From: Bacteroidota bacterium
Lineage (GTDB): Bacteria; Bacteroidota; Ignavibacteria; Ignavibacteriales; Melioribacteraceae
Assembly (NCBI GenBank): GCA_018818165.1
Contig: JAHISP010000010.1
Location: 1-62,404 of the forward strand
DNA: 62,404 bases
Reading direction: 5' to 3'
In this document: one piece after another, positions 1-62,404 of the stretch
How positions within the stretch are numbered: position 1 is the first letter of the stretch
Layout of the letters: every line of letters begins with the position of its first letter
Notes under the pieces: model-generated
What the model saw: the letters and a program-made list of their open reading frames with translations, nothing else
The model's database searches: none
What the model was told of the DNA's origin: nothing
Made by a program: the position numbers and the translations under genes

Positions 1-2
1 AG

Positions 3-152
3 AATAATGAAGATATTAAAAAGAATAAAACTTTTAATGAAGAAAACATTAAAGCTGAAATATTAAAAGAAGAAAATGATTTCTTCACTAGGGTAATGAA
101 TAACAAAGAAAGAAAGAACTATAAAAATAACACTTTGAAGTTGTTCAAGTAA
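3..152 (+). CDS. 3' end of an unrecognised protein (partial)
   Basis: An open frame runs in from the left edge and ends at TAA 150-152, leaving 49 codons. The visible tail is very rich in Lys, Asn and Glu and ends NTLKLFK. No domain can be recognised, and the tail looks like a charged, probably flexible C-terminus. It is followed by 95 bp of AT-rich spacer before clpC and no hairpin terminator is evident. That it is a real coding end rests only on the open frame and the codon use resembling the neighbours. Function is unknown. Confidence 0.5.
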   Translation, partial: NNEDIKKNKTFNEENIKAEILKEENDFFTRVMNNKERKNYKNNTLKLFK

Positions 153-247
153 TTCTTTTATATCATTTCTTTTAACATATCTTAAAAACGTATTTTACAA
201 AATATTTAGTTAAATTTGAGTATAGATTTTAATAATTAGGTACTATA

Positions 248-2770
248 ATGGATGGTAATTTTTCAGAAAGAGTGCAAGAAGTAATTCGCTTAAGTAGAGA
301 GGAAGCTCTTAGGCTTGGACATGATTATATAGGCACAGAACATATATTATTAGGTATAATTCGTGAAGGATATGGAATTGCAGTTAAAATTCTTCAAAAT
401 TTGAATGTTGATTTATTAACTTTAAAGAAAACAGTTGAAAATACAGTTAAAACTTCTGGTGGAACATTAACAATAGGAAATATTCCATTAACAAAACAAG
501 CAGAAAAAGTCTTAAAAATTACTCAAATCGAATCAAAAATATACAAATCAAATGTAATTGGAACTGAACATATTCTACTTTCTTTGTTAAGAGATGAAGA
601 TAATATTGCAACTCAAATTTTACAACAATTTCAAGTTACTTACGAAACTGCTCGTGCAGAATTGAATGCAATTTTAAGTAGTAGTGCTTCAGCTTCTCAA
701 AAATCAAATTTCTCCACACCCATTCCAAAAGCAAAAGTTGAAAAGTCAAAAACACCAGTTCTTGATAATTTTGGAAGAGATTTAACAAAATTGGCAATTG
801 ATGATAAACTTGATCCAGTTATTGGTAGAGAACAAGAAATTGAACGAGTTGCTCAAATATTAAGCAGAAGAAAAAAGAATAATCCTGTATTAATTGGTGA
901 GCCTGGTGTTGGCAAAACTGCAATTGCCGAAGGTTTAGCTCTAAGAATTATAGAACGAAAAGTTCCTCGAATATTGCAGGATAAACGGGTTGTAACTTTG
1001 GATATTGGTGGAATGGTTGCAGGAACTAAATATCGTGGGCAGTTTGAAGAAAGAATGAAAGCTTTAATGATGGAGCTTGAAAAAGCTGATGAAGTTATTC
1101 TTTTTATTGATGAATTGCATACAATAGTTGGTGCTGGTGGTGCATCTGGTTCACTTGACGCCTCCAATATGTTTAAACCTGCACTTGCACGTGGCGAAAT
1201 TCAATGTATTGGCGCTACAACAATGGATGAATATAGAAAATATGTTGAGACTGATGGAGCTCTTGATAGAAGATTTCAAAAAGTTATTATTGAACCACCT
1301 TCCGTTGAAGATACAATTGAAATATTGAACAATATCAAATTTAAATATGAAGAACATCATAGTGTAAAATATACTGATGATGCTATAAATGCGGCTGTTA
1401 ATTTGAGCGAAAGATATATTACTGATAGATATTTTCCTGATAAAGCAATTGATGTGCTGGATGAAGCTGGTTCAAGAGTTCATATGGGTAACTTTAGAGT
1501 TTCCGATGAAATTATAAGACTAGAAGAAGAAATTGATAAAATTAAAAGAGATAAAATTACAGTTGTTAAACGACAAGATTATGAAGAAGCTGCTCATTTA
1601 AGAGATACAGAAAGAAGTCTGCAATTAGAGTTGGAAACGGAAAAAGATAGGTGGGAGCAAGAAACTAAAGATTTAGTTTATGATGTAACAGAAGATGATA
1701 TTGCTACTGTTGTTGCCATGATGACTGGAATTCCTGTTACAAACGTGGCGCTTGAAGAATCTGAAAAACTAATGAAGATGGAAAGCGTATTAAAGGAAAG
1801 TATTGTTGGGCAAGATGAAGCTATTGGTAAATTATCCAAAGCAATAAGAAGAACACGTGCTGGATTAAAAAGTCCTAATAAACCAATTGGCAACTTTATC
1901 TTCTTAGGTCCAACAGGTGTTGGTAAAACAGAATTAGCAAAAGTTCTTGCAAAATATCTTTTTGATTCTGAAGATGCGCTCATTAGAATTGATATGAGCG
2001 AATACATGGAAAAACATTCAGTTTCTCGTTTAGTAGGTGCACCTCCAGGATATGTTGGATTTGAAGAGGGTGGACAACTAACTAAAAAAGTTAGACGAAA
2101 ACCTTATTCGGTTATTCTATTTGATGAAATTGAAAAAGCACATCAAGATGTATTTAATATTTTATTACAAGTATTGGATGATGGTGTTTTGACTGATAGT
2201 CTTGGTAGAAAAATTGATTTTAAAAATACAATTATTATTATGACTTCAAATATTGGAACAAAATCAATACGTGATACTGGTGGCTTTGGTTTTAGTGGTG
2301 ATGAAGAGGTTGACAAATATAAAAATCTTAAAAATACTGTTGAAAGTGCATTAAAGGATTTATTTAATCCTGAATTTTTGAACCGTGTGGATGACACTAT
2401 TGTTTTCAGAAATCTTGACAAAGCTGATATTACTAAAATTATTAAAATTGAATTAAAGGATTTAATTAAAAATTTAAGTAGAAACAAAATGGAAATTGAG
2501 CTTGATGCATCTGCTGATATATTTTTAACTGATAAAGGCTTTGATCCAAAATTTGGTGCTCGTCCGTTGAAACGTGCTATTCAAACTTATATTGAAGATC
2601 CACTTTCAGAAGAGCTATTACTCGGAAATATTAAATCTGGAGATAAAATTATTGTTTCTCACCCAGAGGGGAATGATAATTTGATATTTAATACAGAAAA
2701 GCAAATTGAAATATCTTCAAAAATGAAAGATAAACACGAACCTGATATTTCTGAAAAAGAAGAAAATTAA
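248..2770 (+). CDS. clpC: ClpC-type AAA+ ATPase (Clp protease ATP-binding subunit)
   Basis: This 840-residue Hsp100 protein unfolds substrates and feeds them to the ClpP peptidase in the cytoplasm. Two Clp-N repeats occupy about residues 1-145. The first AAA+ module has Walker A GEPGVGKT near 217 and Walker B with FIDELH. A UVR-like coiled middle domain lies at about 420-465, which separates ClpC from ClpA. The second AAA+ module has Walker A GPTGVGKT near 554 and LFDEIEKAH. A GGFGFSG loop near 678 sits where ClpC carries its ClpP-docking loop. Length is normal for the family (about 810-850). The ATG is preceded by TTAGG, a weak ribosome site. A hairpin terminator follows directly. clpP and mcsAB are not in the window. 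Confidence 0.96.
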   Translation: MDGNFSERVQEVIRLSREEALRLGHDYIGTEHILLGIIREGYGIAVKILQNLNVDLLTLKKTVENTVKTSGGTLTIGNIPLTKQAEKVLKITQIESKIYKSNVIGTEHILLSLLRDEDNIATQILQQFQVTYETARAELNAILSSSASASQKSNFSTPIPKAKVEKSKTPVLDNFGRDLTKLAIDDKLDPVIGREQEIERVAQILSRRKKNNPVLIGEPGVGKTAIAEGLALRIIERKVPRILQDKRVVTLDIGGMVAGTKYRGQFEERMKALMMELEKADEVILFIDELHTIVGAGGASGSLDASNMFKPALARGEIQCIGATTMDEYRKYVETDGALDRRFQKVIIEPPSVEDTIEILNNIKFKYEEHHSVKYTDDAINAAVNLSERYITDRYFPDKAIDVLDEAGSRVHMGNFRVSDEIIRLEEEIDKIKRDKITVVKRQDYEEAAHLRDTERSLQLELETEKDRWEQETKDLVYDVTEDDIATVVAMMTGIPVTNVALEESEKLMKMESVLKESIVGQDEAIGKLSKAIRRTRAGLKSPNKPIGNFIFLGPTGVGKTELAKVLAKYLFDSEDALIRIDMSEYMEKHSVSRLVGAPPGYVGFEEGGQLTKKVRRKPYSVILFDEIEKAHQDVFNILLQVLDDGVLTDSLGRKIDFKNTIIIMTSNIGTKSIRDTGGFGFSGDEEVDKYKNLKNTVESALKDLFNPEFLNRVDDTIVFRNLDKADITKIIKIELKDLIKNLSRNKMEIELDASADIFLTDKGFDPKFGARPLKRAIQTYIEDPLSEELLLGNIKSGDKIIVSHPEGNDNLIFNTEKQIEISSKMKDKHEPDISEKEEN

Positions 2771-2800
2771 ATTTATTAAACATTATTTATTTTATTTAGA

Positions 2801-2827
2801 AGTAATCCAATATGGGTTACTTTTTTA
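2801..2827 (+). terminator. Intrinsic terminator of clpC
   Basis: Arms AGTAATCC and GGGTTACT (one G-U pair) enclose a 5-nt loop and run straight into a T6 tract at 2821-2826. It lies 30 bp after the clpC stop. An in-frame ATG for the next gene at 2812 would fall inside this loop, so that start is unlikely. Confidence 0.8.
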
Positions 2828-2841
2828 TTAGTGAGACCTTT

Positions 2842-4104
2842 ATGAAAGGAATATTATTTATTTTATTTGTTTGTAGTAGTCTATTTGCACAAGACAATTT
2901 TAATAAAAACTTTAATGATAAAACATTACGGTTTGATTTTTATCATGTAGGAAATAGTGAATCTGAACAAATTGTATTTGATGAATTAATTGAAGAACCA
3001 ATTTGGGGTGGTCCTAAAATAAATCTTATAGATACTTTAAATCTAGGCGCATATAAAGTTGCATTATTAAATGGAGAAAATGAAATTATATATTCAAAAG
3101 GGTTTTCAACACTATTTAAGGAATGGCAGGCAACAAGAGAAGCAAAAGAATTAACTCGAGCTTACAGCGGTGCAATTATTTTCCCTTATCCTAAGAGAAA
3201 TGTTACTTTAAAATTATATTCCAGAAATAAAGAGAATAATTTTGAAGAAATTTATTCTTTGAATATTGACCCAACAAATTATTTCATCAGAAAGGGGAAT
3301 GATGAAAAATACGAAACTGACAAAATAAAATATTCTGGTAATCCATCCGAAAAATATGATATTGCATTTATCCCAGAAGGTTACACCGCTGATGAAATGG
3401 ATAAATTTATTTCTGATTGTAATTTGTTAACTAATTATCTTTTTGAATATGCTCCATTTGACCAGTTGGAATCTGAATTTAATTTTTGGGCAATTAAAGC
3501 ACCATCTCAAGAATCTATTTGTGATATTCCAGCAGATAGTATTTGGGGAAATACTTTACTAAATTCATCCTACTATACTTTTGATAGCGAAAGATATTTG
3601 ATGACAGAAGATTATCAGAAAGTCTGTGATGTTGCTTCAAATGCACCTTACGACCAAATATATATTTTAGCTAATTCCAAGAAATATGGTGGTGGAGCAA
3701 TTTTTAATTTTTATTCATTAACTGTTACAAACGACCCAAAATTTAAGGAAATATTTATCCACGAACTTGGTCATGGACTTGCTGGTTTAGCTGATGAATA
3801 TGGTTATGATAATTCTTTTGAGAATTTTTATCCAAAAGGGGTTGAGCCATGGGAAAAAAACATTACAACTTTAAATAATTTCTCTTCCAAGTGGGAAAAT
3901 GATATTGATTCAAGCATTCCAGTGCCAACACCAGATGAACAGAAATATGAAGATATAATTGGAGTTTTTGAAGGTGGGGGATATGTGGCAAAAGGTGTTT
4001 ACCGTCCTACACATAATTCCATTATGAGAACTCTGGAAGCAAAGGAGTTTAATAAACCGAGTAAACAAGCAATTAGAGAAGTGATATTATTTTATTCAAA
4101 ATAA
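2842..4104 (+). CDS. Secreted M64-family zinc metallopeptidase
   Basis: The 420-residue product begins with a short signal peptide (MKGILFILFVCSSLFA, cleavage likely before QDN), so it is exported to the periplasm or beyond. The motif HELGHGLAGLADEY at about residues 307-320 matches the HExxHxxxxLxDEY zinc signature of peptidase family M64 (IgA peptidase family). The preceding IPEGYTADEMDKF segment is also typical of that family. The N-terminal 150 residues are probably a beta-rich M64_N-like domain. I chose ATG 2842 because an upstream in-frame ATG at 2812 lies in the clpC terminator and would bury the signal peptide. The start has no good Shine-Dalgarno site and only 15 bp separate it from the T tract. 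The substrate cannot be read from sequence, and no T9SS C-terminal domain is visible. Confidence 0.85.
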   Translation: MKGILFILFVCSSLFAQDNFNKNFNDKTLRFDFYHVGNSESEQIVFDELIEEPIWGGPKINLIDTLNLGAYKVALLNGENEIIYSKGFSTLFKEWQATREAKELTRAYSGAIIFPYPKRNVTLKLYSRNKENNFEEIYSLNIDPTNYFIRKGNDEKYETDKIKYSGNPSEKYDIAFIPEGYTADEMDKFISDCNLLTNYLFEYAPFDQLESEFNFWAIKAPSQESICDIPADSIWGNTLLNSSYYTFDSERYLMTEDYQKVCDVASNAPYDQIYILANSKKYGGGAIFNFYSLTVTNDPKFKEIFIHELGHGLAGLADEYGYDNSFENFYPKGVEPWEKNITTLNNFSSKWENDIDSSIPVPTPDEQKYEDIIGVFEGGGYVAKGVYRPTHNSIMRTLEAKEFNKPSKQAIREVILFYSK

Positions 4105-4135
4105 AAAGTTAAAAAGTATTAAATATTAAACGCAT

Positions 4136-4207
4136 GTCTTTCCTAAATGTTCTAATCTGGAATCTTTCATGTGTATAAGATTACCGCTTAAAACATGGTG
4201 ACATGAC
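4136..4207. repeat. Dispersed GTCATTCC repeat, copy A (degenerate)
   Basis: This 72-bp stretch aligns end to end with copies at 10311-10383 and 61127-61198. It starts GTCTTTCCTAAATG, contains TCTGGAATCTT in the same place as the others, and ends CATGAC where they end GAATGAC or TAATGAC. The terminal inverted repeat is decayed here. It fills the gap between the peptidase and phosphatase genes, and its last bases form an ATG in frame with the phosphatase. Confidence 0.7.
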
Positions 4208-4226
4208 AATCAAAAAAGCAAAAAAT

Positions 4227-5459
4227 ATGAAACAGAAAAAATTATACAGAGCTTTAGACACAGTAGCATCACAGCATTTTGATACTGAAAAAGAATTGTT
4301 AATAGAGATTTTAACCCAAGTTGTCGAAAACTATCATATTCATATTACTGGAGGTAGGCTTTGGCAATTAAATGTTCAAAACGAATGCTACGATTTACTC
4401 TACCAAATTGGGAATGTTGAAAAAATTGATAGTTCATTTGTGCTTAGTTTAAGAGAAAATCCAATATTTGAAAAAGTAACTGCTGAACGGACTATTCTTG
4501 CAAATGAAACAAATCACTATTTAATTGAAAAAGGAATATTTAAATATTCTGCTTCTGGAGTTGGTGATAAGAAAAAAGTAGGCGGAAAACGATTTTATGA
4601 ATATATTTTTGCTGTAAATAGTGAGGAAGTAAATGAAGATTTATACTATTCGCTAAACATTGTGGCAACAATTCTTACGTCAAAAATAAATGATAATCGT
4701 CATAAAGATTCACAAAGAGAAATTAATTACGATATTGATGAAGCAAAAAAACTTCAAAAAAGCATACTGCCAGAGCATGAAAGAATTTTTAATGGTTATT
4801 CTCTTTTTGGGGTAACAATTCCAGCAAAAACAATGAGTGGTGATTTTTTTGATTATCTAAATTTTGGATCTGAATCAGATAGACTTGGTATTATTGTTGG
4901 AGATGCTGCTTCTAAAGGAATTAGTGCGGCGGCTGAAGCAATGTATATTACTGGTGCCATACGAATGGCTGTAAATTTTGAAATTAAAATATCGGCATTA
5001 TTAACAAAATTGAATAAAATAATTAATAAAATTTTTACAGATGATAGATTCACTACACTTTTTTATGGCGAAATATCAAATGATGAAAAAGGACTTTTTC
5101 TTTATGGAAATGCTGGGCATAATGCTCCTTTATTCTATTCAGTTAGCAAAAAGGAAATTAAATATTTACATTCAACAGGTCCATTATTAGGACCAGCACC
5201 TAATTCAAAATATAAAACAGATAGCATAAATATTGAAATTGGAGATGTCCTAGTAATATATTCTGATGGAATTGTTGAAGCCGCTGATACAAATTTTGAC
5301 TTTTATGAAGAAAAAAGGTTGGAAAAATTAATAATAGAGAACTGTCACTTATCACCAAAAGACCTTACTTTAACTATTCTGGATGATGTAAATAAATTTG
5401 CTACTAATGGAATGTATAGTGATGACAAAACAATTGTAGTTGTTAAACGATTGAGTTGA
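4227..5459 (+). CDS. SpoIIE/RsbU-type PP2C serine phosphatase with N-terminal GAF-like region
   Basis: The C-terminal half carries the metal-binding motifs of SpoIIE/RsbU phosphatases: MSGDFFDY, VGDAASKG, IYSDGIVEA and SDDKTIVV, preceded by the AKKLQKSILP segment seen in this class. The N-terminal 180 residues look like a GAF-type sensor, though no ligand residues can be assigned. Enzymes of this kind dephosphorylate anti-anti-sigma (STAS) proteins in partner-switching pathways, but no STAS or RsbW-like gene is present here. ATG 4227 is preferred (410 residues). An in-frame ATG at 4203 adds eight residues encoded partly by the end of repeat copy A. Neither start has a strong ribosome site. 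Confidence 0.9.
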   Translation: MKQKKLYRALDTVASQHFDTEKELLIEILTQVVENYHIHITGGRLWQLNVQNECYDLLYQIGNVEKIDSSFVLSLRENPIFEKVTAERTILANETNHYLIEKGIFKYSASGVGDKKKVGGKRFYEYIFAVNSEEVNEDLYYSLNIVATILTSKINDNRHKDSQREINYDIDEAKKLQKSILPEHERIFNGYSLFGVTIPAKTMSGDFFDYLNFGSESDRLGIIVGDAASKGISAAAEAMYITGAIRMAVNFEIKISALLTKLNKIINKIFTDDRFTTLFYGEISNDEKGLFLYGNAGHNAPLFYSVSKKEIKYLHSTGPLLGPAPNSKYKTDSINIEIGDVLVIYSDGIVEAADTNFDFYEEKRLEKLIIENCHLSPKDLTLTILDDVNKFATNGMYSDDKTIVVVKRLS

Positions 5460-5593
5460 TAACTATTTATCTTCATTTGGTAATCCAATTCTATTAACTC
5501 TTTTCTTTGTTGCAGTTTGGAAAGCGTTGTATCGGGATGATCAGCAAAAGTAATTGTTAAAAATAGTAATATTAATATTGTAATTATTTTCAT
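5345..5593 (-). pseudogene. Possible truncated gene for a small exported protein, antisense to the phosphatase 3' end
   Basis: On the minus strand an ATG at 5593 opens an 82-codon frame. The first 17 residues form a convincing signal peptide (MKIITILILLFLTITFA), followed by a charged helical stretch. After about 44 codons it enters the antisense of the phosphatase gene and there lacks any family-like character. The likeliest reading is a 5' remnant of an exported protein whose 3' part has been lost. A chance frame is also possible. No function is proposed. Confidence 0.25.
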
Positions 5594-5737
5594 TCTTTAC
5601 TCGAAATCAGTAATAACATAACCAAACCTAGGGAACATCATTACTATCAAACTTTCCTATAAAATTAATTTCTATGAGTTTTGTTTTATACATCTAAAAT
5701 GACCAATGAAAGAATTATGTAGTTAAAACCAATAATA

Positions 5738-5769
5738 TTTGTCCTCTAAACCTAAAATTCTTATATTTC
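5738..5769 (+). promoter_or_regulatory. Promoter of the threonine operon (TTTG-N20-TATATTTC)
   Basis: TTTG at 5738-5741 is followed by exactly 20 bp and TATATTTC at 5762-5769. This fits the Bacteroidota primary-sigma promoter (TTTG about 20 bp upstream of TAnnTTTG). It predicts a transcript start near 5777 and a leader of about 90 nt before thrA. No threonine/isoleucine-rich leader peptide or terminator-antiterminator pair is visible. The rest of 5594-5865 holds no gene that I can see. Confidence 0.6.
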
Positions 5770-5865
5770 GACCTCAATATTAAATAATATGCAAATGTTT
5801 TAAGCATTATAACGCTAATGGCATATTTAAAGAATAAGATAACAATATAAGTGAATATATATCCA

Positions 5866-8319
5866 ATGAAAGTATTAAAATTTGGGGGTTCTTCAGTAGG
5901 TACTCCAGAAAGAATAGAAAATGTAATAAAAATTCTTAAAAGCTATAATAATGAAAAAATATCGGTGATATTTTCTGCTTTCCAGACTGTTACTGATAAT
6001 TTAATAAAATTAGGTGAATTAGCTAAAGACAGTAATGAAGATTATCTAAAATTATTGGATGAAGTTAAAAAGAAACATACCGATGCAATTATTGCATTAA
6101 TTCCAAAATCCAAGAGTAAAAAATCAAATGAATATGTTGATTCGCTTTTTGATGATTTGTCTGGAATGCTTAAAGGTGTTTTTCTGCTTCGAGAATTAAC
6201 CCCAAGAACGCTTGATTATCTTACAAGTTTTGGCGAAAGATTATCTTGTTTTATTATTGCAGAAGCTCTTAATGCAAAAGGGATTAAAAGTGAATTCCTA
6301 AAAGCAAGTGATGTTGTTAAAACAGATTCAAACTATACTAATGCAAAAGTTGATTTTGAAAAAACCAATAAAAATATTAAAGCATATTTTGCAACGCATA
6401 ATGACAAAATGCAGATTGTAACTGGATTTATTGCGTCAAATGATGAAGGTGAAATTACTACTCTTGGAAGAGGTGGTTCTGACTATTCTGCGTCAATTTT
6501 TGGTGCTGCATTAAAAGCGGAAGAAATTCAAATATGGACTGACGTTGATGGAATATTAACTGCAGATCCAAGAAAAGTTAAAGAAAGTTATCCTCTTAAA
6601 GCTGTTACATACGAAGAAGCAATGGAGCTTTCGCATTTTGGTGCCAAAGTAATTCATCCTCCAACAATGTTGCCAGCTTTGCAAAGTAGTATTAAAATTA
6701 GAATTAAAAATACTTTTAATCCAGAATATCCTGGTACCGTTATTGTTAAGAGAGACAAAACAGTTAAATTTAATTTAAAAGGTATTTCTTCCATAGATGA
6801 TATTGCGCTGCTTACTATTAAAGGCGGTGGAATGGTTGGTGTTACTGGTATTGCTTCACGTTTGTTCACGGCATTGGCTTCAAAGGAAATAAATATAATT
6901 CTTATTACTCAAGGCTCATCCGAGCATAGTATTTGTCTGGCTATTTTGCCAAAGCATACAAAAGAAGCCAAAATTGTAATTGAAAAAGAATTCAAAAATG
7001 AAATTGCTGATGGTAAAATAAATGAAGTAATTACTGAAAATAATCTTTCAATAATTGCTGTTGTTGGCGAAGATTTGCGTCAAACTCCAGGAATAACGGG
7101 CAAAGTATTTGAAGCACTTGGTAAAAGCGGGATAAATATAAACGCAATTGCGCATGGTTCTTCACAATTAAATCTTTCTCTTGTTGTTTCAAAAGCTAAT
7201 TTAGCGGAATCCTTAAATGTTTTACACGAATCATTATTTCTCAAGAAAAAGAAAAAAGTAAATGTTTTTATTGTTGGACCTGGTGTTGTGGGTGGAGCTT
7301 TGTTGAATATAGTTGGGGAGCAGCTTGGCTATTTTAGTTCAAAATTAAATACAGAATTTAATTTGGTTGGAATTGCTAACAGTAAAAAAATGATTTTAAA
7401 TAAATCTGGAATAAATATATCTGAGTGGAAGACAGAGTTATTGAAGAGTGAAATAAAATCGAACCTTGATAAATTTATTACTTCTATGAAAGAGATGAAT
7501 TTGCAAAACTCCATTTTAGTTGATTCTACAGCTGTTAATATTTTATCAAAAAGATATAGTGAAATTTTAGCTTCTGGAATTTCTGTTGTTACACCAAATA
7601 AAATTGCAAATTCTGAAAATTATAAAGCGTATAAAGAAATTAGAGATTCTGCATCAAAAGGAAACGCAGAGTTTAAATATGAAACAAACGTTGGTGCAGC
7701 GTTGCCAATTATTGAAACTCTTAAGGATTTAATTAATAACGGTGATGAATTAATTAAAATTGAAGGTGTTCTTTCTGGAACTTTGAGTTACATTTTTAAC
7801 TCGTTAAAAGAAGGCAAGAAGTTTTCGGATGTAGTTAAAGATGCTAAAGCAAAAGGATTTACCGAACCAGATCCACGTGATGATTTAAGTGGATTAGATA
7901 TTGCTCGTAAACTTCTAATTTTAATTCGTGAATCTGGAAAAGAAATTGAATTAAGCGATATAGTAGTGGACAATCTTGTTCCAGAAAAATTACGCAAAAT
8001 TAAAGATGTAAATAAATTCTTGATTGCATTGGAAAAATATGATAGCCAGTTTGAAGAAATGCGATTAAAATCTAAAGAAAAAAACGAAGTTCTTGCATAT
8101 GTAGCAAAATATGAAAAAGGAAAAGCCACAGTAAAAATAGAAGAAATTAATATTGACCATCCTTTTTATAATTTGAAAGGAATTGAAAATATTGTTTCAT
8201 TTACAACAAATTATTATAAAGAAATACCACTTGTAATTAAAGGTCCAGGTGCTGGTCCAGCATTTACAGCTTCAGGTGTATTATCAGACATATTAAAAAT
8301 TGCAAATAGTAAAGGATAA
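5866..8319 (+). CDS. thrA: Bifunctional aspartokinase / homoserine dehydrogenase
   Basis: The 817-residue fusion catalyses the first step (aspartate to aspartyl phosphate) and the third step (aspartate semialdehyde to homoserine) of threonine synthesis. Residues 1-290 form the kinase domain, opening with KFGGSSVG and containing the TLGRGGSDYSA segment. Two ACT regulatory domains follow at about 305-455, with LITQGSSEHSI. The homoserine dehydrogenase starts near 463 with NAD(P)-binding FIVGPGVVGGALL and contains VTPNKIAN and TEPDPRDDLSG. Domain order and length match E. coli ThrA (820). ATG 5866 gives the canonical start MKVLKFGG; an in-frame GTG at 5851 is less likely. Threonine feedback through the ACT domains is expected from the family but not demonstrable here. 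It is the first gene of thrA-asd-thrB-thrC. Confidence 0.96.
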   Translation: MKVLKFGGSSVGTPERIENVIKILKSYNNEKISVIFSAFQTVTDNLIKLGELAKDSNEDYLKLLDEVKKKHTDAIIALIPKSKSKKSNEYVDSLFDDLSGMLKGVFLLRELTPRTLDYLTSFGERLSCFIIAEALNAKGIKSEFLKASDVVKTDSNYTNAKVDFEKTNKNIKAYFATHNDKMQIVTGFIASNDEGEITTLGRGGSDYSASIFGAALKAEEIQIWTDVDGILTADPRKVKESYPLKAVTYEEAMELSHFGAKVIHPPTMLPALQSSIKIRIKNTFNPEYPGTVIVKRDKTVKFNLKGISSIDDIALLTIKGGGMVGVTGIASRLFTALASKEINIILITQGSSEHSICLAILPKHTKEAKIVIEKEFKNEIADGKINEVITENNLSIIAVVGEDLRQTPGITGKVFEALGKSGININAIAHGSSQLNLSLVVSKANLAESLNVLHESLFLKKKKKVNVFIVGPGVVGGALLNIVGEQLGYFSSKLNTEFNLVGIANSKKMILNKSGINISEWKTELLKSEIKSNLDKFITSMKEMNLQNSILVDSTAVNILSKRYSEILASGISVVTPNKIANSENYKAYKEIRDSASKGNAEFKYETNVGAALPIIETLKDLINNGDELIKIEGVLSGTLSYIFNSLKEGKKFSDVVKDAKAKGFTEPDPRDDLSGLDIARKLLILIRESGKEIELSDIVVDNLVPEKLRKIKDVNKFLIALEKYDSQFEEMRLKSKEKNEVLAYVAKYEKGKATVKIEEINIDHPFYNLKGIENIVSFTTNYYKEIPLVIKGPGAGPAFTASGVLSDILKIANSKG

Positions 8320-8323
8320 AAAA

Positions 8324-9376
8324 ATGGAACATAAAATTAAAGTTGGAATTTTAGGTGCAACAGGTAGTGTTGGTCAAAAATTTATTGAATTACTAAAAGA
8401 TCATCCGTGGTTTGAAATTGCTGAACTTGGCGCATCGGAACGCTCTGCTGGCAAAAAGTATATTGATGCAACAAATTGGATAATGAAAAATCAATTGCAG
8501 CCAGAAGTAGCCAATATTGTTGTAAAAGAATGTACCCCAGATTATGAATCAAAATTAATATTTTCTGGCTTGGATTCATCCGTTGCTGAGCAAATAGAAA
8601 CTGATTTTGCAAACGCTGGATATTTTGTAATTTCAAATTCAAGAAATCACCGTTTCGATAAAGATGTTCCTTTGATGATTCCAGAAGTAAATGCTGATCA
8701 CCTAAAATTGATAGATTCACAGCCATATAAAGGTGGAATTGTTACAAATCCAAACTGCTCTACTATTGGGATGATTCTAGCACTTAAGCCACTGCATGAT
8801 GCATTTAAAATTAAAAAAATAAATGTTGTAACTATGCAAGCTCTTTCTGGTGGCGGGTATCCTGGTGTTCCAAGTCTGGATATTATTGATAATGTGATTC
8901 CATATATCGGTGGCGAAGAGGAAAAGATGGAAACAGAACCGAGAAAAATATTAGGTAAACTTGGCGATGGTGAAATAATATTTAATAATGACATTAAAAT
9001 TAGTGCTCAATGTAATAGAGTTGCAGTTATTGATGGACATTTGGAAACTGTGCAAGTTGAGTTTGAAAATAAACCTACTAAAGAAGAAATTATTGAAGCT
9101 TGGGAAAATTTCAAAGGTGTTCCACAAGAATTGAATTTACCTTTTGCACCAGTAAAACCAGTTCATTATTTTTCACAAAATAATTTACCACAACCAAAGT
9201 TACAGCGTGATATTGAAAACGGTATGGCTGCTTCTGTAGGACGTTTGCGCGAAGACCCATTATTCCATTACAAGTTTATTGTTCTTTCTCACAACACTGT
9301 GCGTGGGGCTGCTGGTGGAACTATCTTAAATGCAGAATTACTTAAGGCTCAAGGCTATTTGGATAAAATAGCATGA
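8324..9376 (+). CDS. asd: Aspartate-semialdehyde dehydrogenase, fungal/archaeal-type
   Basis: This 350-residue NADP-dependent enzyme reduces aspartyl phosphate to aspartate semialdehyde, the step between the two ThrA activities. The Rossmann motif GILGATGSVGQKF is at the N-terminus. The catalytic cysteine is in TNPNCSTIG (about Cys145), and the catalytic His is probably in the VIDGHLE segment. Length and local sequence fit the yeast Hom2/methanogen type better than the usual enterobacterial form. ATG 8324 has an AAAGGA ribosome site 7 bp upstream, only 4 bp after thrA. An in-frame TTG at 8300 inside thrA is rejected. The stop overlaps the thrB start (ATGA), indicating translational coupling. 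Confidence 0.94.
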   Translation: MEHKIKVGILGATGSVGQKFIELLKDHPWFEIAELGASERSAGKKYIDATNWIMKNQLQPEVANIVVKECTPDYESKLIFSGLDSSVAEQIETDFANAGYFVISNSRNHRFDKDVPLMIPEVNADHLKLIDSQPYKGGIVTNPNCSTIGMILALKPLHDAFKIKKINVVTMQALSGGGYPGVPSLDIIDNVIPYIGGEEEKMETEPRKILGKLGDGEIIFNNDIKISAQCNRVAVIDGHLETVQVEFENKPTKEEIIEAWENFKGVPQELNLPFAPVKPVHYFSQNNLPQPKLQRDIENGMAASVGRLREDPLFHYKFIVLSHNTVRGAAGGTILNAELLKAQGYLDKIA

Positions 9377-10308
9377 GTGAAAAAAGCATAAAGGTTTTTG
9401 CCCCAGCTTCTGTTTCAAATATTGGTCCTGGTTTTGATATTCTAGGATTTGCTCTAAATGAACCAGGTGATGAAATTGTTCTTAAAAAATCATCCAATAG
9501 TAAAGTTGAAATTACCAGTATTACTGGTGATGGCGGAAAACTTCCTTTTGATATATTAAAAAATACTGCATCTGTTGCGATAAAATCTTTAATGGATAAA
9601 TACCAAATTACTGATGGAGTGTCCATTGAAGTGAATAAAAAGATGGGACTTGGAAGCGGTCTTGGTTCCAGTGCTGCAAGCGCTGTTGGAGCTGTATTTG
9701 CTTTAAATGAATTATTTGAATTAAACTTAAGCAAAGAAGACTTGCTTGAGCATGCTTTGGCTGGTGAGTTTGTTGCCAGCAAAGCAATTCACGCTGATAA
9801 TGTTGCACCTTCGCTATATGGTGGTATTATTTTAATCCGTGGATATGAACCAATTGATATTATTAAAATCAATACTCCAAAGGATTTATTCTGTACAATT
9901 ATTTATCCAGATATTGAGATTAAAACAAGTGAAGCCCGCGCTATTCTTCCAAAGGAAGTTCCAATGAAAAGTGTTGTTACTCAAACTGGCAATATCGCAG
10001 CATTAATTTATGGATTTGCAACAGAAAATTACTCACTTATATCCAGATCTCTGAAAGATGTAATTGTAGAACCATATCGTTCAAAATTGATAACTGGTTA
10101 TGATGAAATTAAACAAGCCGCATTGGAAGCAGGAGCTTTAGGTTGTAGCATTTCTGGTTCAGGTCCATCTATGTTTGCGTTATCAAATTCAGAAGAAATT
10201 GCTAATAAAATTGCATTAGAAACAAAGAGAGTTGTTACTAATATTGGATTGGCTAGTGTAACCTATGTTTCTGAAGTAAATCAATTAGGACCGAAGATAT
10301 TAGATTAG
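9373..10308 (+). CDS. thrB: Homoserine kinase (GHMP family)
   Basis: The 311-residue protein phosphorylates homoserine with ATP to O-phosphohomoserine. The N-terminal APASVSNIGPGFDILGFA block is characteristic of ThrB. The GHMP phosphate-binding loop is GLGSGLGSSAASAVGA near residues 91-106. The C-terminal GCSISGSGPSMFAL motif completes the fold. Its ATG overlaps the asd stop by 4 nt, so it is co-translated with asd. A copy of the 73-bp dispersed repeat begins two bases after its stop and separates it from thrC. Confidence 0.96.
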   Translation: MSEKSIKVFAPASVSNIGPGFDILGFALNEPGDEIVLKKSSNSKVEITSITGDGGKLPFDILKNTASVAIKSLMDKYQITDGVSIEVNKKMGLGSGLGSSAASAVGAVFALNELFELNLSKEDLLEHALAGEFVASKAIHADNVAPSLYGGIILIRGYEPIDIIKINTPKDLFCTIIYPDIEIKTSEARAILPKEVPMKSVVTQTGNIAALIYGFATENYSLISRSLKDVIVEPYRSKLITGYDEIKQAALEAGALGCSISGSGPSMFALSNSEEIANKIALETKRVVTNIGLASVTYVSEVNQLGPKILD

Positions 10309-10310
10309 CT

Positions 10311-10383
10311 GTCATTCCGGTAATTTTTTAGCCGGAATCTTAAGAAATTGAGGAGATTCCCACTAGAAGCATGTGGTAATGAC
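10311..10383. repeat. Dispersed GTCATTCC repeat, copy B
   Basis: This 73-bp element begins GTCATTCCGG, has an inner AGCCGGAATCTTA and an AGATTCCCACTAG block, and ends GTGGTAATGAC. The ends form an imperfect inverted repeat, and CCGG(N)CCGG makes a short inner hairpin. It lies between thrB and thrC inside what should be one operon, with 36 bp left before the thrC start. It could fold in the transcript and modulate thrC relative to thrB; that is inference. Confidence 0.75.
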
Positions 10384-10419
10384 AATGTCTAATTAATTTA
10401 TACACATATAAAGAAATAA

Positions 10420-11721
10420 ATGAAATATTACAGTACAAATAACAAAAAACTAAATGTTTCTTTTCAAGAAGCTGTAATGAAAGGACTTTCACCAGATGGT
10501 GGACTTTTCATGCCAGAATTTATTCCTCAATTAGAAGATTCATTTATTAATTCTCTTTCAAAATACTCTATACGAGAAATTGGATTAGAAGTTGCAAAGA
10601 AATTTATTGGTGATGAAATTCCACTAAATGTTTTGAAAAACATTATTGATGATGCAATTAATTTTGATGCTCCGCTGGTTAAACTTGATGATAAGATATC
10701 AGTTCTCGAATTATTCCATGGACCAACTTTAGCTTTCAAAGATTTTGGTGCAAGATTTATGGCACGCACAATGGGGTATTTCATACGAAATTCGAATGAA
10801 GAAATTAATATTTTAGTTGCAACTTCTGGCGATACTGGCAGCGCTGTCGCGTCTGGATTTTATGGAGTTGAAGGAATAAATGTCTATCTACTTTATCCAA
10901 GTGGAAAAGTGAGTGAAATTCAAGAAAAACAATTAACAACATTTGATAAAAATATTACTGCTATTGAAATTGAAGGAACGTTTGACGACTGCCAAAAACT
11001 TGTAAAAACAGCTTTTCTGGATGATGAAATAAATTTAAAAATGAAATTATCATCCGCAAATTCAATAAATATTGCACGTTTAATTCCACAATCATTTTAC
11101 TATTTTAACGCATACAAACAGATTACTGAAAAAAACAAAGAAATCATTTTTTCAATTCCATCTGGTAATCTTGGAAATTTAACAGCAGGTTTGATGGCAA
11201 AAAAAATGGGATTGCCAATTTCAAAATATATTGGTGCAACAAATTCTAATTCCATTTTTACAGAATTCATTCAAAGTGGAAAGTATGAACCGCGACCATC
11301 TGTTAAAACTATATCAAATGCAATGGATGTTGGTGCACCAAGTAATCTTGCCAGAATTGAGTCACTTTATGATGAGCATTTGGTTATTTTAAAAGATATT
11401 GCATCAAATACACACAACGATATGCAGACTATTGATAAGATGAGGGAGATTTATCAAAAATATAATTACACAATTGATCCTCATGGAGCAGTGGGTTTAC
11501 TTGCATTAGAGCAATATGTAGCAGAAGAAAAACTAGACAATTATTGCGGAGTTGTTTTTGAAACAGCTCATCCAGCTAAATTTAAAGATGTTGTTGATGG
11601 AGTGTTGAATACTGATATTGAAATTCCAGAAGAATTGCAAAATTCTATTAATAAAGAGAAAAAGAGTATTTTACTTTCTAGTGAATATGAGGTATTTAAA
11701 GAATATTTGTTGGGAATTTAG
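10420..11721 (+). CDS. thrC: Threonine synthase
   Basis: This PLP enzyme of 433 residues converts O-phosphohomoserine to threonine and phosphate. The N-terminal YYSTNNKKLNVSFQEAVMKGL segment is typical of the long (E. coli-like) ThrC class. The PLP lysine is Lys107 in GPTLAFKDFGARF. The phosphate-binding stretch ATSGDTGSAVASGF follows, and the IPSGNLGNLTAG block is also present. Length agrees with the family (about 430). It is the last gene of the threonine operon. The 111-bp gap from thrB contains repeat copy B. No clear ribosome site precedes the ATG. Confidence 0.95.
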   Translation: MKYYSTNNKKLNVSFQEAVMKGLSPDGGLFMPEFIPQLEDSFINSLSKYSIREIGLEVAKKFIGDEIPLNVLKNIIDDAINFDAPLVKLDDKISVLELFHGPTLAFKDFGARFMARTMGYFIRNSNEEINILVATSGDTGSAVASGFYGVEGINVYLLYPSGKVSEIQEKQLTTFDKNITAIEIEGTFDDCQKLVKTAFLDDEINLKMKLSSANSINIARLIPQSFYYFNAYKQITEKNKEIIFSIPSGNLGNLTAGLMAKKMGLPISKYIGATNSNSIFTEFIQSGKYEPRPSVKTISNAMDVGAPSNLARIESLYDEHLVILKDIASNTHNDMQTIDKMREIYQKYNYTIDPHGAVGLLALEQYVAEEKLDNYCGVVFETAHPAKFKDVVDGVLNTDIEIPEELQNSINKEKKSILLSSEYEVFKEYLLGI

Positions 11722-11734
11722 TCTGCAATTGTAG

Positions 11735-11870
11735 ATAGTCATTGCAACTAACGTTTTTAGTGAAGCTCTGCAAGAATTACTTTAGGTCAATCTTACAAGA
11801 GTTGCAATTCTTGTAAGATGGTTACGTCGTTCAAAAAGCGAACTCCTCACAAAGACTGACTTTACTTTGA
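11735..11870. repeat. Second repeat-like intergenic element with an 11-bp hairpin
   Basis: The 171 bp between thrC and the convergent TraB gene hold no gene. They contain a perfect hairpin with 11-bp arms (ATCTTACAAGA at 11790-11800, its complement at 11809-11819) and an 8-nt loop. Flanking words resemble the GTCATTGCGAG...GAAGCAATCT...CACAAAGACT repeats dispersed in many Bacteroidota-related genomes, here degenerate. It may also act as the terminator of thrC, but it lacks a T tract. A single copy is seen in this window. Confidence 0.45.
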
Positions 11871-11892
11871 ATCCAGTGGTAATAATTATCAA

Positions 11893-13086
11893 TTAAAATA
11901 AATTACTAATAATTTTATATGCTCCAACATAAGTTCCAATAGCACTTCCAATTCCACTTAAAAGAAAAACTAATAATATTTTCAGCAATCTATTTTCCCA
12001 CCATTTTTTCCAGTGAGAAACATCTTCTGTTACAGATTCAAATTCCTTTACTTTTGGTGGTTGATAGTAAGCTTGAACGAAAGCTGCAACATATCCAGCA
12101 CCTATTACTGGTGTTAAGCTTGTTATCGGGGCTCCTAAAAATGCTGAAAGAATTGTTAAAGGATGGCCAAGAGCTAAAAGAGCACCAAAAGCACTTGGAA
12201 TTCCATTAGCTAAAATCCAAAATATTACATTATCACCAGCAACATCAGCTCCTTTTGTAAAACCAATGTAAAATAAGGAAGCAATAATAATTGTTGGAAT
12301 TCCATAACCAATTATTTTAATAGCTTTTGAAGGGGAGGGAATTACTTCAATTTCTGATAAATCTTGTTCAAGATTTGATTCAAGTGCTTTAATAATTCCA
12401 TTTACATGTCCAGCACCAACAACGGAAACAATTTTAGTACCATTTGCTTCCTTCATTTTTTGAGTTAAATAACTATCTCGTTCATCAATTAATACTTTTT
12501 TGAGCACTGGCATTTGCTTTCCCATTTCTGCCATCATTTCATTTAAAACGTCTTTTTGTTTTATTTCATCAAGTTTTTCTTCGCTAATTTCTTCTTGCTC
12601 AAATACTGATGCTAAACCGACAGTCATTAATTTAGTTTTTTGCCAAAAACTCATCGAGTTCCAAGCACGTTTTAAAGTAATTCTTACATCTCTATCAACC
12701 AACTCGATTGGTATATTAAATTCCTTAGCAACTTTAGTAGCTTCAAGTAGCTCAACTCCAGGTTTTACACCAAGTTTTTCACCAAGTTTTTTTTGATATG
12801 AAGCTAATAAAATATTTATAAAAAGCGTACTTAGTTGTTTTTGCTTAATTAATTGTTTTAAGTCCAGTTCTTCCCAACGTTTACTTTCTGATAAAGCCTT
12901 ATACCGTTGTGGATCAAGCTCAACACAAACCACATCGGGTTTTTCGTTGGATATAACTTCGCGGACTAAATCAGCAGAATTTTGTGAAATATGAGCCGTT
13001 CCAATTATAAAAAACTCTTTTCCATTAATCTTTAAATAGTGTACGTCTGATGAATATTTTGTTTGTGCAGCTGGTGTGTTTTCCAT
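11893..13086 (-). CDS. TraB/PrgY-family membrane protein
   Basis: The 397-residue protein has an N-terminal TraB domain (about 15-240) marked by IIGTAHISQNSADLV and DVVCVELDPQRYKAL, plus SVVGAGHVNGI near 225. The conserved His and Glu residues in these motifs resemble the metalloprotease-like (Tiki/TraB) fold. Four or five hydrophobic segments follow to the C-terminus, so the N-terminal domain is tethered to the inner membrane. Known relatives include enterococcal PrgY, which limits pheromone activity, but no pheromone or conjugation genes occur here. Its chromosomal role is unknown. It is the last gene of the minus-strand run; a strong hairpin lies between it and the CBS gene upstream. Confidence 0.85.
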   Translation of the reverse strand: MENTPAAQTKYSSDVHYLKINGKEFFIIGTAHISQNSADLVREVISNEKPDVVCVELDPQRYKALSESKRWEELDLKQLIKQKQLSTLFINILLASYQKKLGEKLGVKPGVELLEATKVAKEFNIPIELVDRDVRITLKRAWNSMSFWQKTKLMTVGLASVFEQEEISEEKLDEIKQKDVLNEMMAEMGKQMPVLKKVLIDERDSYLTQKMKEANGTKIVSVVGAGHVNGIIKALESNLEQDLSEIEVIPSPSKAIKIIGYGIPTIIIASLFYIGFTKGADVAGDNVIFWILANGIPSAFGALLALGHPLTILSAFLGAPITSLTPVIGAGYVAAFVQAYYQPPKVKEFESVTEDVSHWKKWWENRLLKILLVFLLSGIGSAIGTYVGAYKIISNLF

Positions 13087-13108
13087 TTAGATAGGTACCT
13101 TGTGATTA

Positions 13109-13140
13109 AAATGCTCCAATTTATTACAATTGGAGCATTT
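13109..13140 (-). terminator. Hairpin between the CBS gene and the TraB gene
   Basis: Perfect 13-bp arms (AAATGCTCCAATT and its complement) enclose a 6-nt loop. On the minus strand it begins 7 bp after the CBS-protein stop and is followed by TTTTAAT, so it probably terminates the CBS transcript at least in part. Confidence 0.7.
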
Positions 13141-13147
13141 GTAATAA

Positions 13148-13615
13148 TTATTTGTTTTTCTTTTCAAATTTCCAATTTTCATAATAGTCAAAGTTAACAA
13201 TTGCATTTAGCTCTTTTAACTCTTTATTTTTATCATTTAGAATTGTCTTAATAATATCGCCAGTAGATAATATTCCAATTATTTTGCCTTCTTTTTCAAT
13301 AAATAAATGTCTAATTCTTTTACCAAGCATTATATCTTGTAAAGCAAATACAGAATTGTTGTGTTGCGCTGTTTTTAATTCAGTTGACATAACATCTTTA
13401 ATTTTAGACGTTTTAGAAAAGAAGCCTTCGGTAACAACGTTAAGCATTAAATCTCTTTCTGTCCAAATTCCAACATAGTTTTCATTATCTTTAATTGCAA
13501 TTGCACCAATTTTCTTTTCCAACATTATTTTTAAAGCATCAGCAACAGTTGCATCTGGAGAAGTAGAAATAATATCATAACTTTTTTCATTTATTATATC
13601 TTCTGCTGTATACAT
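13148..13615 (-). CDS. CBS-domain pair protein
   Basis: This 155-residue cytoplasmic protein consists almost entirely of two CBS motifs: about residues 8-65 (ATVADALKIMLEKKIGAIAI, then YVGIWTERDL) and 72-130 (NSVFALQDIMLGKRIRHLFI, then IIGILSTGDII). Such stand-alone Bateman modules bind adenine nucleotides and often sense energy charge or act as regulatory partners. No catalytic domain is fused. It lies between nagB and the TraB gene on the same strand, but hairpins on both sides suggest a separate transcript. The partner is unknown. Confidence 0.88.
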   Translation of the reverse strand: MYTAEDIINEKSYDIISTSPDATVADALKIMLEKKIGAIAIKDNENYVGIWTERDLMLNVVTEGFFSKTSKIKDVMSTELKTAQHNNSVFALQDIMLGKRIRHLFIEKEGKIIGILSTGDIIKTILNDKNKELKELNAIVNFDYYENWKFEKKNK

Positions 13616-13682
13616 ATATACTCCTAAAAATTTGAGAAAAATATAACTTATCTTAATAAATATGATTTATAAGGATGTGTAA

Positions 13683-13713
13683 GATATAGCATTTATTTAA
13701 TAAATGCTATATC
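13683..13713 (-). terminator. 31-bp palindrome downstream of nagB
   Basis: GATATAGCATTTATT is followed by a single T and its perfect 15-nt complement. It lies 22 bp after the nagB stop (minus strand) and before the CBS gene. No long T run follows, so termination is likely but not certain. A dimeric regulator site for the CBS gene is an alternative. Confidence 0.5.
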
Positions 13714-13735
13714 ATGTATAAATTAAATATCTCCA

Positions 13736-14548
13736 TTAATCTAAAAGCGAATTTGGGTCTAAATTATGAGATTCAATATCCTTGAAATATGCTGCGGTTC
13801 CTACTTTAATTTCCCAAGTTGCATCTTCATCACACACAATTAAGCCTTTAGGATGAGTTTGAAGAGCGCTAACAGTCCACATATGATTTACACCTTCTTC
13901 AATAACTTTTGCCAAAGCGCGTGCTTTATTGTGCCCACAAATAATAATTAAAACTTCTTTTGCATCTAGAACTGTTTTTACTCCAACTGTAAGTGCTGTT
14001 TTAGGCACTTTTGAAATATCATTATTAAAAAATCTTGAGTTAGCAATAATTGTATCTTGAGTTAAAGTTTTTACTCTTGTAAGTGAAGAAAGGGAAGATC
14101 CAGGTTCATTAAAAGCAATGTGACCATCTGGACCAATTCCACCTATAAATAAATGAATTCCACCAAGTTTTTTGATCTTCTTTTCATAGTTTTCGCATTC
14201 TTTTTCTAGATTTTTAGCGTTTCCATTTAAAATATTGATATTACTTTTTTGTATATCAATATGATTAAAAAAGTTATGATACATAAAAGAGTGGTAGCTT
14301 TCGGGATGCTCCTCTGGAATTCCAACATATTCGTCCATATTGAAGGTAACAACATTTTTAAATGAGACAACACCCTTTTTATAAAGTTTAATTAGCTCCT
14401 CATACATCCCAATTGGCGAAGAGCCTGTTGGAAGTCCTAAAATAAAAGGATTTTTAGCAGTTGGTTTAAACTCAATAATTCGATTTGCAATGTAGTTTGC
14501 AGCCCATTTGGATACATTTCCATAATTGGGTTGGATAATTAATCTCAT
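13736..14548 (-). CDS. nagB: Glucosamine-6-phosphate deaminase
   Basis: The 270-residue enzyme interconverts glucosamine-6-phosphate and fructose-6-phosphate plus ammonia in the cytoplasm. Typical blocks are [15 protein letters not shown] (phosphate loop), [18 protein letters not shown] with the catalytic Asp, and [18 protein letters not shown] with the catalytic His. Length matches NagB (about 266). It follows the alternative GlmU-like gene by 98 bp on the same strand, so two amino-sugar enzymes sit together. nagA and a GlcNAc transporter are absent from the window. The upstream gap has a weak AATCAAT hairpin but no good promoter. Confidence 0.95.
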
Positions 14549-14646
14549 GTTAACTCCGATTATTTGTTTTAGTGTATTTTTGTAATATCATTATTCTGTA
14601 TACTAATACATTTTTAATCAATGTTTTTATTGATTATTTAGCTTCT

Positions 14647-15900
14647 TTATTTTGGGAAACCTAGCTTGCGCCTTTCATTAACTGTTAAATCAAAAACTTT
14701 TTTAAAAAGTTCTTTATCAATCTCTGTTAAATTAACGTTTCTTCTTTGCATAACTCTTTCAGCAACCTCAATACTTCTATCAATATCATAAGTCGTTAAT
14801 GCTTCAGAACCTCCCCACGAAAATGAAGGTAAATATTTTGGAGGAAATGTACCACCAAAAACATTACTTGAAACTCCCACAACAGCACCTGTATTAAAAG
14901 AAGTATTTATTGCAGATTTAGAATGATCGCCCATTGTAAGACCCACAAACTGCCTACCACTTTCAATAATTTCATTATTAATTTGAACTTTTATGGTTCC
15001 ATAGTTGTTTTTTAGATCGCTATTAGTGGTTCCAGCTCCCAAGTTAACCCAAGAACCTAAATATGAATTACCTAAAAAACCATAATGTTGTTTGTTAGAA
15101 TAACCATGAATTATTGTATTCTCAATTTCTCCACCAACTTTACAAACTTTTCCAACGCTTGTATTGTGATATATTGTTGCACTCATTTTTATAATTGAAT
15201 TTTGACCAATAAATGCTGGACCTTGAATAGAAGCATTATGCATAATTTGGGTATTTTCTCCAATAAAAATTGGACCATCTTCTGCATCTAAAATTACTCC
15301 TGGTTTTAGTGTTACATTTTTACTAATAAAAATATTATCTGGATTAAGAAAATGTACTTCTGGATAATTTTCTATTTGATTATGATTCGAATATGTAAGT
15401 TTTTTGTAATCATTGATAAGTTCTTCTTCATTATATTTTATTAAATCCCAAGGATATTCAATAATTCGAACGTCAATTTCTCTTTTTTGTAACTTAGGGA
15501 AGTCCGCTATATTAAGAACATCTTTCAATGATTTATTTAATGAATGTAAATTTTTACCGCTGAGGCGAGCTCCGATAAAAGTAGATCCAGAAATGAATAA
15601 TTCGTCCTTCCCTTCAAATGGAATAATTTTATTAAAGTCATCATCAACCAAAATACGCCCATTAATAAATAATGTGTATTCTGATTTTACATGATTAACA
15701 ATTTCCTCTGGATGATTCTGTTTTATTAAATTCCTTAAATATCCTCTTGTGTTTAATTCAACTTTTATATTGGGATAATTACGTCTAATCTTACGATGCA
15801 GAGATAATATTCCGCAACGTAAATTGTAAACAGGTCTAAAAAATGTAAGAGGTTGTAATTGTTGATATTTTTCATCTTCAAAAATGCATATACTTTTCAA
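14647..15900 (-). CDS. Alternative bacterial GlmU-like sugar nucleotidyltransferase / acetyltransferase
   Basis: The 417-residue protein has an N-terminal region opening CIFEDEKYQQLQPLTFFRPV, diagnostic of the GlmU-related family found in Bacteroidota and relatives. Its C-terminal left-handed beta-helix of hexapeptide repeats runs from about 190 to 350 (GPIFIGENTQIMHNASIQGP). The family is annotated as UDP-GlcNAc diphosphorylase/glucosamine-1-phosphate N-acetyltransferase, but the nucleotidyl half is divergent from true GlmU, so the exact reaction is uncertain. The start is TTG at 15898-15900, with AAGGA 8 bp upstream. It lies 56 bp after the DUF4954 gene and before nagB. Confidence 0.82.
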   Translation of the reverse strand: MKSICIFEDEKYQQLQPLTFFRPVYNLRCGILSLHRKIRRNYPNIKVELNTRGYLRNLIKQNHPEEIVNHVKSEYTLFINGRILVDDDFNKIIPFEGKDELFISGSTFIGARLSGKNLHSLNKSLKDVLNIADFPKLQKREIDVRIIEYPWDLIKYNEEELINDYKKLTYSNHNQIENYPEVHFLNPDNIFISKNVTLKPGVILDAEDGPIFIGENTQIMHNASIQGPAFIGQNSIIKMSATIYHNTSVGKVCKVGGEIENTIIHGYSNKQHYGFLGNSYLGSWVNLGAGTTNSDLKNNYGTIKVQINNEIIESGRQFVGLTMGDHSKSAINTSFNTGAVVGVSSNVFGGTFPPKYLPSFSWGGSEALTTYDIDRSIEVAERVMQRRNVNLTEIDKELFKKVFDLTVNERRKLGFPK

Positions 15901-15956
15901 TTTAGTTCCTTATTTTATGTAATAATTAATGAAACACATTAAATATAGTAGATTTT

Positions 15957-17930
15957 TTAAATTAAAAGTTTTAATAATTTATCAGTTACCAAATTGGTTT
16001 TTTCAATTTCCTCTTTTAGTTGTATAGTGAAATTGTTTTCTTGATATGAACCTCTAACATATTTAAAATCTAAATCTCTTGTTTCTTCATCTCCATCAAT
16101 TCCATAACTGATCTTGCTATTGATATCAAATTCCTTTTCAGCATCATTTAAAATCATGTTCAAAAGTTTTAATTTGCTTACACTCCATTCTTTCAAGACA
16201 GTGACTAATACTTCGTTTGAAATTTCAGAATCCGGAGTATATTTTTCTTTTAATAGTAAGGAAAACCAGTCCCAAGCATATGAATAATATGAAATATTAA
16301 TTTTTTCAAACTCATCATTTAGTTGTGAAATAGACTTAATATCCTCATTTATTAAGGCTTTCCTAACACCTTTCCAATCAGATTCTGAAAGATACAAACC
16401 ACCAAGGTCTAACCATTTTTCTCTAAATTTTGATATGTTTTTATTATTTAACTCTCTTTTAATTTCTATAATTGAATTTTCATCTGCATTATCAAGTTTT
16501 CTAATAAGATGTTCTCCAATACCAACTTTAATTCCTAAATCGTAATATTTTTTGCAAGTTTTTAGTAACAATCTCGCAATATGCAATCCCTTGTATTTCA
16601 CATATTCTTTTTCTTTGGAAGTTTCGTTATAAAAATTATCTAAGATATTAAAAGCATTTTCCATTTTCCCAACGATATATGGGGAATAAAAATCGAAATT
16701 GATCTTATCTAATTTTATTTTGGATTTTCGTTTATCTCTTTTTGCCCATTTTTCTGTATCTCTCTTAGTCCCAACAGTAAAAAGATTCATAGCTGGAGTT
16801 AAAACACTTTTTCCATTTTCTTCAGTAATATATGAGAAAGGGAAGTCAGAGGCATCAAAATTATTGAAATGTTTTCCAATTACAACAGAAAAAGGACCAA
16901 CTCTACTTGGAAGAAGCATATATGACATTGAACCAGTTTTAGCACCTCGCTCTAAAACACCCTGATGCACAGGTCCCAGCTTATACATATGATTACTCTG
17001 GTTAGTGCCACTTCCTGCATTATAAAATGAAAAATATGATGCAATTAATAATGTTGATTTGTGATGCGTAACAGTATAAGGACCTGCAAAAATACTACAA
17101 GCTTCACCATGATAGCCTTCACAATTAGCAAAAAAAGCAGAATTTTCGGCTGAGAATTGTTTTCCTAGCTTTGTACTTTCACCAACAAAGCAATTTTCTA
17201 AATTAACGGATGTATCAACTGTTGCACCAGATAGGATAATAAAATTATCGGCAACAACATTTGCTCCAATGTAGGTATGAGAATCTTCGTTACAAATAAT
17301 ACTTCCATTTTTTAATGAAGTAGCATTACAAATAATTGCTCCATCAGCGATATTTACATTTATAATCTCTTTAACATTAGAAATCCTAACATTATTTCCA
17401 ATCATTCCAATATCTGATAAATGGATTTTTCGCTCAATATCACAAATTTTTTTAAGAGAATTTTGTAAATCTTCATCATTTCTATAATTAACCAAAACAT
17501 AAGCAAGTTGTGATGATAAGTTTGGTAAAAGAGGTATTTCTCTTCCTCCACCTTCATTTAGAATTTCAATATTTTTACCTACACCAAAACTATTTAATTC
17601 TGACACAATTATATTATTAACATTTTCAATTATTGTGTTTTCACCAATTGTGTAATTTGATAACGTAGCAACATTAGATATATAAATATTATCATTTATT
17701 TGGCAATTTATAATAGTAGAATTATAAATTCCTGAAGTTTTTTTGATATTATTATGAGCGGAAATTGTGTCTGACAGAATCCCAATTTTAACGTTTCCAC
17801 TAAAATTAACACAAATAATATTGGTTGGTTCAAACTTTTCTTTAACTTTAATATTATTCCAATTATCACATTGGCATCTGTTTTTGAGTAAAATATTAAT
17901 TTCTTTTTCCGTGAGATTTCTATATTCCAT
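15957..17930 (-). CDS. DUF4954 family protein with left-handed beta-helix repeats
   Basis: This 657-residue protein contains many hexapeptide-like strands across about residues 50-380 (GNNVRIS, GATVDTSVNLENCFVG), so much of it should fold as a LbH solenoid like LpxA or GlmU transferases. Conserved-looking stretches include HHKSTLLIASYFSFYNAGSGT and GPVHQGVLERGAKTGSMSYM. The C-terminal third is helical. The family is uncharacterised as far as I know. ATG 17930 has GGAAGGA 7 bp upstream; longer in-frame starts overlap the preceding gene. It sits 20 bp downstream of the ADP-forming synthetase gene and just upstream of the GlmU-like gene, which suggests a role in activated sugar or acyl transfer. 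That role is inference. Confidence 0.8.
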   Translation of the reverse strand: MEYRNLTEKEINILLKNRCQCDNWNNIKVKEKFEPTNIICVNFSGNVKIGILSDTISAHNNIKKTSGIYNSTIINCQINDNIYISNVATLSNYTIGENTIIENVNNIIVSELNSFGVGKNIEILNEGGGREIPLLPNLSSQLAYVLVNYRNDEDLQNSLKKICDIERKIHLSDIGMIGNNVRISNVKEIINVNIADGAIICNATSLKNGSIICNEDSHTYIGANVVADNFIILSGATVDTSVNLENCFVGESTKLGKQFSAENSAFFANCEGYHGEACSIFAGPYTVTHHKSTLLIASYFSFYNAGSGTNQSNHMYKLGPVHQGVLERGAKTGSMSYMLLPSRVGPFSVVIGKHFNNFDASDFPFSYITEENGKSVLTPAMNLFTVGTKRDTEKWAKRDKRKSKIKLDKINFDFYSPYIVGKMENAFNILDNFYNETSKEKEYVKYKGLHIARLLLKTCKKYYDLGIKVGIGEHLIRKLDNADENSIIEIKRELNNKNISKFREKWLDLGGLYLSESDWKGVRKALINEDIKSISQLNDEFEKINISYYSYAWDWFSLLLKEKYTPDSEISNEVLVTVLKEWSVSKLKLLNMILNDAEKEFDINSKISYGIDGDEETRDLDFKYVRGSYQENNFTIQLKEEIEKTNLVTDKLLKLLI

Positions 17931-17950
17931 TATTATCCTTCCAGTTTTTT

Positions 17951-20083
17951 CTAAAGCATAATTTTTGCATCTGCGATATAACATCCCTTATTGATATCTA
18001 ACAAAATTAAAGGGTTTATGTCTAACTCTTTTATTTGTGGCAAATCAATTGCAAGTTCAGATAACTTCGACAAACAATAGTATAAAGATTCAACATCTCT
18101 CAAATTTTTTCCTCTGGCTCCAAAAAGTAATTTTGATGATTTAGTATTTAAAATCATGGATTTAATATCGTGTAAAGACAGTGGGGCAACTCTAAAACTA
18201 ACGTCTCTAAATACTTCAACAAAAACTCCACCAAGTCCATACATAATTACTGGACCGAAAGAATTATCGCGTTTTATTCCCAAAATTACTTCCTCACCTT
18301 TAGGAATCATTTTCCGAACAAGAATTCCCTTTATTTTTGCTTCAGGAGCAAGTTGCATAACATTTTCAATTATTGATGAATAACCTTGAATAACTTCTTC
18401 CCGTGATTGAATGTCTAACACAATTCCATTTACATCAAATTTATGTACAATATCGTCAGATACAATTTTTAAAACTATGGGAAAACCAATCTTTTCAGCA
18501 AAGCTAACCGCTTCTTCTGCAGAACTAGCAACAAAACTTTCTAACACTGGCAGATTATAACAACTTAAAAGTTGATTAGTTTTATCTTCTGTGAGGTAAC
18601 TTTTCTTTTCTTCTAATGCTTCACTCAAGATACTTTTAGCCATTTCAACGTTATTTTGAGTCTTATCTAAATTATATACAGCTCCATTTCTATTTAAATT
18701 TTGTCCAAAATTAAAAACTGAAGTAAATGATTTACTCATTGATTCGGGTAGTGTATAATTGGGTATGTTATTTTTTTCAAGAATCCTAATTCCTGCTGCT
18801 ACATCAGTAGCTCCCATAAAGGAAGTATAAATTGGTTTGGAATTATTTTTACTAACATCTACAATTTCTTGAGCAATTATTTCAATTTCGGTCATGGATT
18901 GTGGCGTAAGAATAACAAATACAGCATCAACATTATCATCTTTCAATGATTCAGTTACAACGAGATTGTATCTATCAGCTTTTGCATCACCTATAACATC
19001 TACTGGATTTTTGATATTTGCAGTTTTAGGAAGGACTTTACTAAATATTGCAGTTGTTTCTTCAGAAAATTTAGCTAATTTTAGTCCATCTTTGATGAGT
19101 GCATCCGTAGTTAAAACTCCTGGACCACCAGCATTAGTAATAATGGATACTCTGTTATTTTTAGGAATTGGTTGATATGCAAATGCAATTGCTGTATCAA
19201 ACATTTCCAAAATATCATTGCATCTTATAATTCCAGCTTGTTCAAAAGCTGCATTACAAATTTCATCACTTCCAGCTAAACTACCAGTATGCGAAGCTGC
19301 TGCCGCTGCTCCTTCATTTGTTCTTCCAGCTTTTATAGCTAAGATTGGTTTACCAGTTTTGGAAATTATATCTTTTGCACAATCCATCAATGCTTTACCA
19401 TCGCTAATTTCTTCAAGATAAAGCAGAATTACTTTTGTTTTTGGATCATCGGCTAAATAATAAAGCAAATCAATTTCACTTATATCTGCTTTATTGCCAA
19501 AACTCACAAATTTTGAAAATCCAATATTTTTTGACTGGGCGTAATCCAAGACAGCAGTGCATAAAGCTCCACTTTGAGAAAGAAACCCGATATTTCCTTC
19601 AGAAGGCATCTTTCTAGCAAACGAAGCATTAAGGTTAACCTTTGGATCAGTATTTATTACTCCTAAACAATTTGGGCCAATAAAAGATATTCCATATTTA
19701 TCAGCTATTTCCTTAATTTGTTTTTCTCTTTCTAGACCAACTGAACCAACTTCTTTAAAGCCTGCTGAAATAATTATAGCTGCTTTTATACCTTTTTGTC
19801 CAAGTTGCTCGAGAACTAAATTGCAAACTGAACTTGGAAACACAACAATTGCTAAATCCACTGGTAGTTCAATATCAATTACATATTTATATGCCTTGAT
19901 GTTTAATATGCTTGTTTCTTTTGGACTAACGGGATATATAATGCCTTTATAATTTGAAATGAGAATACTTTTAACAATATCGTATGGAACAGTACCTTCT
20001 ACATTATTTGCCCCAATTATTGCGATAGATTTAGGATAGAAAACACTTTTAAAATTGTTTTTGTGGATATCACTTTTACTCAC
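17951..20083 (-). CDS. ADP-forming acetate/acyl-CoA synthetase, fused alpha-beta form
   Basis: The 710-residue protein fuses both subunits of the archaeal-type enzyme that interconverts acyl-CoA + ADP + phosphate with acid + CoA + ATP. A CoA-binding Rossmann domain comes first (SIAIIGANNVEGTV), then succinyl-CoA-ligase-like domains with FIGPNCLGVIN and FLSQSGALCTAVLDY. The phosphorylated histidine is His265 in AAASHTGSLAGSD. An ATP-grasp domain covers about residues 480-710 (FPIVLKIVSDDIVHKFDVNGI, DINPLIL). No acetyltransferase domain is attached. The gene is 19 bp downstream of an acyl carrier protein gene and 20 bp upstream of DUF4954. The substrate cannot be deduced; acetate is usual. Confidence 0.9.
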   Translation of the reverse strand: MSKSDIHKNNFKSVFYPKSIAIIGANNVEGTVPYDIVKSILISNYKGIIYPVSPKETSILNIKAYKYVIDIELPVDLAIVVFPSSVCNLVLEQLGQKGIKAAIIISAGFKEVGSVGLEREKQIKEIADKYGISFIGPNCLGVINTDPKVNLNASFARKMPSEGNIGFLSQSGALCTAVLDYAQSKNIGFSKFVSFGNKADISEIDLLYYLADDPKTKVILLYLEEISDGKALMDCAKDIISKTGKPILAIKAGRTNEGAAAAASHTGSLAGSDEICNAAFEQAGIIRCNDILEMFDTAIAFAYQPIPKNNRVSIITNAGGPGVLTTDALIKDGLKLAKFSEETTAIFSKVLPKTANIKNPVDVIGDAKADRYNLVVTESLKDDNVDAVFVILTPQSMTEIEIIAQEIVDVSKNNSKPIYTSFMGATDVAAGIRILEKNNIPNYTLPESMSKSFTSVFNFGQNLNRNGAVYNLDKTQNNVEMAKSILSEALEEKKSYLTEDKTNQLLSCYNLPVLESFVASSAEEAVSFAEKIGFPIVLKIVSDDIVHKFDVNGIVLDIQSREEVIQGYSSIIENVMQLAPEAKIKGILVRKMIPKGEEVILGIKRDNSFGPVIMYGLGGVFVEVFRDVSFRVAPLSLHDIKSMILNTKSSKLLFGARGKNLRDVESLYYCLSKLSELAIDLPQIKELDINPLILLDINKGCYIADAKIML

Positions 20084-20102
20084 AATTACTACCTCATAAA
20101 TG

Positions 20103-20345
20103 TTAGTTCAAATATTCTTGAATAAAATCGACAGCATCTGATACTGTTTGGACATTTAAGGCTTTATTTTCGTCCAATTCAATATCAAATTCCTCTTCAA
20201 ATGCTGCAACAAGTAAAACACTTTGAAGAGAGTCAGCTCCTAAATCAAAAATAAAATTTGCATCATTAGAAATTGATTCTTGGTCAATTTTTAAAACTTT
20301 TGCAATACTATCTTTTACTCTTTTTCTAACTTCGGTAGTTTCCAT
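20103..20345 (-). CDS. Acyl carrier protein
   Basis: The 80-residue protein carries the phosphopantetheine attachment site DLGADSLQSV with Ser39, inside an acidic four-helix protein of normal ACP length. ATG 20345 has AGGAT 8 bp upstream. Longer in-frame starts would add a lysine-rich extension unlike any ACP. No fatty acid synthesis genes surround it; it instead heads the run with the ADP-forming synthetase, DUF4954 and the GlmU-like protein. It may be the housekeeping ACP or a dedicated one. QSV after the Ser (rather than the common DTV/DLV) and its isolated context make a dedicated role plausible. Confidence 0.9.
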   Translation of the reverse strand: METTEVRKRVKDSIAKVLKIDQESISNDANFIFDLGADSLQSVLLVAAFEEEFDIELDENKALNVQTVSDAVDFIQEYLN

Positions 20346-20851
20346 AGATATTATCCTCATGTTTATTTTAAGAAAGTGGTATTTGTAGTTTAAAAGCAAA
20401 ATAAATTAATAATCTAATTCATAAATTTGAAAATCTACTAAATATTAAATGCATAAATGAGCATGTAACTGTCTTAGATGAACAATCTTTTTCTGATGTG
20501 GTTTTCCTCCATGTATAAAGTTTATTAGTTAAATAAGTGTCTTTTGTAAATTCAAAGCCATAATTTGTGATTACTAAACAACAAGATAAACGAACAAAAA
20601 TATTCTATTAAAATATAGATTAATTAATAATAATATGCTTTAAATTAAAAGTTATATTTAATATTAATCGTTTTATACTATAATAATTCTTTTATTTATA
20701 ATAAAAATTGAATATGACCTATTAAACTAAATAGTAGTTTATCTGTTTGTTTAATTATTCGAAAGGATTTTATTTGTGGTATAAATGACAAAACATTTAG
20801 ATAATTCAAAATTATCATTTGTTTTAGTATTCAAAAAAAAAATAATTTAAC
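20346..20851. other. 506-bp AT-rich spacer without a recognised gene
   Basis: I find no open frame with coding character, no tRNA and no long hairpin here before the terminator at 20852. It should hold the promoter of the minus-strand ACP operon, but no good TTTG-N20-TAnnTTT site is evident. A structured RNA without obvious hairpins cannot be excluded by eye. Confidence 0.4.
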
Positions 20852-20881
20852 AAAAAAGCCCAATAATAATTGGGCTTTTTT
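20852..20881 (-). terminator. Bidirectional intrinsic terminator after the POT transporter
   Basis: AAAAAAGCCCAAT, a 4-nt loop and ATTGGGCTTTTTT form a 13-bp perfect stem with A and T tracts on both sides. It begins 16 bp beyond the transporter stop on the minus strand. Confidence 0.9.
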
Positions 20882-20897
20882 ATGCTTTTGATAATAA

Positions 20898-22400
20898 TTA
20901 TTCAATTGCCTTTTTTAATTTTTTTAAAGCAAAGAGAACCATTAATGAAGCCATTCCTGCAAAGAAAATAAGGATTAGGAAAAACTGCCATAATTCCCAT
21001 TGTTGATAATATCTTCCAACAAATCCTGCAAGATAATTACCAATTGCGGTAGCACCAAACCAACCGCCCATTAATAAACCTTTCATTTTTGGGGGAGCAA
21101 CTTTTGAAACAAATGAAAGTCCCATTGGACTTAAATTGAGTTCTGCAATAGTTAGAGCAAAATAAGTTGAAATTAGGAAGAATGGAGAAACGGTAATAGC
21201 AGACTGACCACCATTAAGTGAGTAAACAGGAGCTAATCCTATTGCTGCAACTAACATTATTACATAGGCTAATGCAGTAATTAACATACCAATTCCAATC
21301 TTTGCTGGTGAAGAAGGTTCTAAACCACGTTTATTTAAGTATGCAAATATTCCTACAACAACTGGAGTCATTAGAACAATAAACATTGGATTGAAGACTT
21401 GAAATTGTTCTGGTGAAATGTTTCCCATTTCAGGAAGTGTATTAATTTTATAAATTAGGGTAGCAACACCAACAATAGCAAAGCCTGCACCAATTGATTT
21501 ACTTTTGGAAGAAGAAGATTTTTTTAATGCAACAGTAGTTCCAAGAATAATAAAAAGAATTGCATGCAATCCTATAACATCAAAAAGAAGGAATAGAAAT
21601 TTGCCAACCTCTGGGTCTGTGTAGTCTCGTGCAAAAAGTGAAAGTGCTGCACCATTTTGGTGAAAAGCCATCCAAAAGAAAATAACAATTGCAAAAATAG
21701 TTAGCAACGCAAAAACTCTGCTTCTTTCTTGTTCTTTTGTTAAAACTAAATCTTTTTCATCATTTGTGACATGTTTAGATTGGTAATCAGCGTCTTTATA
21801 ATATTTTTTGAAAGTTGTAAAAATTATTAGAGAAATGACCATTCCAGCTGCAGCAACAGCAAAACCGGCATTATATCCTTGTGCTAAAGTTGCGCCATAA
21901 TTTTCTACAAAAAAGTTTTTTATTCCAACTGCTGCAAAAGGGGCATAAAATGCACCAATGTTTATACCCATATAAAATATGTTAAATCCAGAATCTTTTA
22001 AAGATAATTGCGAATGGCTGTATAAATTACCTACAAGAACAGAAATATTTGCTTTAAATAAACCATTTCCAATAGCAACTACTGCTAAAGCAGCAAACAA
22101 TAAATATGGTTCTGATGTAGGAATTGCCATCATTGAATATCCAATTCCCATAGTAATTGCCCCGAGTATAATAGTTTTTCCATATCCGAGAACATTATCT
22201 GCAATCCATCCGCCAATAATTGGAGTAAAATAAACTCCGGCTAAAAATATTCCATAGATATTTGTAACAGTAGCAGAATCCCATCCGAAACTTTCTTGTA
22301 AATAGAAAACAAATATTGCTATCATTGTGTAGAAACCGAATCTTTCCCACATTTCAGTAAAGAAGAGTACAGGTAACCCCTTCGGGTGATTTTTGAACAT
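20898..22400 (-). CDS. POT-family proton-dependent oligopeptide transporter
   Basis: The 500-residue inner-membrane protein has about 12-14 hydrophobic segments. The first helix carries FTEMWERFGFY, the ExxERFxYY proton-coupling signature of POT/PTR symporters. The second family signature is at FNIFYMGINIGAFYAPF, and a loop GGWIADNVLGYGKTI follows helix 2. These import di- and tripeptides with protons. ATG 22400 has a perfect AGGAG site 6 bp upstream; the longer frame from 22472 lacks one and adds a non-membrane leader. It is a single-gene unit closed by a strong terminator. A second, divergent POT-like gene is at 38705-40243. Confidence 0.93.
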   Translation of the reverse strand: MFKNHPKGLPVLFFTEMWERFGFYTMIAIFVFYLQESFGWDSATVTNIYGIFLAGVYFTPIIGGWIADNVLGYGKTIILGAITMGIGYSMMAIPTSEPYLLFAALAVVAIGNGLFKANISVLVGNLYSHSQLSLKDSGFNIFYMGINIGAFYAPFAAVGIKNFFVENYGATLAQGYNAGFAVAAAGMVISLIIFTTFKKYYKDADYQSKHVTNDEKDLVLTKEQERSRVFALLTIFAIVIFFWMAFHQNGAALSLFARDYTDPEVGKFLFLLFDVIGLHAILFIILGTTVALKKSSSSKSKSIGAGFAIVGVATLIYKINTLPEMGNISPEQFQVFNPMFIVLMTPVVVGIFAYLNKRGLEPSSPAKIGIGMLITALAYVIMLVAAIGLAPVYSLNGGQSAITVSPFFLISTYFALTIAELNLSPMGLSFVSKVAPPKMKGLLMGGWFGATAIGNYLAGFVGRYYQQWELWQFFLILIFFAGMASLMVLFALKKLKKAIE

Positions 22401-22562
22401 ATTTTCTCCTAATTTGTATTTAGAATTAAAATCTAATGAAAAAGATAAAATCCTTTCATTTAAAAGTATCATAGCAAGATAGGGATAAGTTTTTAAAAAT
22501 TAAAATAATTGAGCTAAAAATTAATCTATTTGTTATAACTCTTTAAAAATGTCAGTAAATAG

Positions 22563-22706
22563 GCATCTTTGCATTCATCCAAGTGGAATTTAATAACTCC
22601 AAAACCAATTACAAATTACGATGTTCTCAAATCTGCAAAAAACAAAGGTCTTATATTGATAATTACTCATCCAGATATGTATCTCATTGAATTATTGGCT
22701 GATTAA
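22563..22706 (+). pseudogene. Possible 3' remnant of an unknown gene
   Basis: A 47-codon frame with no ATG ends at TAA 22704-22706. Its end (KNKGLILIITHPDMYLIELLAD when read in short pieces: KNKGLILIITHPD, then MYLIELLAD) looks protein-like rather than random. I cannot name the family. It abuts the RND-like remnant in another frame, so the interval seems to be gene debris. A chance frame is possible. Confidence 0.2.
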
Positions 22707-22828
22707 TATTTCCCAAATATTTAACTTTGTTAGTTATTCCAGCAAGTTATTCTTATTTTTCCGAAAAACCGAAGGATATTAGTAATGTTGTATCAAGTGA
22801 AACTGAGCAAAAAATGATTATTAAATGA
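22703..22828 (+). pseudogene. Remnant of the C-terminus of an RND efflux permease
   Basis: A 41-codon frame lying between two stops reads KYLTLLVIPASYSYFSEK and then a short polar tail ending in TGA 22826-22828. The TLLVIPxxYSYF pattern is typical of the last transmembrane helix of HAE1/CusA-type RND pumps (usually TLLVIPALY). No upstream pump sequence remains, so this is a decayed 3' fragment. Together with the adjoining remnant it fills the 490-bp gap between the POT gene and the next gene. Confidence 0.4.
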
Positions 22829-22891
22829 ATTTATTTGTAAATTGATTTTCAAAAAAATGAATAAGAAGATTAAAAAGGTATAAGGTTAGCG

Positions 22892-23980
22892 ATGAGAGTA
22901 GTTAAATGTTTTCAACTTTTAATTCTATTAGTACCCTTAAATATATTTTCTCAAACAACTGGTAAAATTTCTGGAAGAGTAATTGATTTAACAAATAATA
23001 AGCCTTTTGAAGGATGTAATATAAAAGTAAGTCATTATATTGGGGGTTTGGCTGATGCTGATGGTCATTTTTTAATTGAAAATATTCCATTTGGATATTA
23101 TAATATTGAAGCCAGTTATTTTGACCATAAAAGTGTAATTTATGATTCTATATTGATTGGGAAAGAGAATATTATTCTAAATTTTTCTCTGGAATTTGAT
23201 AGTTCTATGATTCAACCATACATTGTAGAAAACCATGCATATTTAAAAGAAGGATTTAGTTTTTGGTGGAAAATAAAAATGGGAAACTACTTTTTGCAAA
23301 TTCCAACAAGGATTGATTTTAATGCAAAATATTTAAAAGAGGAATTATACAATAATTACAAATTTCTGATAGATTCTCTAAAACTTAAATATCCAGAATT
23401 CTATAATGACGTTTGGAATAATTTGGAAAATGAAATTAACTTGCGTAAAAAGTTTAAAGAAGAAAATGACCCGCGACTTGAATCTAAAAATTTTACCGAT
23501 GAGGACCTCAATAGTTTTATTGAATTATTTGAAAAAGGAATTATTACATTTAATATTCCTACTTATAGTAAACCAATTCCATTTGAACATGATTCTATTT
23601 ATAGTTTTATTGGTGAAGTCCGTGTAGGGAAGCCCTCTAGGATAGGTTTATTTATTAGTAAAAAAGATGATTTGTATTTTGCTGGTGTAACAGATTGGAA
23701 TACAAATTCACCAAATATCCCTTTAGTATTTCCAATTCAGTTTAAGGAGTCGCAGGTTCTTAAAGAACACTATAATAGAATTGCTGGTGAATTAAAAACT
23801 AACTTAGAAATTGAATTTAGATATGGAAACGATTCTGTTTTGATGTCACAATGTGATCAAAAGCAACTTGGAAACTGGACAATTTATCAAGGGCTTGCAA
23901 GGAGGTTGGATTTTGTTGAAGGTATGCATGTAATGGACTATTCATTCAATGGTACTTCATTTACTATTGTTAGAAATTAA
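22892..23980 (+). CDS. Exported protein with carboxypeptidase-regulatory-like domain
   Basis: The 362-residue product has a signal peptide (about residues 1-20, cleavage near NIFSQ). A carboxypeptidase-D regulatory-like beta sandwich spans about 25-110 (GRVIDLTNNKPFEGCNIKVS, ADADGHFLIENIPFG). This domain is common at the N-terminus of TonB-dependent receptors and surface proteins in Bacteroidota. The remaining 250 residues match nothing I know; there is no beta-barrel, TonB box or T9SS tail. It is probably periplasmic or surface-attached. ATG 22892 follows AAAAAGG and AAGGTTAG, a modest ribosome site. It stands alone between gene debris and a tRNA on the other strand. Confidence 0.75.
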   Translation: MRVVKCFQLLILLVPLNIFSQTTGKISGRVIDLTNNKPFEGCNIKVSHYIGGLADADGHFLIENIPFGYYNIEASYFDHKSVIYDSILIGKENIILNFSLEFDSSMIQPYIVENHAYLKEGFSFWWKIKMGNYFLQIPTRIDFNAKYLKEELYNNYKFLIDSLKLKYPEFYNDVWNNLENEINLRKKFKEENDPRLESKNFTDEDLNSFIELFEKGIITFNIPTYSKPIPFEHDSIYSFIGEVRVGKPSRIGLFISKKDDLYFAGVTDWNTNSPNIPLVFPIQFKESQVLKEHYNRIAGELKTNLEIEFRYGNDSVLMSQCDQKQLGNWTIYQGLARRLDFVEGMHVMDYSFNGTSFTIVRN

Positions 23981-24005
23981 CGATTATTTTTGGTTTAAAA
24001 TAAAA

Positions 24006-24028
24006 AAGTCCTTGCTAATCAAGGACTT
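24006..24028 (-). terminator. Terminator of tRNA-Leu
   Basis: AAGTCCTTG, a 5-nt loop and CAAGGACTT form a perfect 9-bp stem; on the minus strand it runs into a T tract. It lies 12 bp beyond the tRNA 3' end and may also serve the plus-strand gene ending at 23980. Confidence 0.85.
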
Positions 24029-24040
24029 AAAAGAATTTTG

Positions 24041-24124
24041 TACCGAAGGCCGGGCTCGAACCGGCACTTGGTTGCCCAAACTGGATTTTGAATCCAGCGC
24101 GTCTACCAATTCCGCCACTCCGGC
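24041..24124 (-). tRNA. tRNA-Leu (anticodon CAA)
   Basis: The 84-nt minus-strand sequence folds as a class II tRNA. The acceptor GCCGGAG pairs with CTTCGGT, with A as discriminator. The D-arm contains AATTGGTAGACGC. The anticodon arm CTGGA-TTCAAAA-TCCAG places CAA at positions 34-36. The long variable arm is typical of Leu, and the T arm has GGTTCGAGCCC. CCA is not encoded. It reads UUG codons. A promoter lies 17 bp upstream and a terminator downstream, so it is an independent unit. Confidence 0.97.
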
Positions 24125-24141
24125 AACAAAAATTTGAAGTC

Positions 24142-24173
24142 GAAACTTAATAAAGTAGAATGTGATTTACAAG
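24142..24173 (-). promoter_or_regulatory. Promoter of tRNA-Leu (CTTG-N20-TAAGTTTC)
   Basis: On the minus strand CTTG is followed by exactly 20 bp and TAAGTTTC, 17 bp before the tRNA 5' end. Spacing and sequence match the promoters of the thr operon, glgA and purC in this window. Confidence 0.6.
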
Positions 24174-24308
24174 AAGGATTAATTCGAATGTGAATTTCAA
24201 ATGTTTATTTTACTATGGCTTAATTGTAATCAAAATATTCTGTACGTGGTACATTTATTCATAAAATCAATTCTCTCATATTTTGAACGATTTAATTATA
24301 TTTCATAA

Positions 24309-25385
24309 ATGTATTTTGAAAAAATAGGATTTCACTTTTTGAATAAAATTAACAACTTAATCAGACAGTTTCATTTAACTAAAAATGAAATTTACTTTAT
24401 TATTGGAGTTTGGAGTTTCGTATTTGGGTTTTTGTTATTTGCTTTTTTAGGACCTAACTACTATGATGTGAAATCTCCTCATAAATTTAATGTAAAACCA
24501 GGTGATTCATTTTCCAAAATTGTGAATAATCTTTATAATGAAAAAATAATTCCAAATTCAACAAATATGAAAATAGCAGCATTTATTTATGGAGCTGAAA
24601 ATAAAATAAAGGCAGGCAAATATTTAATAAAAAATGGTTTAAACTATTTTCAATTGCTTGATTTGTTTGTAAAAGGGACATCAGGTTTGCAAACGCTTGT
24701 AACCATTCCAGAAGGAATTTGGCAATACAAATTAGCTGAATTACTCGAAGAAAAACTAGGTATAAGCAGTAAGGAATTTATGGCTTTAAGCAATAGAAAA
24801 TCATTTCTAAATTCGTGTAATATTATTTCCAATAGTTTGGAAGGTTATTTATTACCAAATACATATTATTTCTATGAAAATAGCTCTGAAATTGATGTAA
24901 TTATGAAACTGAAATTAGAAATGGATAAAATATTTGAAAGTGATTCTGTAATTACACAAATGGCTAAGTTGGAAATGACAAAAAATGAAATTCTTACATT
25001 AGCATCAATTATTGAAGGGGAATCAAATAAAGTTTCTGAATTTAAACTTATTTCGGGAGTTTACTATAATCGTTTAAGAAAAGGAATTAGATTACAAGCT
25101 GATCCTACAATTCAATATTTGAAAAGAACTAAACGCAGCAACAACAAAGTTTATTTTAAAGATCTGGAAATAGATTCCCCATACAATACATATTTAAATG
25201 CAGGTTTGCCCCCAAGCCCAATTAATAATCCTGGAAAAAGTGCAGTTTTAGCAGCAATATTTCCAGATAAAACAGACTATATATTTTTTGTTGCTGATGG
25301 AACAGGCGGTCATAAATTTTCTAGTAAACTCAGTGAGCACAATTTTAATGTGCAAGCATACAGACGGTGGAGGAATTCTCAATGA
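24309..25385 (+). CDS. mltG: Endolytic murein transglycosylase MltG
   Basis: The 358-residue protein has one N-terminal transmembrane helix (about residues 28-50), so the catalytic part is periplasmic. A LysM-like subdomain covers about 60-115 (FNVKPGDSFSKIVNNLY). The YceG/MltG domain follows, with the catalytic glutamate in LASIIEGESN and the block VYYNRLRKGIRLQADPTIQY. It cleaves nascent glycan strands and is thought to set strand length during synthesis. The final residues overlap the start of the downstream lipoprotein gene by ATGA, so the two are translationally coupled. Confidence 0.95.
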   Translation: MYFEKIGFHFLNKINNLIRQFHLTKNEIYFIIGVWSFVFGFLLFAFLGPNYYDVKSPHKFNVKPGDSFSKIVNNLYNEKIIPNSTNMKIAAFIYGAENKIKAGKYLIKNGLNYFQLLDLFVKGTSGLQTLVTIPEGIWQYKLAELLEEKLGISSKEFMALSNRKSFLNSCNIISNSLEGYLLPNTYYFYENSSEIDVIMKLKLEMDKIFESDSVITQMAKLEMTKNEILTLASIIEGESNKVSEFKLISGVYYNRLRKGIRLQADPTIQYLKRTKRSNNKVYFKDLEIDSPYNTYLNAGLPPSPINNPGKSAVLAAIFPDKTDYIFFVADGTGGHKFSSKLSEHNFNVQAYRRWRNSQ

Positions 25386-27043
25386 AACAAATATCTAAAT
25401 ATTTATTGATTTTAACTATTGGGGTAGCTCTAATTAAGTGTGCAAATCAGCAAACACCTCCAGGCGGGCCAAAGGACACTATTCCACCAAAAATTATTAA
25501 TGTATTTCCTGCAAATGGAACTTTAAATTTTACTGAGGATTATTTAGAAATAGATTTTTCTGAATATGTTGAAAAACTTTCTTTATTAGATGCTCTTTTT
25601 ATTTCACCAGAAATTAAAAATTTGGATTATAGTTGGACTGGAACTTCTGTTAAAATTACTTTTGATGATACTCTTCTTGTAAACACTACCTACACAGTTT
25701 CAATAGGTTCAAATATCAAAGATTTAAATAATCAAAATCAGATGGAAGAAGCTGTTAATTTTTCTTTTTCTACTGGAAATAAAATTGATGTTGGAAAAAT
25801 TAGCGGTAAAATATTTGATGATAAGTTAACGGGAACAATGGTCTTTGCTTATATGAAAGCCGATTCATTTGCTAATCCAATATCTGAAAAGTCGCATAAT
25901 ATAACTCAAGTTGGTGAAAATGGCGAGTTTCAATTATTGGGATTAAAAAATGGCGATTACAGATTGTTTGCGGTAAAAGATGAGAATGGAAATCGTCTTT
26001 ATAATATTGGAGATGATGCTTATGGTGTGACTTCAAAAATAATTAAAATTAGTGATTCACTAAATTCTATTGATGGTATTAATTTCAAATTATCTAGAGA
26101 AGATACACTTGCGCCTTTTATATCTAATGTTACCATGACAGATAAAAACCATCTCTCTGTTGAATATTCTGAGTATTTAGATTCTTTACAATTAAGTAAT
26201 TCCAATTTTTACGTTTATGATTCAACGAATAATTATAGAAAAAATATAAAGTATTTATACCAGGGTAATAAAAGCAAGCACGAATATTTTTTAGCTTTTG
26301 AAGATACTCTATATTCCAATGCTAGAAATTATCTTGTTGTTGAAAATATTTATGACAAATATTTAAACATTATGAAATATGAAACCTATGAATTTGTAAT
26401 AAATGAAAAGCCTGATACTGTTGCTCCAAAGATTAAAAACATTTCAACACCATTTGAAAAAGATAAAATTGATTATCTTAATCCAAGTTTTACATTAAAT
26501 TATAGTGATGCTATTAGTCTTTCTCAACTAGAGAAGGCTTTCTTACTTGATAAATATAAGTGGGAAATTAAGAAGTATAATGATGCTTCTTTTCTAGTGA
26601 ATATTTTGAACAATCTTGAAACAAATGAAAAAATTGAATTTAAGATAAATCAAAAAATAATTATAGATGCTGCAGGAAATAGTTATGATAGCCTTGAAAA
26701 TTATACACTTGAAACGTTAAGTGGAAGAGAATTTTCTGGAATGTCTGGAAAAATTGATCCAATTGACAGCTTGTTAAATATTATTGTTGCAATAGAGAAC
26801 ACTGAGAATAAAGAAATTAAATATTTTACAAAGGCTAAAGTTGACAAAACTTATAGCTTTGAAAGAATATTACCCGGTAAATATACAGTTTGGATGTTTG
26901 ATGATTTGAATGAAGATGGAAAGTACAATTATGGGAAAATAAATCCATTTGTACTTTCCGAAGATTTTATCGTTTATCCAGATACTCTAAATTTAAGAGC
27001 GCGTTGGCCAGTTGGAGACGTTAACTTAAAATTTCAAAAATAG
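25382..27043 (+). CDS. Lipoprotein with SbsA-type Ig-like domain
   Basis: The 553-residue protein starts with a lipoprotein signal peptide whose lipobox is ALIKC (Cys near residue 19). After it comes QTPPGGPKDTIPPKI, a linker seen in Bacteroidota Ig-like lipoproteins. A Big_5/SbsA Ig-like domain lies at about 35-135 (INVFPANGTLNFTEDYLEIDFSE). Further beta-rich repeats follow, and GKYTVWMFDDLNEDGKYNYG near the C-terminus resembles a carboxypeptidase-regulatory-like fold. It should be anchored to the inner or outer membrane. Its ATG overlaps the mltG stop, which suggests an envelope role linked to MltG; the actual function is unknown. Confidence 0.82.
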   Translation: MKQISKYLLILTIGVALIKCANQQTPPGGPKDTIPPKIINVFPANGTLNFTEDYLEIDFSEYVEKLSLLDALFISPEIKNLDYSWTGTSVKITFDDTLLVNTTYTVSIGSNIKDLNNQNQMEEAVNFSFSTGNKIDVGKISGKIFDDKLTGTMVFAYMKADSFANPISEKSHNITQVGENGEFQLLGLKNGDYRLFAVKDENGNRLYNIGDDAYGVTSKIIKISDSLNSIDGINFKLSREDTLAPFISNVTMTDKNHLSVEYSEYLDSLQLSNSNFYVYDSTNNYRKNIKYLYQGNKSKHEYFLAFEDTLYSNARNYLVVENIYDKYLNIMKYETYEFVINEKPDTVAPKIKNISTPFEKDKIDYLNPSFTLNYSDAISLSQLEKAFLLDKYKWEIKKYNDASFLVNILNNLETNEKIEFKINQKIIIDAAGNSYDSLENYTLETLSGREFSGMSGKIDPIDSLLNIIVAIENTENKEIKYFTKAKVDKTYSFERILPGKYTVWMFDDLNEDGKYNYGKINPFVLSEDFIVYPDTLNLRARWPVGDVNLKFQK

Positions 27044-27051
27044 TTTTTTCG

Positions 27052-28311
27052 TTAATTATATAAATAGTATTTTTTAGAAAGTAATTTAAATGGTTCAATA
27101 TCTTTATTTAGGTAACTTTCTACATCAGATACTTTAAAATTCTTTGAAAATATACTTCTAATTTGGTCTGTACCCATTGCTTTATCAAAAGCTCTAATAT
27201 GATTTGCTTTAGATTTCTCAAAAATATTGTAATCAGGATACATTTGTGATAATTCTTGAAGAACATAAAGCTGTGTTTTCATTAGTTCAATTTTATTAAA
27301 ATCAGTAATAAAAACTTCAACACCTGTTATTTGTTCATCTTTACCAAACGCATAGTATGGTTTATATGAAATTGGCATAAATAGAATACCAGGAAGTTGT
27401 AAATTATTTAATCGTTTTGCTAATTCAATTCCATCAACTCCTTTGTAAGCAAAGGTTTGAAAGGGAAGTGTATAACCAACACCAATAGATATAACATCTC
27501 TAAGCTCACCAACAATTCCAGACATTACATAAAATGCTGGAGAATCTTTGTGAGGAACATGTGGGGAAGTTGGCACCCAATTTAATCCAGTATCTTCAAA
27601 AGAATAATTTCTTTTCCAACCATCCATTTTAACTACTGTTAATTTACACTTGGCATTGTTTTCAAGCATTCCCTCATTGTTTAACATATTTGCTAATTCA
27701 CCAACAGTTAAAGCATAAACGTATGGAATAGGAAACTGACTAATAAATGAAAAATAACCATCTTCAACAATATTCCCTTCAACTTTTTCACCACCTAATG
27801 GATTAGGTCTATCAAGTACAATCACTTCCTTATTTGCTTCGGCAGCAGCTTCCATTATTTTACCAAGACTGCTTATAAATGTATATGAGCGGCATCCTAT
27901 ATCTTGTATATCATAAACTAGAACATCAATATTTTCAAGAACTTCTGGGGATGGTTTTCGATTTTTACCATATAATGAATAAACTGGTATTCCAGTTGAT
28001 TTATCTATATAATCACTAATATTATCGCCACCTTCAACATCACCTCTAATTCCATGTTCAGGTCCAAATAATGCAACTAGCTTAAAACCTTTACCAGCAT
28101 TGAGAATGTCAATTGTAGAATTAAGTTTACTATCAACCCCTGATGCGTTTGTAATTAGTCCAACTCTTTTATCCTTAAGGATTTCAAAATTACTTTCAGC
28201 TAAAATTTCAACTCCAAGTTTTACTTTTGGTGTTTTAGCAAAAATCATTTGTGTAAATAAAAATGCCAAGAATGTAATAATCACATATTTGAATAAATTG
28301 TTATACTTCAT
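27052..28311 (-). CDS. namZ: DUF1343 / NamZ-type exo-beta-N-acetylmuramidase
   Basis: The 419-residue protein has an N-terminal signal peptide (hydrophobic to about residue 25, ending MIFAKT). The DUF1343 core shows RVGLITNASGVDSKLNSTID, ALFGPEHGIRGDVEGGD and VLDRPNPLGGEKVEGN, all conserved in the family. Characterised members (NamZ, glycoside hydrolase family 171) remove MurNAc from the non-reducing end of peptidoglycan fragments. It is probably periplasmic, supporting cell wall recycling. ATG 28311 lies 11 nt inside the end of hutI on the same strand, so it is likely translated by coupling. An in-frame ATG at 28326 is further inside hutI and less likely. Confidence 0.88.
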   Translation of the reverse strand: MKYNNLFKYVIITFLAFLFTQMIFAKTPKVKLGVEILAESNFEILKDKRVGLITNASGVDSKLNSTIDILNAGKGFKLVALFGPEHGIRGDVEGGDNISDYIDKSTGIPVYSLYGKNRKPSPEVLENIDVLVYDIQDIGCRSYTFISSLGKIMEAAAEANKEVIVLDRPNPLGGEKVEGNIVEDGYFSFISQFPIPYVYALTVGELANMLNNEGMLENNAKCKLTVVKMDGWKRNYSFEDTGLNWVPTSPHVPHKDSPAFYVMSGIVGELRDVISIGVGYTLPFQTFAYKGVDGIELAKRLNNLQLPGILFMPISYKPYYAFGKDEQITGVEVFITDFNKIELMKTQLYVLQELSQMYPDYNIFEKSKANHIRAFDKAMGTDQIRSIFSKNFKVSDVESYLNKDIEPFKLLSKKYYLYN

Positions 28312-29542
28312 AAATAACCTCGCCATTTTTTATTGTCATTACGTTTAAATTTTTTCCAACATTATAAACTATTTCTGAATAATCATTTGCTTTGAATACA
28401 GAAAAATCTGCATTCTTTCCTATCTCTAGACTTCCAACAGAATTAGAAATATCAAGTGCTTTAGCAGAATTAATAGTAATTGCTGAAATAATTTCTTCAA
28501 TTGTCATTTGCATTTTGATGGCTGCAAGAGACATTATTAATTGAAAATTTGATATATGTGATGAACCAGGATTATAGTCTGTAGCAAGCGCAACAATTGT
28601 ATTTGAGTCAATTAATTTTCGTGCTGGTGCATAATCATAATTTAGAAAAAAGGAGACTCCAGGTAAAAGCACTGCGGTAGTATTGCTTTCAGCAATTAAA
28701 TCAATTTGCTCTTCTCTTAAAACTTCAAGATGGTCAACACTAGTAGCACCCATTTTAAGAGCAATTTCCAAGCCTCCAATGGAATTAAATTGCTCTGTAT
28801 GAAGTTTCAATTTTAGTCCATTCTTTTTTGCAACATTAAATATTCGTTCTATCTGTTCGGCAGAGAAAGCAGTTGATTCGCAAAATGCATCGCAAAATTT
28901 AGCAAGATTATGATTAGCTATATAGGGAATAAGTTCATTATTAATTAAATCAATATATTTTTCATTATCGTTTATATATTCTGGAGGGAAAGTATGAGCT
29001 CCAAGAAATGTTGGGATAATATCAATTTTATAAATTTTATTTAATGCTTTTATAACTTGTAAAAGTTTTATTTCATCATAAAAACTTAAGCCATATCCAC
29101 TCTTAATTTCAAGCGTTGTAATACCTTGCGAAATAAAATCATCAATTCTTGGTTTAACTATTTCCATTAATTCATCAAATGTAGAATTACGAACAGCATT
29201 CATTGTTTTTGTAATTCCACCACCACTCTTGGCAATATCTTCATAACTAATGCCCTGTAGTTTCAATTTAAATTCTTCAGAACGCGAGCCTGCAAAAGCT
29301 GTATGGGTATGGCATTCAATTAATCCTGGAAGCACTATCTTATTCTCCAAGTTAATTTCATTATGAAATTCTGATTCATTTATTCGTGAATTTTCAATAA
29401 TATTTTTAATTATCCCATCTTCAATCAGTATTGAATGATTGAGAAGTACTCCAATATCATTCATTTCCTTCCCATGTTTAAAATTAGTTCCTTTTGTATT
29501 TACAGTAATTATTTGAGTTGGATTTCTTAAGAGAGTTATCAT
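28301..29542 (-). CDS. hutI: Imidazolonepropionase
   Basis: The 413-residue cytoplasmic amidohydrolase opens imidazolonepropionate to formiminoglutamate, the third step of histidine degradation. The metal site is in LPGLIECHTHTAFAGSR, and KSGGGITKTMNAVR is a typical HutI block. LHTEQFNSIGG and VALATDYNPGS supply further conserved residues. Length is standard (about 410). The other hut genes are not in the window, so the pathway must be scattered or absent. Its stop overlaps the start of the NamZ gene by 11 nt. It diverges from glgA across 152 bp. Confidence 0.95.
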   Translation of the reverse strand: MITLLRNPTQIITVNTKGTNFKHGKEMNDIGVLLNHSILIEDGIIKNIIENSRINESEFHNEINLENKIVLPGLIECHTHTAFAGSRSEEFKLKLQGISYEDIAKSGGGITKTMNAVRNSTFDELMEIVKPRIDDFISQGITTLEIKSGYGLSFYDEIKLLQVIKALNKIYKIDIIPTFLGAHTFPPEYINDNEKYIDLINNELIPYIANHNLAKFCDAFCESTAFSAEQIERIFNVAKKNGLKLKLHTEQFNSIGGLEIALKMGATSVDHLEVLREEQIDLIAESNTTAVLLPGVSFFLNYDYAPARKLIDSNTIVALATDYNPGSSHISNFQLIMSLAAIKMQMTIEEIISAITINSAKALDISNSVGSLEIGKNADFSVFKANDYSEIVYNVGKNLNVMTIKNGEVIYEV

Positions 29543-29627
29543 AAGTATATTATTGCTTCATTGTTAATAAATCATTTTGATAAAAAAACTAACATTAAAA
29601 TGAATGAAACTCTTAATATCGAATATT

Positions 29628-29659
29628 TTTGATAGAGAGTCAATATTTTTGTATTTTTG
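29628..29659 (+). promoter_or_regulatory. Promoter of glgA (TTTG-N20-TATTTTTG)
   Basis: TTTG at 29628-29631, 20 bp, then TATTTTTG at 29652-29659: an exact match to the Bacteroidota consensus. TATTTTTG occurs three times between 29624 and 29659, so the exact register is uncertain. The predicted transcript starts near 29667, 28 nt before glgA. Confidence 0.55.
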
Positions 29660-29694
29660 TAGATTGTTTTCTGAAAAAAAGAAACAGAGGAAAA

Positions 29695-31185
29695 ATGGCT
29701 CAAGTAAAAAGTTTAAAAATATTGTTCGTTACTTCCGAAGTAGTACCGTTCGTTAAAACGGGTGGTTTGGCAGATGTATCATCTGCATTACCTCAAAAGT
29801 TGCAGGAATTAGGTCATCAAGTAAGGATAGTTGTTCCTAAATATGGTTCTATTGATGAAAGAAAGTATAAAATACATGAAGTTGTTAGATTAAAGGATTT
29901 AACAACAACTATTGGAAAGAAAGAAGTTGTTTATTCACTTCGCTCATCTTTTTTAGTAGGAAGTAAAGCAAGAGTTCAGATTTATTTTCTTGATAATGAA
30001 GAATATTTCGGTAGCCGAAATAGTTTATATTACGATCCTCTTAAAGGTACGGAATATAAAGACAACGATGAAAGATTTATACTTCTATCAAAATCGGTAT
30101 TTGAACTTATTGAAAAATTAGGTTGGGTTCCAGATGTTATCCATTTAAATGATTGGCAAACTGCATTAGTTCCAGCATTTCAAAAAACTATTTATAAGGA
30201 TAATGAAGTTTTCCAAAACATTAAAACTCTTTTAACTATTCATAATATTGGTCAGCAAGGTGTTTTCCCTAAAACGTCATTTACTAAAACAGGACTACCA
30301 GAAGAATTTAATAATAATAAAGTTGCCTTATTTAATGATAAATTTAATTTCTTACGAACTGGTCTTAAGTTTGCTGATAAAATAAGTACTGTAAGTGAAT
30401 CATATGCAAATGATATTTGTAATATCCCTGAAATAAGTCTTGGACTTGTGAAAGAAATTAATAGTAGAAAAGATGATTTATATGGCATTATCAATGGCAT
30501 TGATACTCTTATTTGGAATCCAGAAAAAGATAAAAAAATAGCAAAAAAATTCTCAGCAGCTAATCTTAAAAACAAAATGAAAAACAAGGAAGAGTTAGCT
30601 GATAAATTTGACCTAAAATTTAATGCAGAAACTCCAATAATTGGAATGATTTCTAGATTAGAAGATAATAAAGGATTTGATTTATTTAAACAATCATTTA
30701 AACAAATTATGGCTTTGGATGTACAGCTTGTTCTTTTGGGTACTGGTGATAAAAAGTATCATAAGTTTTTTGAAGATGCAGAAATTAAATATGTTAATAA
30801 ATTTGCATGCTATTTAGGATTTGATGATGTTTTAGCTCATCTAATTGAAGCAGGTTCTGATATGTTTCTTATGCCATCAAAATATGAACCTTGCGGTTTA
30901 AATCAGATGTATAGCTTAGCATATGGTACTATTCCAATAGTTAGAAAAACTGGTGGACTTGCGGATACTGTTGAAGATTATAATGATGATAATAAAAAAG
31001 GCAATGGATTCGTATTCACAAATTATGAATCTAAAGACTTATTATTTGCAATTGAAAGAGCTATTTCTTTATTCCAAGATAAAAAAGCATGGGAAAGATT
31101 AATGAAAACTGGAATGAAAATTAATTTTAGTTGGTTAAATTCTGCTAAAAATTATGTTAATTTATACAAAAACATATTGAAGTAA
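29695..31185 (+). CDS. glgA: Glycogen (starch) synthase, GT5
   Basis: The 496-residue glycosyltransferase extends alpha-1,4-glucan from ADP- or UDP-glucose. The N-terminal EVVPFVKTGGLADVSSALP carries the KTGGL substrate motif. HNIGQQGVFP and IINGIDTLIWNPEKD are further family blocks, and the second KTGGLADTV in the C-terminal domain completes the GT-B site with PSKYEPCGLNQMY. ATG 29695 is preceded by AGAGGA at good spacing; the longer frame from 29629 would begin inside the promoter. It is followed by gmhB after 9 bp. glgB and glgC are not nearby. Confidence 0.95.
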   Translation: MAQVKSLKILFVTSEVVPFVKTGGLADVSSALPQKLQELGHQVRIVVPKYGSIDERKYKIHEVVRLKDLTTTIGKKEVVYSLRSSFLVGSKARVQIYFLDNEEYFGSRNSLYYDPLKGTEYKDNDERFILLSKSVFELIEKLGWVPDVIHLNDWQTALVPAFQKTIYKDNEVFQNIKTLLTIHNIGQQGVFPKTSFTKTGLPEEFNNNKVALFNDKFNFLRTGLKFADKISTVSESYANDICNIPEISLGLVKEINSRKDDLYGIINGIDTLIWNPEKDKKIAKKFSAANLKNKMKNKEELADKFDLKFNAETPIIGMISRLEDNKGFDLFKQSFKQIMALDVQLVLLGTGDKKYHKFFEDAEIKYVNKFACYLGFDDVLAHLIEAGSDMFLMPSKYEPCGLNQMYSLAYGTIPIVRKTGGLADTVEDYNDDNKKGNGFVFTNYESKDLLFAIERAISLFQDKKAWERLMKTGMKINFSWLNSAKNYVNLYKNILK

Positions 31186-31194
31186 TTAATATTT

Positions 31195-31785
31195 ATGTCA
31201 CAACCAGCTGTTTTTTTTGATAGAGATAATACTCTTAATTACGATCCAGGTTATCTATCTGATCCAAACCTTGTAAGGTTATTTGATGGTGTTGGTGAAG
31301 GTATTGCAAAATTAAGAAACGAATTTAATTTTAAGATTGTTGTTATTTCAAATCAGTCAGGAATTTCTAGAGGTTATTTTTCAGAAAAAGAAGTTGTTAC
31401 TATAAATGAAAAAATAAATTCTATTTTGAAATTAAATTTTAATACCCAAATTGATGCTTTTTATTTTTGCCCATATCATCCTGATTTCAGTTCAGAAGAA
31501 GAAAGCAAATGCAGAAAACCTTCACCTTTATTAGTTTTTAAAGCTGCAGGGGAATTAGATATCGATTTAACTAATTCATATTTTGTTGGCGATTCAATTT
31601 CAGATATTGAGTGTGGAATAAATGCAAATCTAAAAACTGTTTTAGTTAATTACGAAAATGACAAGGGAAAAATTATTTCATTGAAAAATATAAATAAAAC
31701 TCCCACTTTTATAGTTGAAAATTTTTTAAATGCGTGTAATTCTATAATTACTGATTTTACTGGAGGTAAATTACTTGTTAAATAA
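31195..31785 (+). CDS. gmhB: HAD phosphatase, GmhB-like (heptose-bisphosphate 7-phosphatase)
   Basis: The 196-residue protein has the HAD motifs FFDRDNTLN (nucleophile and acid Asp), VISNQSGISRG and VGDSISDIECG. GmhB removes the 7-phosphate of heptose bisphosphate on the way to ADP-heptose for lipopolysaccharide. The zinc loop reads CPYHP followed by ESKCRKP. The first Cys of the usual CxC is replaced by Ser, so one of four expected zinc ligands is missing. A histidinol-phosphatase-like role is an alternative. It overlaps the next gene by 11 nt and follows glgA by 9 bp. Confidence 0.85.
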   Translation: MSQPAVFFDRDNTLNYDPGYLSDPNLVRLFDGVGEGIAKLRNEFNFKIVVISNQSGISRGYFSEKEVVTINEKINSILKLNFNTQIDAFYFCPYHPDFSSEEESKCRKPSPLLVFKAAGELDIDLTNSYFVGDSISDIECGINANLKTVLVNYENDKGKIISLKNINKTPTFIVENFLNACNSIITDFTGGKLLVK

Positions 31786-32965
31786 ATTAATTAGATTGTT
31801 TGCAATTTCGATTTTACTAATTGGATTAATTAGTTGCAATGATGACCCTACTTCTTTAGGCTCCAATATATTGCCTAATAAAGATTTAATAAACGTTTCT
31901 CAAATAAATAGTCTCGATTCTGTTTTCCAACAGAAAGCAAGGTTCTATAATTCAGATACATTAGATTTATCCAGTTCTACTAAAATATTTTTAGGAAAAA
32001 ATGGTAATGTTGAATCAACAATGTTGATGGAATTTTTATTTTTCTTCCCCGACTCAATAAAAGAGGCTATTCTTGGCGATAGTTTAATTGTTAAAAGTGT
32101 AGTAATGGAGTTAGAACCTATTTATACAAAGGGAAATGCTAGTAATTATTTTAATTTCTCTGTTCATGAAATAACCAGCGATTGGAATTCATTAGATTTT
32201 AGTGTAGAAGACTTATCAAGCCTGCAATATAATCCGGAGGATATTAGTTCTAATCACATATTATCTGGAGATACACTGATAACTATTGATATTGATAAAA
32301 ACGTAGTTACAGATTGGTTAAAATTGTATGCAAATGAAACTCAAGAGACAAATTATGGTGTTTATTTCAATTTTGAAAATGCAACCGATAAAATATTGGG
32401 CTTTCCAGCAATTTCATCTTTATATGATTCTGTTTTAACACGACTCAAAATAGTAGTTGAGGTCCCAAATTATTACACAGATACTTTAACAGCTCAAGTT
32501 ACTTCTGATGCACACGTTGTTAAAGGGGAACTTCCCACAACCAATAATCATAGTATTATTATTCAAGGTGGTATTCCAATACATTCAAATCTCTTCATTG
32601 ATGTATCAAAAATCCCTCAATATTCTATTATAAACAAAGCTACTCTAAAATTATTTATTGATGAAAGCGAATCTGAAATTGGTACAATAGCTTCAGATTA
32701 TATTAAAGTAGCACTGCTTGATGATTATGAATCTTCAAAAGTAAGTACTTTTTATTCTGCGCTTAATTTAGAATTAGATAGTTTGTTTTATAGTGGTGAA
32801 ATTACTACTTATGTGCAAGAATGGATTACAAATGGAAATAATGGGATGAAACTTTATCTTAGTAACGAGGTTGAATCACTTAATAAAGTTGCAATATCTG
32901 GAACAGATAATTCCGACGTTAAACTAAGACCATATTTAGAAATTATTTATACATCAAAAAATTGA
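31775..32965 (+). CDS. DUF4270/DNRLRE-like surface lipoprotein
   Basis: The 396-residue protein starts with a lipoprotein signal (FAISILLIGLISC, Cys near 21) followed by NDDPTSLGSNILP. The rest is beta-rich and includes AKVTSDAHV-like strands and a C-terminal YVQEWITNGNNGMKLYL stretch reminiscent of DNRLRE-type carbohydrate-associated domains. A DUF4270 lipoprotein next to glycogen synthase is an arrangement I recall from Flavobacteria, which supports this placement. The start is TTG 31775, backed by a strong TGGAGGT site 8 bp upstream inside gmhB. Function is unknown; outer-membrane attachment is likely. Confidence 0.7.
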   Translation: MLNKLIRLFAISILLIGLISCNDDPTSLGSNILPNKDLINVSQINSLDSVFQQKARFYNSDTLDLSSSTKIFLGKNGNVESTMLMEFLFFFPDSIKEAILGDSLIVKSVVMELEPIYTKGNASNYFNFSVHEITSDWNSLDFSVEDLSSLQYNPEDISSNHILSGDTLITIDIDKNVVTDWLKLYANETQETNYGVYFNFENATDKILGFPAISSLYDSVLTRLKIVVEVPNYYTDTLTAQVTSDAHVVKGELPTTNNHSIIIQGGIPIHSNLFIDVSKIPQYSIINKATLKLFIDESESEIGTIASDYIKVALLDDYESSKVSTFYSALNLELDSLFYSGEITTYVQEWITNGNNGMKLYLSNEVESLNKVAISGTDNSDVKLRPYLEIIYTSKN

Positions 32966-32970
32966 GAATA

Positions 32971-34221
32971 ATGAATAAAAAAATTAATTACCTCGTATTG
33001 ATATTATTTTTAGCATTTGATCTTCTTTTTGCTCAAACTGGAGCAATATATTCAAGATTTGGAATTGGCGACATACTAAATTCAAATACTGCACGTAGAA
33101 TGGGTTTTGGTGAACTTGGTTCTGCAGTTATTGATAAAGATTATATTGATGGATATAACCCTGCTAGCTGGACTGAGTTGGAATTTACTAGATTTGGAAT
33201 AAGTGCAAAATATAATAGTGCAAATTTTTCAGATAATAATTCTAGTGCATTTCATTCAGATGTTTTGTTTTCTGGTTTTATAATTGGATTTCCAATTCAG
33301 AAAGATTTAGGAATATCTGCGGCTATTGGCCTTATTCCTGTTACATCACTCAGTTATGATATATCCAAAAATGTAAAGGATGATGTTTTGGGTGATTATT
33401 CAGAAAAATTTTCTGGTTCAGGATCACTTTCAAAAGTATTTATAGGAACTTCTTTTTTAATTCCAACTAATACTTCTATTGGTTTATCTTTAGAATATTA
33501 CACTGGCGCTAATAATTATTTATCCTACCAAAATTTTGCTAGTGACGCAGATTATGAAGATGTGTCATATGAAACAAAATATAAATTTAGAGGAATGGGT
33601 TCTACTATATCAGCAATTTCTGGAAATATTCTAAATTTATTTAATACATCAGAAAATTCTAGTTTAAGATTATCTGTACTTGCAAATATTACTCCAGATT
33701 TAACAACTGATACTTCAATTGTAGCAACTACATCAATTGGCGAAATTGAAAATCTAATTGGAGAAACAAAGACTGTTATGCCAACAAAATATACTCTTGG
33801 TGCTAGTTTTGCATGGGATAAAAAATATTTAATTCTTTTCGATTATATGTTTCAACCATGGTCAAAATATCAATTTAATGGTAAATATGACCCAAATATG
33901 AAGGATTTAGTAAAATATAGTTTGGGCTTTGAGTATAAAGATAAAACTCTTGGAATGCATGCCTCAACTAGTGAAAGTATAAGTTATAGATTTGGTATAA
34001 GTTATGAGGAAACTCAATATACTTTTAATGGTATAAACATTAACCAGTATTCATTACACAGTGGAATTACTATTCCATTTGGAGATATAAATATGATAGA
34101 TTTTGCAATTGCTGCTGGATTAAGAGGTACAATTGACAATAATTTAATTAAAGAACAATTTTTAAATGCCGCGTTTACACTTACTTTAGGTGAATTGTGG
34201 TTTGTAAGAGAAGATAGATAA
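32971..34221 (+). CDS. Outer-membrane beta-barrel protein (FadL/OmpP1-like)
   Basis: The 416-residue product has a signal peptide (about residues 1-23, LFAQ at the cleavage site). It continues with GAIYSRFGIGDILNSNTARR, GYNPASWTEL and alternating amphipathic strands to the end, as in FadL/OmpP1 or PorV-like barrels. ATG 32971 lies 6 bp after the lipoprotein stop; a TTG at 32962 overlapping that stop would add three residues. It belongs to the envelope part of the glgA transcription unit. The cargo is unknown. It lacks the N-terminal hatch that could be recognised with certainty. Confidence 0.72.
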   Translation: MNKKINYLVLILFLAFDLLFAQTGAIYSRFGIGDILNSNTARRMGFGELGSAVIDKDYIDGYNPASWTELEFTRFGISAKYNSANFSDNNSSAFHSDVLFSGFIIGFPIQKDLGISAAIGLIPVTSLSYDISKNVKDDVLGDYSEKFSGSGSLSKVFIGTSFLIPTNTSIGLSLEYYTGANNYLSYQNFASDADYEDVSYETKYKFRGMGSTISAISGNILNLFNTSENSSLRLSVLANITPDLTTDTSIVATTSIGEIENLIGETKTVMPTKYTLGASFAWDKKYLILFDYMFQPWSKYQFNGKYDPNMKDLVKYSLGFEYKDKTLGMHASTSESISYRFGISYEETQYTFNGININQYSLHSGITIPFGDINMIDFAIAAGLRGTIDNNLIKEQFLNAAFTLTLGELWFVREDR

Positions 34222-34243
34222 TTATAAAAATTTGGAGTGTAAA

Positions 34244-35497
34244 GTGAAAAATGTAAAATTAATTGTAATCACTATGCTATTGCTTTTCATGAGTATTCAG
34301 ACAATTAATGCTCAAAATGAAGTTAACTTAATAGCAGAATTTAGCCTTTTCTATGAATCATATAAAAATAAAGATTATGAAAGTGCTGAACCACATGGTT
34401 GGATTGTTATTGACACAGACCCGAGTCAATTTATTAAATACCGTCCCTTTAAAAAAATGGAAGATATATTATTATATATGCATGATAGTTTATCCACTAC
34501 GAAAGAACAAAAGGATGCATATACAATTAAAATGATTAAGTTATATGATAAAGCTGTTGAAGCAGGCGCAAAAGACCCAGAATATTTTATTATGAAAAAA
34601 GCTTATACAATTGAAGAATGGTCAGATGCAACTCCACTAGAGAAAATTGATGCTTATTTATATGCTTTAGAGAAAAATCCAAATGCTGATACATTTTACA
34701 GAGATAGACTTGGATTACTTTATGCAAATAATGCAAATGATGACAATGATTATAAACTAAAAGCTCTTGATATATATCTAAAACTTGCCGATGAAGATCC
34801 AGAAAATGAAACTTGGAATATTCGTATTCAAGAATTAGCGGAAGACTTAAATCAGTTAGTTGAATATATGAAAAAAGCTTGGGATTTAGATAAAGATAAT
34901 ATGGAAAAAGCTTGGAAATATGCTGAAATGTGTGGAAAAGCTGAACAATTTGATAAAGCAATTGAACCATTAGAATTTTTGGTAAGCAAAAATCCAGAAG
35001 TTATAACATATTGGCAAAAATTAACAACACTATACCAAAAAGTTGATAGAACTGATGACGCAATTAAAGCTTATAAAACATTAATTGAACTGGACCCAAC
35101 AAATCGTGATAATTATTTTAATATTGCTATTATTTATAACAAATTAGATCAATTGTCCGTTGCTCGCACTTATTTACAAAAAGCATCCAAAGCAAGTGAA
35201 GAGGCATGGGATATGCCTGTTTACTTAGAAGCTCAACTTTATGAAAAAGCGGCAAGTCAAAGTGGTTCTTTTGATTTTATGGATAAATGTGTTTATAAGT
35301 TAGCTTCAGATACTTATGCAATGGCTGCAAGAATTGGTGGATCAATGTCTTCAAATGCTTCTGATCGTGTAAAAGCACTTGAAAATACAATTCCACAAAA
35401 AGAAGATTATTTCTTTAGACAATATAAAACTGGCGATGTTATCAAAATTGAAGGTGGCACTTTTGATTGGATTAACCGCTCAATAACTGTTAAATAA
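34244..35497 (+). CDS. Exported tetratricopeptide-repeat protein
   Basis: The 417-residue protein begins with a signal peptide (KNVKLIVITMLLLFMSIQ, cleaved near INAQ). Helical TPR units cover about residues 140-340, the clearest being TDDAIKAYKTLIELDPTNRD and NIAIIYNKLDQLSVARTYLQ. It is predicted to be periplasmic and to scaffold other proteins. The start is GTG 34244 with TGGAG 6-7 bp upstream; a TTG at 34232 would bury that site. It follows the barrel protein by 22 bp and precedes glyA. The three envelope genes together suggest an outer-membrane module, but no function is known. Confidence 0.78.
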   Translation: MKNVKLIVITMLLLFMSIQTINAQNEVNLIAEFSLFYESYKNKDYESAEPHGWIVIDTDPSQFIKYRPFKKMEDILLYMHDSLSTTKEQKDAYTIKMIKLYDKAVEAGAKDPEYFIMKKAYTIEEWSDATPLEKIDAYLYALEKNPNADTFYRDRLGLLYANNANDDNDYKLKALDIYLKLADEDPENETWNIRIQELAEDLNQLVEYMKKAWDLDKDNMEKAWKYAEMCGKAEQFDKAIEPLEFLVSKNPEVITYWQKLTTLYQKVDRTDDAIKAYKTLIELDPTNRDNYFNIAIIYNKLDQLSVARTYLQKASKASEEAWDMPVYLEAQLYEKAASQSGSFDFMDKCVYKLASDTYAMAARIGGSMSSNASDRVKALENTIPQKEDYFFRQYKTGDVIKIEGGTFDWINRSITVK

Positions 35498-35520
35498 TTA
35501 TAACTAAAAAATAGAAGAAT

Positions 35521-36813
35521 ATGTTAGAATACTTAAATAATGATAAAGAAATTTTAGAAATCTTAAAATTAGAAATTAATAGACAAGAAAATAATCTTGA
35601 ATTAATTGCATCAGAAAATTTTGTTTCAAAAGCTGTTTTACAAGCTGCTGGTTCAGTTTTAACAAATAAGTATGCCGAAGGATACCCTGGTAAAAGGTAT
35701 TATGGTGGATGTGAATTTGTTGATATGGCTGAAGAAGTTGCTAAATCTCGTCTTATGGAAATATTTGGTGCTGAATATGCAAATGTTCAACCACATAGTG
35801 GTTCTCAAGCAAATATGGGAGTTTATATGGCGCTACTTAATCCAGGAGATAAAATTCTTGGTTTAAGTTTAGATCATGGCGGGCATTTAACTCACGGCTC
35901 ACCTGTTAATTTTTCTGGACAAATTTATAATGCAGTTGGGTATCCACTAAATGAGATTACAAAAGAACTTGATTTTAATATTATTGAGGATATTGCTACA
36001 AAAGAAAATCCAAAACTAATTATTGCTGGTGCAAGTGCTTATTCGCGTGAATGGGATTATGCAAAATTTAGAGAAATTGCTGATAGAGTTGGTGCATTAT
36101 TAATGACTGATATGTCGCATCCAGCGGGACTAATTGCAAAAGGTCTTTTAAATAATCCACTTCCATATTGTGATGTTGTTACAACAACAACTCACAAAAC
36201 ACTTCGCGGACCGCGTGGTGGAGTTATAATGATTGGAAAGGGTAGAGATAGAGAAAATCCATTAGGAATTAAAACTTTTAAAGGTGACAGACTTAAAACT
36301 ATGTCAGAGCTATTTGATAGTATGATTATGCCTGGTATTCAAGGTGGACCATTAATGCATATTATTATGGCAAAAGCTGTCGCTTTTAAAGAAGTATTAG
36401 AGGATTCTTTCAAAGATTATGCAATTCAAGTTATGGTTAATGCTAAAAAACTTTCCTCCGAGTTAATAAATAAAGGATTTGATATTGTTTCTGGTGGAAC
36501 TGATAATCATTTGATGCTTGTTGATTTAACAAACAAAAACATTAGTGGTAAAAAGACAGAAAATGCTCTTGGTTTAGCTGGAATTACTGTTAATAAAAAT
36601 ATGATTCCATTTGATACTAAAAGTCCATTTGTAACTAGTGGTATCAGAATTGGAACTCCTGCCATGACTACTCGTGGAATGAAGGAATCTGAAATGGAAA
36701 TGATTGCTTCCTTTATTGATAAAGCAATTATGAATTCTGAAAACGTAACTGTTTTAGATTCAATAAAAAATGAAGTAAAAGAACTATGTAGTAAATTCCC
36801 ACTTTATTATTAA
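35521..36813 (+). CDS. glyA: Serine hydroxymethyltransferase
   Basis: The 430-residue PLP enzyme converts serine and tetrahydrofolate to glycine and methylene-tetrahydrofolate. [19 protein letters not shown] and the block [16 protein letters not shown] are diagnostic. The PLP lysine is Lys226 in [14 protein letters not shown]. Length is slightly above the bacterial norm (about 417). ATG 35521 has AGAAGA upstream. It supplies the one-carbon units used by ThyX and the purine genes elsewhere in the window. It lies between the TPR gene (23 bp) and tatC (16 bp), probably in one transcript. Confidence 0.97.
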
Positions 36814-36829
36814 ATAATTAAGTAAAGTA

Positions 36830-37594
36830 TTGAGCATAGACGAAGATAAATTATTAGAAGATGTTGAAGAACACAAAGACGAAATGTCGTTTCTTCAACA
36901 TTTAGAAGAACTAAGATGGCGATTTGTTTATTCAATTATCGGAGTTATCATTGGTACTATTATCACTTGGGTTTTTATTGATTTTTTAGTTGATTCAATT
37001 CTTTTACTTCCAGCTAAAGCCGCCGATATAAAACTACAAAATTTACGTCCGTTCGGTCAGTTATTTCTTTTCATGCAAATTGCAATAACTGGTGGAATTA
37101 TAATAAGTATTCCTAATATATTTTATCAATTATGGAAATTTATAGCACCTGCCCTTAGAAAAAACGAAAAAAAATATATTTCGTTGATAGTTATATTTTC
37201 TACAATTTGTTTTCTTATAGGTATTGCATTTGCTTATTTTATTATGATTCCAATAACATTAAAATTTGCTGGGCAATTTGGTTCACAAGAAATTGAAAAT
37301 AATTTTGCAATTGCCGAATATTTTTCTATTATTATTTCCATTATGCTTGGTGCGGCATTAGTTTTTGAGTTGCCAATGCTCTCGTTTCTTTTATCAAAAC
37401 TTGGAATATTAACACCTCAAATAATGAGGAAATTTAGAAAGCACTCCATAATTGTTATTCTAATTCTCGCTGCAATATTATCACCAGGAACTGATCCCGT
37501 AGCACAAATATTATTAGCAATTCCACTTACTTTACTTTATGAAATAAGCATTTTTGTTTCAAAAATATTTTCTAAAAAAAGAGATTCTCAATAA
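36830..37594 (+). CDS. tatC: Sec-independent protein translocase subunit TatC
   Basis: The 254-residue inner-membrane protein has six predicted helices. The N-terminal cytoplasmic EMSFLQHLEELRWRFVYS matches the TatC signal-binding region. The segment FYQLWKFIAPALRKNEKK is a second conserved block. TatC recognises twin-arginine signal peptides and exports folded proteins. The start used here is TTG 36830, with only weak ribosome complementarity. ATG 36884, just before SFLQHLEE, is possible. No tatA or tatB lies in the window, so its partner is encoded elsewhere. Confidence 0.93.
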   Translation: MSIDEDKLLEDVEEHKDEMSFLQHLEELRWRFVYSIIGVIIGTIITWVFIDFLVDSILLLPAKAADIKLQNLRPFGQLFLFMQIAITGGIIISIPNIFYQLWKFIAPALRKNEKKYISLIVIFSTICFLIGIAFAYFIMIPITLKFAGQFGSQEIENNFAIAEYFSIIISIMLGAALVFELPMLSFLLSKLGILTPQIMRKFRKHSIIVILILAAILSPGTDPVAQILLAIPLTLLYEISIFVSKIFSKKRDSQ

Positions 37595-37660
37595 ATAGTG
37601 CAATATTTAATTTTTTGTAATATTAAGAGTTAATAGAATAAAAATTATAATAATGAGAAA

Positions 37661-38638
37661 ATGAACAAAATAAATTTAAACGAATTGCAAAACCCTGTTA
37701 AACATGAATTAGTTGAATTTAGTTCGTTTTTTAAGCAAAGATTAGTTTCTGATAAAAAAATTTTAGATTATGCTTTACGTTTTATCCTATCTCAGAAAGG
37801 GAAGCGAATTAGACCTTTGCTTGTTTTACTTTCTGCTAAAATAAGCGGTAAAATTTCTGAAAGAAGTTTTCGTGGTGCATCCCTTGTTGAACTGTTGCAT
37901 ACAGCTACGTTAGTGCATGATGATGTTGTTGACGAAGCCGAAAAGAGAAGAGGGTTTCCTTCATTAAATAAAATATGGGGAAATAAAATATCTGTTTTGG
38001 TCGGCGATTTTCTGTTATCAAAAGGTTTAATGATTGCCGTAGAAAACAACGATTTTGATTTTCTCAAAACTATTACTAATACAGTTAAAAGAATGTCGGA
38101 AGGGGAATTGCTTCAAATTTACAAAGCAAAGAAACTAGATATTAATGAAGAAACATATTTTAAAATAATATCCGATAAAACTGCATCTTTATTTTCAACA
38201 TGTTGTGAAATTGGTGCATTAAGCGCAACAGAGAATTCTGAGAAAATTGAAGCTCTAAAAAACTACGGGGAATACCTTGGAATTGCTTTTCAGATTAAAG
38301 ATGATATCCTTGATTTTATTGGGAAAACAAAAGTTTTTGGAAAAGTTCAAGGTGGTGATATTAAGGAAAAAAAACTTACATTACCATTAATATATGCTCT
38401 TGAAAATTGTGATGTTTCTAAAAGGAACAAAATGATTAAATTGATTCGTAAAGGTAAAAACGATTTTGTAGGAGAAATTATTAGCTTTGTAAAAGAAAGT
38501 AATGGAATTGTATATTCCCAAAACATTGCAGAAGAATATTCTGCAAAAGCAAAAAAATGCCTCGATGTTTTTGAAGATTCAGACTCAAAAACTTCATTAA
38601 TTAAATTGGTTAATTACGTAATTAAACGTGATAAATAA
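37661..38638 (+). CDS. Trans-polyprenyl diphosphate synthase
   Basis: The 325-residue enzyme condenses isopentenyl diphosphate units onto an allylic primer, probably to give the quinone side chain. The first Asp-rich motif is in LVHDDVVDEAEKRRG and the second in FQIKDDILDF. GKRIRPLLVLLSAK is the IPP-binding region near residue 50. The long-chain (octaprenyl/heptaprenyl, IspB or HepT-like) type fits the length. The residues before the first motif (LLHTATLV) are small, consistent with a long product. It is the last gene of the glgA-to-tatC run; a strong hairpin follows 13 bp after the stop. Confidence 0.92.
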   Translation: MNKINLNELQNPVKHELVEFSSFFKQRLVSDKKILDYALRFILSQKGKRIRPLLVLLSAKISGKISERSFRGASLVELLHTATLVHDDVVDEAEKRRGFPSLNKIWGNKISVLVGDFLLSKGLMIAVENNDFDFLKTITNTVKRMSEGELLQIYKAKKLDINEETYFKIISDKTASLFSTCCEIGALSATENSEKIEALKNYGEYLGIAFQIKDDILDFIGKTKVFGKVQGGDIKEKKLTLPLIYALENCDVSKRNKMIKLIRKGKNDFVGEIISFVKESNGIVYSQNIAEEYSAKAKKCLDVFEDSDSKTSLIKLVNYVIKRDK

Positions 38639-38651
38639 TTCATAATATAAA

Positions 38652-38679
38652 ATAGTGAACGATAATATTCGTTCACTAT
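38652..38679. terminator. Hairpin between convergent genes
   Basis: An 11-bp perfect stem (ATAGTGAACGA and its complement) encloses a 6-nt loop. It lies between the polyprenyl synthase stop and the minus-strand POT gene stop. On the minus strand it is preceded by T-rich sequence and followed by TTTT, so it can serve both directions. Confidence 0.75.
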
Positions 38680-38704
38680 AAAAACATTAGTAAGATTTCT
38701 GTAT

Positions 38705-40243
38705 TTAATCCATTTTTATTCTTTTAATTATCAGTTTATCATAAAGAAGAATTAGCATTGCAGAAGCAAGAGCAATTATTGCAAATGTTAACCACATTAA
38801 ATCTGGGCGTTGCATATCTCTTGCAAACGCTGCATATAATTGACCAGAAAGAATTCCACCAAAAAGGTTTCCGAGAGCAACACACCAATAGAAATAACCC
38901 ATATAAAGTGCTACTTTTTCTGGAGGAGCAATTCTTCCAGTGTATTCTTTCGATTTTGGAGAAGCCATCATTTCGCCAAATGAAAACACTAAAATTCCTG
39001 CAACTGTTATAATACCAAAAGTTCCGAAAATCAAAATTGAAAAGGAAACAACAGTAATCATGGTTCCCCAAAATATTGTTGTAAATGGTTTCAATCTAGT
39101 TACTAGATAAGAGATTAGCACTTGGAAAAATATAATTGCACCAGCATTTAGATTTATTAAGTACTCAGGATTAATTTGACCAGGTGTAGCCATAGAATTT
39201 GAAAATGAATTAAATAACTCGCTAGAAAAACCAAAGAAAGCAAATAATGATTGAGTTGTATTCATTAAATCAGAAGTATCTACAAAATCACGAATGTAAA
39301 GAGGTAACGTATAAAATATTTGGTTGAATGAAGTCCAAAAACCTGACATAAGTAAAAGAAACAAACCAAATTTCCAGTCACCGAGTTTCATTGGTGAATT
39401 AAACCAATTTTCAGTTTTGCCTTTAAAATATTTTCTTAAAATGACATCGTAAATAAAATTAAATAAACTCCAACCAAGAGAGAAATAAATTATTTGATTC
39501 CAAGTAAAAGTATTATCAGAAGTAAATTTGGAACCCACTACAAGAATTAGTAATAATCCAAAAACGAACAAGAAAAATCTTCCATTTCCCAGAACTTCAA
39601 CCATATCGGATAGTACTTTTTTAAGCGACCGTGGATTTGCAGACTTTGCTTCCAAAGTTGGCTCTTTATAAAATATTGTTACAAAAATAAAATTTATTGC
39701 AATCCATCCAGAAGAGGCTATAAAAACATATTCCCAACTTATTGCACGAACAATTCCTGCTACTATTGGACCCACAAATCCACCAATATTTACCATCATG
39801 TAGAAGATTCCAAAACCCATTGATGCATTCTTTTCGTTAGTAACTTTGGAGATTGTACCAATAATTACGGGCTTAAACATAGAGGCACCAATTGCAACCA
39901 TCATGAATGCTAGAAAAAATGTTGGAAATGTTTTGAACTGTCCAAGCATATAATAAGCAGGCACAAGTAAAACAAAAGAAGCGAATAACATTTTTTTGAA
40001 ACCATACCTATCAGCTAGTGCGCCAGATACAACAGGGAATAAATAAAGGAAAAATGTCACAACTCCTTGTAGAACGCCTCTATCTTCGTCAGTAAAACCT
40101 AGCCCACCTTCATCAATTGCTCCAGTAATATAGAGTGAAGACACAGCAAAAAATCCATACCAAGCCATCCTTTCAAAAATTTCCATTGTGTTGGCAATCC
40201 AAAAAGTTGTTGGAAAATCTTTAATTTTAATTTTATCAGTCAT
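38705..40243 (-). CDS. POT-like MFS transporter (second copy)
   Basis: The 512-residue inner-membrane protein has about 12 or more hydrophobic helices. Helix 1 carries NTMEIFERMAWYGFF, a variant of the ExxERFxYY signature. GVVTFFLYLFPVVSGALADRYGFKK is the helix 2-3 region with the MFS motif, and FGIFYMMVNIGGFVGP the second POT signature. It differs strongly from the gene at 20898-22400, so it is not a recent duplicate and may carry another substrate. An ATG at 40243 has GAGGATTT close upstream. It diverges from purC across 115 bp that contains the purC promoter. Confidence 0.88.
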   Translation of the reverse strand: MTDKIKIKDFPTTFWIANTMEIFERMAWYGFFAVSSLYITGAIDEGGLGFTDEDRGVLQGVVTFFLYLFPVVSGALADRYGFKKMLFASFVLLVPAYYMLGQFKTFPTFFLAFMMVAIGASMFKPVIIGTISKVTNEKNASMGFGIFYMMVNIGGFVGPIVAGIVRAISWEYVFIASSGWIAINFIFVTIFYKEPTLEAKSANPRSLKKVLSDMVEVLGNGRFFLFVFGLLLILVVGSKFTSDNTFTWNQIIYFSLGWSLFNFIYDVILRKYFKGKTENWFNSPMKLGDWKFGLFLLLMSGFWTSFNQIFYTLPLYIRDFVDTSDLMNTTQSLFAFFGFSSELFNSFSNSMATPGQINPEYLINLNAGAIIFFQVLISYLVTRLKPFTTIFWGTMITVVSFSILIFGTFGIITVAGILVFSFGEMMASPKSKEYTGRIAPPEKVALYMGYFYWCVALGNLFGGILSGQLYAAFARDMQRPDLMWLTFAIIALASAMLILLYDKLIIKRIKMD

Positions 40244-40277
40244 AAATCCTCAAAATAAATCATAATAAATGAGTAAA

Positions 40278-40309
40278 TTTGTGTTATAAATTAGCTCTAA
40301 TTAGTTTTG
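40278..40309 (+). promoter_or_regulatory. Promoter of the purC-recX run (TTTG-N20-TAGTTTTG)
   Basis: TTTG at 40278-40281, 20 bp, then TAGTTTTG at 40302-40309, an exact consensus match. The predicted start near 40317 leaves a leader of about 42 nt before purC, which has an AAAGGA ribosome site. Confidence 0.65.
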
Positions 40310-40358
40310 CAATATACAATTATTAAATTCTTTTTATAAATATTTTAAAGGATGTAAA

Positions 40359-41252
40359 ATGGAAAATGTAATTCTTAAAACAAACTTTGAAGATGTAAAA
40401 CTTGTTAATCGTGGTAAAGTAAGGGATATTTATGAAGTTGATGGTAAGTATCTTTTAGTTTCTAGTGATAGACTTTCGGCATTTGATGTAATTATGAATG
40501 AAGGAATTCCAAGCAAAGGAAAGATATTAACCGAAATATCAAAATTTTGGTTCGAACTTTTGAAGGACGATGTTGAAAATCATTTGATATCTACCGATGT
40601 TGATGAATATCCTGAAATACTAAAAAAATACAAAGATCAATTAGAAGGCAGATCAATGCTTGTTAAAAAAGCTAAATTGATTCCTATTGAGTGTATTGTT
40701 CGTGGTTATATTTCTGGTTCAGGCTGGAACGAGTATAAAAAAATGGGAACAATTTGTGGTGTTAAGTTAAGAGACGGATTAGTTGAATCAGAAAAATTGG
40801 ACGAACCAATATTTACTCCATCAACAAAAGCTGAAATAGGATTACACGATGAAAACATTTCTGATGAACAAGCTATTTCAATTGTAGGCGAAGAGACATT
40901 CAAATTCATTAAAGAAACATCAATTAAAATTTATAAAAAAGCTTATGATTATGCCTATTCAAAAGGAATTATTCTTGCAGATACAAAAATGGAATTTGGT
41001 TATTATGATGGAAAAATAATTTTGATAGACGAAGTTCTAACTCCAGATTCATCAAGATTTTGGCCATTAAATGATTTTGAAAAGGGAAGAGCACAGGCAA
41101 GTTTTGATAAACAATATGTTCGTGATTACTTGTTATCTGTTAATTTTAATAAGCAGCCACCTCCTCCAACTTTACCAGAGGAAGTAATAATTAATACTTC
41201 AAAAAAATATAAACAAGCACTTTTTGAACTTACAGGACAAGAATTAAGCTAA
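40359..41252 (+). CDS. purC: Phosphoribosylaminoimidazole-succinocarboxamide synthase
   Basis: The 297-residue SAICAR synthase joins CAIR with aspartate using ATP in purine synthesis. RGKVRDIYEV and LLVSSDRLSAFDVIMNEGIP are the nucleotide-binding start. PIECIVRGYISGSGWNEYK and LIDEVLTPDSSRFWP are conserved catalytic blocks. The length is of the longer, yeast-like form (about 300 against 237 in E. coli). It has the promoter at 40278 and heads a tightly packed run through recX. Its stop overlaps the next ATG (TAATG). Confidence 0.96.
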   Translation: MENVILKTNFEDVKLVNRGKVRDIYEVDGKYLLVSSDRLSAFDVIMNEGIPSKGKILTEISKFWFELLKDDVENHLISTDVDEYPEILKKYKDQLEGRSMLVKKAKLIPIECIVRGYISGSGWNEYKKMGTICGVKLRDGLVESEKLDEPIFTPSTKAEIGLHDENISDEQAISIVGEETFKFIKETSIKIYKKAYDYAYSKGIILADTKMEFGYYDGKIILIDEVLTPDSSRFWPLNDFEKGRAQASFDKQYVRDYLLSVNFNKQPPPPTLPEEVIINTSKKYKQALFELTGQELS

Positions 41253-41560
41253 TGCTTCCTAAAAAAATAGCAGTATCAAAAAATGATTCAGTGATAATTG
41301 AATGGGATAATGATAAGGTCTCTGAAATTAACAAATATTTGCTTCGAAAATCGTGTCCATGCGCAATTTGTAAAGTTGAGGCTGAAAAAAATCATCACGA
41401 TTATAATTTGTTTAGAGGCGAGAAAACAGAAATCATAAATATTTCAGTTGTTGGGCAACATGCAATTAAGGTAACTTGGAAAGATGGTCATAATGCAGGT
41501 ATGTATGAATTTCAATATTTAATAGATTTAGCAGAGAAAGGATATTCTACAAAAGCATGA
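41252..41560 (+). CDS. DUF971 (gamma-butyrobetaine hydroxylase N-terminal-like) protein
   Basis: This 102-residue protein matches DUF971, the small zinc-binding domain also found at the N-terminus of gamma-butyrobetaine hydroxylases. The metal residues are in LRKSCPCAICKVE, and the C-terminal KDGHNAGMYEFQYL is a family hallmark. Stand-alone copies are widespread; links to iron-sulfur protein assembly have been proposed, which I cannot test here. It overlaps purC by 1 nt and pgsA by 4 nt (ATGA), so it is translated as part of the operon. Confidence 0.88.
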   Translation: MLPKKIAVSKNDSVIIEWDNDKVSEINKYLLRKSCPCAICKVEAEKNHHDYNLFRGEKTEIINISVVGQHAIKVTWKDGHNAGMYEFQYLIDLAEKGYSTKA

Positions 41561-42153
41561 TACTACCAAATCAGTTGACTGTATTAAGAATAATTTTAAC
41601 ACCAGTATTTTATTTACTTTTTAGAACTGGTGAGCCTCTTTTTGTTCAAATATCTATGGGAGTTTATATTGTTGCAGCTTTTACCGATTGGTATGATGGC
41701 TGGCTTGCTCGGAAGTTTAATTATATTACCGAATGGGGAAAATTTCTTGATCCCCTTGCAGATAAAATTCTTAACTCTGCAGCATTTTTTGCATTTGTCT
41801 ATTTAGATATTTTACCACTTTGGATGGTTATAATAATTGTTATTCGCGATTTTTTAATAACTGGATTACGCGCTTTTGCCGATTACCAAAACGTTTCATT
41901 TATTACTAGAAATTCCGCAAAATGGAAAACATTTTTACAAATGGCATTTATAAATTATCTTCTTTTTGTTTATACATTTAGTATTACAGAGGTTATTTAT
42001 GTAGGTAATGAGCATATATTTCAAATATTGATGGGTGAGAATATAATTTATTACTCAATGCTATTTGTTACATTGGTTACTCTTTATACTGGAATTGAAT
42101 ATATTTATAAAAATTTAAGTCTAATAAAACGGATGTTTAATTATGAAACTTAA
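41557..42153 (+). CDS. pgsA: CDP-diacylglycerol-glycerol-3-phosphate phosphatidyltransferase
   Basis: The 198-residue inner-membrane enzyme makes phosphatidylglycerophosphate. The CDP-alcohol phosphotransferase motif is complete: DWYDGWLARKF followed by GKFLDPLADK, giving D-x2-DG-x2-AR-x8-G-x3-D-x3-D. About five hydrophobic segments are present. Its start overlaps DUF971 and its end overlaps pgpA by 11 nt. The next enzyme of the pathway is encoded immediately downstream. Confidence 0.95.
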   Translation: MILPNQLTVLRIILTPVFYLLFRTGEPLFVQISMGVYIVAAFTDWYDGWLARKFNYITEWGKFLDPLADKILNSAAFFAFVYLDILPLWMVIIIVIRDFLITGLRAFADYQNVSFITRNSAKWKTFLQMAFINYLLFVYTFSITEVIYVGNEHIFQILMGENIIYYSMLFVTLVTLYTGIEYIYKNLSLIKRMFNYET

Positions 42154-42595
42154 TTTCTTTGAAAAACTAATTGGTTCTGGCTTTTATACTGGTTTTATTC
42201 CATTTGCACCAGGTACATTTGGAAGTATTGTTGCATTATTAATTTATTTAATTCCTGGATTTGAAAATCCAACATTACTTTTAATAATAATTTCATTATT
42301 TTCTGTATTGGGAATTTCAATAGGAACAAAATTTGAAATTCTTTACGGAAAAGATCCTAAACAATGTACAATTGATGAAATGGTTGGGATGTGGATTTCA
42401 CTTATCCTTATTCCCAAAAAGATATGGTTTATATTAATTGTGTTTATAATTTGGCGCGTATTGGATATTTTAAAACCATTTCCGGCAAATATAGCAGAAA
42501 AAATAAAAGGTGGCATGGGTATTATGCTCGATGACATAATAGCTGCAATTTATACTTTAACAATTTCACATATTATTATTTATTTATTTTTTTAG
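42143..42595 (+). CDS. pgpA: Phosphatidylglycerophosphatase A
   Basis: The 150-residue membrane protein removes the phosphate from phosphatidylglycerophosphate to give phosphatidylglycerol, completing the step begun by PgsA. The opening GSGFYTGFIPFAPGTFGS, the DPKQCTIDEMVGMW segment and the C-terminal LDDIIAAIYT are PgpA hallmarks with the acidic metal residues. It overlaps pgsA by 11 nt, so the two are likely translated together. cinA follows after 9 bp. Confidence 0.94.
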   Translation: MKLNFFEKLIGSGFYTGFIPFAPGTFGSIVALLIYLIPGFENPTLLLIIISLFSVLGISIGTKFEILYGKDPKQCTIDEMVGMWISLILIPKKIWFILIVFIIWRVLDILKPFPANIAEKIKGGMGIMLDDIIAAIYTLTISHIIIYLFF

Positions 42596-42604
42596 GATAA
42601 GAAA

Positions 42605-43861
42605 ATGAAAGCAGAAATTATTACCATTGGTGACGAAATCTTATCTGGACAAACATTAAACACAAATGCTGCATTTATTGGCGAAATATTAACGCAAAAT
42701 CATGTTGATGTTTCTGGTTCTGTTGTTGTTGGTGATAAAGAAGAACCAATATTGGAGGCATTTCGTAATGCTTTTGATAATAACGATTTAATAATCGTTA
42801 CAGGTGGGTTAGGTCCAACTCATGATGATTTAACGCTTGATTGTATTGTAAAATTCTTCAATACTGAATTAATTAAATCGGAAGAAGTTCTAAAAGATAT
42901 TAAAAGTATTTTTGATAAAAGAAATCGTGAAGTTACTCCATCAAATGAAGCTCAAGCTATGGTGCCTAAAATTGCAGATATAATCAGAAATTATTTTGGA
43001 ACTGCTCCTGGATCATGGATTGAAAAAGATGATAAAATATTTGTTTCAATGCCAGGTGTTCCGTTTGAGATGAAAGAAATGATGACTGGATATATTATTC
43101 CTCGTTTGACCGAAGAAAAGTTGGAGAATAAAAGTAACAGAATTACAAAGTCATTATTAACAACAGGCATTCCAGAATCTTATATTTTTGAAAGACTTGG
43201 TGATATAAATGAATTACTGAAAGATAGTGCAATGGCATTTTTACCAAGTCAATTTGGTGTTAGACTTCGTATAACCGTTGATGGTAAGAACGCTGATGAT
43301 GTGAAAGATAAATTTTCATTTATAGAACAACAGATTAGAGCAAAAGTGGGACAATATATTTACGGAGTTGATAATGACACTTTAGAAGGTATTATTGGCA
43401 AGCTATTGTTAGAAAGAGATTTAACAATAGCTGTTGCAGAATCATGCACAGGTGGTTTAATTAGCGCAAGAATAACAAATATTAGCGGTAGTAGTAAATA
43501 TTTTGAAAGAGGAATTATTGCTTATAGTAATGGTTCAAAAGTAGAGCATTTTAAAATTGATGAAAATATGATTGACCAATATGGTGCTGTAAGTATGGAA
43601 GTTGCTCGCCTAATGGCTGAAGGAGTTAAAGCCGTTAGCGGAACAGATATTGGTTTAGCTGTAACTGGAATTATGGGACCAGGCGGTGCTTCTTTTAATA
43701 AACCAGTTGGATTAGTTTATATAGGATATTGTGACAATAAAATTTGTACAGCTCGTGAATTTCATTTTGGTGATGATAGAATATTAAATAAAGATAGAAC
43801 ATCTCAGGCTGCACTTGATATGTTAAGAAGAAATTTGCTTGGCATAAGTTATGAGGATTAG
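42605..43861 (+). CDS. cinA: CinA-family nicotinamide-nucleotide amidase / pyrophosphatase
   Basis: The 418-residue protein has an N-terminal molybdopterin-binding-like COG1058 domain (AEIITIGDEILSGQTLNTN, IVTGGLGPTHDDLTLD) and a C-terminal CinA amidase domain (VAESCTGGLISARITNISG, AVTGIMGPGG). The former hydrolyses ADP-ribose-type compounds; the latter deamidates NMN in pyridine nucleotide recycling. ATG 42605 has AGGATAAG upstream. Its stop overlaps the thpR start by 11 nt. The pgsA-cinA-recA order is conserved in many bacteria. Confidence 0.95.
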   Translation: MKAEIITIGDEILSGQTLNTNAAFIGEILTQNHVDVSGSVVVGDKEEPILEAFRNAFDNNDLIIVTGGLGPTHDDLTLDCIVKFFNTELIKSEEVLKDIKSIFDKRNREVTPSNEAQAMVPKIADIIRNYFGTAPGSWIEKDDKIFVSMPGVPFEMKEMMTGYIIPRLTEEKLENKSNRITKSLLTTGIPESYIFERLGDINELLKDSAMAFLPSQFGVRLRITVDGKNADDVKDKFSFIEQQIRAKVGQYIYGVDNDTLEGIIGKLLLERDLTIAVAESCTGGLISARITNISGSSKYFERGIIAYSNGSKVEHFKIDENMIDQYGAVSMEVARLMAEGVKAVSGTDIGLAVTGIMGPGGASFNKPVGLVYIGYCDNKICTAREFHFGDDRILNKDRTSQAALDMLRRNLLGISYED

Positions 43862-44402
43862 AGCATTTATTGCTTTTGAAATTGAATCACTTGCTTTAAA
43901 TGAGTTATTAAATATTAGAAATGATCTATTTTCTGTTTCAGATAATAAATTTGAACCAAATGATAAACTTCATATAACTCTAAAATTTATTGGTGACATC
44001 GAGGAAAAAGATATTCCAAAACTGGAAGTTGGCTTAAAAAATATTGCTAATAATAATTCATCATTTAATTTAAGCTTTTCAAAGTTTGGAATATTTAAAA
44101 GGCAGAGAATTCCGGTAGTGCTGTGGGCTGGAATAAATCTAAACTCAGAATTACAAAAATTATATTCTGAAATAGAAAATATTTTAATTGAATTTGGTTT
44201 TGAAAAAGAAAGAAAGTATTATAAACCACATTTAACATTAATGCGTTTAAAGAAAAATAATATTATCCAAAAATTTGGTCCATTTTTAGAAAAAGATTTA
44301 TCAAATATTAAATTTAATGTAAATGAATTTACATTATTTAAAAGCGAATTAAAAAAGAGTGGTTCTGTATATAGTATAATTAGAAAATTTAATTTAAAAT
44401 AA
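43851..44402 (+). CDS. thpR: RNA 2',3'-cyclic phosphodiesterase
   Basis: The 183-residue 2H phosphoesterase has the two catalytic HxTx motifs HITLKFIG (about residue 42) and HLTLMRLK (about residue 128). It opens AFIAFEIES, as usual for ThpR. It converts RNA ends with 2',3'-cyclic phosphate to 2'-phosphate and acts as a ligase-like enzyme in vitro. Its ATG lies 11 nt inside cinA, and recA follows after 10 bp. It is frequently found between cinA and recA. Confidence 0.92.
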
Positions 44403-44412
44403 GGGAGCTAAA

Positions 44413-45450
44413 ATGGCTGACGACAAAGAAAATAAAATGAAGTTGCTTGACGAAACAATTTCAGCAATTGAAAAAACATATGGTAAAGGTTCAATAATGA
44501 AATTGGGCGATGGAGTTATAAACCAAATTGAAGCAATATCAACAAGCTCTATTTCGCTTGATTATGCTTTAGGAATTGGTGGAGTTCCTCGTGGTAGAAT
44601 AGTTGAAATCTATGGACCAGAATCTTCTGGTAAAACAACGGTTTGTCTGCACATAATTGCAGAAGCTCAAAAAGAAGGGGGACTTGCTGCATTTATTGAT
44701 GCTGAACATGCTCTCGATGTAAATTATGCTAAAAAACTAAATGTTGATGTAAATAATTTGCTCATTTCGCAACCTGACTACGGTGAACAAGCTCTTGAAA
44801 TTGTGGATACTCTTGTTCGAAGTAATGCCCTTGATGTAATTGTTATCGATTCCGTTGCAGCACTTGTGCCACGTTCAGAAATTGAAGGTGAAATGGGTGA
44901 CGCTCAAATGGGTGTGCAAGCACGTTTAATGTCGCAGGCTTTACGCAAAATTACTGGTGCAGTAAGTCGTTCAAGAACTACTGTAATTTTTACAAACCAA
45001 TTGCGTAGCAAAATTGGAGTTATGTTTGGTTCTCCAGAAACAACAACTGGTGGAAATGCACTTAAGTTTTATGCTTCTGTTAGAATGGATATTAGAAGAA
45101 TAGCAGCAATTAAAAATGGTGAAGAAGTTGTTGGAAATAGAACAAAAGTTAAAATTGTTAAAAGTAAAGTTGCTCCTCCATTTAAAGTGGTTGAATTTGA
45201 TATTATGTATAATGCCGGAATTAGCAAAGAAGGTGATTTAATTGACCTTGCTGTTTCCAAAGGTATTATCCAAAAAAGTGGTGCTTGGTTTACTTATGGT
45301 GAAGATAGATTTAACGGGCGTGAGAAATTTAGGACAAGACTTAATGAAGATCCAGAAATATATAATAAAATTGATAAAGAATTAAGAGATTCACTTGGAA
45401 TGGTAAAAAATGAATCTATTAAAACTGAGGAACCAAAAAAGAAAAAATAG
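44413..45450 (+). CDS. recA: Recombinase RecA
   Basis: The 345-residue ATPase forms filaments on single-stranded DNA, drives strand exchange and promotes LexA cleavage. Walker A is [12 protein letters not shown] near 66-73. [11 protein letters not shown] and [22 protein letters not shown] are further ATPase blocks; [19 protein letters not shown] is the DNA-binding loop region. The C-terminus ends in a lysine-rich tail. The start has a strong GGGAG site. It is transcribed within the purC run, and I see no SOS-box-like palindrome just upstream, so damage control would need an internal promoter. Confidence 0.98.
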
Positions 45451-45456
45451 TTTTTA

Positions 45457-45501
45457 ATGGCTCAAAATATTGAAAAAAAAATTGACAAACTAAAACAATG
45501 A
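45457..45501 (+). CDS. Possible 14-codon leader peptide ahead of recX
   Basis: ATG 45457 opens a short frame (MAQNIEKKIDKLKQ) whose TGA overlaps the recX ATG as ATGA. It begins 6 bp after the recA stop and has no strong ribosome site. The overlap geometry is that of a translation-coupling leader, but the frame is short and could be chance. Confidence 0.3.
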   Translation: MAQNIEKKIDKLKQ

Positions 45502-46142
45502 TTCTTAGTAGCCTTGAAAAAAGGAGAAATAAAATAATATTATATTTTGATGATTTTGAGAAAATTGAAATATATTATGATGTTTATCTAAATCTATCAA
45601 TTTTCAAAGGTGATGAAATATCATCCAAGAAAATTGATGAAATAAAATTAGCAAATGCAGAGTATGAAGTTAAAAGCTCTGCATTTCGCTATTTATCCAA
45701 CCGAAACCATTCCATTTTTGAGCTTAAAACTAAACTGAAGAAAAAAGGATTTGATTCCCAGATAATTGAAAATGTAATTTCATTTTTAATAGAAAAAAAA
45801 TATCTTAACGATTTAACTTTTGCTGAAAACTTTGTTCGCAATAGAGTTGAAGGAAGAAAAGAAGGAGTTATGAAAATTACTTCTGAATTATACCAAAAGG
45901 GAATTGCAAGAGAAATAATTTCAGAAGTCACAGAATCTATTAAAGAAAATCCTAAAAATATGCTTAATGCATTTGAATTAGGGAAAAGTAAATTGGGTAT
46001 AATTCAAAAAAGAGGCGAAACGGATTACACTAAAATTAAATCGAAGCTTTTTTTATTTCTAAAAGGTAGGGGTTTTACAAGTGATGTAATTTTTGAAGTA
46101 ATTAGTAAGTTAAATATTAAAAATGAGGAATTTGATGAATAG
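45498..46142 (+). CDS. recX: Regulatory protein RecX
   Basis: The 214-residue helical protein binds and destabilises RecA filaments. Its three-helix repeats are visible in AFRYLSNRNHSIFELKTKL, then FLIEKKYLNDLTFAENFVRN and KSKLFLFLKGRGFTSDVIFE. Lengths of 150-270 are normal. It follows recA by 47 bp, with a 14-codon frame overlapping its start by ATGA. A weak AT-only hairpin at 46167-46187 may end the transcript. The N-terminal 45 residues form the beta-rich extension typical of longer RecX proteins. Confidence 0.92.
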   Translation: MILSSLEKRRNKIILYFDDFEKIEIYYDVYLNLSIFKGDEISSKKIDEIKLANAEYEVKSSAFRYLSNRNHSIFELKTKLKKKGFDSQIIENVISFLIEKKYLNDLTFAENFVRNRVEGRKEGVMKITSELYQKGIAREIISEVTESIKENPKNMLNAFELGKSKLGIIQKRGETDYTKIKSKLFLFLKGRGFTSDVIFEVISKLNIKNEEFDE

Positions 46143-46201
46143 ACTTATGAGTCGATTCGTTTAATCTTTATTTACTAGATAAATAAAAAAGGTTATTTGT
46201 A

Positions 46202-47368
46202 ATGAAAAAATTTGAAGCCGTAGATTATTTTAATTTAAATAGTTTGTTAAGTGAAGATGAAATACTTGTTCAAGAATCTGTACGGTCTTTTGTTGAAGCA
46301 GAAGTAATTCCAATAATTGAGGATAGTTATCAAGAAGCAAAATTCCCGTTTCAACTTATCCCCAAGCTTGCTGAACTTGGAGTTTTTGGAATGACACTTC
46401 CAGAAAAATATGGTTGCGCTGGAATGAACAATCTTGCTTATGGATTGGTAAATCAAGAGTTAGAAAGAGGGGACAGCGGATTGCGTAGTTTTTTATCCGT
46501 ACAAAGTTCACTTGTGATGTATCCAATTTTCACTTTTGGAAGTGAAGAACAGAGAATGAAATGGCTTCCTAAACTTGCTTCTGCAGGAGCTATTGGATGT
46601 TTTGGATTAACAGAACCAGATTATGGCTCAAATCCTGGTGGAATGATTACTAAAGCTGAAAAGGTTGATGGTGGATTTCTTCTTAATGGTGCAAAAATGT
46701 GGATTACTAATGGCACTATTGCTGATATTGCAATTGTTTGGGCTAAATTGGATGGAATTGTAAAAGGATTTATTGTCGAAAAAGAATTCAAAGGTTTTTC
46801 AGCTCCAGAAATGAAAAAGAAACATTCGTTAAGAGCTTCTATTACTTCTGAATTGGTTTTTGAAGATGTATTTGTTCCAGAGGATAATTTACTTCCAGAA
46901 GCAAGCGGATTAAAATCACCGCTTATGTGCCTTAATCAAGCACGTTACAGCATTGCTTGGGGAGTCACTGGCTCAATGATGGCTTGCTACGATTCCGCTC
47001 TTCAATATGCAAAAACAAGAATACAGTTTAATAAACCAATTGCCAGCTATCAGCTTACGCAAGATAAATTAGTTAACATGTTAACTGAAATAACAAAAAC
47101 GCAGTTATTGAATTTCCAATTAGCTAAACTTAAAGATTCGGGTAAAATTAAGCATACACAAATATCACTCGCAAAACGAAACAATGTTGAGAAAGCCTTA
47201 GAAATTGCAAGAATTGCACGTGAAATTCTTGGAGCTAGTGGGATTACAAGCGAATATCCAATAATGCGACATGCAAATAATCTTGAATCTGTAAAAACAT
47301 ACGAAGGTACCCACGAAATGCACACGCTTATTATAGGTGAAGATATTACTGGGTTTAATGCATTTTAG
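46202..47368 (+). CDS. Acyl-CoA dehydrogenase, glutaryl-CoA dehydrogenase-like
   Basis: The 388-residue FAD enzyme belongs to the acyl-CoA dehydrogenase family. FGLTEPDYGSNPGG binds FAD, and the catalytic base is Glu in VKTYEGTHEMHTLIIG. LRSFLSVQSSLVMYPI resembles the human GCDH block in which the Arg contacts the substrate carboxylate, so glutaryl-CoA or a related dicarboxylyl-CoA is the best guess. No electron-transfer flavoprotein or lysine-degradation genes are nearby. It is likely a single gene between recX and guaB; the 180 bp downstream contain the guaB leader. Confidence 0.85.
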   Translation: MKKFEAVDYFNLNSLLSEDEILVQESVRSFVEAEVIPIIEDSYQEAKFPFQLIPKLAELGVFGMTLPEKYGCAGMNNLAYGLVNQELERGDSGLRSFLSVQSSLVMYPIFTFGSEEQRMKWLPKLASAGAIGCFGLTEPDYGSNPGGMITKAEKVDGGFLLNGAKMWITNGTIADIAIVWAKLDGIVKGFIVEKEFKGFSAPEMKKKHSLRASITSELVFEDVFVPEDNLLPEASGLKSPLMCLNQARYSIAWGVTGSMMACYDSALQYAKTRIQFNKPIASYQLTQDKLVNMLTEITKTQLLNFQLAKLKDSGKIKHTQISLAKRNNVEKALEIARIAREILGASGITSEYPIMRHANNLESVKTYEGTHEMHTLIIGEDITGFNAF

Positions 47369-47548
47369 CCGAATTCGTGTTATTAATAAAGTGATTAACA
47401 TATTTGTACCCCAACTGAATTAGTTTTTCTAAAAATTAGAATTCAGCAATGAATTCCGAAATAATTTTATTAAATTTGTATTCAAATTTCTCAATATTAA
47501 TAGGGCAATAATTTTAATACTTAAGAATCATAGATAGGATAAATTAAA

Positions 47549-49015
47549 ATGAAAGACAAAATAGCATACGATGGGATTACATTTGATGATATTTTATTAT
47601 TGCCGGCAAAATCTAACGTTTTACCACGCGAAACAGATTTGCGGACAAGATTAACCAAAAATATTACTCTTAATATTCCATTTCTTTCTGCTGCGATGGA
47701 TACTGTAACAACAGCAGAAATGGCAATTGCAATGGCTACACAAGGCGGTCTTGGAGTTATTCATAAAAATATGTCAATTGAAGAACAAGCTATTGAGGTT
47801 GATAAAGTTAAACGTTCTGAAAGTGGAATGATTCACAATCCTATTACGCTTACAAAAGATAAAACAATTAACGATGCTCAAGATTTAATGGCAAAATATA
47901 GAATTTCTGGAATTCCAATTGTTGAAGAGGGAAATAAACTAATCGGTATTCTTACAAATAGAGATTTACGTTTCGTTGAGGATAATACTCAAAAGATTGA
48001 AGAAATAATGACGAAAGTAAATCTTAGAACTGCCCCTGTAGGAACTTCACTGGAACAAGCAGAAAAATTACTCCAAAAGTATCGCATTGAAAAACTTCCA
48101 GTTGTTGATGATAATGGAGTACTTCAAGGATTGATAACTTTCAAAGATATATCCAAAAAGAAAAAATATCCTAATGCTTGCAAAGATAGTTATGGTCGTT
48201 TACGTGTTGGTGCTGGTGTTGGTGTTACAAGCGATTTAATGGTTAGAGTTGCTGCACTTGTAAAATCAAATGTTGATGTTGTAGTTGTAGACACCGCTCA
48301 CGGTCATTCACAAGGTGTAATAAATTCGGTAAAACAAATTAGAACCGAGTATCCTAATCTTCAAATTATTGCTGGAAATATTGTAACAGGACAAGCTGCT
48401 TTAGATTTAGTTGAAGCTGGTGTTGATGCTGTTAAGGTTGGAATTGGAGCTGGATCTATTTGTACAACTCGAATGATCGCTGGTGTTGGTGTGCCTCAGA
48501 TAAGTGCGGTTATGGAAGTTTACAAAGCGTTAAAAGGTACTGATATTCCAATAATATCTGATGGCGGAATTAAACAAACTGGTGATGTTTCAAAAGCAAT
48601 TGCGGCAGGTGCAGATACAGTTATGATTGGTGGAATGTTTGCTGGTGTTGATGAAACTCCTGGTGAAAAAGTAATATTTGAAGGAAGAAGTTTCAAAGTT
48701 TATCGTGGAATGGGTTCTATTGGCGCAATGCAGCAAGGAAGTAAAGACAGATATTTCCAAGATATGGAAGCAGATATTAGCAAACTTGTTCCCGAAGGTG
48801 TTGAAGGTCGCGTTGCTTATAAAGGACCATTAGCAGATACAATTTATCAATTTATTGGTGGTTTGCGTTCATCAATGGGTTATTGTGGTGCAAAAACTAT
48901 AGAAGAGTTTAAAACTAAAACTCAATTTGTAAAAATAACTGGTTCAGGATTACGTGAAAGTCATCCTCATGATATTGTTATAACAAAAGAATCTCCAAAT
49001 TATCATTCAAAATAG
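47549..49015 (+). CDS. guaB: Inosine-5'-monophosphate dehydrogenase
   Basis: The 488-residue enzyme oxidises IMP to XMP, the first step of guanine nucleotide synthesis. The catalytic cysteine is about Cys304 in [18 protein letters not shown]. The Bateman domain with two CBS motifs occupies about residues 93-205. Later blocks are [19 protein letters not shown] and the flap region [19 protein letters not shown] 47549 follows AGGATAAA. Upstream, TAAATTTG at 47471 with an inverted CAAATTT at 47483 is a possible control site, though the -33 partner is missing. guaA is not in the window. Confidence 0.97.
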
Positions 49016-49027
49016 GCTAATTATATA

Positions 49028-50308
49028 ATGTTCAAAGTACTCGTAATTTCATATTATTTCCCTCCAATGGGCTTGAGTGGTGTTCAAAGAGTTTTGAAGT
49101 TTACAAAATATATGAGCAACTATAATTGGGAACCAACAGTTATTACTGCTGGAAAAACCGGTTACTATGCTCACGATTTATCTCTGCAAAAAGAAGCTGA
49201 AAAAGCAAATATAAAAATTATCAGAACTGATGCTAATGATCCAAATTCTCTATTGGCAAAATATGGAACCATTTCAATGCCTCGAGAATTTATCAGAAAA
49301 ATTCTTAGCATGATTAGTAAATTTGTTTTTATTCCTGACAATAAAATTTCATGGTCAAAAAAAGCATTTACTGTTGCAAAAAATGTTTTATTAGAAGAAA
49401 AATTTGATTTAATTTTTGTTTCTATACCTCCTTTTTCTCAATTTGAAATTGCTGCAAAATTAAAAAATGAATTTAATATTCCTTTGATTGTTGATTATCG
49501 TGACTTGTGGTTTGGAAATCATTTCGGGTTTTATCCCACCCCATATCATAAATATAAACATAAAAAGCTAGAATATGCTTCACTTAAAGCTACCGATAAA
49601 ATTATAACTGTTAATAGAAGAATGAAAGAAATGCTTCTAACTACATATCCATTTCTATCTTTTGAGGATTTTGATATTATTCCCCATGGATTTGACCCAG
49701 AAGATTTTATAAATGTTAAACCAATTAATTTTGAAACTAAAAAACTTAGAATTTTGTATTCAGGAATATTTTATGAAAATATTACTCCAAAATATCTACT
49801 GAAAGCATATAAAGAGTTATCAAAAGAAAGACCAGATATTACTGAAAATATTGAGCTTCATTTTGTAGGTCATTTTCGTAAAGAGAATAAAAAACTGGTT
49901 AAAAAGTTGAATCTTTATGAAAATGTTATTGAACATGGATACTTAAATCACAGTGATGTTTTAAGATACATTGTTTCCGTTGATGTGCTTTGGGTTATGT
50001 TGGGGAATGGAACTAATATGGATATGGTTTCGGCAGGTAAGCTTTTTGAATATTTTGGAACCCGTAAGCCAATTATTGCTACAGTTCCCGATGGTGCATC
50101 TAAAACCTCTGCTGAGAATTACAAAGCTTCATTTATTACAAAACCAGATGATATTAATGAGATTAAAAAAATGCTTGTCAATATTTTTGAATTATATCAT
50201 AAAAACCAATTACCTATTCCAGATGAAGAATATGTTATTAAATATGACAGAAATTTTTTAACAAAAAAACTTGTAAATAATTTCCAGTTTTTCTTGAGGA
50301 CTGAATAA
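49028..50308 (+). CDS. Glycosyltransferase family 4-like protein
   Basis: The 426-residue GT-B protein has an N-terminal YYFPPMGLSGVQRVLKF acceptor-side motif and a C-terminal nucleotide-sugar half with ILYSGIFYENITPKY, VEHGYLNHSDVLRY-type strands and LFEYFGTRKPIIATVP. The last holds the family glutamate near residue 345. Acceptor and donor cannot be read, but lipopolysaccharide or exopolysaccharide synthesis is typical. It lies 12 bp after guaB and directly abuts purD (the purD ATG follows its TAA), so it is translated within a purine operon although it has no obvious purine link. Confidence 0.85.
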   Translation: MFKVLVISYYFPPMGLSGVQRVLKFTKYMSNYNWEPTVITAGKTGYYAHDLSLQKEAEKANIKIIRTDANDPNSLLAKYGTISMPREFIRKILSMISKFVFIPDNKISWSKKAFTVAKNVLLEEKFDLIFVSIPPFSQFEIAAKLKNEFNIPLIVDYRDLWFGNHFGFYPTPYHKYKHKKLEYASLKATDKIITVNRRMKEMLLTTYPFLSFEDFDIIPHGFDPEDFINVKPINFETKKLRILYSGIFYENITPKYLLKAYKELSKERPDITENIELHFVGHFRKENKKLVKKLNLYENVIEHGYLNHSDVLRYIVSVDVLWVMLGNGTNMDMVSAGKLFEYFGTRKPIIATVPDGASKTSAENYKASFITKPDDINEIKKMLVNIFELYHKNQLPIPDEEYVIKYDRNFLTKKLVNNFQFFLRTE

Positions 50309-51580
50309 ATGAATGTTGTTCTTATCGGTTCAGGTGGAAGAGAGCATGCAATTGCTTACAAAATAAGTGAGAGTAAAAACTTAGATGAACTTTATATTAT
50401 TCCAGGAAATCCTGGCACAGAAAAATTAGGAAAAAATATTGATTTAGATTCCTCAAATCATAGTCTAATTATTGAGTTTTGTAAGAACAATAATATTGAT
50501 TTAGTAATTATAGGTCCAGAAATACCATTAGTTGATGGACTTGCTGATTCACTTCGTGCAAACGAGATAAATGTTTTTGGGCCAAATAAAAAAGCTGCAG
50601 AAATTGAAGGGGATAAATCTTTTTCAAAAGATTTAATGAAAAAATATAATATTCCAACTGCTTCATTTAAGGTGTTTACAAAGGAAGAATATAATTCTTC
50701 TCTAGAATATTTAAATCGAATTTGTTATCCAACTGTGATAAAAGCTTCTGGTTTGGCTGCTGGTAAAGGTGTAGCCATTTGCGAATCGAAAAAAGAGGCT
50801 GAGGAATATGTTAAACAATGTTTTAATGAATCTCTTTTTGGCAGTTCTGGAGAAACATTAATAATTGAAGAATTTTTGCAAGGTGAAGAAGCATCAATAT
50901 TTGCAATTACAGATGGCGATAATTTTGTTCTACTTCCCGCCGCCCAAGATCATAAACGAAGATTTGATGGCGACATTGGTCCAAATACCGGTGGAATGGG
51001 TGCATATGCTCCAGCACCTTTAATTACAGATGAAATTTTAAAAAAAATATCTAAGAAGGTCATTATTCCAACGCTTGAAGCAATGAAAAGTGAAGGAAGA
51101 AAGTATAATGGATGTCTTTACGCAGGAATTATGATTAATAATGGTGAACCTTCAGTTGTTGAATTTAATTGCAGATTTGGTGATCCTGAAACTCAAGTTG
51201 TATTGCCAATAATTAAAGGTGATTTCCTCGAGTTATTAAGTAGCACAGCTAAAGGAAATATTAATAAAGCATCAATTTCTGTTTCAAATAAAAATGCGAT
51301 TACGGTTGTTGCTGCCTCAGATGGTTATCCTGGTAGTTACAAAAAAGGATTTGAAATAACTGGAATTGAAGACGTAGAAAGTGAAAATATTTGGGTTTTC
51401 CATGCCGGGACAAAAAAAGAAGAAAATATTCTGAAAACAAATGGTGGAAGAGTGTTAAATATAACAGCTATTTCTGATTTAAGTTTAAGTGATGCAAAGA
51501 ATTTAGTTTACTCTGCAATATCAAAAATTGAATTTGAAGGCAAAGTTTACAGAAAAGATATAAGCGATAAAGCAAAATAA
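50309..51580 (+). CDS. purD: Phosphoribosylamine-glycine ligase
   Basis: The 423-residue ATP-grasp enzyme joins phosphoribosylamine with glycine. It opens MNVVLIGSGGREHAIAYKIS. The central ATP-grasp domain shows VIKASGLAAGKGVAIC and EEFLQGEEASIFAITDG, followed by DIGPNTGGMGAYAPAP and EFNCRFGDPETQVVLP. Length is normal. It begins at the base after the glycosyltransferase stop. purC is 10 kb upstream on the same strand, so purine genes are split between two units here. Confidence 0.97.
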   Translation: MNVVLIGSGGREHAIAYKISESKNLDELYIIPGNPGTEKLGKNIDLDSSNHSLIIEFCKNNNIDLVIIGPEIPLVDGLADSLRANEINVFGPNKKAAEIEGDKSFSKDLMKKYNIPTASFKVFTKEEYNSSLEYLNRICYPTVIKASGLAAGKGVAICESKKEAEEYVKQCFNESLFGSSGETLIIEEFLQGEEASIFAITDGDNFVLLPAAQDHKRRFDGDIGPNTGGMGAYAPAPLITDEILKKISKKVIIPTLEAMKSEGRKYNGCLYAGIMINNGEPSVVEFNCRFGDPETQVVLPIIKGDFLELLSSTAKGNINKASISVSNKNAITVVAASDGYPGSYKKGFEITGIEDVESENIWVFHAGTKKEENILKTNGGRVLNITAISDLSLSDAKNLVYSAISKIEFEGKVYRKDISDKAK

Positions 51581-51628
51581 TTAAAATATTAGTTGACAAA
51601 TAACTCATTTACAAATATATTTATCTCT

Positions 51629-52024
51629 ATGAAAAACATGATTGTTAAAATATTATTACTTATTAGTTGCTCAGCAATGTTTATGGGAGTATATTACTCA
51701 GATTTTAATATTGTGAGTGACGCAGATAATGTTGTTCTTTCCTGGCATACCACACTTGAAAATAATTTAAAAGAAACCTCAATTGAAAGAAAAGTTGTAA
51801 ATGGTGTATATACATCAATAGCTGTAATAGCTGCAAAAGGTGATAATTCTTCATATACTTATGTTGACGAAAATGCTTTTAAAATAGAAGATGGTGTATA
51901 TAAATATCAATTAAAATTTATTGATAATGATGGTACTATTTCATTCTCAAGTGAACAGACTGTTACTCATCTTACTTCAGTTACAAAAAAAACATGGGGT
52001 AGTATAAAAGCTCTTTTTAGATAA
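51629..52024 (+). CDS. Small exported protein, fibronectin-III-like
   Basis: The 131-residue product starts with a signal peptide or N-terminal anchor (KNMIVKILLLISCSAMFMG). The remainder reads as one beta-sandwich: NVVLSWHTTLENNLKETSIE, then YTYVDENAFKIEDGVYKYQL, with the W and Y spacing of fibronectin type III domains. The tail is TKKTWGSIKALFR. ATG 51629 is preferred over a TTG at 51593, which would put a polar leader before the signal. No strong ribosome site. It lies between purD and maf with short gaps. No function can be assigned. Confidence 0.6.
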   Translation: MKNMIVKILLLISCSAMFMGVYYSDFNIVSDADNVVLSWHTTLENNLKETSIERKVVNGVYTSIAVIAAKGDNSSYTYVDENAFKIEDGVYKYQLKFIDNDGTISFSSEQTVTHLTSVTKKTWGSIKALFR

Positions 52025-52033
52025 TTTATCCTC

Positions 52034-52612
52034 ATGTTAAATACAAATCTTCCAATTTACTTAGCTTCAAAATCCCCACGTAGAAAAAAATTACTAAAGC
52101 AATTAGGACTTAAATTTAAATCGTTTTCTATTGATTTAGATGAAGTTTTTATTGAAAATGAATCTCCAGTTAAAACAGTAAAAAGATTAGCAAAAGAAAA
52201 ATTGTATGCATCTGAAAAAATTAAAAGTGATGGAATTCTAATTACTGCTGATACGATAGTTGTTTTTGAAAAAGAGATAATTGGAAAACCACTAAATAGT
52301 CATGATGCAAAAATAATCCTTAATAAATTAAGCGATAATAAACATTTTGTTTATACGGGTTTTGCAGTAAAGAATTGCATCAGTAACAAAGAAGTTATCG
52401 ATTACGAAAAAACAGAAGTAACTTTTAGAAAATTAACCAATATTGAAATTGATAATTATATTTTTAGTGGAAGTCCAATGGATAAAGCAGGTGCTTATGG
52501 TATTCAAGATGATTTTGGTGCAGTGTTTGTATCAAAAATAAATGGATGTTATTACAATGTAGTTGGGCTTCCTTTATCAAAATTGTATACTGCACTAAAT
52601 GAGGTTTTATGA
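52034..52612 (+). CDS. maf: Maf-family nucleoside triphosphate pyrophosphatase
   Basis: The 192-residue protein has the substrate motif LASKSPRRKKLLKQLG at the N-terminus. The catalytic Asp is in ILITADTIVVFEKEIIGKP, and SGSPMDKAGAYGIQDDFGA and INGCYYNVVGLPLSKLY complete the fold. Maf proteins hydrolyse dTTP, UTP or modified nucleotides and affect septation when overexpressed. The substrate-recognition residues suggest the dTTP/UTP group (YhdE-like). The next gene starts at the base after its stop. Confidence 0.93.
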   Translation: MLNTNLPIYLASKSPRRKKLLKQLGLKFKSFSIDLDEVFIENESPVKTVKRLAKEKLYASEKIKSDGILITADTIVVFEKEIIGKPLNSHDAKIILNKLSDNKHFVYTGFAVKNCISNKEVIDYEKTEVTFRKLTNIEIDNYIFSGSPMDKAGAYGIQDDFGAVFVSKINGCYYNVVGLPLSKLYTALNEVL

Positions 52613-53548
52613 TTGAAAGATAAAATATCAAAAAATATTTTTATCTCAATTCTGGTTTTAATAGCTATTTATATAGCTCTATCTTTTTATAGCAATTTTG
52701 ATTTAGTATTATCAACCCTAGCTTCGTTTAACTGGAAATTCTTTCCAATAATTTTAATAATAATTTATATTTCGTTTTTACTTAAGTTCATAAAATGGCA
52801 ATATTATTTAAATTTAAGTAAAGTAAAAATTAAATTGTCTGATTCATTCCAAATATTTATGGCTTCTTTAACAATGAGTGTAACTCCAGGAAAAATTGGG
52901 GAAGTTATTAAATCATATATGATAAAGGAATTAAATGGAACATCAACAAGTAGTACTATTCCAATTATTTTTGCAGAAAAAGTTACAGAGATATTTGCAC
53001 TTATTTTCTTAGTTGTAGTTGGTCTAAGTATACTTAATATAGGGGTATTAATTCCAATTATTACTTTAATAGTTTTATCAATATTCGTTTTTTTAGTGTT
53101 AAATACAAAAACGAGTAATTGGTTATTAAAAAAACTTAGTAGTATAAAAATATTACAAAAATATATTATACCAATAAACATTTCAGTGCAAAATTCTAGA
53201 CTAGTTTTAAGTCCTAAACCATTTGCATTAATGTTTATTATGAGTTTAGTAATTTGGTTAATAGAATGTTTAGGCTTTTATTTATTTTTAATCAAATATG
53301 ATATAAATATTTCAATTACAAAATCTTTTTTTACTTACCTGTTTTCAATCTTTATTGGTTCAATATCTTTTTTACCTGCTGGTTTAGGAATTACAGATGG
53401 ATCAATTACTTTATTATTATCTAATTTTAATGTAAACGAGGAAATTGCAATTAGTACAGCTTTTATTATTAGAATTGCAACACTCTGGTTTCCTCTAATA
53501 GTTGGAGGGTTTAGTATTTTTAAAATTAACAAAATTCTAAAAAAATAA
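52613..53548 (+). CDS. Lysylphosphatidylglycerol synthase-type flippase membrane protein (UPF0104)
   Basis: The 311-residue protein has seven or eight hydrophobic helices and the block MASLTMSVTPGKIGEVIKSYM, characteristic of the transmembrane domain of MprF/AglD-type proteins. GSISFLPAGLGITDGSIT is the second family motif. It lacks the catalytic cytoplasmic domain, so a lipid-flipping or glycolipid-linked role is the usual guess. The start is TTG 52613, with GAGGTT 7 bp upstream inside maf and no gap between genes. A 175-bp spacer separates it from ytxH. Confidence 0.82.
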   Translation: MKDKISKNIFISILVLIAIYIALSFYSNFDLVLSTLASFNWKFFPIILIIIYISFLLKFIKWQYYLNLSKVKIKLSDSFQIFMASLTMSVTPGKIGEVIKSYMIKELNGTSTSSTIPIIFAEKVTEIFALIFLVVVGLSILNIGVLIPIITLIVLSIFVFLVLNTKTSNWLLKKLSSIKILQKYIIPINISVQNSRLVLSPKPFALMFIMSLVIWLIECLGFYLFLIKYDINISITKSFFTYLFSIFIGSISFLPAGLGITDGSITLLLSNFNVNEEIAISTAFIIRIATLWFPLIVGGFSIFKINKILKK

Positions 53549-53723
53549 TTTATAAAGTATTTTGGATAATTATTGCCAATGTTTTTATATCCTTTTATAA
53601 AGCAATTAAATAATAAGATAAATTTTAGTTCTAAAATATTTTCAAAATGTTACGATTTCTTTTGTAATTACTTGCGTCTATATTTATTTTACAGTTCTTT
53701 ATAAATTAAATTTGGAGGATATT

Positions 53724-54146
53724 ATGGCAAATGATAACGGATTGGGAAGAGGTATTCTTATTGGATTTTTAACTGGTTCAATTGTTGGCTCGTTACTTGG
53801 GTTATTGTATGCACCAAAATCTGGGAAAGAACTTCGTGGAGATATAAAAGATATTTCAAACGATTATCTTGAAGACACTGAAGAATATATTAAAAGTGCA
53901 AAAGTAAAAGCGCATCAATTAATAAATGATGGGAAAAAGAAATCAGAAGAGCTCGTTTCTGAAGCTAAAATTAAAGTTGATGCATTATTAGAAGAAGCAG
54001 AAAAGATTCTAGATGTTGCAAAACATAAAACTGATGATATAGTTGAAATTGGCAAAAGTAAAATTAATGATAAGAGTGACAAATTAAAATCAGCTATCAA
54101 GAAAGGTTTGGATACATACAAATCTGAAGTTAGTGAGGATGCTTAA
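53724..54146 (+). CDS. YtxH-domain protein
   Basis: The 140-residue protein begins with one glycine-rich membrane helix (GILIGFLTGSIVGSLLGLLYAPKSG), read in pieces as GILIGFLTGSIVGS and LLGLLYAPKSGKELR. A long charged helix follows (residues 40-135) that probably forms a coiled coil. YtxH proteins are general-stress proteins of unknown activity. ATG 53724 has a perfect GGAGG 6 bp upstream; a TTG at 53712 overlaps that site. It leads a three-gene unit with a DUF948-like protein 3 bp downstream and an EF-G paralogue. No consensus promoter was found in the 175-bp spacer. Confidence 0.88.
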   Translation: MANDNGLGRGILIGFLTGSIVGSLLGLLYAPKSGKELRGDIKDISNDYLEDTEEYIKSAKVKAHQLINDGKKKSEELVSEAKIKVDALLEEAEKILDVAKHKTDDIVEIGKSKINDKSDKLKSAIKKGLDTYKSEVSEDA

Positions 54147-54149
54147 TTC

Positions 54150-54527
54150 ATGGATCTGGTTGATATACTAATTGCAATTGCATTAATTATTGCTTCAGTA
54201 CTTGGTTTATATTTAATTAAACTTATTAAAAGACTTTTTACTACACTTGATATTGTTGACAATAAAGTAAAGGAGTTAGATGAAAAACTAACTCCTTTAC
54301 TTTATGATTTGCAAAAAATGATTGATTCGGGAAACACAATTGCAAATTTTGCTAAAGAACAAACAGATTATGCAAATGATATAATTGTAAATGTTAAAAA
54401 TAAGTTTGGAGGTTTTTTTGTTAGAAAGTCTGATAAAGCCTCACCACAATCAAATGCTCATAATTTAATTACCAACTTAAGAGCCATATTTAAAGCAACA
54501 ACTTCGTTTATAAATGAACTAAAATAA
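54150..54527 (+). CDS. DUF948-like membrane-anchored protein
   Basis: The 125-residue protein has one N-terminal transmembrane helix (ILIAIALIIASVLGLYLI) and then heptad-rich sequence (KVKELDEKLTPLLYDLQKMI), as in DUF948 proteins, which often accompany YtxH. Its C-terminal 40 residues are variable and rich in Asn and Ala. It starts 3 bp after ytxH and ends 30 bp before the EF-G paralogue. An 18-bp perfect inverted repeat lies inside its coding sequence (54262-54305). Confidence 0.75.
   Translation: MDLVDILIAIALIIASVLGLYLIKLIKRLFTTLDIVDNKVKELDEKLTPLLYDLQKMIDSGNTIANFAKEQTDYANDIIVNVKNKFGGFFVRKSDKASPQSNAHNLITNLRAIFKATTSFINELK
54262..54305 (+). repeat. Perfect 18-bp inverted repeat inside the DUF948-like gene
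   Basis: ATAAAGTAAAGGAGTTAG (54262-54279) and its exact complement (54288-54305) flank an 8-nt loop ATGAAAAA. The RNA would form an unusually stable stem within codons for NKVKELDEKLTPLLY. It is the longest perfect inverted repeat I found in a coding region of this window. The left arm contains AAGGAG followed by TTAG and ATG in the loop, so it also resembles a sequestered ribosome site, with the start in a different frame. Confidence 0.85.
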
Positions 54528-54557
54528 TAATAATTATCAAGCAAATTTGGAGGAAAA

Positions 54558-56648
54558 TTGAAAGTATTTAATCCTGATGCTATTAGAAATATTGCATTTA
54601 TTGGTCATGGTGGTAGCGGAAAAACATTATTGTCAGAAGTAATTCTTTACGATGCTGGTGAAATTAATCGTATTGGAAGTATTGAAGAAGGAAGTACTAC
54701 TTCTGACTATAACAAAAATGAAATTGATAGACGTATTTCTCTTTCTGCAACCCCACTGCATTTTGAGTGGAAAGATACAAAAATAAATCTTATTGATACT
54801 CCAGGGTATTCTGATTTTACTGGACAAGTAAGTGCTGGTTTACATGTAGCTGATGTTGCAATTTCTGTTATTAAATCTGCTGAAGGTGTAGAAGTTGGTA
54901 CAGAAGTAACTTGGGAAAATGTTTGTAAGCACAAAATGCCTGCCGCTATTTTAATTAATAAAGTTGATAATGAACATTCAAAATTTCAAGAAACATTTTC
55001 AAGAGTAAAAGAGCGTTTGAACAATGATGCAACTATAATAGCATATCCAATAAATGAAGGTATTAATTTCAACACCGTTATTGATATTATTAAAATGAAG
55101 GAAATTGTTTTTGATAGTGCTGAGAGTAAGAAGTTTACCGAAAAAGAAATATCTGATGATCATAAAGCTCAAGCTGAATCCATGAGAGAGGAACTTGTTG
55201 AGAAAATAGCTGAATCAAGTGAAGAATTAATGAATAAGTTTTTTGAAGAAGGAACTTTAAATGAAACTGAATTAAAACAAGGACTTAAAGCTGCAATTAT
55301 TAATAGATCAATTATTCCTGTATTTGCCGTTTCAGCAGCAAAGGGAGTTGGAATTGCTAATTTTCTAGATTTTGCTGTAAATTATTTCCCTTCTCCTGTT
55401 GAAAGAGTTGGTAATAAAGCTAAGATGAGCAGTAGCGATAATGAAATTGAAATTAAATGTGATTTGAATGGAGAGGCTACTGCATTTGTATTTAAATCTT
55501 TATCTGAAGCTCATGTTGGAGAACTTTCCGTCTTGAAAGTATTTTCAGGCAAACTTAAAGCCGGAATGGATATGCTTAATACAACTAGAGGGAAAAGTGA
55601 AAGACTTGGTCAGCTTTTTGTCCTCAATGGAAAAAACAGAACTGAAGTTAGTGAGTTAACTGCAGGTGATATTGGTGCTGTTGTTAAACTTAAGGATACT
55701 CATACTGGCAATACATTAGCTTCAAAATCTTTTTCAGTTGTTATAAATGATATTGATTATCCAGATCCAACAATTCGTGCTGCAGTTGTTGCGCGTTCCA
55801 AAGGAGATGAAGATAAAATATCTACTGGTTTGCACACTTTTCATGAGGAAAACCCAACTGTTAATGTTCATTTTGATCCAGAGCTTTCTCAAACAATTAT
55901 TTCTGGACAAGGGGAATTACAACTTGACTTGGCTGTTAGAATGTTAAAAAGCAGATATAATGTTGAAGTTGATTTAGTTGAACCAAAAATTCCATATCGT
56001 GAAACAATTAAAGCAGTGGTTGAAAATGCAGAATACAAACACAAAAAACAATCTGGTGGTCGCGGACAATATGGACATGTTGTCCTTAAATTAGAACCAT
56101 TACCTAGAGGAACAGGAATTGAGTTTGTTGATGCAATTGTTGGTGGTGTTGTTCCAAGGAATTTCATTCCAGCTGTTGAAAAAGGTATAAATGAAATTAC
56201 AGCAAAAGGTATTTTAACTGGAAGTAAGGTTATTGATATTAGAGCAACTTTACATTTTGGCTCATATCACAATGTTGATTCGGATGAAGTTTCATTTAGA
56301 CTTGCAACTACAGGTGCATTTAAAAAAGGATTTCTGGAAGCAAAACCAATCTTACTTGAACCAATTTATAATATTTCTGTAAAGGTTCCTGAGGTATACA
56401 TGGGTGATGTGATGGGAGATCTTTCTAGTAAAAGAGGTAAAATTTCTGGAATGGAAGCTGAAGGACCTTTCCAAGTTATTAAAGCCAAAGTACCTTTATC
56501 TGAACTTTATAAATATTCAACGCATTTAAGAAGTATTACAGCTGGGCGTGGCGTGCATCATCGTGAGTTTTCGCATTATGAAGAAATGCCAAAAGAAGCT
56601 CAAGAAAAAGTTATTGAAGAGTTTAAAAAAGCAAAAGAAGAGGAATAA
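54558..56648 (+). CDS. EF-G paralogue (EF-G2-like translational GTPase)
   Basis: The 696-residue protein has all five EF-G domains: G domain (IDTPGYSDFTGQV and NKVD), domain II, domain IV (GGRGQYGHVVLKLEP) and a C-terminal part with GDVMGDLSSKRGKISGMEA. The P loop is GHGGSGKT rather than the canonical AHIDAGKT of the housekeeping factor, placing it with Thermus EF-G-2-type paralogues. Those retain GTPase activity, but their role is not settled. The start is TTG 54558 with a strong TTTGGAGG upstream. It is the third gene of the ytxH unit and is closed by a terminator. The primary fusA is not in the window. Confidence 0.9.
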   Translation: MKVFNPDAIRNIAFIGHGGSGKTLLSEVILYDAGEINRIGSIEEGSTTSDYNKNEIDRRISLSATPLHFEWKDTKINLIDTPGYSDFTGQVSAGLHVADVAISVIKSAEGVEVGTEVTWENVCKHKMPAAILINKVDNEHSKFQETFSRVKERLNNDATIIAYPINEGINFNTVIDIIKMKEIVFDSAESKKFTEKEISDDHKAQAESMREELVEKIAESSEELMNKFFEEGTLNETELKQGLKAAIINRSIIPVFAVSAAKGVGIANFLDFAVNYFPSPVERVGNKAKMSSSDNEIEIKCDLNGEATAFVFKSLSEAHVGELSVLKVFSGKLKAGMDMLNTTRGKSERLGQLFVLNGKNRTEVSELTAGDIGAVVKLKDTHTGNTLASKSFSVVINDIDYPDPTIRAAVVARSKGDEDKISTGLHTFHEENPTVNVHFDPELSQTIISGQGELQLDLAVRMLKSRYNVEVDLVEPKIPYRETIKAVVENAEYKHKKQSGGRGQYGHVVLKLEPLPRGTGIEFVDAIVGGVVPRNFIPAVEKGINEITAKGILTGSKVIDIRATLHFGSYHNVDSDEVSFRLATTGAFKKGFLEAKPILLEPIYNISVKVPEVYMGDVMGDLSSKRGKISGMEAEGPFQVIKAKVPLSELYKYSTHLRSITAGRGVHHREFSHYEEMPKEAQEKVIEEFKKAKEEE

Positions 56649-56675
56649 ACATTCCCAAAATATAATCTGTTTTCG

Positions 56676-56701
56676 AAACCCAATTTATTTAAATTGGGTT
56701 T
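56676..56701 (+). terminator. Terminator of the EF-G paralogue
   Basis: A perfect 11-bp stem (AAACCCAATTT and its complement) with a 4-nt loop, followed by CTTATTTATT. It lies 27 bp after the stop and just ahead of the HIT gene. Confidence 0.85.
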
Positions 56702-56727
56702 CTTATTTATTCAAATAAAGGATAGTT

Positions 56728-57237
56728 ATGGAAAGAATGTGGTCACCCTGGCGATCTCAATATATTGATGAATTTAAAGTAAAAAAAAATAATAATGAAT
56801 GTGTTTTTTGTAATGCTGTAAAGGAAAATACTGAGAATGATAAATGTCTTGTAGTCTACAGGGGAAAAGATATATTTACTATTATGAATCTTTATCCTTA
56901 TAATAATGGCCACTTAATGGTTGTTCCTAACAGACATATTTCAGCTATTAAGGAAATAACTGTTGAAGAATTTTCCGAAATTACTAAACAAATTACGCTT
57001 GCAACAGAAGCATTAACAAAATTATTTTCCCCACAGGGCTTTAATATTGGAGCAAATATTGGAAAAGCTGCTGGAGCGGGAATTGATTCACATATCCATT
57101 TTCACGTAATTCCAAGATGGAATGGTGACACTAACTTTATGCCTGTTATTGGAGAGACTAAAATAATATCTCACGAATTATTTAACACAAAAAATAGATT
57201 AATTAAAATATATAATGAAAATAGTAAGGAATTTTAG
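56728..57237 (+). CDS. HIT-family hydrolase/phosphorylase
   Basis: The 169-residue protein carries the histidine triad in DSHIHFHVIPRWNGDTNF. The N-terminal MWSPWRSQYIDEF and CVFCNAV zinc site match the AP4A phosphorylase/HIT class found in actinobacteria and Bacteroidota. These enzymes act on dinucleoside polyphosphates or adenylated substrates. ATG 56728 follows AAAGGATAG, a good ribosome site. The thyX ATG comes immediately after its stop, so the two are likely co-translated. Confidence 0.9.
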   Translation: MERMWSPWRSQYIDEFKVKKNNNECVFCNAVKENTENDKCLVVYRGKDIFTIMNLYPYNNGHLMVVPNRHISAIKEITVEEFSEITKQITLATEALTKLFSPQGFNIGANIGKAAGAGIDSHIHFHVIPRWNGDTNFMPVIGETKIISHELFNTKNRLIKIYNENSKEF

Positions 57238-58164
57238 ATGGAAAACGAAAATAAATTTGAAAAATTAGAGCCAATAAGAGTAAAAGCATTAGACGATATT
57301 TTAGGCATTCCGTTTAAAGTTCTTGACGATGGCTTTGTTCGTGTTGTAGATTATCTTGGTTCAGATCAATCTATTGTTCAAGCTGCTAGAGTATCTTATG
57401 GAAAGGGGACAAAGCAAATTAGTCAAGATAGAGGATTAATCAGATATTTACTTCGTCATCGTCATACTACTCCATTTGAAATGTGTGAAATTAAATTACA
57501 CATTAGAATTCCAATGGATGCTTGGCGACAGTGGATTAGACACAGAACTGCAAATGTTAATGAATATTCTACACGGTATTCATTGGCTATTGAATCGGCA
57601 CAAACAACAAATCCAGATCAATGGAGAATGCAATCCACAGATAATAAGCAGGGAAGTTCTGGCTTTTTTGATTCTGAAATTGGTAGCGAAATGACAGCCG
57701 ACGAAAAGTTTATTCATGATAAGACACGCGAAATTTACAATAAAAGAGTTGCTCAAGGTGTTGCAAGAGAACAAGCTCGTAAGGATTTACCGCTATCAAC
57801 ATATACCGAAGCATATTGGAAAATAGATTTACATAACCTTCTTCATTTTTTAGAGTTAAGAATGGAGAAAAATGCTCAATTAGAAATAAGAGAATATGCA
57901 AGTACTATTGGAAATGAAATTGTTAAAAGATGGGCTCCCATTGCCTGGGAAGCTTTTGAAGAGTATGCATTAAACTCAAAGGAATTCTCCAGATTTGAAT
58001 TAGAATTGTTGTCATTACTTGCAAACGGCAAATTTGAAGAAGCTAAAAGTAGCGCAATAAATTATGGTTGGTTGAACTATAAAAATGACGAATTGACTTT
58101 TAATATGGAGCGTTGGGAATTTGAAAATAAAATGAATGACTTAAAAATTCAAATTCCTTGGTAA
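57238..58164 (+). CDS. thyX: Flavin-dependent thymidylate synthase
   Basis: The 308-residue enzyme makes dTMP from dUMP using methylene-tetrahydrofolate and FAD/NADPH. The ThyX signature RHRTANVNEYSTRY is present and satisfies RHRx7S. FEMCEIKLHIRIPMDAWRQW and LHNLLHFLELRMEKNAQLEI are further family regions. It is longer than many ThyX proteins (about 220-260), with a Bacteroidota-like C-terminal extension. No thyA is present in the window. It abuts HIT upstream, with folA 46 bp downstream. Confidence 0.95.
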   Translation: MENENKFEKLEPIRVKALDDILGIPFKVLDDGFVRVVDYLGSDQSIVQAARVSYGKGTKQISQDRGLIRYLLRHRHTTPFEMCEIKLHIRIPMDAWRQWIRHRTANVNEYSTRYSLAIESAQTTNPDQWRMQSTDNKQGSSGFFDSEIGSEMTADEKFIHDKTREIYNKRVAQGVAREQARKDLPLSTYTEAYWKIDLHNLLHFLELRMEKNAQLEIREYASTIGNEIVKRWAPIAWEAFEEYALNSKEFSRFELELLSLLANGKFEEAKSSAINYGWLNYKNDELTFNMERWEFENKMNDLKIQIPW

Positions 58165-58210
58165 ATGTTGGTGTGTTTTTTTGCTAATCGTTATTTAGGT
58201 TTATGATTAA

Positions 58211-58693
58211 ATGAAAAAAATAATTATTGCAGCACTTTCAATAAATAATGTTATTGGGTGTAATCAAAAAATCCCTTGGGATAATAAAGAGGAAATAAAT
58301 TATTTTAAAGAAACAACAATAAATAATGCTGTATTGATGGGGAGCAAAACTTTTATTTCTATTGGTTCACCACTTATTGATCGAATTAATATTGTAATCT
58401 CAAAAACAAAAAAAGAAAATTCTGGAAATATATTTTACTTTACTTCCATTCTTGAAGCTTTGCATTATGCATATAAATTAGACTTTAAAAAACTATTTAT
58501 AATTGGTGGAAGTGAAATTTATTTTCAAACTTTTAACGAAGCTGATGAATTACTAATTAGTAGGATACCAATTACCGTTGACGGTGATAGATACTTTCCA
58601 CAAATAGACAATAATGATTGGGAACTTACAGAAATAATAAATAATAAAACTTTCAATGTTGAAAAATATATTAGAAGAATAGCTAAAGATTAG
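58211..58693 (+). CDS. folA: Dihydrofolate reductase
   Basis: The 160-residue NADPH enzyme reduces dihydrofolate to tetrahydrofolate. IIAALSINNVIGCNQKIPWD is the N-terminal block, MGSKTFISIG the cofactor loop and FIIGGSEIYFQTF the second nucleotide motif. The catalytic acid is Glu (EEINYFK) where E. coli has Asp27; the GRPLPGR segment of most bacteria is here GSPLIDR. It is therefore a divergent but apparently intact enzyme. It lies between thyX and mutL on one strand. ATG 58211 has AGGTTT upstream. Confidence 0.92.
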   Translation: MKKIIIAALSINNVIGCNQKIPWDNKEEINYFKETTINNAVLMGSKTFISIGSPLIDRINIVISKTKKENSGNIFYFTSILEALHYAYKLDFKKLFIIGGSEIYFQTFNEADELLISRIPITVDGDRYFPQIDNNDWELTEIINNKTFNVEKYIRRIAKD

Positions 58694-58707
58694 GATTAGT
58701 GAAAATA

Positions 58708-60570
58708 ATGGTTGATTCAGAAAATAAAATAAAAATACTACCAAATAATATTGCAAATAAAATTGCTGCTGGTGAAGTTGTTCAGCGCCCAGCATCGGTA
58801 TTAAAAGAATTGCTCGAAAACTCAATTGATGCCGAAGCAAATAATATTGAAGTATTTATAAAAGCAGCAGGAAAAACATTAATCCAAGTTGTGGATGATG
58901 GTTATGGTATGACTGAATCTGATGCATTAGAAAGTTTTAAACGTCATGCAACGTCAAAGATATTTAGCATTAATGACTTAGAGGAAATAAGAACTTTTGG
59001 CTTTAGAGGGGAAGCTTTAAGCTCAATTACATCAGTTGCAAAAGTAGAAATAAAAACATCACAAAAGAACAGTAATCTTGGAACACATCTGTTCATAGAA
59101 GAATCTGATAATGTAATTATTGAAAAGGGGAATTATCCAATTGGAACTTCAATCAGTGTTAAAAATCTATTTTACAATACACCTGGCAGAAGAAAATTTC
59201 TAAAAACTAATTCAACCGAGTTAAAACACATTACTGATACATTTAAAAGGATTGCTTTAAGTTATCCAGCTATTTCCTTTAAGTTTTGGAATAATGATGA
59301 TCTTACTTTTAACTTCGTTTCTGCTTCAATGGAAGAAAGAGTAAAACAGGTAGTTGATGAAAATATTCTTAATGGGTTAATTGAAGTTGAAGAAAACACA
59401 GAATATTTAAGTATTAAAGGTTATGTTGCTAAGCCTACATATATGAGAAAAAGCAAAGGTGAACAATTCCTTTTTATTAATAAACGATTTGTGGTTAGTA
59501 AAATTATTAACCATGCCGTCTTTACTGCTTACGATCACTTACTTGATAAAGGCGAATATCCTTTTTTCATTTTGTTTATTGATTTAGATCCAAAAATGGT
59601 TGATATAAATGTGCACCCAGCAAAGATGGAAATTAAGTTTGATGACGAAAGAAGTATCTACAATTTTGTTAAAGCAATTATTCGTAAATCAATTGGACAA
59701 TATGACTTAGTTCCAAATATTAGTTTTAATGATGATTCGGAAATTTCAACTTCTCTAAGGCAGGAGAATAGTGATTATATTCCAAAAGGTGACTTTAATG
59801 ACCGACCTTTTTCTAAATCAAATTTTAATCAAAAGAGGGAAAAACAAGGTATATATAAAGAAGAAGAAATTGATTTGCTGTTCAGTACAATAAATCCAAA
59901 TATGCGAAATGAGGTTACAAACAGAAACTCAAATCATCCATTTGAAGAGAATGTTTATCAGCACTCTTCAAATATTACTGAGGAAAGTGGTGAAAAATCG
60001 TCAACTTCTTTTCTTATTGCACTTCATAATAAATATATTCTTTCACCAATTAGAAGTGGTTTAATGGTTATTGATCAGCATGTGGCTCACGAAAGAATTC
60101 TTTATGATAAAGCTATTAATTCTTTTGACGCTGATATGCCTTTTTCACAGCAACTTCTTTTTACTGAAGAAATTAAATTAGACCCGGCAGATTATGAATT
60201 GTTAAAAACTATAAATCCATATTTAGTTAAACTTGGATTTGAAATTAAATTTAAAAGTAAAAATGTTATTGTTATTCTCGGGGTTCCACCAGATGTAAAA
60301 AGTGGTTCTGAAGCTGAAACTCTAAAAGGTATAATAAGTGAATATAGAATCAATGAAGAAGAAAATCATCTTGAAGAGAGAGATAATCTTGCTAAATCAT
60401 TCTCATGTAAAACAGCAATTAAAGCGGGGGATAAATTAAGAGAGCAAGAAATGCGTGCTCTGGTTGACCATCTCTTTGCTACATCAATGCCATATGTTTG
60501 TCCTCACGGAAGACCAATTATTATAAAAATTCCTCTCACTGAGTTTGACAAAAGATTTGGACGAACTTAA
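58708..60570 (+). CDS. mutL: DNA mismatch repair protein MutL
   Basis: The 620-residue protein has the GHKL ATPase domain (IAAGEVVQRPASVLKELLEN, then DDGYGMTESDA and GFRGEALSSI), a variable linker of about 370-435 and a C-terminal dimerisation/endonuclease domain. The endonuclease motif reads DQHVAHERILYD, close to DQHAx2Ex4E but ending in Asp, and VCPHGRPIIIKI is the conserved metal-site region. It should nick DNA as in methylation-independent repair. ATG 58708 is preferred to an in-frame GTG at 58699, where the ribosome site AGGA would be too close. mutS is not in the window. Confidence 0.94.
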   Translation: MVDSENKIKILPNNIANKIAAGEVVQRPASVLKELLENSIDAEANNIEVFIKAAGKTLIQVVDDGYGMTESDALESFKRHATSKIFSINDLEEIRTFGFRGEALSSITSVAKVEIKTSQKNSNLGTHLFIEESDNVIIEKGNYPIGTSISVKNLFYNTPGRRKFLKTNSTELKHITDTFKRIALSYPAISFKFWNNDDLTFNFVSASMEERVKQVVDENILNGLIEVEENTEYLSIKGYVAKPTYMRKSKGEQFLFINKRFVVSKIINHAVFTAYDHLLDKGEYPFFILFIDLDPKMVDINVHPAKMEIKFDDERSIYNFVKAIIRKSIGQYDLVPNISFNDDSEISTSLRQENSDYIPKGDFNDRPFSKSNFNQKREKQGIYKEEEIDLLFSTINPNMRNEVTNRNSNHPFEENVYQHSSNITEESGEKSSTSFLIALHNKYILSPIRSGLMVIDQHVAHERILYDKAINSFDADMPFSQQLLFTEEIKLDPADYELLKTINPYLVKLGFEIKFKSKNVIVILGVPPDVKSGSEAETLKGIISEYRINEEENHLEERDNLAKSFSCKTAIKAGDKLREQEMRALVDHLFATSMPYVCPHGRPIIIKIPLTEFDKRFGRT

Positions 60571-60576
60571 AATATT

Positions 60577-60609
60577 AAAAAGCCCTATCATATCTGATAG
60601 AGCTTTTTT
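60577..60609 (+). terminator. Terminator of mutL
   Basis: AAAAAGCCCTATCA pairs with TGATAGAGCTTTTTT with one mismatch across a 4-nt loop, ending in T6. It separates the thyX-mutL unit from the HipBST-like module. Confidence 0.88.
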
Positions 60610-60846
60610 AAGGAACTGTGTTCAACCCTCATATTGACTTTTAACGAATTTAAATATGTTTCAAAAAACAACATTCCAAAACAAAAACGTTGTAAAAACT
60701 GCAACATACATTACTTTTTATTTGATATTTAATCATTAGACTATTAATCTGGATAGGCATTTAACTGCACTTTACTGTTGACTTTGAATAATATCTTCTT
60801 GATATTTACAAATAGTGAAATTAAATGCACTTAGGAATTAAATATT

Positions 60847-61059
60847 ATGCAAAATTATCCAGATTTGTTAGAGAAGATAAAATTACGCCGCAAACATCTT
60901 GGACTAAAACAGGAAGATTTAGCAGAAATATCTGGGGTCTCACTTAGGACAGTAAAATCGATAGAATCAAATAAGGGAAATCCTAATATTTTAACATTAT
61001 TAAAAGTAATAGAAACTTTGGGAATGGAAATTGAAATTAAAATTGTTGAGAAAGAATAG
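60847..61059 (+). CDS. hipB: HipB-like XRE-family antitoxin/repressor
   Basis: The 70-residue protein is a single Cro/CI-type helix-turn-helix (KLRRKHLGLKQEDLAEISG, VSLRTVKSIESNKGNPN), followed by the short beta-strand tail LGMEIEIKIVEKE typical of HipB. It should bind operators upstream and neutralise the kinase. The 237 bp upstream contain an 8-bp inverted pair, GCATTTAA and TTAAATGC, about 57 bp apart around a likely promoter; this may be the operator. Unlike usual hip operons, the next gene is 242 bp away because a repeat element sits between. Confidence 0.88.
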   Translation: MQNYPDLLEKIKLRRKHLGLKQEDLAEISGVSLRTVKSIESNKGNPNILTLLKVIETLGMEIEIKIVEKE

Positions 61060-61091
61060 CAGTACACACACCTGCAACCATCTCTAGAGGA

Positions 61092-61221
61092 AATGCTGTT
61101 AAATTAAGGTTATATTTTTGTAGAGCGTCATTCCTGAATGCTCTTGTCTGGAATCTTAGCCATTAATTGGATTCCGCGTGAGAGATTCGCGGAATGACAA
61201 ATTGCTTTAGTTGACAGCATT
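61092..61221. repeat. MITE-like element with GTCATTCC core, copy C
   Basis: The core at 61127-61198 (72 bp) begins GTCATTCC, ends GGAATGAC and matches the copies at 4136 and 10311. An inner ATTCCGCG/CGCGGAAT pair forms an 8-bp stem near its right end. Outside the core, AATGCTGTTAA at 61092 and the complement of AATGCTGTCAA ending at 61221 form an outer inverted repeat. No transposase is encoded, so it is non-autonomous. It lies between hipB and hipS. Confidence 0.7.
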
Positions 61222-61301
61222 GTTCGAGAAGGGAAGATACGCAAGCACTAGTGGTGTATTCTTTAAAAACGAATATTAAATAGTATAAAATATAAAACAT
61301 T

Positions 61302-61619
61302 ATGAAAGCAGAAGTTTATAATAACAATCAATTAGTTGGTTTTCTTTCTAAAGAAGATGATAAGTATATATTTAAATATGAAAATGAATATCTATTAAAT
61401 CCCCAAAACAGCAGTATTAGTTTAACTTTGCCCAAACGAGAGGAGGCGTATATTTCAGATACTTTATTCCCATTTTTCTTTGGGTTGCTTTCGGAGGGCA
61501 CAAATAAAGAAATACAATGCAAATTATTAAAAATTGATGAGAATGATGATTTTATAAGATTATTAAAAACTGCAAAAAATGATACTATCGGTGCGATAAC
61601 CATTATGGAAATAGAATGA
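61302..61619 (+). CDS. hipS: HipS-like protein (HipA N-terminal subdomain alone)
   Basis: The 105-residue protein matches the N-terminal subdomain of HipA kinases as a separate polypeptide. AEVYNNNQLVGFLSKEDD opens the domain, and SLTLPKREEAYISDTLFPFF with GLLSEGTNKEI are its hallmark motifs. In enteropathogenic E. coli the HipBST system has this same split, with HipS acting as the antitoxin of the HipT kinase. Its TGA overlaps the kinase ATG (ATGA). An AT-rich stretch TATAAAATATAAAAC just upstream may carry a promoter now that hipB is distant. Confidence 0.85.
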   Translation: MKAEVYNNNQLVGFLSKEDDKYIFKYENEYLLNPQNSSISLTLPKREEAYISDTLFPFFFGLLSEGTNKEIQCKLLKIDENDDFIRLLKTAKNDTIGAITIMEIE

Positions 61620-62404
61620 TTAAAATATGCCCAAGCTGTTTGAAAAAAGGTGAAAATACTTTTTGCAATAAATGCAGAAAAGAGTTGTTTGATGGAAAAA
61701 CGATTAGTCATATTCTGCCTTTTTCAAAACCCGAGTATGATAAAATTAAATTTACAACTCAAAATAGAATTTCCATTTCGGGAGTTCAAACTAAACACTC
61801 GTTAAAAATAGAAAATGAAAAATTAATACTAACGGATATTGGGGGCGAGTACATTCTTAAACCAATTCCAACTGGAGTTTTTTCAAACTTATCTTTTGTG
61901 CCTGCAAACGAGCATTTATCAATGCAAATAGCAAAACAAGTGTTTAAAATAAATACTGCAAAAAATGCAATTGTTTTTTTTAGCGATAACAAACCTGCCT
62001 ATCTTGTAAAACGTTTTGACAGATTACCAAATAAAGTAAAACTATTGCAAGAAGATTTTGCACAAATTGCTAATAGGTCATCAAAAATTAATGATGAAAA
62101 TTATAAATATGATTTTAGCTACGAAGAAATTGCCGAATTAATTAAAAAATATGTTTCTGCGTATAAAATTGATATTGAACAATTTTACAAATTAATTTTA
62201 TTCAACTATCTAATAGGAAATGGCGATGCGCACTTAAAGAATTTTTCTCTTTTCAAAGATGAAAAATATGGAGAATATCGTTTAACACCAGCATACGATT
62301 TATTGAATACTACAATTCATATTCCCAACGAATCGGATACAGCGTTGGAATTATTTAAAGACGGATATGAAACAGACGGTTATAAATTTAATAGTAAATA
62401 TACA
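61616..62404 (+). CDS. hipT: HipT-like serine/threonine kinase toxin, 3' end beyond the window
   Basis: The frame runs 263 codons to the right edge with no stop. The first 25 residues hold two Cys pairs (CPSC and CNKC), a small zinc-ribbon-like knob. RISISGVQTKHSLKI contains the Ser-Ile-Ser motif (Ser53/Ser55), placed much as the autophosphorylation motif of E. coli HipT. ILKPIPTG and LVKRFDRL are nucleotide-binding regions. LIGNGDAHLKNFSL carries the catalytic Asp and LTPAYDLLNT the metal Asp. HipT kinases phosphorylate tryptophanyl-tRNA synthetase; the target here is unknown. All visible active-site residues are intact. Confidence 0.9.
   Translation, partial: MIKICPSCLKKGENTFCNKCRKELFDGKTISHILPFSKPEYDKIKFTTQNRISISGVQTKHSLKIENEKLILTDIGGEYILKPIPTGVFSNLSFVPANEHLSMQIAKQVFKINTAKNAIVFFSDNKPAYLVKRFDRLPNKVKLLQEDFAQIANRSSKINDENYKYDFSYEEIAELIKKYVSAYKIDIEQFYKLILFNYLIGNGDAHLKNFSLFKDEKYGEYRLTPAYDLLNTTIHIPNESDTALELFKDGYETDGYKFNSKYT

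Follow-up and report, generated by a model that had tools for sequence, protein, structure and literature searches.

The window, by which we mean the whole stretch of 62,404 nucleotides that was analysed, carries a block of five genes on its minus strand. The block codes for an acyl carrier protein (ACP), an ADP-forming acyl-CoA synthetase (ACS), a protein with DUF4954 and DUF6819 domains, a GlmU-like protein and NagB (Table 1). The sequence-only reading had named these five as clustered minus-strand genes, and profile scores confirmed each of them. The successive intergenic gaps are 19, 20, 56 and 98 bp. The ACP starts at either 20360 or 20345, and the limits given in that reading match the 20345 start and the NagB stop at 13736. 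A pattern scan of the window found terminator-like sites hardly commoner than in shuffled sequence (3 against a mean of 2.4). Since the gaps are small and hairpins flank the block, the five genes likely form one transcription unit.

Table 1 Features of the five-gene block and its borders.
Feature	Position	Strand	Evidence
ACP	20103-20345 or 20103-20360	minus	PF00550, 58 bits; TIGR00517, 73.2 against a cut-off of 70.45
ACS, ADP-forming acyl-CoA synthetase, fused alpha and beta	17951-20083	minus	CoA_binding_2, Succ_CoA_lig, Ligase_CoA_2, ATP-grasp_5
DUF4954 and DUF6819 protein, 657 aa	15957-17930	minus	PF16314, 593.7 bits against 26.2; PF20683 (DUF6819) at the C-terminus
GlmU-like protein, alternative bacterial GlmU	14647-15900	minus	TIGR03991, 433.3 against 225.3
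NagB, glucosamine-6-phosphate deaminase	13736-14548	minus	TIGR00502, 431.7 against 236.9
Hairpin directly downstream of the five genes	13682-13713	minus	RNA fold z -4.4; inverted-repeat match in blastn against L172
Terminator-like hairpin between PTR2 and ACP, upstream of the block	20850-20883	minus	RNA fold z -5.0
Segment differing from sister genome G297	13714-20851		blastn against L172

The GlmU-like, NagB and DUF4954 proteins belong by score to TIGR03991, TIGR00502 and PF16314, and the ACP to TIGR00517, with its attachment serine in the motif GADSLQS. The CoA-binding, ligase-CoA and ATP-grasp domains of the ACS, together with an SHTG motif, place it among the ADP-forming acyl-CoA synthetases. 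SHTG is present in all 30 clustered ACS proteins, including that of the window (SHTGSLAG; 570 bits to PDB 8wzu), and we take its His to be the phospho-His. The protein scores under the cut-offs of the 4-hydroxybutyrate- or acetate-CoA ligase equivalogs (675.1 against 1300 for NF045493, 533.8 against 567.15 for TIGR02717), and these NCBIfam cut-offs do not fix its substrate. NagB contains FNMDEY and a second motif of ten residues, both presumably catalytic.

We compared the block with the same site in other genomes of the genus. Sister genome G297 (locus L172) has, in place of the five genes of the window, one GlmU of the resident type, with PTR2 on one side and the CBS gene on the other; NagB is absent, and the site is empty of the module. 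Its flanks align with those of the window by blastn at 97.7% (20852-22344) and 88.8% (11886-13714) DNA identity, and inside 13714-20851 only part of GlmU aligns (14684-15335, 70% nucleotide identity). The genus-mate G296, farther from the window genome than G297, has the order PTR2-GlmU-NagB-CBS-TraB without ACP, ACS or DUF4954; its PTR2, NagB, CBS and TraB proteins are 84-86% identical to those of the window. DUF4954 found no match in G302 (88% complete) and nothing beyond a weak partial match in any of the four genus-mates of the window genome. The window GlmU shares 78% identity with the GlmU of G302, compared with 48-52% for the four genus-mates (G296-G299), and is a foreign copy in this genus. 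The window NagB groups with the NagBs of G296 and G298 (100/97 support), among non-module NagBs. This grouping marks it as the resident gene of the genus and not a module NagB, so that the proposal of one system including NagB is not supported for the window itself. Base composition was discarded as a sign of transfer, the block having a GC content of 0.24-0.33 per kb, like its flanks.

Next, we looked at the genes around DUF4954 in the best 80 of 593 relatives from named genomes and in 20 stretches from the phylum of the window. A DUF4954 reading frame was called in 79 of the 80 named loci (L086 had no call). Among these 79 loci, drawn from the best 80 of 593 relatives, NagB lies at most four genes from DUF4954 in 33 (31 on the same strand), ACS and ACP are each within four genes in 23, and Pta plus AckA in 8 (not contiguous in L115). 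An HMGL-like enzyme, resembling homocitrate, citramalate or isopropylmalate synthases, occurs in 2 of the 79 and in two stretches of the phylum of the window, and GlmS stands beside DUF4954 in 3 of the 79. Whole or partial modules are found in loci titled Spirochaetes, Sumerlaeota, Calditrichota, Neomarinimicrobiota, KSB1, Ignavibacteria and Bacteroidota. The usual layout places NagB between ACS and DUF4954, and the order ACP-ACS-NagB-DUF4954, mostly with short gaps, recurs in Spirochaetales, Sumerlaeota, Neomarinimicrobiota, Ignavibacterium, Prolixibacteraceae and other loci. The adjacency of these genes in DUF4954 loci of several phyla exceeds chance.

DUF4954 in the module loci is about 45-51% identical to that of the window. 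Thus, co-occurrence beyond close strains, on which the sequence-only reading had staked its five-gene system, holds for ACP, ACS, DUF4954 and NagB, which share one strand and mostly one order across several phyla. It fails for GlmU, as the gene clusters around DUF4954 in loci L038-L137 contain no relative of the window GlmU. This gene is an ordinary TIGR03991 GlmU and a lineage-specific local neighbour outside the conserved module, and TIGR03991 GlmU is paired with NagB in relatives without DUF4954. The block is two things joined, an ACP-ACS-DUF4954 module and an ordinary GlmU. Loci without the module are mostly from Bacteroidales, where DUF4954 has housekeeping genes around it, often those of the DnaN, RNase Z, RadA or HflX clusters (annotated for a single representative per context); two Bacteroidales-titled loci, L080 and L085, do carry the module. 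Since ACP and ACS are absent from most Bacteroidales loci with DUF4954, neither is needed for the core function of DUF4954, and this scarcity counts against an acetyltransferase reading of the protein.

The genes of the module differ in how they travel together. In 19 loci that have the complete set of four genes (the window is one of them), the distances of ACP, ACS and DUF4954 intercorrelate (rho 0.36-0.46), and NagB distances correlate weakly with those of ACS (rho 0.28) and not with those of DUF4954 (0.02) or ACP (0.01). The 16 non-module NagBs of the phylum all fall in one well-supported set (99/95), to which 32 of 38 module NagBs do not belong. Because of these correlations and the grouping of the NagBs, we read ACP-ACS-DUF4954 as a probable mobile core that keeps or finds a NagB. 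That NagB distances do not follow DUF4954 also weighs against the acetyltransferase reading.

The position of the ACS holds one of three types of acyl supply: the ACS or, where it is absent, either Pta with AckA or the HMGL-like enzyme. An ADP-forming ACS and Pta with AckA share one job, the conversion of an acid to its acyl-CoA with ATP. Of all our observations, this exchange tells most about the acyl group: the acid activated at the module is probably acetate (or propionate), and the group would be acetyl or propionyl. Neighbours of 400 and 328 residues that had been considered as sphingolipid-type enzymes (a serine palmitoyltransferase and a reductase) are AckA and Pta by annotation.

The ACP appears to belong specifically to this setting. 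Nine of the ten DUF4954-positive genomes searched have an ACP of 62-83 bits at the DUF4954 locus (the exception, G120, has a single ACP elsewhere), and none of four DUF4954-negative genomes has an ACP in that range. A second ACP above 100 bits is present in seven of the nine genomes with a locus ACP, including the window genome, whose stronger ACP at C85 scores 106 bits against 73 for the module ACP. In G306 and G307 no ACP scored above that of the module (69.9 and 69.5 bits), so the description as a second ACP is not supported there. We take the module to suggest that acyl groups are supplied privately, on an ACP of its own.

The other neighbours connect DUF4954 with amino-sugar phosphates, a link that the earlier reading had drawn and that NagB and GlmS bear out. 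GlmS makes glucosamine-6-phosphate (GlcN-6-P) and NagB consumes it. NagB is the usual partner in the DUF4954 subfamily of the window (~660 residues), and in a ~740-residue subfamily GlmS lies directly upstream in 9 of 13 genomes, the others being G033, G126, G078 and G305 (the search of G126 covered 1.5 kb of flank). The module could instead be catabolic: GlcNAc-6-P or a related N-acyl amino sugar would be deacylated, NagB would feed glycolysis, ACS or Pta with AckA would recover acetate, and DUF4954 would be a deacylase or an acyl shuttle to the ACP. This agrees with the usual direction of NagB, with the GntR/HutC regulators that adjoin the module in three loci and the ROK/NagC-like regulators upstream of it in three loci (one of each annotated), and with long NagB-like genes near some modules. 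In addition, NagB without a NagA over the cut-off is found in six of 14 DUF4954-positive genomes that carry the window's subfamily (G000, G078, G120, G135, G230 and G238). However, NagA is over the cut-off in the other 8 of the 14 and in 7 of 12 DUF4954-negatives with NagB over the cut-off (8 if G296 is counted, at 223.8 bits against 225.65). With NagA similarly frequent in both groups, DUF4954 does not track its loss, and we dropped the idea of DUF4954 as a NagA replacement. The GlmS neighbour in the other subfamily fits synthesis better, and acetyl transfer from an amide to a thioester is uphill. We therefore consider a catabolic module rather unlikely.

We then turned to the DUF4954 protein, which the sequence-only reading had described as a left-handed β-helix protein of unknown function, in a class that often moves acyl groups. 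A monomer model built with 58 relatives (pLDDT 90, pTM 0.90) is predicted to form a left-handed β-helix with a GlmU/LpxD-like core, followed by a helical C-terminal domain. Its structural matches are ydcK, QdtC, the GlmU acetyltransferase domain, LpxD and LpxA (Z 12-17), with the GlmU domain (2v0j, 1.8 Å over 179 residues, Z 14.4) ranking below ydcK and QdtC. Foldseek alone returned no match to the model with an E-value below 0.001. At E 0.001 no NCBIfam model matched DUF4954, and Pfam found no nucleotidyltransferase domain in the protein. Membership of the β-helix class is seen on a predicted model, and this fold by itself shows no function. The best match of the C-terminal domain (Z 7.8 over 58 residues) was uninformative for assigning its fold.

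Sequence conservation adds to the fold. An alignment of 59 DUF4954 sequences has 64 invariant columns with an invariant polar core, which together with the fold matches of the predicted model supports a β-helix protein of the acyltransferase type. The most conserved stretch, at ~264-345, includes a loop at 308-320 with pLDDT below 50. The other subfamilies, represented by 15 sequences, retain at the 80% level 44 of the 97 positions that are conserved at 95% in these 59 sequences. The retained positions include E276, P284, H289, H290, S312-N313-H314, R328, G329, R390, K394 and R398; K317, H322 and K331 belong to the 53 that are not retained. With only 44 of 97 positions in common, the two subfamilies may not share one chemistry, and what the GlmS neighbour indicates for one may not apply to the other; this partial sharing of the core by the GlmS-linked subfamily also counts against the acetyltransferase reading. 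A protein with varied partners, a large helical domain at its C-terminus that has no clear counterpart in the PDB and, as its best profile match in the PDB, a weak hit to an eIF2B subunit (E 0.007) might be a regulatory or scaffold hub, sensing GlcN-6-P, UDP-GlcNAc or acyl-ACP and tuning GlmS, NagB or GlmU without catalysis. We regard this as unlikely, since the 64 invariant columns and the His, Arg, Lys and Asn residues clustered in one stretch, partly common to the subfamilies, look catalytic.

FCB bacteria and Spirochaetes need UDP-GlcNAc for their walls. The pathways to it look incomplete in both groups in the available part of a 2020 survey, which reports that several genomes have lost GlmS or GlmU and that Chlorobaculum limnaeum lacks the GlmU acetyltransferase domain, and which there names no substitute for either enzyme (PMC7725333). 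Given the need for the product, enzymes are therefore unaccounted for. We counted TIGR03991 GlmU and DUF4954 matches at E <= 1e-30 in 296 genomes of the window's phylum. TIGR03991 GlmU is present in 276 and a strong DUF4954 match in 22. Of the 20 genomes without TIGR03991 GlmU, 5 have DUF4954, compared with 17 of the 276 that have this GlmU (Fisher p 0.010, a generous value, as are our other p-values, because genomes of one family are not independent). Strict complementarity of the two was rejected: many genomes have both, and 15 of the 20 without TIGR03991 GlmU have neither DUF4954 nor a bifunctional canonical GlmU over the cut-off. These 15 also count against DUF4954 as an acetyltransferase.

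The GlmU of some DUF4954-positive genomes has diverged. In families f20, f23 and f32, which were picked after the scores had been seen, all 11 positives score worse for TIGR03991 GlmU (E 2.9e-109 or weaker) than all 11 negatives (1.4e-116 or better), and such divergence is confined to families with the ~740-residue subfamily. Among the aligned GlmUs of these families, all ten positives have lost the Tyr of an NYG-type motif and nine the His of GDHSK, and five are shorter than 370 residues; the three negatives retain both residues and are 398-403 residues long. In families with the window's subfamily (f1, f2, f3 and f10), DUF4954-positives have normal GlmU scores of 410-448 bits (for example G000, G120, G200, G216, G243 and G267). 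The window genome likewise keeps an intact-looking GlmU in the same operon, which counts against the acetyltransferase reading.

A bifunctional canonical GlmU over the cut-off was found in none of 27 DUF4954-positive and 25 negative genomes, none of 21 genomes in a further set and none of 16 named DUF4954 genomes of unstated completeness. Since it is missing from positives and negatives alike, its absence is a trait of the group. Two of the 16 named genomes have only the N-terminal half of GlmU; this half was rejected as a mark of DUF4954, being found also in the negatives G133, G189 and G288. A UAP1-type pyrophosphorylase (PF01704) was rejected as a partner, with matches in 4 of 52 genomes and the only strong one in the DUF4954-negative G302. 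DUF4954 matches turned up in two of 14 control genomes, those of Bacteroides ihuae and Sulfolobus acidocaldarius, and one of the two matches passed the cut-off. All controls except Bacteroides ihuae have a TIGR01173 match at E 1e-25.

We tentatively favor a reading, held with somewhat less than even confidence, in which the block is an operon that has been exchanged laterally and has DUF4954 at its center. The protein would most likely be a β-helix N-acyltransferase that converts GlcN-6-P and an activated acetyl group to GlcNAc-6-P. Acetate would be activated with ATP by the ACS (elsewhere by Pta and AckA), and the acyl group would probably be received or carried by the dedicated ACP. NagB would connect GlcN-6-P with fructose-6-phosphate and ammonia and, after the action of a mutase, GlmU would convert the product to UDP-GlcNAc. 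In favor of this reading are the recurring gene order, the three interchangeable acyl supplies, the GlmS and NagB neighbours, the GntR/HutC and ROK/NagC-like regulators, the structural match to the GlmU domain, the residues retained across subfamilies, the weaker GlmU of DUF4954-positives in f20, f23 and f32 and the greater share of DUF4954 among genomes without TIGR03991 GlmU; from these the substrate, the acetyl group, the part played by the ACP and the direction of flux are inferred. The sequence-only reading had suggested that all five genes together make a sugar nucleotide that bears an unusual acyl group. This proposal draws on the dedicated ACP, on LpxA and LpxD among the fold matches and on the foreign GlmU beside ACP-ACS-DUF4954 in the window genome, but is quite improbable: GlmU is not in the module elsewhere, gene calls and Pfam revealed neither a glycosyltransferase nor a modification gene in the block, an exotic acyl group has no gene to suggest it and the substitution by Pta and AckA points to acetate (or propionate).

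The acetyltransferase reading can be taken further. In part of the Bacteroidota, Spirochaetes and relatives, DUF4954 might be the glucosamine-phosphate N-acetyltransferase that is missing there, and its operon form might draw on a private acetyl-ACP that an ADP-forming ligase or Pta loads directly. We hold this extension to be doubtful; if true, central cell-wall metabolism would include a phospho-sugar whose acetylation depends on an ACP. TIGR03991 GlmU fills the pathway gap in the 276 sampled genomes that have it, and DUF4954 is a testable candidate for acetyl transfer in some of the rest. A search of the open-licence literature for the family name, the gene set and GlmU loss in Bacteroides or Treponema found no published account of the module, and the available part of one study merely lists the DUF4954 protein of Treponema pallidum, without a function (PMC6953169).

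Comparison with known systems indicates where the module stands. DUF4954 shares with the GlmU acetyltransferase domain (TIGR01173/TIGR03991) a predicted left-handed β-helix core (Z ~14) and the context of amino-sugar phosphates, but differs in having no NCBIfam match and no nucleotidyltransferase domain, and in its helical DUF6819 domain and its own invariant core. Eukaryotic GNA1, a GlcN-6-P N-acetyltransferase, catalyzes the reaction that we propose for DUF4954 and has a GNAT fold, unlike the β-helix of the DUF4954 model. The acyl-ACP-dependent acyltransferases LpxA and LpxD have the β-helix fold of the model, and we propose that DUF4954 may likewise use an ACP; the acyl supply of the module would come from acetate activation and not from fatty-acid synthesis, and Pfam and NCBIfam give no sequence match to these enzymes. 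By domain, score and motif, the NagB and ACS of the window are ordinary members of their families that differ in standing with a private ACP and DUF4954.

At three DUF4954 loci (L064, L065 and L072) the ACP-ACS-NagB-DUF4954 module is preceded by a ROK/NagC-like gene, its identity as annotated in L064 among the three, and a NagB-like gene of ~770 residues, whose product in L065 matches PRK02122 at 172 bits, below the cut-off for that family. The DUF4954 proteins of L048 and L056 belong to a third subfamily, which retains a GSNH motif, and adjoin dehydrogenase-cluster genes; in L048 the similarity of these genes to inositol and glycoside dehydrogenases is weak.

Elsewhere in the genome of the window, a NagA-like match lies near a NagB-like frame that is interrupted by a single stop codon, and this pair perhaps represents another amino-sugar pathway. 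The same genome encodes a second GlmU-like protein of 505 residues, and in L073, a Spirochaetales locus, the gene that immediately follows DUF4954 encodes a GlmU-like protein of 501 residues.

Features outside the window
Feature	Location	Profile match
NagA-like/NagB-like pair	G000 C33:14765-19255	NagA-like, 152.7 bits, below cut-off
Second GlmU-like protein	G000 C61:54164-55240	TIGR01173, 163 bits, below cut-off
GlmU-like protein	L073:12134-13639	
UAP1-type UDPGP	G302 C42:6587-7807	PF01704, 429.7 bits

In the 296-genome sample, TIGR03991 GlmU, bifunctional canonical GlmU over the cut-off and DUF4954 are all missing from seven genomes of family f41 and four of family f38. The closest GlmU to that of the window comes from G302, a DUF4954-negative genome, which also encodes a UAP1-type UDPGP, the sole strong match in a PF01704 profile search of 52 genomes.
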